Source: a virus
Reading direction: 5' to 3' (one strand)
Length of the DNA stretch: 23,263 bases
IMG/VR virus record: IMGVR_UViG_3300042402_004225
Location: 1-23,263 of that record
Shown here: one piece after another, positions 1 to 23,263 of the stretch
Position numbering within the stretch: position 1 is the stretch's first letter
Layout: each line of letters begins with the position of its first letter
Made by a program: the position numbers and the translations under genes
The notes under the pieces: generated by a model
What the model saw: the letters and a program-made list of their open reading frames with translations, nothing else
Databases searched by the model: none
What the model was told of the DNA's origin: nothing

Positions 1-519
1 GATTACAACTGCTGCTGCGCTAATTACTGTTTGAAGAACAGACGATCCGATAAAGATATTTACGATGCTAGTGATAATAATAGCGATTAGCGCCACTATT
101 AGATATTTTCCTAAGCTATCAAGACTTTGTTTGGTAAAATAACCGTACACACTCATCACACAGAACAATACGCCGGCGCCAAAGAAAGCACTGGCAATAC
201 TGGCTGCGGTATAGATAACAAAAATTGTTGCAAAACTAAGACCCATTAGTGCAGCAAACCCGTGTAGACACAGTTGTGCAGTGGATCTACTTGGATTGTT
301 TCCTAATACATATCCTACCGCAAAAATTGCAGCCAATGGCGCAAAAATAACAATCCATTTTACAATGCCAGTAAAAAAGAAAGCCATTAGGGTCGCATTT
401 GATGCCACTAACATGCTCACAATCATACTGGTAAACGCAGCCATGGCCATGTTGCCATACACACGACCCATCGCTGAGTTAATTTCTGATGCAGTTTTAT
501 AAGGTAAAGCGTATTCCAT
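1..519 (-). CDS. Bax inhibitor-1 / YccA family membrane protein (C-terminus beyond window)
   Basis: I read this open frame directly: 173 codons run from an ATG at 519 to the window edge without a stop, so the C-terminus is missing. A strong Shine-Dalgarno (AAGGAGAT) lies just upstream. About six hydrophobic segments are visible (near residues 21-38, 52-72, 82-105, 108-127, 138-156 and 161 onward). The stretch VYGYFTKQSLDSLGKYLIV followed by NIFIGSS matches the conserved core of the BI-1/YccA (UPF0005) family. Family members are seven-helix inner-membrane proteins; E. coli YccA binds and restrains the FtsH protease. It is the last gene seen in the modification and sugar gene series, 10 bases after folE. 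A role in protecting phage proteins from FtsH or in delaying host membrane failure is inference. Confidence 0.8.
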   Translation of the reverse strand, partial: MEYALPYKTASEINSAMGRVYGNMAMAAFTSMIVSMLVASNATLMAFFFTGIVKWIVIFAPLAAIFAVGYVLGNNPSRSTAQLCLHGFAALMGLSFATIFVIYTAASIASAFFGAGVLFCVMSVYGYFTKQSLDSLGKYLIVALIAIIITSIVNIFIGSSVLQTVISAAAVVI

Positions 520-529
520 TTTAATCTCC

Positions 530-1273
530 TTATCTTGGTGCAAACTCTTGTTGCAGTTTTACGTTGTCAAAGAACTCTTTCTTTGTTGCTGGATCTGTTT
601 TAAACGCACCTTTTAGTACGGTGGTTTGTGTGAGACTACTGTGTGCCATAATTCCTCTATTTTCACAACATCCGTGGGTAGCTTGTATGTATACAGCCAC
701 ATCTGTACTTCCAGTCGCAAATTCGATTTCTCGTGCAATGTCCATGCAAAGTTCTTCTTGGAGTGTACCGCGGCGAGCACACCATTGGGCGATCCTAGTG
801 TATTTGCTAAGACCAATAAGTTTGGGTCCAGCAATAATACCAATGTACGCCACGCCATTAACGGGCTGATGATGATGGCTGCAAACGCTCCGAAGCTCGC
901 TACGAACAACGAGCATACCTTCGTATTTTCCTTCTGTGTCATTTGGAAATGCAGTTGCATTTGGAGTCGGTTCATATCTACCTGCCATTAATTCATTGTA
1001 ATACATTTTAGCAAGGCGTCTTGCTGTACCTTGACTGTTAGGGTCTGTTTCTCTATCAATTAACAATGTGTCAAGCACAGTTTCAAATGCTGCTGTGGCT
1101 TCGTCAATCAATTTCTCTTTGTCTTCGTCACTTACATAACCGCTAATGTTATCGCCGGCCCAATATCTTTTACCGTCAGCTTTCATTTGATTGCGAATAA
1201 GTTCGCTCATTCGTGTGCCAGCTGGTACTTCTGTATTTTCGTCATTGCTTACATACATTTTTTCATAAACCAT
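530..1273 (-). CDS. folE: GTP cyclohydrolase I
   Basis: This enzyme converts GTP to 7,8-dihydroneopterin triphosphate, the entry step to both folate and 7-deazaguanine (preQ0) synthesis. The 247-aa protein has the family signatures in order: SELRSVCSHHHQPVNG (about 125-140), GLSKYTRIAQWCARRGTLQE (about 154-173) and HGCCENRG (200-207). The zinc ligands of the family are present: Cys131, His134 and Cys202. The N-terminal ~60 residues are charged and family-variable. A GGAGATTAATT leader precedes the ATG. In this phage, with a QueD-like protein and a DpdA-like transglycosylase in the same gene series, the likely use is DNA 7-deazaguanine modification rather than folate supply. It lies 19 bases after the aminotransferase gene and 10 bases before the Bax-inhibitor gene. 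Confidence 0.93.
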   Translation of the reverse strand: MVYEKMYVSNDENTEVPAGTRMSELIRNQMKADGKRYWAGDNISGYVSDEDKEKLIDEATAAFETVLDTLLIDRETDPNSQGTARRLAKMYYNELMAGRYEPTPNATAFPNDTEGKYEGMLVVRSELRSVCSHHHQPVNGVAYIGIIAGPKLIGLSKYTRIAQWCARRGTLQEELCMDIAREIEFATGSTDVAVYIQATHGCCENRGIMAHSSLTQTTVLKGAFKTDPATKKEFFDNVKLQQEFAPR

Positions 1274-1292
1274 AATTAATCTCCAATAATTT

Positions 1293-1859
1293 CTATATCT
1301 CTAAGATCTGGATAGTCGTGATATTAGGCGGCTCATTTACAAAATATAATTTTTCTAAACCGATCCTTGCATCTTCAATAGTGGGACGATAATGGTACCC
1401 CACCATGAACGAACGCTGCGCCTGCCATGGCGCAATCGCCAGGTCGCGTCCGTCATATCTCTGCTGTAATAAAACGCCATAGGCTTCCTTGTCATCTAAC
1501 AGTATAGCACCGCCGTGGCCTATTTGTAAAGGCTTATTATGACCAAAACTTAAACATTGCATCTGTCCTGTACGATACATATCTCGTTCTAGTCTACGTG
1601 CGCTATCCCAAATTGCAGTACCGTGAAATTGATATTCACCTGTCCACACTTCGGGTATTAATCTATACTCAATATCTAATTTGTGCATGGTCATCGGAAC
1701 AGACAGATAGGTAAAAGCAGTAAACGCACAATGAGTAGGTTTTTGATAACGTAAGCATAACTCAATTGCATGAGTGCAGCAATCAGTCATCACTGCATAA
1801 GGCGCACCTGTATATTTGGCTAACGCTTGTTCAAATTTGAGTATGGTGTCAAATGTCAC
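1293..1859 (-). CDS. Short DegT/DnrJ/EryC1-type PLP aminotransferase
   Basis: Sugar aminotransferases of this family use PLP to put an amino group on nucleotide-linked keto sugars. Visible family pieces are FEQALAKYTGAPYAVMTDCCTHA (shown here in part: the cofactor-phosphate region), AIWDSARRLE with the ring-nitrogen aspartate, and SFGHNKPLQIGHGG containing the Schiff-base lysine (about residue 109 from the GTG start), then VGYHYRPTIEDARIGLEKL. The open frame extends to a TTG at 1889 inside galE, but a GTG at 1859 that overlaps the galE stop by 11 bases fits better; neither has a good Shine-Dalgarno. At about 188 aa it is roughly half the usual ~370 aa and lacks the C-terminal domain, so it may be a reduced enzyme or act on an unusual substrate. 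It follows galE and a glycosyltransferase. Confidence 0.72.
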   Translation of the reverse strand: MTFDTILKFEQALAKYTGAPYAVMTDCCTHAIELCLRYQKPTHCAFTAFTYLSVPMTMHKLDIEYRLIPEVWTGEYQFHGTAIWDSARRLERDMYRTGQMQCLSFGHNKPLQIGHGGAILLDDKEAYGVLLQQRYDGRDLAIAPWQAQRSFMVGYHYRPTIEDARIGLEKLYFVNEPPNITTIQILEI

Positions 1860-2814
1860 GAGTGTACCACTTGTATGCACTATCAACAATTTGATTGATA
1901 GTTGAGTAATTGGGTTTCCAGCCTAAAATTTTGTTGGCTAGTGTAGCATCAGCAATGAGCTTGTCGGGATCGCCAGATCGTCTTGGCCCCGTGCGTATTT
2001 TCAATGGACCATAGTTTAATGTTATATAATCAACTATTTCTTGATTGCTAATACCAGTATTGGTGCCAAGATTGAATACAGCCCAACGATTGTCCTTGTT
2101 CCACTTAATTGCTCGATTGTGTGCGTCGGCTAGATCCCAAACGTGAATGTAATCTCTTATACAAGTTCTATCCGGGGTATCAAAATCAATACCGTTGAGT
2201 GTAAAGAACTCATCACGAATTTTAGATTCTAGTAATCTAGCAATAATATGTCCGGCACCAGGCGCTTGTCCTAGATCAAAACTGTTGGGTTCGGCACCTG
2301 CGGCATTAAAATATCTAAAACATACACCGGGCAATCCGTATGCTTGATTGTAATTTTGCAGTACCACTTCAATGATATCTTTAGTATGTCCGTATGGACT
2401 GATTGGTCTTATGCGGTCTGTTTCAACCAGTGGAACATGATCAGGATTACCGTACACACTAGCACTAGAACTGAAAAGAATCTGCGGTTTCTTTTTATAA
2501 TCCTTAACATGATTTAAAAACGTTATTGTCTTTGCTACATTGTTGTCGTAATACTTTGCTGGATCTTCTACACTTTCTCTAACAGAGATATCCCCGGCAC
2601 AATGCACAATGACATCGGGTTGAATTTCATCTAGCCATAACAAGCTTTGTCGAGACACATAATCAGTATGCAAAAAACCGTCAACATTTTTTAGAGTATG
2701 ATCTCTACGTTCATGGTCAATTAAATAAACACTTGACCCTTCGTTGTGTTGTTTTAAATAGCGAGCAATGTGACTACCAATGTAGCCACATCCGCCTGTG
2801 ATGACTATCTTCAC
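1849..2814 (-). CDS. galE: UDP-glucose 4-epimerase (extended SDR)
   Basis: This NAD-dependent epimerase interconverts UDP-glucose and UDP-galactose or related UDP-sugars. The 321-aa protein has the Rossmann motif GGCGYIGSH at 7-15, the SSSASVYG segment near 115-122, the catalytic YGHTK (Tyr141, Lys145), RYFNAAGAEP, and the GalE-typical DRTCIRDYIHVWDLADAH region. Length is close to the ~335 usual for GalE. The start is a GTG at 2814 that overlaps the glycosyltransferase stop as GTGA. Its place directly between a glycosyltransferase and a sugar-type aminotransferase suggests it makes a donor sugar for the phage rather than serving central metabolism. Confidence 0.92.
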   Translation of the reverse strand: MKIVITGGCGYIGSHIARYLKQHNEGSSVYLIDHERRDHTLKNVDGFLHTDYVSRQSLLWLDEIQPDVIVHCAGDISVRESVEDPAKYYDNNVAKTITFLNHVKDYKKKPQILFSSSASVYGNPDHVPLVETDRIRPISPYGHTKDIIEVVLQNYNQAYGLPGVCFRYFNAAGAEPNSFDLGQAPGAGHIIARLLESKIRDEFFTLNGIDFDTPDRTCIRDYIHVWDLADAHNRAIKWNKDNRWAVFNLGTNTGISNQEIVDYITLNYGPLKIRTGPRRSGDPDKLIADATLANKILGWKPNYSTINQIVDSAYKWYTRDI

Positions 2815-4007
2815 TTGTATTTGCTTTCGTGTGTATGTTTACGATAGTCAGTGCTCATACGCAACCACTGTTCGCCCGTGCCTTCGAGAATATCGCAGAT
2901 CCGATCAATTGTGCCATCATTCCACGCACTAAATTTACCCATGTTTGCGTGTGGGTGTTCGAGGAGGGGAACAAGTTTTTGTATTGCATCTCTAAGCGAC
3001 CACGGCACGTAAAGTCGTTCAGGATCATTTGCAAACGCTTCGGGAAAACTACGATATGCGGGGTATAGTATATTAGCACCAAGAGCATCAGCCTCGCTTG
3101 CAGTATTTGAAACCCAATCCTGAAGAGCACAATTAAACAGCACTCGCGTATCATTGAGTAGTGCATAGTAATCATTCTTTTCAAGATCTTCATATACTTT
3201 CAATTTGCCTTCTGCTTGAAGTCTACGAGTACGTTCCATATAGCTGCTGTTATTAGAACGAAGAGCACTGCCGCTGAACACAGCAAATTCGACTTTCGGC
3301 CAATTGTTATAAGGCATTGCTGCTAGGCGATGATATTCTTCAATCAAATCCATGTAGAAGTCTGGTTGCTTCTCTTGATCCCAACGTGCAGCAAAGCCTA
3401 CTCGAAACGCTCGTTGATTAAATGGCTTTAGTTCTCCGGGCACACGAGCACGAACCTCATCTTTACCAAACGCAAGACCACTGATGTTATAAATCTTGCT
3501 TTTCCAACCTGCCACCTTCATGTGCATGACCATTTCTTCATTAGTTGCAAGAACAATATCAGCAAAACTGTCTACCATCTTTTCATAGTGACCCATCCAT
3601 TCCTGCATGCCCCATACATGAACAAAGTCGTCTGGGTCAATAGTTTGTGCAAGACAACGAACGGCAATGCGAGGACGCATACTAGCATCCACCTGATCGA
3701 GAATGTAAGGTAAGCTCTCGATACCGGGTTGAAACATGTCTTCAAAGTACACAACATCTTCATTGGTGACTTCTCCTTGTTGCATCATACGAACCAAGTT
3801 CATTAGCTGGCTCATGCCAAAGTATGTACGACCGTGTGCGTCTAGCACTTGTCCTACGCTGATCTTTTGACTTTTATCAAGATTCAGTCCTGGCACAATC
3901 GAATAGTTGATGCCACGACGTTCAAACACAGCTCTATTCCACTCTTGTAGTTGTAGAGTGTATCTTGCTTTATAAGGCTCTAGGCCCATGTACCATAATT
4001 TACGCAT
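2811..4007 (-). CDS. GT-B fold glycosyltransferase (GT4-like)
   Basis: The 398-aa protein looks like a group 1 (GT4-like) glycosyltransferase with two Rossmann domains. Visible features are VGFAARWDQEKQPDFYMDLI in the middle, which matches the start of the C-terminal donor-binding domain, and FNCALQDWVSNTASEADALG, which resembles the region near the donor-contacting acidic residue of GT-B enzymes. The ATG at 4007 overlaps the previous gene by 8 bases, with GGATTAA as a weak Shine-Dalgarno. The next gene is galE, overlapping by 4 bases, so a UDP-hexose donor is a reasonable guess. The acceptor is unknown; modified DNA bases or virion proteins are both possible. T4 uses unrelated sequence types (alpha- and beta-gt) on hydroxymethylcytosine. 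Confidence 0.72.
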   Translation of the reverse strand: MRKLWYMGLEPYKARYTLQLQEWNRAVFERRGINYSIVPGLNLDKSQKISVGQVLDAHGRTYFGMSQLMNLVRMMQQGEVTNEDVVYFEDMFQPGIESLPYILDQVDASMRPRIAVRCLAQTIDPDDFVHVWGMQEWMGHYEKMVDSFADIVLATNEEMVMHMKVAGWKSKIYNISGLAFGKDEVRARVPGELKPFNQRAFRVGFAARWDQEKQPDFYMDLIEEYHRLAAMPYNNWPKVEFAVFSGSALRSNNSSYMERTRRLQAEGKLKVYEDLEKNDYYALLNDTRVLFNCALQDWVSNTASEADALGANILYPAYRSFPEAFANDPERLYVPWSLRDAIQKLVPLLEHPHANMGKFSAWNDGTIDRICDILEGTGEQWLRMSTDYRKHTHESKYK

Positions 4008-4473
4008 CTTTTAATCCTTTAGTTGCTGGAGCGATTGCAATATTTAGACCGCGTAGAGCATCATCAGAAATTTGTGCAGAGTATTTTGCAGCGGCCTGCG
4101 ACTTCCAATAATCTTCTGCAGAAATAGCAGCACCGTATTCTTGTGCCTTCATACCATTGGCACTGTCAGCAATTCTGTATCCACCGCCCCATGCTGCTTG
4201 TTTTTGTAGAGTTTGAATTTCGTGCTTTAGATCTGTCACTGCTCTACGCAAGTCGTTAAGGTCTTCCTGCATTCTACGCATCGGACCTCTACGACCATAC
4301 ATACCCTTGTCTTTATCTTCGTGGTCCTCGCCGGTAAGAATAACCATCATCATGAGTTGGCGTAGTGCGTTTTTCACACGCGGATCGTCGCTGGTTAATG
4401 CCTCATCAAACAGTTCGGTTAGACGTTCTAGGTCGTAATCCGAACTGTCCTTTTCACGCATCGCCCCACTCAT
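4000..4473 (-). CDS. Conserved phage protein with coiled coil
   Basis: I do not recognise a functional family. The 157-aa protein begins with an acidic helix-rich region containing SERLTELFDEAL-like sequence (ERLTELFDEALTSDDPRVKN, residues about 16-35), followed by a Met-rich hydrophobic patch (LRQLMMMVILTGED). A predicted coiled coil follows (about 68-95, MRRMQEDLNDLRRAVTDLKH), then a Gly/Ala-rich tail. Proteins with this N-terminal block occur in T4-like aquatic phages as unknowns, from memory. It starts on an ATG that shares one base with the stop of the 72-aa gene (TAATG) and overlaps the glycosyltransferase by 8 bases, so it is translated with them. Confidence 0.75.
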   Translation of the reverse strand: MSGAMREKDSSDYDLERLTELFDEALTSDDPRVKNALRQLMMMVILTGEDHEDKDKGMYGRRGPMRRMQEDLNDLRRAVTDLKHEIQTLQKQAAWGGGYRIADSANGMKAQEYGAAISAEDYWKSQAAAKYSAQISDDALRGLNIAIAPATKGLKDA

Positions 4474-4691
4474 TAGGTACGTTCCTTTTTAGCATACCAA
4501 TTCATTTTTGGCCATTTACCACGTCTAGCACGATCAAACTCGCCCCAGGGGGTATTGTTGTTGTATAGATGTCGTTCGTCGTATGGGTATCCGTATTGAA
4601 CACAGAACTCGCGGTATTTGTCGAGCTCATCAAAAATTTGAGTGACTTCGGGTTTCATAGTCAGGTACTTCTTGAGCCATTTTGCGGCCAT
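4473..4691 (-). CDS. Small conserved phage protein, function unknown
   Basis: The 72-aa product has a basic, aromatic composition: a KPEVTQIFDELDKYREFC helix (about 13-30), then YPYDERHLYNNNTPWGEFDR and a Lys/Arg/Trp-rich C-terminus. No catalytic motif is seen. A strong Shine-Dalgarno (AAGGAGATTTAAA) precedes the ATG at 4691, 11 bases after the QueD-like gene. The good ribosome site, the small size and the tight neighbours make it a real gene; a role in replication or modification is only suggested by its position. Confidence 0.72.
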   Translation of the reverse strand: MAAKWLKKYLTMKPEVTQIFDELDKYREFCVQYGYPYDERHLYNNNTPWGEFDRARRGKWPKMNWYAKKERT

Positions 4692-4702
4692 TTTAAATCT
4701 CC

Positions 4703-5152
4703 TTAGATTTTAATAGAAAGGGAGGGTTGATGTGTGTTGTAAGTGATAGCGCAGCCATTTTCGCCGTCCTCGCTTACTTCAATCGTGACATTACGATCTG
4801 GGTATCTATTGGCAATTTGAACATATAACTCATCGGCAATCATCTCGCATGATTTGTAGTCCAATCGCAAACAATTCGATTCCCCTGAATACAGTGCTTC
4901 CAAGTATCGTTTGAATTGGATGAACTCGATATCACGGTCATTGTGCCATACGTCGATTGACACCCGGAAGTGAAAGATATGGCGATGAGGATAGCCAAGG
5001 AACGATACGTCATATTTGTCTCCAGTTGCCAATATTGGATCGGTTAATGCTGCTGGATAGCAGTGAATGCCTTCTTGACGGAAAGTGACCCAAATCTGTC
5101 TTTGAGCATGAGTCATAATTCTATCCACAGTCTCTCTTAGTTCATTATTCAT
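4703..5152 (-). CDS. QueD-like (6-carboxytetrahydropterin synthase / PTPS fold) protein
   Basis: QueD converts dihydroneopterin triphosphate, the FolE product, to 6-carboxytetrahydropterin on the way to preQ0. This 149-aa protein shows the fold signatures in order: a candidate first zinc ligand in EGIHCYPAA (His30), PHRHIFHFRV with a His-x-His pair (56 and 58) in place of the usual HGH, RDIEFIQFKRYL matching the V-x-DF-x-x-LK segment, SCEMIADEL in the place of PT-x-EN-x-A, and VTIEVSEDGENGCAITY matching the V-x-V-x-E segment. The usual LDH triad segment is not obvious (LDYKS instead), and the stretch before it is short, so activity may be altered. Its ATG overlaps the upstream stop as ATGA. 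Presence of FolE and a DpdA-like enzyme in the same series supports the call. Confidence 0.55.
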   Translation of the reverse strand: MNNELRETVDRIMTHAQRQIWVTFRQEGIHCYPAALTDPILATGDKYDVSFLGYPHRHIFHFRVSIDVWHNDRDIEFIQFKRYLEALYSGESNCLRLDYKSCEMIADELYVQIANRYPDRNVTIEVSEDGENGCAITYNTHQPSLSIKI

Positions 5153-5664
5153 CTAACAATCTCGTCTTTTGTGTATTTGTACCAATCAGTAAATGCCTGA
5201 TCTCGTTTCATTAAATCGTGTACGCTATGGCACCAAACTCCAGGATTGGTTGCCGCAAAGTCTTTGTCGTCTAACTTAATTGTAGCATTATATCCCAGTT
5301 GTTGTATATAGGGCAATTTAACCGAAATCATGGGTATAAAATTACGCCGTTCAGTCAATCCGCTTTCTAGTAGGCCTTCAACTTGATTGACGTCAATGTC
5401 CAAGGTACAAAGGTGTCCTTTAGACAAAAACGGATGGATCATGTTTTCCCATTGAGTCCATTGTGAGTTATTTGTATCAATATTTGGAAAACTTTGATTG
5501 GCACCAAAGTAAATGTGTGTACACTTATGTACAACCATTGCTGCTTCGATTAGTTCTTGTGGTTGAATACCAACCACAAACAATGTTTTTTGACCATAAG
5601 CCGGACTGTGTTCTACTTCAGTTCCGACAAATAATGATGCGTTGTGATGTCCTAGTCTATTCAT
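5149..5664 (-). CDS. Conserved phage protein next to QueD-like gene, function unknown
   Basis: The 171-aa protein is not one I can assign. It starts MNRLGHHNASLFVG and has the blocks VEHSPAYGQKTLFVVGIQ, HIYFGANQSF, CTLDIDVNQVEG, FIPMISVKLPYI, NATIKLDDKDFAATNPGVWC. These read like alternating strands and helices of an alpha/beta fold, and I believe closely similar unknowns occur in marine T4-like phages. There is no CxxxCxxC motif, so it is not QueE, and no zinc-enzyme signature. It overlaps the QueD-like gene by 4 bases and follows the sulfotransferase-like gene by 3 bases. A part in 7-deazaguanine synthesis is possible from position only. Confidence 0.75.
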   Translation of the reverse strand: MNRLGHHNASLFVGTEVEHSPAYGQKTLFVVGIQPQELIEAAMVVHKCTHIYFGANQSFPNIDTNNSQWTQWENMIHPFLSKGHLCTLDIDVNQVEGLLESGLTERRNFIPMISVKLPYIQQLGYNATIKLDDKDFAATNPGVWCHSVHDLMKRDQAFTDWYKYTKDEIVR

Positions 5665-5667
5665 AAT

Positions 5668-6324
5668 TTAATGAGAGTTAACAAAGTTGACGGTGTTGAA
5701 TAATTTATAATCAGGTTGCAAGTAATCCATTAATTTATCTACTCTAGATGCATTTTTAACATCCGACAAGTAGTCAATCAATCTTTTATAATATATGTTT
5801 AGTTTTTCTGTTTCGTTAACTTTTGCATTAGTAAAGTGACTGATTACATTATTAGTACCGATCCAATGGTTAAGTGCATCTCCTAATCTATCAGTCATTT
5901 TAATAAAACTAATATTTTCTATACCTAATTCTTCAATGTGATATTTGATTTGATTATACTGTAAATTAGTATGACTATCAAATTTTAGAATATCTTTATC
6001 AAATAAAAAATCAAAAAACCAATATGCGTTTGAATTAATAAAAATATCTTCTAAATCTTTCCTATTTTGTTTTTCTGCCTCATGAGTGCAATAGGCATGT
6101 AGATCAGTTTTAAATCCACTTAACCATCGTGAGTATGGGTCTCTTAATATCGCAAATCGTTTTATCTTTTTATCTGACATTAATACCGGCTGATATTGCC
6201 ATCCCCACTTTTTGACATTTTGAATAAAGTACGAACTGCTATTTTTTAAAATTGGTAAATTTTGAATCCTGTTTGTAGGATCAATCCACCCTAGAGATAC
6301 TGTGTATCCCGGTTGATCATTCAT
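5668..6324 (-). CDS. Sulfotransferase-like protein A
   Basis: PAPS-dependent sulfotransferases move sulfate to hydroxyl or amino groups of sugars and other acceptors. This 218-aa protein has a degenerate 5'-phosphosulfate loop, LPILKNSSSYF (about 23-33), and a clear 3'-phosphate motif, RFAILRDPYSRWLSGF (56-71, with Arg61 and Ser69). The open frame reaches a TTG at 6336, but the ATG at 6324 aligns with the second sulfotransferase-like protein of this window (MNDQPGY against MQDQGYY), so I chose it. It overlaps the small coiled-coil gene by 8 bases. The rest is AT-rich in codon choice and Asn/Lys-rich compared with the polymerase, which may reflect separate acquisition. Substrate unknown. Confidence 0.7.
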   Translation of the reverse strand: MNDQPGYTVSLGWIDPTNRIQNLPILKNSSSYFIQNVKKWGWQYQPVLMSDKKIKRFAILRDPYSRWLSGFKTDLHAYCTHEAEKQNRKDLEDIFINSNAYWFFDFLFDKDILKFDSHTNLQYNQIKYHIEELGIENISFIKMTDRLGDALNHWIGTNNVISHFTNAKVNETEKLNIYYKRLIDYLSDVKNASRVDKLMDYLQPDYKLFNTVNFVNSH

Positions 6325-6529
6325 CCCCGTATCCAATTCGTTGTGTATCTTCTTCCCATTGTAGTCGATTTAGTTTACTAATTTCATCTTTAATTAGCAA
6401 CTTTTTCTTTTTCAATTCAGCAAGATGCTCTACATCTACACCTGGATGATTGGTTTGCATTTCGTTAATTTGTTTATCGAGTAGGCGATGCATTTCTTCT
6501 AAATGTTGAATACGGCCTTTGTATGACAT
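6317..6529 (-). CDS. Small coiled-coil protein, DUF465/YdcH-like
   Basis: The 70-aa product is almost wholly helical and charged: HLEEMHRLLDKQINEMQ, then HPGVDVEHLAELKKKKLLI and KDEISKL. The pattern of an H-x-x-LD-x-x-I helix, a short turn, and L-K-K-x-KL-x-I-KDEI is that of the YdcH/DUF465 family of small alpha-hairpins, whose role is not established. It lies 3 bases after the DpdA-like gene and overlaps the sulfotransferase-like gene. Confidence 0.68.
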   Translation of the reverse strand: MSYKGRIQHLEEMHRLLDKQINEMQTNHPGVDVEHLAELKKKKLLIKDEISKLNRLQWEEDTQRIGYGDE

Positions 6530-6532
6530 GTA

Positions 6533-8209
6533 TTACTCCTCTTCAAATAAATTTGGTAATAAAATTGGTTTAGGTTGTTCTTTTTTAATCTTTTCAACCT
6601 TAACAGATCCCTCAATATCTAAATGCTGGTTAGCCATAGTAAAAGAATTAGTAGTTTTTTCTCCTTTAAATCCTCTAGTGCCTACAATTTGTTCCCAATA
6701 TCCTTTGGGTCTTGCATATTTGTCATCATTGACAATTGCCATTGCAGCTTCTCGAGTGGTAGCCGCAAATATACGTTCAACAATGTCTTCAAAATATTCA
6801 GCATCAACATGATCATGCCTCATCATTGCTGGGTGAGAACCAGCATCAAATTCTCTATTAGCACGTTGCACACTTTCAATATGAGTCCATACATTATGTC
6901 CCATCATCAATGCATAACTAAAGCTATCCCACGATGTCTTGCCTTCTTTGCCATTTTTATTTAGGTCGCCGGATTTGTATATACAAACATCTTTGATCTG
7001 AAGATGTTGGCTAATTGGGCTTTCGTCAAAATGATCAAAAATTCCATCTTGTAGTACAGCATCTCTGAATGTTCTAGTATCTGTTGCGTATTTTTTATCA
7101 TCAGCACTGGGACTCATTCTATATGACCATTTGCCTTCGTGTGTTAAATCAATTTGATGATACATTTGTCCATTTGCAGTGGCTAGAAAAGGACTTGCAC
7201 AGTCAAAACTTATTGTGAAGTTTGGATTAACGTATTTACGAACAGCACGTTGAATCACTGTAAGCAATACTGCCCATTCTAATTTACTTGTGCCTAGGAA
7301 GTGCATCCAATCGTGAACACCTTGTTGTAGTAGATTGTCATAACGCAAAGCAATTAATCGTTTTAATACAAGATGTACATCACACATGTTTTGCCCGCCC
7401 ATGGCCCAACCATCAAAGTGAGTGTCTGGGTATTTGGCAGGATCACAGAACTCTTTCATTTCTTCGTACCACTCATCTGCACTGGTATGATTGTCACCTT
7501 GTAAAACATTTAAGAATTTTGCACCACCGTTGTTTTTACCTTTACGATGAGCCATAAAATACAAGTTATTAAACTTGGTGGCGTCAACTGCTTCTTGTAA
7601 TGTAGTAATACCGCAGGCACGACTGGCTTTTTTATCGTGAATGACCCAAGTTGGAATATCAAGAATCATACCGTAATCAGCAATGCCGTCTAGCCATTTG
7701 AGAACACTATCTCTTTTCTTTTGTGCAGCGTCTAATAATTTTTGATAATCTTTCAGTGGATCTACTGTCACTACCTTGCCTTTTTTATTTGTCACAGTAG
7801 TGGTTCCCTGTGCAGCAAGATCTTTTAGTTTTTGCTGAACTTCTGCACTGGTTGGGTCTCTCCATTCACCTTCCCACAAGCCTTTGGCAATCTGGAATCC
7901 ACCTGAGTCACCTAACATAAAAGTACCCGGCTCACGTTTACGTACCATGTCTTCACTGGCATCTTCTTTAGTTAAATCTAAGTTTGCGTGTCCGCCTGAG
8001 TACAGACTCCACCGATAAGGAAATAAAGCTTTTTGACTGTTTAACCAGTTCATTTGCTCCATGTCTTGCATGCCCTGTGGCATACGAGCAGGATCAACAT
8101 AGTCATTGTTAACACGTTGTTTTCCTATAAAAGTTGCGTAAAATCCAGATATGGCAGGTAAAAACACTGCATAGTCTAATTGTTTGCTAGTTAAGTTATC
8201 TTGGGTCAT
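6533..8209 (-). CDS. dpdA: DpdA-like DNA 7-deazaguanine transglycosylase (TGT fold)
   Basis: The tRNA-guanine transglycosylase fold exchanges guanine for a 7-deazaguanine; DpdA members act on DNA. Numbered from the ATG at 8209 (558 aa), this protein has GDSGGFQIAKG near 100-110 (substrate-aspartate motif), ILDIPTW near 182-188, FLNVLQGD near 232-239, FDGWAMGGQN at 265-274 (the GYAIGG equivalent), a FLGTSKL segment near 304, and ISFDCASPF near 333-341 with the likely nucleophile Asp336. The CxCxxC zinc site of bacterial TGT is absent. The frame extends to a TTG at 8221, but the ATG is preferred; it overlaps the sulfotransferase-like stop by 14 bases. The C-terminal ~20 residues (KEQPKPILLPNLFEEE) form a charged tail, discussed under findings. 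FolE and a QueD-like protein downstream support a DNA-modification role. Confidence 0.8.
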   Translation of the reverse strand: MTQDNLTSKQLDYAVFLPAISGFYATFIGKQRVNNDYVDPARMPQGMQDMEQMNWLNSQKALFPYRWSLYSGGHANLDLTKEDASEDMVRKREPGTFMLGDSGGFQIAKGLWEGEWRDPTSAEVQQKLKDLAAQGTTTVTNKKGKVVTVDPLKDYQKLLDAAQKKRDSVLKWLDGIADYGMILDIPTWVIHDKKASRACGITTLQEAVDATKFNNLYFMAHRKGKNNGGAKFLNVLQGDNHTSADEWYEEMKEFCDPAKYPDTHFDGWAMGGQNMCDVHLVLKRLIALRYDNLLQQGVHDWMHFLGTSKLEWAVLLTVIQRAVRKYVNPNFTISFDCASPFLATANGQMYHQIDLTHEGKWSYRMSPSADDKKYATDTRTFRDAVLQDGIFDHFDESPISQHLQIKDVCIYKSGDLNKNGKEGKTSWDSFSYALMMGHNVWTHIESVQRANREFDAGSHPAMMRHDHVDAEYFEDIVERIFAATTREAAMAIVNDDKYARPKGYWEQIVGTRGFKGEKTTNSFTMANQHLDIEGSVKVEKIKKEQPKPILLPNLFEEE

Positions 8210-8816
8210 TGTAAAATTCAATACTGTTTATAAATTCGTAATCTTCTTTATAAGCCTGTACTACTCGTGCTTTTAAATCTGGATTGTTTGTAATTTGTTT
8301 TTTGATAAATTTTGATACTTGTTCAGTATCGTAATTGGATTCAGATTTATTGGCATCAACTATACTAGTTGTATTTAGATCTTGTCCAAGAAACGAATTA
8401 ATTTGCGGAATTAAATTCTCGTTATAACGAATGAACACAGGATTATAATCAAGTATTTGTTTAACGTATTTTACTTGATGATCGGTATGATCGTCAAATA
8501 TTACTTGATCGAAGATAATTCGTTTTGTTAGATCGTTGTAATCTTCGACAAAGTGATCACTACCGTATCCATAACCAAACAAATGTAGTGCAGCATAGGT
8601 AGCAAAACCACTGATCCATCGATCTATTGGATCGCGAATGAATGCTATTGTGGTTTTAATATCAGAGGAATTTTCTAAGATATTCCAGTGTAGCCAATGA
8701 TTTTCTTTTAGTACATTGGTCAAGTATGTACTTGCGTTCTTTGGAATATTTAGATAAAATATTTCCCGATTTGGGGATAGCATCCCTCCACCGGGGTAAT
8801 ATCCTTGATCCTGCAT
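8196..8816 (-). CDS. Sulfotransferase-like protein B
   Basis: The 206-aa protein carries a better-kept sulfotransferase signature than its relative further along: YLNIPKNASTYLTNVL (about 21-36, 5'-phosphosulfate loop) and IAFIRDPIDRWISGF (57-71, 3'-phosphate motif). The shared N-terminal layout (M-x-DQ-x-Y, then the loop about 25 residues in) indicates the two genes are paralogues that now flank dpdA. Its ATG shares one base with the clamp stop codon (TAATG), and its 3' end overlaps dpdA, so it is read with both. The acceptor is unknown: cell-surface sugars, virion glycans or a DNA adduct are all possible. The family also includes sequence relatives whose activity is untested. Confidence 0.75.
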   Translation of the reverse strand: MQDQGYYPGGGMLSPNREIFYLNIPKNASTYLTNVLKENHWLHWNILENSSDIKTTIAFIRDPIDRWISGFATYAALHLFGYGYGSDHFVEDYNDLTKRIIFDQVIFDDHTDHQVKYVKQILDYNPVFIRYNENLIPQINSFLGQDLNTTSIVDANKSESNYDTEQVSKFIKKQITNNPDLKARVVQAYKEDYEFINSIEFYNDPR

Positions 8817-9538
8817 TACTTGGTCTGTGCTGGCAAGATATAGTTGTAAACAGCCAGACCTGAATCAACAGTGATCTGTGCTGCGCCTTCATCACTAAAG
8901 CGAATCATTTTGTCGCCTGGTAGACTCAAAATACCAATAACAGCAGCAACTGGCCAGTGCCAAGCTTTGGTCAAACTGCCAGCCACATCATGAGCAAACA
9001 CAAAATTACCAGCATGACTCGAATGGTCACCAAAGTAAAATACTAGATTGTTATTTTCTACCCGGGCAACAAATGTTGTTTCTTCGCTGTTGGCTTGAGC
9101 CTGAAATTTTAAACGCTGAATACTTGCAACGCTTGGTTCAATTTCTACACCCCACTTGACACCTTTAAACTTTACAGTTTTTAATTTGTCATTGACTACA
9201 TTCGCAGTCATTAGGCGATAGTCATTTTTAAAATCGCCGTTTTTATTCTTAAAAGAAATACCATCAGGATCGCCGCCTTCTTTTTTAGTAATTACAATAG
9301 CAGCATCTTCTTTGTATTCGGGAATGTTTAGGATAGTGTTTAGTTTACCTAGACTAGGCATACCAAAAGTTCCAATGAATTCAGGAACCGGATTGTGAAA
9401 CTGTGCTTGAATGATTGCAACTCGATCTTCGCTAACTGCATCAATGACAGTAGTTGAATCTGTGCCTGTAATTTTTACCAAATCAATGAAACCGAGGCCA
9501 TGAGTGTGCTGTACAATGTCGTGTAAATAGTCTTTCAT
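8816..9538 (-). CDS. 45: Sliding clamp, T4 gp45-like
   Basis: This is the DNA polymerase processivity clamp; in T4 it also tethers the late-transcription sigma factor. The 240-aa length is close to T4 gp45 (228). GTFGMPSLGKLNTILNI (about 57-73) aligns with the gp45 AIYDLNGFLGILSLV segment. The stretch from about 147 (PSVASIQRLKFQAQA) to the VARVENNNLVFYFGD strand pair matches the start of the second clamp domain. The C-terminus (ITVDSGLAVYNYILPA) forms the last strands. The ATG at 9538 has a GGAG Shine-Dalgarno and its own sigma70-type promoter about 20 bases upstream. It heads the modification gene series, directly followed by a sulfotransferase-like gene. Confidence 0.82.
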   Translation of the reverse strand: MKDYLHDIVQHTHGLGFIDLVKITGTDSTTVIDAVSEDRVAIIQAQFHNPVPEFIGTFGMPSLGKLNTILNIPEYKEDAAIVITKKEGGDPDGISFKNKNGDFKNDYRLMTANVVNDKLKTVKFKGVKWGVEIEPSVASIQRLKFQAQANSEETTFVARVENNNLVFYFGDHSSHAGNFVFAHDVAGSLTKAWHWPVAAVIGILSLPGDKMIRFSDEGAAQITVDSGLAVYNYILPAQTK

Positions 9539-9560
9539 TTAGATCTCCAATAATAGTGTA

Positions 9561-9589
9561 AGTTTAGCAAAGATATTTAGACAAGTCAA
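9561..9589 (-). promoter_or_regulatory. Sigma70-type promoter for the sliding clamp gene
   Basis: On the minus strand, TTGACT (9589-9584) and TAAACT (9566-9561) are separated by 17 bases. The -35 matches consensus at 5 of 6 and the -10 at 4 of 6. The expected start near 9554 gives a leader of about 16 bases that includes the GGAG ribosome site. The -35 overlaps the stop codon of the methyltransferase gene. A TCTAAATA octamer (9581-9574) within the spacer could also serve as a late element. Confidence 0.6.
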
Positions 9590-10518
9590 TGGCTAATATG
9601 TTTTATTTCACCAAGTGCTTGTGATGCTTTTATTGAATTTAGGACACCCGGTTTTTTAAATTCAATAAATGAATGTGACGGATCAGAGTTATAACTGATA
9701 ACAGTTTCAAACCCTATACTTTCTGCCATCGGTACCAGTACGGATTCTGGTACGTAAGTCATAAAATAACTTTCTGCAAGGCCAGCCGATGTTGATAAAT
9801 CGGCATTATTATAAGTGAAAATAATAGTGCCTCCGGGTCGCAGCCATTCCATAGCTCGTATTAACAATTGTTTGATACTGTCAATACTGAGATAATTAAA
9901 AAAATTAAAACTAAAGATCAATCCAAATTGATTTTTTGGTAAGTTATTGATCTTATAAAAATCGTGTATCAAATATTTTCTTACTCTGCCTCGATATAGG
10001 TCCGGAAATTGCTCAACAGCAGATGTAAGGAACTCTGGAAATACATCAGCAATGTACAAGGGATCACTTGCAACTAACAGTTTGGTCCAATCACCGTCCC
10101 TACATCCAATTTCAAGAGCAGGATATTTCCAATTACTATACAAATTAATTCTTTGTGCAATCTCCTCGAGGAATTTATCGTTCTCGGGCATGACTCTAAC
10201 TTTTCGAATAAATTCTGGGCTTGCATATTTTAATTCAGTTTGATAATTCTCTTGAAAAAATCTACTTGATAACGAAGTGATCTTTTCTTGAATTTCTTCG
10301 TAAATCAAATGAACATTTTTTGTATCTTGATCTAAATCGGCAATTATTTTTTTGTGATCTTCGGCTGCAGATAAAATTTTGTCTGTAATGTCTTGATCTA
10401 TATTGAATGTTAATGCTTGTAATCGTGCGTAATTTTTTTCAATTTCTGTTTTAATAATTGAATTGTCTAGTACTTTAGCTAGTTGATTGCGTAATTGTAC
10501 AAGCTCAGATAAATTCAT
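9586..10518 (-). CDS. Coiled-coil class I SAM-dependent methyltransferase
   Basis: The 310-aa protein joins an N-terminal ~90-residue helical, coiled-coil-like region to a class I methyltransferase domain. Motif I is ALEIGCRDGDW (134-144), followed by the DPLYIADVFPEF acidic-loop region. FGLIFSFNFFNYL resembles motif IV, and EWLRPGGTIIFTYNNAD is the typical post-motif beta-hairpin. Closest in style are small-molecule or sugar methyltransferases rather than DNA methylases; no DPPY-type motif is present. It sits between polymerase and clamp. There is no strong Shine-Dalgarno at its ATG, but an AATAAATA octamer lies 23 bases upstream. The N-terminal extension may mediate oligomerisation or binding to a partner. 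Substrate unknown. Confidence 0.75.
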   Translation of the reverse strand: MNLSELVQLRNQLAKVLDNSIIKTEIEKNYARLQALTFNIDQDITDKILSAAEDHKKIIADLDQDTKNVHLIYEEIQEKITSLSSRFFQENYQTELKYASPEFIRKVRVMPENDKFLEEIAQRINLYSNWKYPALEIGCRDGDWTKLLVASDPLYIADVFPEFLTSAVEQFPDLYRGRVRKYLIHDFYKINNLPKNQFGLIFSFNFFNYLSIDSIKQLLIRAMEWLRPGGTIIFTYNNADLSTSAGLAESYFMTYVPESVLVPMAESIGFETVISYNSDPSHSFIEFKKPGVLNSIKASQALGEIKHISH

Positions 10519-10541
10519 CGAAAAGCACCATTATGTGCATA

Positions 10542-10549
10542 TATTTATT
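10542..10549 (-). promoter_or_regulatory. T4-late-like promoter element upstream of methyltransferase gene
   Basis: AATAAATA on the minus strand ends 23 bases before the methyltransferase ATG and overlaps the polymerase stop. It matches the TATAAATA late-promoter type of T4-like phages at 7 of 8. Three other octamers of this kind lie at nearly the same distance from other starts in this window. Alone it is a short AT-rich match. Confidence 0.45.
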
Positions 10550-13205
10550 CAAACGTGAACAGGCTATCAAATGTTGTCTTGATATCGGTATGACTGGGAA
10601 TATCCCAGTCTAGTACACCTAATAGATTTTCTACCTTCTGATCTACAATAGTAGCTTCCATCAAGCCGTCATCAAATGGCAAGTCTTTGAACCATTGTGG
10701 AATATGACTCTCGTCTGTTGGATAGCCTACACTAGTATAACCTAGTGCGTTATCCTTTAGCTTACACACAATAGTTTTCATACCATCAACAATAGCCATG
10801 CTGTACTGATCACCATGCATACGTCGTAGATTGTTCCAATTCAATGCTGCACGTACATGTCCTGGCATGTTTGCACGACCCAACCGTTCTTCTTCTTTGC
10901 CATACTTGGTCAAGTTGTTTACACGTTTAGGTGTGCCTTTTTCCCATGCAGGTCTATCTTGGAAGGCTATCTTAAATTCACGCACACGATCGTATATTTC
11001 TTCTCGCTCGGCACCAGTTAGTACCGCAGTCAATAGTTCACTCAAGAAGTCTTGTACAACCTTGGGAGTATCTGACCGCTTGAGATCAAGACCCATTGCT
11101 TTGACTTTACCAGGTTTGCCGTGAGTATCTAGTCTATGTCCTTCAAGATCATATATAAGAACCGCATAACGTTTCTTCTTTATGAACAGTCCCTTTGACG
11201 CAACGAGCTCACGTCCTCCTTTAATAAGTTCGCCCATGGTTCTAGGCACGTGACAAGCTCGTTCCATAAAGGCGGGAAAACTTGCGTTGACTTGGTCGGC
11301 AATTGAATCATAGAGTTGGGCACAGATTTCTTTGTTCCATTCCATTCTACCTGCTTCAACTTCTGATCTAACCGCAGGCCAAGCAGTAAAATAGCATGAA
11401 TCAGTGTCTCCGTAGATGATACTTTCACCCGTATGGTCATACTCTCCGAATATGCATTCATTGATATATGCATCCATATGTCTGGCAATGATACGTCCAG
11501 TGAGCGTAGTAGATTGACCAATCCTTTTATCGAAAAATCTACAACCTGGATTGAGAATCGCTCCGTAGAGACTGTTAAGGTTAATCTTTTTGACCAGCTG
11601 TCGCTTGTCCCAGAATGCCTTGTCCTCATCAGTTGCGGCTTCTTTTTTCTTGGCTTGCAGTTCCTTACGCTCCGCATACCACCTCTCTAGTAGTCCTGGT
11701 ACAACAGCTTTTTTTTCATAGCTAAAGATAGTTCCATTGGCACTTAGCATCCAGGGTTGATTGCTATCAAAAATCATGCGCCAGATGTCAGCAGCACTCA
11801 TTACATCCGATCCGCCGGCTTCCCAATCAATAGTAATTTCTGTTCCGGGTTCGGCATTCATTACCGCAGTGTATTCAAGACTACCAAACATGTTTTCCCA
11901 TGCATCAGCAAAACTACTACCAGCAGTCATTTTGTCTTGAATATATCTGTCAGTCATTATTGGCCGGAGTTGACCAATGATTGATTCTTGTGCCATGTTA
12001 AGAGCGCGGATTGCTGACGGGTAGAGACTGTTGATGTCGATTGCGCCGATCCAGTCGTGCATGCCTTTTTTGGGGAAAGCAACATAGGCACCTGCTGCTT
12101 GTGTGTCACCTTGATCATCTCTGTTTCTCCTATTAGGTACTACCATTCCACGTTGATGTGCTTCGTTAATAATTGCTTGCTCAGTGACTGCTACGGCACC
12201 CATTGTTGTTTGTAGCAACACGGTATTGTCATGTGCAAGTTCGTTTGCTAAATCCAAGAAACGCAGTTTCTTGTCTAGTTTTGCGACCAGCATGGTATCT
12301 TGTCTGTTATAGTCAATGAACTTGGGAAAGTCTTTGTTGTATAACTGATCAAGTGTGCCTTCGTACTGGGTTTTGCGTTCGTCTAGTTCGTATTCTCCAA
12401 TGGCATCTAGGCTATAGCTGTGACGTTCTTCGTAAGTGTATTTGCGATACAGTTGCATATAGTCCATATGCACACGACCAATTAGATCAAACGTTAGATT
12501 CTCTGCACCAAAGCGTTCGAATGTGCGCTGTTTGGGCAGTTGTCCCCACAGGCAGAATCTACGTGTATCATCTTTATTCAATACCTTGGTGGTACGCATG
12601 ACCATGTACGGAATATCAAAACCTTCACTGTTCCACCCACTTAGAATATCTGCATCGTCAATTAGATCTAAAAAAGTGTTTAGTAGATCCTCTTCACGCT
12701 CAAACAGGAAACAGTTATCATATCGATCACAAATTTCTTGAGCAGTCGCCCAGCTATAACTTTTAGGTGGCACAACCAGTGTGACCAGTTTATCCATCCA
12801 ATCTAGATAAACACTGATAGCAGTAATAGGATTAAACGGATCATCGGGCCGACTAAAACCTCTTACTGGGTCGAAGTCAACCTCAATGTCGAAAAATGCC
12901 GTTTGTAGTTTTGGTGATTCTGCGCCCAAGTAGTTTTCTTCAAGGCATCGGAATACTGGATTAATATCCGACTCCCAAAGTTGTTTGTTAGAGTTAATAC
13001 GTAGTTCTTTTTGAAACTCTTTATTTGAACGACTTGAAAACCTAGCAACAGGAGTACCGTAGACAGTACGGAACTTACCGCGAGGGTCATCATAGTAAAA
13101 GATATAGTTGGCTGGATATTCTTGGTAAACTCGCCCACCTTGGACTCGTTCAACAATGTGGATGCGATCCTGATTGCGATCATAAAGTGCGTCAACATAA
13201 CTCAT
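10545..13205 (-). CDS. 43: DNA polymerase, family B, T4 gp43-like
   Basis: The replicative polymerase with 3'-5' proofreading exonuclease; 886 aa against 898 in T4. Exonuclease motifs: FFDIEVDF (Asp106, Glu108), ILSGWNSEGFDIPY (187-200) and YNRQD (299-303). Polymerase motifs: A, DINSLYPS (390-397); B, KINLNSLYG (540-548); C, YGDTDS (598-603). All metal-binding aspartates are kept, there is no intein, and the frame is uninterrupted. The C-terminal TTFDSLFTFE resembles the short clamp-binding tail of T4/RB69 polymerases. The ATG at 13205 is supported by the matching T4-type N-terminus (YVDALYDRNQDRIHIVERV) but has no Shine-Dalgarno; a strong -10 ends only six bases upstream. It is followed by the methyltransferase and clamp genes. 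Confidence 0.97.
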   Translation of the reverse strand: MSYVDALYDRNQDRIHIVERVQGGRVYQEYPANYIFYYDDPRGKFRTVYGTPVARFSSRSNKEFQKELRINSNKQLWESDINPVFRCLEENYLGAESPKLQTAFFDIEVDFDPVRGFSRPDDPFNPITAISVYLDWMDKLVTLVVPPKSYSWATAQEICDRYDNCFLFEREEDLLNTFLDLIDDADILSGWNSEGFDIPYMVMRTTKVLNKDDTRRFCLWGQLPKQRTFERFGAENLTFDLIGRVHMDYMQLYRKYTYEERHSYSLDAIGEYELDERKTQYEGTLDQLYNKDFPKFIDYNRQDTMLVAKLDKKLRFLDLANELAHDNTVLLQTTMGAVAVTEQAIINEAHQRGMVVPNRRNRDDQGDTQAAGAYVAFPKKGMHDWIGAIDINSLYPSAIRALNMAQESIIGQLRPIMTDRYIQDKMTAGSSFADAWENMFGSLEYTAVMNAEPGTEITIDWEAGGSDVMSAADIWRMIFDSNQPWMLSANGTIFSYEKKAVVPGLLERWYAERKELQAKKKEAATDEDKAFWDKRQLVKKINLNSLYGAILNPGCRFFDKRIGQSTTLTGRIIARHMDAYINECIFGEYDHTGESIIYGDTDSCYFTAWPAVRSEVEAGRMEWNKEICAQLYDSIADQVNASFPAFMERACHVPRTMGELIKGGRELVASKGLFIKKKRYAVLIYDLEGHRLDTHGKPGKVKAMGLDLKRSDTPKVVQDFLSELLTAVLTGAEREEIYDRVREFKIAFQDRPAWEKGTPKRVNNLTKYGKEEERLGRANMPGHVRAALNWNNLRRMHGDQYSMAIVDGMKTIVCKLKDNALGYTSVGYPTDESHIPQWFKDLPFDDGLMEATIVDQKVENLLGVLDWDIPSHTDIKTTFDSLFTFE

Positions 13206-13211
13206 GTGTGT

Positions 13212-13240
13212 ATTATATTATTTTTTAAACAAGAAATCAA
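13212..13240 (-). promoter_or_regulatory. Strong sigma70-type promoter for DNA polymerase, leaderless
   Basis: On the minus strand, TTGATT (13240-13235) and a perfect TATAAT (13217-13212) are separated by exactly 17 bases. The six bases ACACAC follow, then the polymerase ATG at 13205. The usual start, seven bases after the -10, would be the A of the ATG, so the transcript would have no leader, in agreement with the missing ribosome site. The element overlaps the 3' end of the 44-aa membrane protein gene. Confidence 0.7.
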
Positions 13241-13352
13241 CTATGTATTCGCAAGCTCGTGCAAAATACAATCCGGTAATCATTACAACAGAAATCACTA
13301 CCCCTAATGCGATCCAATATGCAAACATCATTAGCACAGTCGATAATATCAT
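13218..13352 (-). CDS. 44-aa single-pass membrane protein
   Basis: I read this short frame directly: ATG at 13352 to TAA at 13218. The product starts MILSTVLMMFAYWIALGVV and continues with a hydrophobic stretch to about residue 30 (ISVVMITGLYFA), then the short polar tail CEYIVDFLFKK. It forms one long transmembrane helix. The ATG overlaps the previous stop as ATGA, and AAGGA lies 8 bases upstream. The polymerase promoter is laid over its 3' end. No family recognised; a small membrane protein of the host-takeover type is possible. Confidence 0.7.
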   Translation of the reverse strand: MILSTVLMMFAYWIALGVVISVVMITGLYFARACEYIVDFLFKK

Positions 13353-13636
13353 GTAAGCATCCTTACTAGACCTACGGAGTCAATGGTAGTAAGCAGGATG
13401 TAGTTAGCAAGCATGCCAAAAGATTTCCTGCTATAAGCAGCCCAAGCATAGATAGCGCAGCCAAGAATCCACACAGGGTAAAGAACCAAGAGGGGAGGGT
13501 TTGGTACGGTAAATGCCATGACAAGGCTACACCCAATACTAATAAGCCAAGCAACCAGCTCGGCAGCAAAGCGAGTAGGATGGCTGCGCCAATCATCTTG
13601 TATCCATTGAATTATACCTGATACAACATTGATCAA
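13349..13636 (-). CDS. Conserved phage membrane protein, 95 aa
   Basis: The product begins with an amphipathic segment (WIQDDWRSHPTRFAAELVAW). Hydrophobic segments follow near 24-42 and 48-67, then SFGMLANYILLTTIDSVGLV (72-91), so about three membrane passes are likely. From memory, unknown proteins with the DW-x-x-HPTRF and SFGMLANY blocks occur in T4-like cyanophages. The start is a TTG at 13636 that overlaps the previous stop as TTGA; no in-frame ATG occurs before residue 40, and the conserved N-terminal block needs this start. It overlaps the 44-aa membrane gene by 4 bases. Confidence 0.72.
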   Translation of the reverse strand: MINVVSGIIQWIQDDWRSHPTRFAAELVAWLISIGCSLVMAFTVPNPPLLVLYPVWILGCAIYAWAAYSRKSFGMLANYILLTTIDSVGLVRMLT

Positions 13637-13893
13637 AGAGTTTTGCCTACAGTCTGTAAAATAGTGTTTAGTTCTTCGTTGTCGGCGTTTTCGTCGCCTA
13701 GTTTACTTTTGTGTGCAATTTTAATTGCTTTTTTAAGAATGGCAGGTTTGATTTCCATTTCTTCGGCAATGGCTTTGATAGTATCACTCAACCCTGCATT
13801 AAGGTCTTCAACCTCTTGCATGACTGCCATGCCTTCGTTGATAATTTGTGTCAGTTTAGCTTTTTGTTCGGAAGAGAACATACGTGAGCTCAT
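13633..13893 (-). CDS. dsbA: DsbA-like double-stranded DNA-binding protein
   Basis: T4 DsbA is a small helical double-stranded-DNA-binding protein implicated in late transcription. This 86-aa product has the same plan: an acidic helical N-terminal half (FSSEQKAKLTQIINEGMAVM, VEDLNAGLSD) and the block IKAIAEEMEIKPAILKKAIK, which resembles the T4 region with a helix-turn-helix-like EE-x-x-I-x-x-x-x-LKKAI pattern. An acidic tail follows. A TTAGGAGATTTT leader precedes the ATG. It is the first gene of the replication block and has its own sigma70-type promoter. The T4 match is by pattern from memory, so the symbol is tentative. Confidence 0.6.
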   Translation of the reverse strand: MSSRMFSSEQKAKLTQIINEGMAVMQEVEDLNAGLSDTIKAIAEEMEIKPAILKKAIKIAHKSKLGDENADNEELNTILQTVGKTL

Positions 13894-13917
13894 AAAATCT
13901 CCTAAGTTAAAAACAAT

Positions 13918-13946
13918 ATTGTAGATGAATGTGTTTGTAATTGCAA
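13918..13946 (-). promoter_or_regulatory. Sigma70-type promoter of the replication block
   Basis: On the minus strand, TTGCAA (13946-13941) and TACAAT (13923-13918) are 17 bases apart, matching consensus at 4 and 5 of 6. The expected start near 13911 gives a leader of about 18 bases containing the AGGAG ribosome site of the DsbA-like gene. It lies in the longest gap between genes in the window (13894-14028). Confidence 0.65.
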
Positions 13947-13963
13947 GAAAATTTTGCTCACTT

Positions 13964-14032
13964 TCAACCTCGGGGCACGACTCCTTTGGTTGGCGCAGCA
14001 GCCGCGCACACCGGTCCTAAGGGTGTTCTTAT
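13964..14032 (-). other. GC-rich structured stretch; possible -1 frameshift extension
   Basis: This stretch is much richer in G and C than its surroundings. On the minus strand it can form ACACC/GGTGT, GCGC/GCGC and CAACC/GGTTG stems (the last at 13992-13965). It begins just after a CCTAAAAAATAA sequence that ends the 59-aa gene. A -1 slip on the A run would add 22 residues (IRTPLGPVCAAAAPTKGVVP, then RG) before a TGA at 13966-13964. No U-run follows the stems, so it is not a clear terminator. It could equally be a regulatory RNA element. No tRNA cloverleaf can be drawn. Confidence 0.35.
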
Positions 14033-14208
14033 TTTTTAGGTTCGCAGGTTCTAGTTCTTTCAATAGTGCCATCTGGTCGCCGTTCTTCACGCCATTCGGA
14101 ACAGGTCTGAGTTTCTGTTTTTTCGGGCATAACTTTATCTACAGCCCAGTTAGCTGTCATCCAACCCATTGCACTAAAAAATCCCCATACCATTATTTCT
14201 GCTATCAT
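14029..14208 (-). CDS. 59-aa membrane-anchored small protein
   Basis: I read this short frame directly: the ATG at 14208 overlaps the hydrolase stop (ATGA), and TAA lies at 14031-14029. The product has an N-terminal membrane segment (MIAEIMVWGFFSAMGWMTAN), then WAVDKVMPEK and a polar tail with two cysteines, TCSEWREERRPDGTIERTRT and CEPKK. From memory, similar small proteins with a GFFSAMGW-like anchor and a VDK-x-(I/M)PEK turn occur in T4-like cyanophages as unknowns. The paired cysteines flanking a charged hairpin-like segment could form a disulfide if the tail is outside the cytoplasm. See the frameshift finding for a possible longer form. Confidence 0.72.
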   Translation of the reverse strand: MIAEIMVWGFFSAMGWMTANWAVDKVMPEKTETQTCSEWREERRPDGTIERTRTCEPKK

Positions 14209-14777
14209 TTTGGTAATCTTTCTCGAATAATTTTAATAACTTGATCGCTTAATACCACTTCATAATGATTGTATTCTACTTCAATTAAATCCATGTCGTT
14301 GCCGTGATGTTTTTGACTGTCAATGGTGACTACACCATCGTTTTTTCCTATTACCCACGGACTGTCGCCTCGTATGGTTACAATATTACACCAAGGGTGC
14401 TGTACATCAATTTTTCTGGCTTCTCTCATTGCCCAACTATTTGGTCCAATATCTTTTAGTAATCGACTATACGGTAAAAAATACTTTGCAACATCGGCTA
14501 CCTCTGCTCCTCCGTAAGGTGTACTTAACGTCACTGCACCAATTACTTTCTCGGGAAACTTGTTAGCAAGATGTAGAGCATAAATGCCACCCAAGCTATG
14601 ACAAATAAAAAAGATATCACTACATTCTTTTATTTGATCTCCGATATCCTCTAGATTTTTTTGAAATCCATTACGACTATCGTAGTTTATAACTAAATTG
14701 GCGCCACCAATATGACTACGTATGTAGTTAAAACTTTCACTAGTGGCATTAGCGCCATGTATATAAACTAAAATCAT
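14205..14777 (-). CDS. Serine alpha/beta hydrolase (lipase/esterase-like)
   Basis: The 190-aa protein has a compact alpha/beta hydrolase layout. YIHGANA at 5-11 forms the oxyanion region and CHSLGG at 59-64 the nucleophile elbow with Ser61. KNDGVV at 145-150 holds the likely acid Asp147, with NHYEVV containing His171. The STPYGG and NDGVV segments are typical of triacylglycerol-lipase-like members. There is no signal peptide, so it acts in the cytoplasm or is released at lysis. It starts immediately after the radical SAM stop (TAAATG) and overlaps the 59-aa gene. A role in lipid cleavage, or in deacylating a product of the neighbouring radical SAM enzyme, cannot be told from sequence. Confidence 0.82.
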   Translation of the reverse strand: MILVYIHGANATSESFNYIRSHIGGANLVINYDSRNGFQKNLEDIGDQIKECSDIFFICHSLGGIYALHLANKFPEKVIGAVTLSTPYGGAEVADVAKYFLPYSRLLKDIGPNSWAMREARKIDVQHPWCNIVTIRGDSPWVIGKNDGVVTIDSQKHHGNDMDLIEVEYNHYEVVLSDQVIKIIRERLPK

Positions 14778-15932
14778 TTATCTGTACTCCGGCCATAACT
14801 CGGCAAACTTGTATTTAAAGTTGGGCCAATATGTTTGTTCTTGCGTTTGATGCCACGCATAGAGATTGTCGCAATTAATTTTTGTTGACTTAATATTTTT
14901 TAAGCTAACGGCCATTTCCTGTAAAAATCTTTCTTGAACAGGTGAATAATGATATTGTATTGAATTTTCGAGTTCGATGATTGCACGGTCAATGAATTGT
15001 TGTGGCAAGCTAGATACACTTAACACATTAGGGTAATGTAGTTCGTTCCATCTCATCATTGGCAAGTCATTGTCTGCAAAATATTCATGCAACCTAGACA
15101 ATGACATAGCATTATATACACTGTATTGACTGGTAATACCAATTCTTTGACCCGGCTCATTTTTGATAGCTTGAGTCAAAAGTTTTAAATTTTCAAGCAT
15201 GAGTGACCAACTGCTTCCATGTCTTACATATTCAAATTGATCTTCTACTGTTTCAAAACTGATATCCCACATTACGTTTTTCTTTGATACTAATTTTTGG
15301 AATATGCGATTGTTTTTTAAAGGTACACTGAGATTGGTGATAACATTGATATTAACGTTTTCGTCAATGGCATCTAGTAGATAGTCATTTTCTTTTTGTA
15401 ATAATGGCTCACCGCCCAACAATGCCAGATTTTTCAGTGTTGCTTTATTAGACTCAATAAACTTAACAATATCTGGTAGCGTATTATCGTAATTTAATCT
15501 TTCAACAGGTAAACGTTTCAATGATGCCCACTGACTGCTGGCTTCGTGATCGCAATATACACAACTTAGATTGCAAGTGTTTGACCAACGAATATCTAAA
15601 TTTTGCAATTTTACATCATTGATATTATCAATGTTGATTGGTTGATTGTTGGCAATATCTACGTACCATGCTCGCTCGCTGACCGAACTGTGCTGTTCTT
15701 GGCGATAACAAATTTGACAATTAGGGTGATCGTTATTATCGACAATCGAACGTTTAATTTTGATTAATTTTTGATCAGATAATAGATTTTGGATTGGAAC
15801 AGTTCTTAGATCACCAACAATATTGGTGCCTGCACAGCAGGTTTTATATTCGCCGGCTGTGTTGATATGGATGTTGGTCCAAGGAGCATAACAGAAATTG
15901 GATCCAATTTCGTTGCTAAGTTTAATAGACAT
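14778..15932 (-). CDS. Radical SAM enzyme with N-terminal cysteine-rich (twitch-type) region
   Basis: Radical SAM enzymes cleave S-adenosylmethionine at a [4Fe-4S] cluster to start radical chemistry. The cluster motif is CNLSCVYC (120-127, CX3CX2C), followed by LLGGEPLL (171-178, the SAM-binding GGE). Before it lies a region with NFCYAPWTNIHINTAGEYKT, CC (32-33) and NCQIC (71-75), which resembles the auxiliary-cluster (SPASM/twitch) segment usually found C-terminally. The 384-aa length is far above that of QueE (~220), so I do not assign it to the queuosine pathway. Phage members of this type have no established substrate; peptide modification is the family's commonest task. It lies 3 bases after Dps and directly before the hydrolase. 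Confidence 0.82.
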   Translation of the reverse strand: MSIKLSNEIGSNFCYAPWTNIHINTAGEYKTCCAGTNIVGDLRTVPIQNLLSDQKLIKIKRSIVDNNDHPNCQICYRQEQHSSVSERAWYVDIANNQPINIDNINDVKLQNLDIRWSNTCNLSCVYCDHEASSQWASLKRLPVERLNYDNTLPDIVKFIESNKATLKNLALLGGEPLLQKENDYLLDAIDENVNINVITNLSVPLKNNRIFQKLVSKKNVMWDISFETVEDQFEYVRHGSSWSLMLENLKLLTQAIKNEPGQRIGITSQYSVYNAMSLSRLHEYFADNDLPMMRWNELHYPNVLSVSSLPQQFIDRAIIELENSIQYHYSPVQERFLQEMAVSLKNIKSTKINCDNLYAWHQTQEQTYWPNFKYKFAELWPEYR

Positions 15933-15935
15933 ACA

Positions 15936-16370
15936 CTATTTAAGTGTACTACGTAGCATCCAAGAATGTTTTTTGTGTGCGTCCTGTCTACCGGCCAAGA
16001 AATCACTTAGACCGTGTAGACCCAATTCTTCGCTAGCATTGAATACTATACGAAACATTTCGGCCATTTTTTCACTGTCTTCGAACAATTCCATGAGCAT
16101 GGCTTCAGCCGGTAAAATTTCAACTTCATCGTCTACTAGGCTAAGGATGCTGAAACGTGTAAACGAGCCCGGAGTGTATGTGCCAGTTGCGCGAATTTCT
16201 TCAGCAAAGGTATCTATACTACCATATACTTCTTCGTAGATTTTACCAAACAAATCGTGCAGCTGAGGAAAATTGGGTCCTTCAACATTCCAATGAAAAT
16301 ATTGTGCTTTCAAATAAAAAGCAAATTCGCTAGCAAAAGCAATTTTTAGTGCTCGTTGTAATTCATCCAT
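15936..16370 (-). CDS. Dps-like ferritin (DNA-protecting ferroxidase)
   Basis: Dps proteins form 12-subunit shells that oxidise and store iron with peroxide and protect DNA. The 144-aa product is within the family range and carries the inter-subunit ferroxidase residues at the exact family spacing: His26 (YFHWNVEG), His38, Asp53 and Glu57 (SIDTFAEEIRATG). The C-terminal SDFLAGRQDAHKKHSWMLRS helix is also typical. The N-terminal Lys-rich DNA-binding tail of E. coli Dps is missing, so DNA binding is uncertain. An AAGG ribosome site precedes the ATG, and a GATAAATA late-type element lies 19 bases upstream. Protection of packaged or replicating phage DNA from oxidative damage is the likely purpose. 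Confidence 0.9.
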   Translation of the reverse strand: MDELQRALKIAFASEFAFYLKAQYFHWNVEGPNFPQLHDLFGKIYEEVYGSIDTFAEEIRATGTYTPGSFTRFSILSLVDDEVEILPAEAMLMELFEDSEKMAEMFRIVFNASEELGLHGLSDFLAGRQDAHKKHSWMLRSTLK

Positions 16371-16389
16371 AACAAAACCTTAATACGAG

Positions 16390-16397
16390 TATTTATC
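16390..16397 (-). promoter_or_regulatory. T4-late-like promoter element upstream of dps
   Basis: GATAAATA on the minus strand, 19 bases before the Dps ATG, overlaps the TAA stop of the 47-aa gene. It differs from TATAAATA only at the first base, which varies in T4-like phages. It would transcribe dps, the radical SAM gene, the hydrolase and the 59-aa gene. Confidence 0.5.
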
Positions 16398-16536
16398 TGC
16401 CTTGCCCACGATATGCTTTGTGAGAACGCTTTTCGCTTTTGTTCATTGCGCTAGTTTTTGGTCTACCACCACCTTGACTGGTGCGTTTGAATACTGATGT
16501 GACTTTGGCTTTATTTGTTTGTTTTGGTGCGGCCAT
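16393..16536 (-). CDS. 47-aa basic phage protein
   Basis: I read this short frame directly, from the ATG at 16536 (with an AAGGAG Shine-Dalgarno) to TAA at 16395-16393. The product is strongly basic and without hydrophobic segments: MAAPKQTNKAKVTSVFKRTS, a Gly-rich turn, RPKTSAMNKSEKRSHKAYRG and QGR. From memory, small proteins with the RPKTSAMNK-x-x-RRS-x-KAYRGQGR ending occur in T4-like aquatic phages. The charge suggests binding to DNA or RNA, perhaps as a packaged or ribosome-associated peptide. No family function known. Confidence 0.78.
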   Translation of the reverse strand: MAAPKQTNKAKVTSVFKRTSQGGGRPKTSAMNKSEKRSHKAYRGQGR

Positions 16537-16556
16537 ACTAGTTCTCCTTGAAAAAT

Positions 16557-16562
16557 ATTATA
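16557..16562 (-). promoter_or_regulatory. Possible -10 element upstream of the 47-aa gene
   Basis: TATAAT on the minus strand lies 20 bases before the ATG of the 47-aa basic protein gene, in the 31-base gap after the 227-aa gene. No good -35 hexamer is found 16-18 bases upstream, so it may be chance or an activator-dependent promoter. Confidence 0.3.
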
Positions 16563-16567
16563 GAAAT

Positions 16568-17251
16568 CTATTTAAACGTTTTACTTTTTCCGTAGTGCTC
16601 ATCATTTTGATTAGATTTTTCGTACATAACAGTGTCTGTATCGCCTAAACGCCATTTGGGGTTTTGCTCTACAACATATTTCTTGGTACATACTTTAAAA
16701 TCTGGAAACTTCATTTCTTTGGGATTACTGGCAGCATCGAAGAACAAACAACGGTTGTTTGGTTGTGCTGCATATTGTCCATTATCTAGTTCAATGAAAT
16801 TGAAACTTTTGTGATCTTCGGGCCATTCGCTATATCCTGTGTCAATCAAGTTATGGTCAGGATGCCCGTGGTCCACAGTAAACAGGTAATTACCTGAATA
16901 CATATTTTTATCTTTGGCATAGAATTGGCAGCTGAGGTTCTTTAAAAAACTTTTTTGAATTATGGTCATATTGTAATCAAAACAATCCCATATCTGCAAC
17001 GTGTCTAAAGATAAAAACTTTGTAGGGTCAAGATTCTCTTTGCGTGATACAAACGCATGGAGAGGTAGTTTGTCATAAAGTGCGCCATAATTGGGTAAGT
17101 AAGATTCTATTCTGAAAGCCTGTCCTCGAATACTTTTGATTGAAACCCATATACAGGGTTCGTATTCTCTGTGACCTTTTTGAAAATCGTAAAGAAATTC
17201 TCGTCGAATATAACAGTGTACTGGTGGTGTGTTTGCAACTAGAAAACTCAT
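16568..17251 (-). CDS. Conserved phage protein, 227 aa, function unknown
   Basis: No family recognised. The product is soluble and rich in aromatic residues and cysteines, with blocks such as HCYIRREFLYDFQKGHREYE, IESYLPNYGALYDKLPLHAF, FTVDHGHPDHNLIDTGYSEW and FDAASNPKEMKFPDF. The HGHPDHN cluster could bind a metal, but no known enzyme signature surrounds it. Similar unknowns occur in T4-like marine phages, to my recollection. Its ATG shares one base with the stop of the 813-aa gene (TAATG), so the two are translationally linked and made together. Confidence 0.78.
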   Translation of the reverse strand: MSFLVANTPPVHCYIRREFLYDFQKGHREYEPCIWVSIKSIRGQAFRIESYLPNYGALYDKLPLHAFVSRKENLDPTKFLSLDTLQIWDCFDYNMTIIQKSFLKNLSCQFYAKDKNMYSGNYLFTVDHGHPDHNLIDTGYSEWPEDHKSFNFIELDNGQYAAQPNNRCLFFDAASNPKEMKFPDFKVCTKKYVVEQNPKWRLGDTDTVMYEKSNQNDEHYGKSKTFK

Positions 17252-19692
17252 TATCGCCTTGGGCCAAATAAACGGTTTATAATACTGACGTTTTTGCTGC
17301 TTGGATCTTGATTGCCCCTTACCAAGTTTGTTAGTTCTTGATTAACGGCATTTTCTACATCATACCGATCCATTTTAGATAAGTTTGTGCCAACACGCAA
17401 TGCACCCAGGGCCTGAGCTGCAGGATGTGGTTGCTCTCTTGGACCCGGGTCAGTGATTGTTGGTATTTGTTCAGCCACTGGTTCTGGCGGCATCATGCGT
17501 TTGATATCGGATTTGTTGAGATTAGGTGGGCCATTTGCTGCACCATACTCATCTACTTTTTTTTTAATTGGCACGCAATTATTGACTCGAACATCGCCTT
17601 TCATTTTAGTGCCGGCTTTACGATAACCTTTCCAACACTTGGGATCCAATCTAGTTTTTTCTTCAAGAATGTTATATCCGGCACGTTCTAATTCTTCGAT
17701 ATAACGCTCGACGTCTTCGTTAGTGACTTGAGATTTTTCTTCTTTTGGTTTATCTACGACTCTCACTGATTTTATCTTACGCAACGGATGATTCAATTGA
17801 TAAATTGTTGCTGCACTCTTCGGATCAACAGGGGCTTTCTCTCCAGCTTTGTCCGGCCTCGATATTTGATAATCTTTTTTACCATTACCGAGATCAAATT
17901 CATATTTTACCGATCCATCACTGGTGGCTTCGCCAAAACGATCTCTGTAAGTGTTGGCCTTCATGCTATTTTTAGATCCAATTACAGCATGTCCTTCGCC
18001 GCTTAACAGCAAGTCGTACATCAATTTAATAACTTTAAGCGGGCTATCCATTCTTTCTAGTGCCGCTCTAAACCATTCAACCTTTTCTGGCTTCATTGGT
18101 TTAGCACTAGGCTTGCTAATCAATTCAAATGCCAAAGTTTTTAATGTAGGTAAATCTCTTATTCTTTCAAGTTTTTTGAGATCTTCAACGTCAAAATTAA
18201 CTTCTGGCTTACGTGCTTCTTTGACTTGATATTTTTTCTTAAGTTCTGCTGCCTTGGCATAACGCTCTTGGTCAGGAAGATCGTATGTGGCCCGTAGTTC
18301 TTTGTAGTAGTCGGGATTGGGTAAACCGGACTTCTTTCTTAATTCTTGATGACGACGATGTAGCTTGTCTTGTATCGAACCTTCCGCCACACCTTGCTCA
18401 TCTAAACCTTTTTTTCGTAGTTCCTTGTTGGCCGCAGCCCAATTAACTTCATTTCTACTCTGGCTTATTCTTGATGGGGCGACACCGTAAGTATCTCCCT
18501 TCACTGTCTTAGTATGTTTGGCGATAATTTGTTGTCGCTCTTGTTCTCTTTTTTGTTGTCTGTATCGACGCATTTGCTCTTCACCTTTGGCAGTAAGTTT
18601 ACCATCAGGTCCAGTATCTAGTGTGTCGCCTTCCGCCACACCTTGTTCTTTAAGTCCTTTTGCTTTGGCTTCTCGATCTAAATCTAATCTACGCTGTTGT
18701 ACTGCTTGCTGATCAACATTTGGGTCCAATGACAGATCATGAATCACTTTTCTTTTGGCATCATAATCGCCTTGTGGATCCTTTGGATTGAGAGCTGTCT
18801 CCGCCACACCTTGCTCGTCTTTAGTATCAACTTCTACTCGTTTGGCAGTTCCTGTAGTATACCCTTGTTCAGCACCGTAAGCATATTTTCCAAGACCAAA
18901 TACATAACTCACCCAACCATCATATTCTGGATCATTGCCCTGGACCATAATTAAATCATCAATGTCTACTATATCACCTATTGCTTCAACCCACTTCATT
19001 CCGAGTTGTTCTAATTTAACTGGACCTTTGTATCCACGCTGTTTAAGAATCTTGGCAAGATTCATGTCAAATTGTTGACTGGAGCCTTCTTGTACAGGTT
19101 GGTCTGCATATTGCCCAAAGGACTTTTGTTGTTGTTGATAATTTGCTGCTCGCTCGGCGTCAGTGTATCCTTGTCCGGATGCCATTCTTTGGCCATAATC
19201 GGCCATTTTTTCAGGAGTCCAATTTTGTGCTTTGTAGTTGGCCATGTTTTGTTTATAGTCGGCACTGGACATGCTACCTATCTTGGATATACGTGTGCTA
19301 CCATCTGCCTGAGTTTTTGCTTCCCACCCTTGGGGTACATTAAGTGGCGGAGCCTGTTCGTCTACGCCTTTGTCTTTTTGTGGTTTAGGTACAGTACCAG
19401 TTGGCATACCACGTGCTGCATCTCTTGCAGTGTCAATTACCTGTTTACCAACCTTGGTAGCAGTGTTTACTAAATCATCTTTGCTGTCTGGTACAGTGCC
19501 AGTCGGCATACCACGTGCTGCATCTTGGGCTGTGCGAAGTACTTTTTCAGGAACATCAAGAATGTCAAGAATACCACCTGCTTCTGATACGTCTTTTTCT
19601 TTAGGGGGTTTAGGAGTTGGTGCTCGTGGTATCTCGGGAATATCAAATCCGCCTTCGTTTAATTTTTTCTTAAAGATATCGTTAATAAACAT
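17251..19692 (-). CDS. 813-aa modular, repeat-bearing, probably head-packaged protein
   Basis: This large hydrophilic protein reads as a chain of short modules. It starts MFINDIFKKKLNEGG, like a T4-type capsid-targeting peptide with a Glu-Gly cut point. A 12-residue unit DAARGMPTGTVP occurs twice (57-68, 91-102). EQGVAE occurs at 293-298, 349-354 and 432-437, with a related PVAEQ near 738. Between the sites lie compact segments, among them about 206-276 and a helical module at about 497-588 (DVEDLKKLERIRDLPTLKTL onward). A Cys-containing block follows (682-709, LDPKCWKGYRKAGTKMKGDV then VNNCVPI), a type I recall from many T4-like phage proteins. No enzyme motif is seen. It follows the 294-aa gene by 4 bases. 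Cleavage into several mature peptides is inferred. Confidence 0.8.
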   Translation of the reverse strand: MFINDIFKKKLNEGGFDIPEIPRAPTPKPPKEKDVSEAGGILDILDVPEKVLRTAQDAARGMPTGTVPDSKDDLVNTATKVGKQVIDTARDAARGMPTGTVPKPQKDKGVDEQAPPLNVPQGWEAKTQADGSTRISKIGSMSSADYKQNMANYKAQNWTPEKMADYGQRMASGQGYTDAERAANYQQQQKSFGQYADQPVQEGSSQQFDMNLAKILKQRGYKGPVKLEQLGMKWVEAIGDIVDIDDLIMVQGNDPEYDGWVSYVFGLGKYAYGAEQGYTTGTAKRVEVDTKDEQGVAETALNPKDPQGDYDAKRKVIHDLSLDPNVDQQAVQQRRLDLDREAKAKGLKEQGVAEGDTLDTGPDGKLTAKGEEQMRRYRQQKREQERQQIIAKHTKTVKGDTYGVAPSRISQSRNEVNWAAANKELRKKGLDEQGVAEGSIQDKLHRRHQELRKKSGLPNPDYYKELRATYDLPDQERYAKAAELKKKYQVKEARKPEVNFDVEDLKKLERIRDLPTLKTLAFELISKPSAKPMKPEKVEWFRAALERMDSPLKVIKLMYDLLLSGEGHAVIGSKNSMKANTYRDRFGEATSDGSVKYEFDLGNGKKDYQISRPDKAGEKAPVDPKSAATIYQLNHPLRKIKSVRVVDKPKEEKSQVTNEDVERYIEELERAGYNILEEKTRLDPKCWKGYRKAGTKMKGDVRVNNCVPIKKKVDEYGAANGPPNLNKSDIKRMMPPEPVAEQIPTITDPGPREQPHPAAQALGALRVGTNLSKMDRYDVENAVNQELTNLVRGNQDPSSKNVSIINRLFGPRR
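18383..18813 (-). repeat. Three EQGVAE-encoding repeats
   Basis: The 14-base sequence CAAGGTGTGGCGGA occurs three times in the minus strand at 18396-18383, 18645-18632 and 18813-18800, each in the same frame and coding QGVAE with its flanks. Two copies share the longer KGL-x-EQGVAEG context. Identity of synonymous positions points to recent copying or gene conversion rather than protein-level convergence. Confidence 0.8.
19388..19525 (-). repeat. Imperfect 36-base direct repeat inside the 813-aa gene
   Basis: Copies at 19388-19423 and 19490-19525 match at 34 of 36 bases, 102 bases apart and in frame, giving the duplicated DAARGMPTGTVP unit. Both mismatches are silent, which indicates selection on the peptide after duplication. 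Confidence 0.85.
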
Positions 19693-19696
19693 ATTT

Positions 19697-20581
19697 TTAC
19701 GCCTGTCCTCGTATTCCTGCTATCTGTGACATGAGATTTTCAATCTCTCTACCTAGTGCTACTTTTTGTGCCTGCAATTGTTGCAAGCTCATTGTTTTTT
19801 CTACTGGATTGGCACCTTGTGGAAACTGTTTGTTAATACCTGCTAGTTCTGCTCTTTTTCCGTTTACCTGGGCCACTAATCCTTGCGCTTGATTGTCAAG
19901 ATCTCGTTTGCCTGCAACCTGTTGTGCTCGTTGAGCAGCTATTTCTACCGGATCAGCATCGTCATTGCCTGGACCTACGGCTGTGCCTGCTGCACCCCAT
20001 TCAGCTATTTGTAGTTCTACTTCTTGTTCTTCATCTACACTTTGTTTTTTAGGTACTTGGTTATAATCATTTACAGCTTGTCTTATTCCTGCTTTTTGTT
20101 GAGGAGAAATTGGCGTTGTTTGCCGCTGCTGTTCTTTGCCATAGTTGCCTGATATATCTTTTACATCTTTACGTATTTGTTCTCTTTGCCCTTTTTTAAT
20201 GTCTTTAGCTACTTCTACTTCATCAAAAGGTCTTGGAATCGAATCTAAGGCAGCACCAAGTGCGTCCCTTGTGGCCCCGCCAGCCGAAATAATTTTATCA
20301 GCTGCTGATTTAACCGTATCATCAAATCCTTCTTTGAATTCTGCCCATTCATGAAACAAATCTCTTTTTACTGGGTCACTGTTGATAACTGTGGTTAACT
20401 CTTTTAACAAGTTTTCAGAGCCTTCATTTGCGCCAACCAATCTACCAGCATACGGATGCTTTTTGCTACCGCCCTTTTTAGGCATAGGCTCGCTGCCGCG
20501 AACTTGGTCGCCAGGTTTTTGGCCTACCTTTTCCCCGGCAAACTGATTCATCTTCTCAAGTAAATGGCGCATGTCGCTCAT
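19697..20581 (-). CDS. Hydrophilic, low-complexity, probably virion-internal protein, 294 aa
   Basis: No enzymatic family recognised. The N-terminus MSDMRHLLEKMNQFAGEKVG is a short amphipathic helix ending near Glu, followed by a basic linker and the block KKHPYAGRLVG, which I recall from other T4-like phage proteins. The middle (about 66-140) is helical and charged; the sequence VELQIAEWGAAG near 190 contains an I-A-E site of the prohead-protease type. The C-terminal third is Gln/Ala-rich coiled coil (SLQQLQAQKVALGREIENLM). It shares one base with the 246-aa gene (TAATG) and precedes the 813-aa gene, so the three are one unit. Role as a head-internal protein is inferred. Confidence 0.72.
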   Translation of the reverse strand: MSDMRHLLEKMNQFAGEKVGQKPGDQVRGSEPMPKKGGSKKHPYAGRLVGANEGSENLLKELTTVINSDPVKRDLFHEWAEFKEGFDDTVKSAADKIISAGGATRDALGAALDSIPRPFDEVEVAKDIKKGQREQIRKDVKDISGNYGKEQQRQTTPISPQQKAGIRQAVNDYNQVPKKQSVDEEQEVELQIAEWGAAGTAVGPGNDDADPVEIAAQRAQQVAGKRDLDNQAQGLVAQVNGKRAELAGINKQFPQGANPVEKTMSLQQLQAQKVALGREIENLMSQIAGIRGQA

Positions 20582-21321
20582 TAGTATACGCCTTTTCCTA
20601 CATTAATTTTTTTAGGCTTGTGAGCATTGGCAATCTTCTTTGGCTTGCCTGTCCCAGGCTTGCCGGCTGGACCGGCCATGCTGGTTGCCATTCCGCCGGA
20701 ACTACTGGCTCCGGCACTGGCCATTTCATTTACTTGTTCAGTATCATCCTTTGGTTTGTAAGGAGTATTTGTAGTCACATCAAACCCTATACCTTTATCT
20801 CTGCGTACAGTACCAGCTGGTCCCATATCATACGAAACAGATTGTACTGTACTCTGATCCGGGCGTTTGGTTTGTGATACACTTAAATCGCCTACGTTGT
20901 AATTAGTTGTTGTTGTACCGGCTTTAGCATCTGTAGTTTTATTCATTCCACCAACAGTTGGTGTTGTGGTGGTTTGTTCTTTCATTTTTTTATTTGCTTT
21001 TTCGACCAACAATTTGTCCAATGCATATCCAGCAGCATCTTCAGCAAACACAGTCATTTCTGATTGCTGACTGACAGCCTCGTATTTCATGTAATCGCGC
21101 ACACTTTCTAGGTATTGGCTAGCAAGAGTCAATTTACTTTGTACCCAACCCTCTAGACCTTCCATTTCACTGATGTCTTTTAACAAGCGATGGATTTCAA
21201 TAGCTGCTTGTGCTGCGCTGTACATTTGACTACGAGCCATTTGTACTTCATGATCTCGATGCATGTCATCTGCTTCTTGTGCAATTATGCTGTTTTCTAC
21301 TATAAATTCTGTTGTTTTCAT
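20581..21321 (-). CDS. Probable capsid-targeted internal protein, 246 aa
   Basis: The N-terminus MKTTEFIVENSIIAQEADDM resembles the T4 internal-protein targeting peptide (IPIII begins MKTYQEFIAEA, from memory), with possible protease cuts after Glu9 or Glu16. A helical domain follows (about 20-85: MHRDHEVQMARSQMYSAAQA, LLKDISEMEGLEGWVQSKLT), of a type I recall in marine phages. From about 115 the protein is Thr/Gly/Ser-rich and disordered. It ends in a basic tail (GKPKKIANAHKPKKINVGKG) suited to nucleic-acid contact. AAGG lies upstream of the ATG, and an ACTAAATA late-type element 22 bases upstream. It heads the 246/294/813-aa unit. Confidence 0.75.
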   Translation of the reverse strand: MKTTEFIVENSIIAQEADDMHRDHEVQMARSQMYSAAQAAIEIHRLLKDISEMEGLEGWVQSKLTLASQYLESVRDYMKYEAVSQQSEMTVFAEDAAGYALDKLLVEKANKKMKEQTTTTPTVGGMNKTTDAKAGTTTTNYNVGDLSVSQTKRPDQSTVQSVSYDMGPAGTVRRDKGIGFDVTTNTPYKPKDDTEQVNEMASAGASSSGGMATSMAGPAGKPGTGKPKKIANAHKPKKINVGKGVY

Positions 21322-21343
21322 GTTAATACCTTACTGTATCTAA

Positions 21344-21351
21344 TATTTAGT
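21344..21351 (-). promoter_or_regulatory. T4-late-like promoter element upstream of the 246-aa gene
   Basis: ACTAAATA on the minus strand, 22 bases before the ATG at 21321, overlaps the stop of the 102-aa gene. It matches TATAAATA at 6 of 8, with the TAAATA core kept. It would serve the head-protein unit running to about 16393. Confidence 0.42.
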
Positions 21352-21655
21352 AATTACAAGCAAAGGTCCATTGCTTGTTATCGTATCCATCTTTACCTGG
21401 TTGTTTGGGCATTTCTGCATTGTCTACTCGCAATTTAAGTAGCTGGAAATTTCCACTATTGGAGCAATTTTCTAATTTTATACAATGTACTCCGGGTGCC
21501 AAATCACAAACTACATTTTCTTGTATGTAGTAATCGTAGCCAGCATAACCAAATGTACGTTCAGTAATCAAATCGTCGTCTACATAAATTCTATAAACAG
21601 GAGGCTCACCGCTCCAATGGCAATGCACATCGAAGCGTAGCATTCTGTTAAACAT
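21347..21655 (-). CDS. 102-aa beta-rich phage protein
   Basis: The product is predicted as a small beta-sandwich: MLRFDVHCHWSGEPPVYRIY, DDDLITERTFGYAGYDYYIQ, VCDLAPGVHCIKLENC and FQLLKLRVDN read as alternating strands, like carbohydrate-binding-module or virion-decoration folds. The plan (strand, VDDDLI turn, response strand, PGVH-x-I-x-LEN) resembles that of the 160-aa protein at 22590-23072 (ISINGTVVVHNK, EGDNTLEISLLNK), suggesting distant kinship. Its ATG shares one base with the nucleotidyltransferase stop (TAATG). Role unknown; a virion surface protein is a reasonable guess. Confidence 0.72.
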   Translation of the reverse strand: MFNRMLRFDVHCHWSGEPPVYRIYVDDDLITERTFGYAGYDYYIQENVVCDLAPGVHCIKLENCSNSGNFQLLKLRVDNAEMPKQPGKDGYDNKQWTFACNY

Positions 21656-22560
21656 TATTTTTTCCTACCTTGACAATGAGCCCGCTGACTAAACCCTTGT
21701 GGGCTATTGCAATTGATACTGCGTTTGTATTTTGCGCTCCACTTTTCTTTTAGTGTATCTACTTCCTCTTTTAGTTTTTTGTAGCGTTTGGTCAAATGAT
21801 ATCCGGCCATCATCTTGGGTAATGTGGCAGCGGTAACGTCGTTGTCATCCCCCATTGTGGCCATAACATATCGAGGATCTTTACTGTTCTTAACTACACC
21901 TACACCAGTAGCATCTTCGGCTACAGTTTGTGGAATTTTATCTAGCACACGCCCTAGTTCAGCATCGTCTCTACCGTACATCTGCATCAAGAATTCGCTA
22001 CGCCCTTTGGGATCATTACGAACAGCGTTCCACGCAGCTCTAGCAGGAGTACCGTGACTTACATCTACTTGTTTTCCGTTAATGGTAATAACTTTTTGAC
22101 GCTCATCTGCAATGATCACATAACCGTGTTTGTCAGCAGTTGTGCATTTATCAAGGCTTTCAAACGTTTTAAAGTATCCTGGAGTACCATCTTTTTTAAC
22201 GCTGTCGGGACGTAGTCTGTCTCTGTCAGGTGCACCAACTGCTGCTATAAAGATAGTGTTGGCAGGATTAAAAGGAGGTTCTGGTAGTTTGTATGGATTA
22301 GTGACTTCAATGATGCGATCGCCGGGTATACCAGCAGCATTCATGAATACTGTTTTGTCGCTAAAATTAAAAGGACTTTTGGGCTGTTCTACCTTGTTGC
22401 TGGTAGCAATAAAAACATTGTCGCGCCCGAACTTGTTTTGCAGGCTTTGGAATACTTCCCTGTGCCCAAGATGAAAAGGTTGAAAACGGCCCGGGTACAG
22501 TACAACTAACTCCAGGCCGGCTTCTGCTACATAACTTTCAAATAAATCAGCAATAAACAT
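21655..22560 (-). CDS. HIGH-superfamily nucleotidyltransferase with capsid-targeting-like N-terminus
   Basis: Enzymes of this superfamily (NMN, pantetheine-phosphate and cytidylyl transferases) move a nucleotide onto a phosphate. The core motif is GRFQPFHLGH (24-33), followed by the FIATSNK strand (50-56) and a SPFNFSDKTVFM segment in the substrate-loop position. The 301-aa length is larger than NadD/NadM (~170-210). The extra N-terminal MFIADLFESYVAEAG resembles the T4 Alt leader (MELITELFDED, from memory) with a V-A-E/A cut point. The extra C-terminus ends INCNSPQGFSQRAHCQGRK, a block I recall from several T4-like phage proteins. An AAAT-rich leader precedes the ATG with no strong Shine-Dalgarno. 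NAD-related activity is possible but not proven. Confidence 0.8.
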   Translation of the reverse strand: MFIADLFESYVAEAGLELVVLYPGRFQPFHLGHREVFQSLQNKFGRDNVFIATSNKVEQPKSPFNFSDKTVFMNAAGIPGDRIIEVTNPYKLPEPPFNPANTIFIAAVGAPDRDRLRPDSVKKDGTPGYFKTFESLDKCTTADKHGYVIIADERQKVITINGKQVDVSHGTPARAAWNAVRNDPKGRSEFLMQMYGRDDAELGRVLDKIPQTVAEDATGVGVVKNSKDPRYVMATMGDDNDVTAATLPKMMAGYHLTKRYKKLKEEVDTLKEKWSAKYKRSINCNSPQGFSQRAHCQGRKK

Positions 22561-22581
22561 GGGAAATCCATTATATTGCTG

Positions 22582-22589
22582 TATTTAGC
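22582..22589 (-). promoter_or_regulatory. T4-late-like promoter element upstream of nucleotidyltransferase
   Basis: GCTAAATA on the minus strand lies 21 bases before the ATG at 22560 in the short gap after the 160-aa gene. The TAAATA core is kept. A TATAAT (22575-22570) also lies in the gap, 9 bases before the ATG, with no good -35, so which element works is uncertain. Confidence 0.42.
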
Positions 22590-23072
22590 TTAAATGTTCT
22601 CTAGCAACCAAATGTAGAAAGGACTGGTAAACGGTAGTTTCCAAGTACCGTTCCACCCTAGATTAACACAGTTTTTAACAGATGAAGATAACTCTTCGCC
22701 CCTTTTTTGTGCTTCTACTCGATAACGCTCTGGGTAATTTGGTTCGTATGCGCTCAATGTCCATTTTAAAGATCCAAGATCAATCTCATCAATTTCAATC
22801 GAATCAATGTTTAATAGCATATCTCCAATTATATTTCCCTCGGAGTCTAGTACAGTATCCCCAAAACCTTTGTTGAGCAAACTTATTTCTAAGGTATTAT
22901 CGCCTTCGGTTATTTCGTAGTTGAACTCAAAATATTGGGTTTCGTTGGCTGGATTTGTTAGCTTGTTGTGAACAACAACAGTGCCATTAATACTTATTTT
23001 GAACTCCGTTGGCTTTTTATCAGAACTTCCACTTAACCCAATCTTAAAAGCCAATATTTCTTTTTCATCCAT
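22590..23072 (-). CDS. 160-aa beta-rich phage protein, probable carbohydrate-binding-like fold
   Basis: The protein is acidic and strand-rich: EILAFKIGLSGSSDKKPTEF, KISINGTVVVHNKL, TQYFEFNYEITEGDNTLEIS, MLLNIDSIEIDEIDLGSLKW. This layout is that of jelly-roll carbohydrate-binding modules, with NGTVVV as the ligand-side strand and the D-x-x-LNIDSIEIDEI pair near the end of the sandwich. The C-terminal block CVNLGWNGTWKLPFTSPFYI is of a type I recall from T4-like marine phages. The ATG has an AAGGAT ribosome site. A virion fibre or decoration role is possible. Confidence 0.72.
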   Translation of the reverse strand: MDEKEILAFKIGLSGSSDKKPTEFKISINGTVVVHNKLTNPANETQYFEFNYEITEGDNTLEISLLNKGFGDTVLDSEGNIIGDMLLNIDSIEIDEIDLGSLKWTLSAYEPNYPERYRVEAQKRGEELSSSVKNCVNLGWNGTWKLPFTSPFYIWLLENI

Positions 23073-23081
23073 AATTTATCC

Positions 23082-23263
23082 TTATGCCGGAACTTTTTGT
23101 GCCATTTGAATTGCGTCTTGTAGAGCACGTGGAGCACCAGGCGCAGCGTCCGGATTAACTGGCTGTCCAAATTGTGGCATTTTTGCAAGATCCCCAACAA
23201 ACTCGTAGTGGCCAATGTGGTTTAACAACACTTTACCGTGGGCCCAGATTTCGCCACCCAGTG
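23082..23263 (-). CDS. C-terminal part of a phage protein (start beyond window)
   Basis: The frame enters at the right edge of the window and ends with TAA at 23084-23082, giving the last 59 residues. These include GGEIWAHGKVLLNHIGHYEF, VGDLAKMPQFGQPVNPDAAP and a helical end (RALQDAIQMAQKVPA). The length of the whole protein and its start are unknown. The next gene follows after 9 bases. I do not recognise the family; the GKVLLNHIGHYEFVGDL stretch reads as a beta-hairpin. Confidence 0.65.
   Translation of the reverse strand, partial: LGGEIWAHGKVLLNHIGHYEFVGDLAKMPQFGQPVNPDAAPGAPRALQDAIQMAQKVPA

Follow-up and report, generated by a model that had tools for sequence, protein, structure and literature searches.

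The 813-aa protein and its candidate cut sites

A 23,263-base virus record (the window, i.e. the whole stretch of DNA that was analysed) encodes an 813-aa protein in which the hexapeptide EQGVAE occurs three times, which raises the question of what this motif does in the protein and why its DNA is repeated. The ORF (17251..19692; this gene and all features within it are on the minus strand) is read here as a modular, putatively CTS-tagged precursor of internal proteins, i.e. a polyprotein, and its segments resemble different relatives. A Pfam search with the protein gave no match, and its PHROGs matches were to unnamed families only. EQGVAE lies at residues 293-298 (18799..18816), 349-354 (18631..18648) and 432-437 (18382..18399). 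A preliminary description of the locus had claimed that the same 14 bases occur three times in frame, coding QGVAE at about residues 294, 350 and 433. The exact positions bear this out: CAAGGTGTGGCGGA is present in exactly three copies, every one in frame (18800-18813, 18632-18645 and 18383-18396), encoding Q-G-V-A-E at residues 294-298, 350-354 and 433-437, and E precedes each. In a protein of this composition about 1e-4 occurrences of EQGVAE are expected by chance. The codons of the motif are unusual as well: of all Val codons in the window 15% are GTG, and of all Ala codons 7% are GCG.

Copy 1 is followed by T (EQGVAE/T; the slash marks a predicted or known cut) and copies 2 and 3 by G. Related viral stretches, designated with L, contain parts of the same protein in other settings. 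Copy 1 begins a module that is matched alone in L010, L117 and L025, the module of residues 349-438 at copy 2 is matched alone in L029, and the junction at copy 3 reads EQGVVE/GS in L002 and GIDE/GS in L003. Related sites had also been announced near residues 199-203 and 738-741, and these were located as PVQE/G (VQE, residues 200-202, 19087..19095) and PVAE/Q (VAE, residues 739-741, 17470..17478), both in low-confidence linkers of the structural model. The sites listed in the preliminary description were thus correct, but the list was incomplete, as three more candidate cuts are present. LNE/G (residues 11-13) ends the CTS-like N-terminal segment MFINDIFKKKLNE/G (residues 1-13, 19654..19692). 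VSE/A (residues 35-37, 19582..19590) is of the form [LIVM]xE, and L004 has GVAE/G at the same junction. VKE/A (residues 490-492, 18217..18225) corresponds to KGVAE/G in L009 and to QVKE, KVQE, EVDE or GLGE elsewhere.

The helical module that follows VKE/A (NFDVEDLK..., residues 493-590, 17923..18216; pLDDT mostly 75-86) stands behind differing upstream modules in L009, L012, L014-L018 and L025, and the CWKGYRKAGTKMKG.RVNNCVP module (residues 677-714, 17551..17664) is matched in dozens of relatives and in cyanophage isolates. Single modules are matched alone at residues 296-349 (L010), 349-438 (L029), 435-490 (L031) and 490-588 (L009). For the window protein with the CWKGY module excluded, 24 of 60 alignment end points fell near predicted cuts, compared to 5.9 by circular shift (P=0.003); when this much-repeated module was included, clustering of end points at the cut sites was not significant for the window protein alone (P=0.33). 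A 65-base direct repeat inside the gene (19388-19452 and 19490-19554, 78% identity) encodes DAARGMPTGTVP twice.

An AlphaFold2 model of the protein, built from a 12-sequence alignment, had a mean pLDDT of 51.7 and was therefore read locally only. The model starts with a helix at residues 3-12, with low confidence after it, and in a PDB fold search it gave no match with E<=0.001. Eight of eight candidate sites lie in segments with pLDDT <50 (as do 56% of all residues), between better-defined helical units. Such probably flexible segments are what would be expected if QGVAEG were a flexible linker in an intact multidomain protein, spread by descent with shuffling and never cut, and shuffling alone would explain the spread of its DNA. 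This explanation is nevertheless unlikely in view of the junctions and N-termini described below.

QGVAEG is a DNA-locked seam of module shuffling

The 18-mer CAAGGTGTGGCGGAAGGC is present in at least 120 viral stretches. Relatives L002-L081 were collected without the motif as bait (of the six bait peptides only EVDTKDEQ overlaps a site), and together with the window they contain 55 distinct GVAE sites. Many of the contigs are fragments. Loci were drawn from overlapping sets and reduced by dropping repeated contexts; the P-values given here assume independent sequences, an assumption that related phages violate. A 21-mer version of the motif had 2 matches among 84,980 cellular genomes, neither of them phage-like by eye. 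In long contigs the copies stand in few clusters, nearly all on one strand, and a backwards control pattern is nearly absent from these contigs. Although each frame of the 18-mer is open, the GVAE-reading frame of the longest ORF is the one in which the core GGTGTGGCGGA always lies (282 of 282 distinct copies). A chance or compositional repeat was ruled out by this count, together with the low chance expectation and the two cellular matches. No mention of QGVAEG was found in the literature searched.

At the 55 unbiased sites GVAE is written with GTG in 45 and with GCG in 46 cases (background 21% and 8%), and GTY or GCY codons were found at none of them. The codon preceding GVAE ends in A in 54 of 54 cases, over Q, K, E, R, L, P and V (38.7 expected, p=1.5e-8). 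Val at other VxE[GASDN] sites has normal codons (GTG 49/422), by which ordinary codon bias was ruled out. Judged by its codons, the motif is clearly locked at the DNA level, and the locking of both GVAE and the preceding codon argues that the GVAE allele is copied as DNA. Conservation does not extend past about 20 bp around the motif.

The flanks of the motif behave differently. Among pairs drawn from 356 sites, 76 were alike upstream only, 60 downstream only and 2 on both sides, and at the motif an identity of about 85% gives way to one of about 28%. In a partly trimmed set of 318 sites, 98 informative pairs were discordant at the motif and 1 was concordant, compared to a discordance of 6-57% at pseudo-seams 70-180 bases away; a motif at random chain positions was ruled out by this control. 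Unrelated modules are joined in varying orders within chains. As judged from these alignments, the motif is the seam of module shuffling, and homology on one side stops exactly there. The earlier proposal that modules are shuffled and the site is copied at DNA level, for which a comparison of homologous modules from other phages around the repeat had been suggested as a check, is borne out by the break in homology in 98 of 99 informative pairs and by codon locking. The spacers had been described as modules cut into peptides; they are indeed separate modules, but with a median spacing of 79 aa between sites (5-95% range 52-267) the products would be like small domains and not peptides. By all appearances, the QGVAEG DNA phrase is a module-swap joint in many uncultured T4-like aquatic phages, the word aquatic being based on their relatedness to cyanophages.

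The 18-mer could also be chiefly a DNA element, i.e. the target or footprint of a homing endonuclease, a recombinase or another mobile element, with coding as a secondary matter. Codons locked even at neighbouring residues, homology that breaks exactly at the motif and free-standing HNH-like genes seen by eye in these genomes would fit such an element. This is very unlikely, since every copy uses one of three open frames, copies are confined to few clusters and almost always to one strand, conservation ends about 20 bp out, and homologous junctions are served equally by [LIVM]xE sites with other codings.

Homologous junctions keep a prohead-protease-like signature

Modules that follow GVAE somewhere were compared with homologous module starts without GVAE, which gave 578 junctions. 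Exactly at the junction, 49.8% had Glu at P1 and 39.4% had [LIVM]xE, a pattern that most other offsets showed in about 3%; about half of these junctions have no Glu at the exact position. Within two residues of the junction, [LIVM]xE was found in 344 of 578 cases, compared to about 61 in random controls (highest 79). Enrichment at P3 was 6.4-fold for V, 4.3-fold for M, 3.3-fold for I and 2.8-fold for L. Conservation of [LIVM]xE at the seams is evident from these alignments. That junctions without GVAE keep [LIVM]xE specifically, and not a generic linker composition, speaks against an uncut linker, as do the enriched CTS-like and capsid-junction-like N-termini and the Tat signals behind sites.

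An aliphatic P3 together with Glu at P1, as found at the seams, is a feature of the gp21 class. In the parts of the literature consulted, T4 gp21 is described as cutting after L/I-x-E (PMC9026906), and the phiKZ and SPN3US proteases as cutting after S/A-x-E and A-x-E (PMC9026906, PMC5694885). The restriction of P3 to L or I, as in T4, does not hold here: V is the commonest P3 at the seams and, as the T4 rule is L/I-x-E, represents an extension, which gp21 of these phages would have to accept. Peptidase_S77 gp21 (PF03420) was found in 15 of 26 long relatives; none was shown in the other 11, whose contigs may be fragments. All 15 printed sequences contain the Ser motif (SSRGSG), and 14 of them, all but L231, whose printed ORF begins at a later Met, contain the His motif (DHP). 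In 15 of 15 relatives the major capsid protein has a junction of L-x-E followed by S, N or A, with P3 always L. The idea that V-A-E is a prohead-protease site, already put forward in the preliminary description, has thereby gained strong but indirect support from the [LIVM]xE junctions, CTS starts, gp21 and Tat signals, with the reservation that V at P3 goes beyond the T4 rule. Cleavage at the seams by gp21 is strongly suggested.

Another protease, either a host Glu-specific enzyme or another phage peptidase, might cut these sites instead, or they might be cut in the host cytoplasm after delivery. V at P3 lies outside the T4 gp21 rule, and for polyvalent proteins of other phages processing by metallopeptidases has been proposed (PMC5512222). 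We regard this as highly improbable, given the T4-gp21-like P3/P1 pattern, the enriched CTS and capsid-junction N-termini and the presence of gp21 in 15 of 26 long relatives.

Putative head-targeting N-termini and Tat-type signals

T4 IPII starts with MKTYQEFIAE/, and a GenBank record of it marks these 10 residues as removed. The N-terminus of the window protein resembles this propeptide: where a T4-type CTS is a peptide of about 10 aa ending in L/I-x-E, MFINDIFKKKLNE/G has 13 aa, and N-termini related to it were found on other motif genes. Two neighbouring genes on the minus strand have similar starts. A 246-aa protein (20581..21321) begins with MKTTEFIVE/N, which fits the T4-CTS-like pattern, and a cytidylyltransferase-like protein (21655..22560; Pfam PF01467, phrog_395) begins with MFIADLFESYVAE/AG and has internal VAE/D and TLKE/KWSAKYK junctions. 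No head genes were found within the 23-kb window, a contig that may be a fragment. A Dps/ferritin-like gene (15936-16370) adjoins the modular gene, and similar-looking genes lie close to motif genes in seven relatives (L234, L238-L241, L244 and L246). Two further genes of the window (5668-6336 and 8196-8816), possibly sulfotransferase-like, are alike by eye (FAILRDPYSRWLSGF, IAFIRDPIDRWISGF).

T4-CTS-like starts were detected in 26 of 115 motif genes and in 136 of 1459 others (p=5e-5), and starts like the capsid-protein junction (xLE/SATAGAT) in 8 of 115 and 5 of 1459 (p=6e-7). Both kinds of start are fused in some genes (MRATEFIIEGVAEG, MRINEILVEQGVAEG). Of about 259 starts of the form M[RK]xx[DEQNK][FIL], 135 have E as residue 9, and P3 is mostly I, L or V. 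Capsid-junction-like starts of motif proteins were seen in L033:6244, L035:6239, L038:5790, L064:1511, L121 and L138; in one example VYTLE/SASAGATGAGAIAT of a motif protein compares with RKYLAE/SATAGATAASNVAT of a capsid protein. Putative CTS-like sequences include MFINDIFKKKLNEGG and MRAKEFITE. The N-terminus MRA[KRNT]EF[ILV]xE is common to dozens of unrelated small ORFs in L025, L034, L036, L041, L055, L094, L108 and many other relatives, which putatively form a large class of capsid-targeted proteins without the QGVAEG motif.

Twin-arginine signals function only at the N-terminus. Genuine-looking signals of this kind (RRGFLKGLGAAA...) were found a few residues past GVAE in five proteins, directly past GVSE or LDE in three more places and past the Glu of the CTS in three small proteins. 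Directly behind a cut site, a Tat signal would become N-terminal only if cleavage occurs. Tat-type signals behind predicted cuts were observed in ten relatives (L036, L094, L108, L123, L163, L190, L193, L232, L238 and L243). Uncharged 14-residue stretches just past the sites numbered 11 compared to 4.2 expected (p=0.002). When signal peptides were sought more strictly, by hydrophobic windows above a high threshold, there was no enrichment behind the sites. By their N-termini the motif proteins look head-targeted, and the placement of the Tat-type signals is an independent hint of cleavage.

Module content and cultured phages

In the Pfam tally of 72 motif proteins (alignment A1), GNAT, dCMP deaminase, Pol-beta, SutA-RBD, RMF, LysM, ParB and NT5C domains were identified, TAT_signal occurred in 4 of 72, and no peptidase family was present. 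The matches to SutA (its RNAP-binding domain), RMF (ribosome modulation factor), dCMP deaminase, ParB nuclease and NT5C each come from single modules of this set. PADLOC gave single-member matches to PDC-S09 models only.

The same kinds of module are carried by the cultured cyanophage proteins Syn9 gp114, Bellamy 123, S-SCSM2R_176 and S-SRM01 QPX48171, where module borders include EEVKE/GWSDKYK, KKLKE/DWQKVN, GEVIDE/KCWDGY and LQGVDE/SAAA. GGYGTRGCRGAR is absent from those genomes, and QGVAEG DNA was found in 0 of six cultured or published phage records; the allele was seen here only in uncultured phages. Modules bounded by [LIV]xE are thus more widespread among T4-like cyanophages than the QGVAEG allele. 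As an indirect indication of packaging, the cyanophage cytidylyltransferase T4-GC190, which starts with MKSFSQFLTE/T or MKKFSAFLTE/A, was detected in S-SM1 virions (PMC3037559).

Discussion

The most probable explanation, in our view, is that these genes encode CTS-tagged modular precursors of internal proteins, that gp21 cuts these precursors at [VLIM]xE, and that QGVAEG is an allele of the site which is copied as DNA and serves as a recombination seam. Such a gene would be a cassette of exchangeable proteins packaged in the head. One translated chain would be brought into the prohead core by its N-terminus acting as a capsid-targeting sequence, and a prohead protease of the T4-gp21 type would cut after [V/L/I/M]-x-E at the module borders. 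The freed small domains would remain associated with the DNA and be delivered into the next host, like the T4 internal proteins; their packaging in the head is likely on this model, and their injection is a more tentative extension of it. QGVAEG would be the commonest DNA allele of the cut site. Its position between modules would supply roughly 18 bp of common sequence for in-frame recombination, and because every exchange through the seam copies this sequence, its codons would stay frozen while the flanking modules are unrelated. It counts against this model that only 26 of 115 motif genes have a strict CTS-like start and that 136 non-motif genes have one too. The 11 long contigs in which no gp21 was shown, the window without head genes, the capsid junctions with L alone at P3, the homologous junctions without Glu at the exact position, the end-point test that failed with the CWKGY module included and the poor structural model weigh in the same direction.

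T4 IPI, IPII, IPIII and Alt likewise have a short N-terminal targeting peptide ending in [L/I/V]-x-E and diverse proteins behind a conserved tag, and T4-type head genes (gp68-like, gp21, gp22, gp23) are present in the relatives. For the T4 internal proteins, however, a single N-terminal propeptide is described, whereas here each chain combines several modules, the internal sites are repeated, P3 is most often V, and one allele of the site is frozen as DNA and forms a recombination seam. Polyvalent proteins (Iyer et al., 2017, PMC5512222) share with the motif proteins multidomain shuffled architectures with several unrelated domains per chain, virion delivery by inference and similar kinds of domain (GNAT, Pol-beta nucleotidyltransferase, ParB-like). 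Their processing is presumed to depend on embedded metallopeptidase or assemblin-like domains, whereas the short repeated motif would suit a protease acting in trans; no such embedded domain was found in the Pfam tally of the 72 motif proteins, and a metallopeptidase is present in about 36% of polyvalent proteins and so is not universal in that class (PMC5512222). The T4 core proteins gp22 and gp67 and the head proteins of phiKZ and SPN3US are also cut after x-x-E, with several cuts per chain and peptides left in or lost from the head. In contrast, these are scaffolds and propeptides, and module swapping through the cut site is not described for them in the portions of the literature consulted.

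If the precursor model holds, the [VLIM]xE seam rule, with QGVAEG as its visible allele, would split a large pool of unannotated phage proteins into functional units and would predict which proteins go into the head. Among the modules are host-directed activities, namely acetyltransferases, nucleotidyltransferases and RNA-polymerase- and ribosome-binding domains. The locus would also be a concrete case of a processing signal that doubles as the joint for exchanging modules, and cultured cyanophages bearing the same modules could be used to test it. A further suggestion, for which we see somewhat less than an even chance, is that the 18-bp QGVAEG is a dual device, both a protease cut site and a selected recombination seam, which builds in-frame combinations of head-delivered effectors. 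In that case phages would have their own version of exon shuffling, with products that release themselves.
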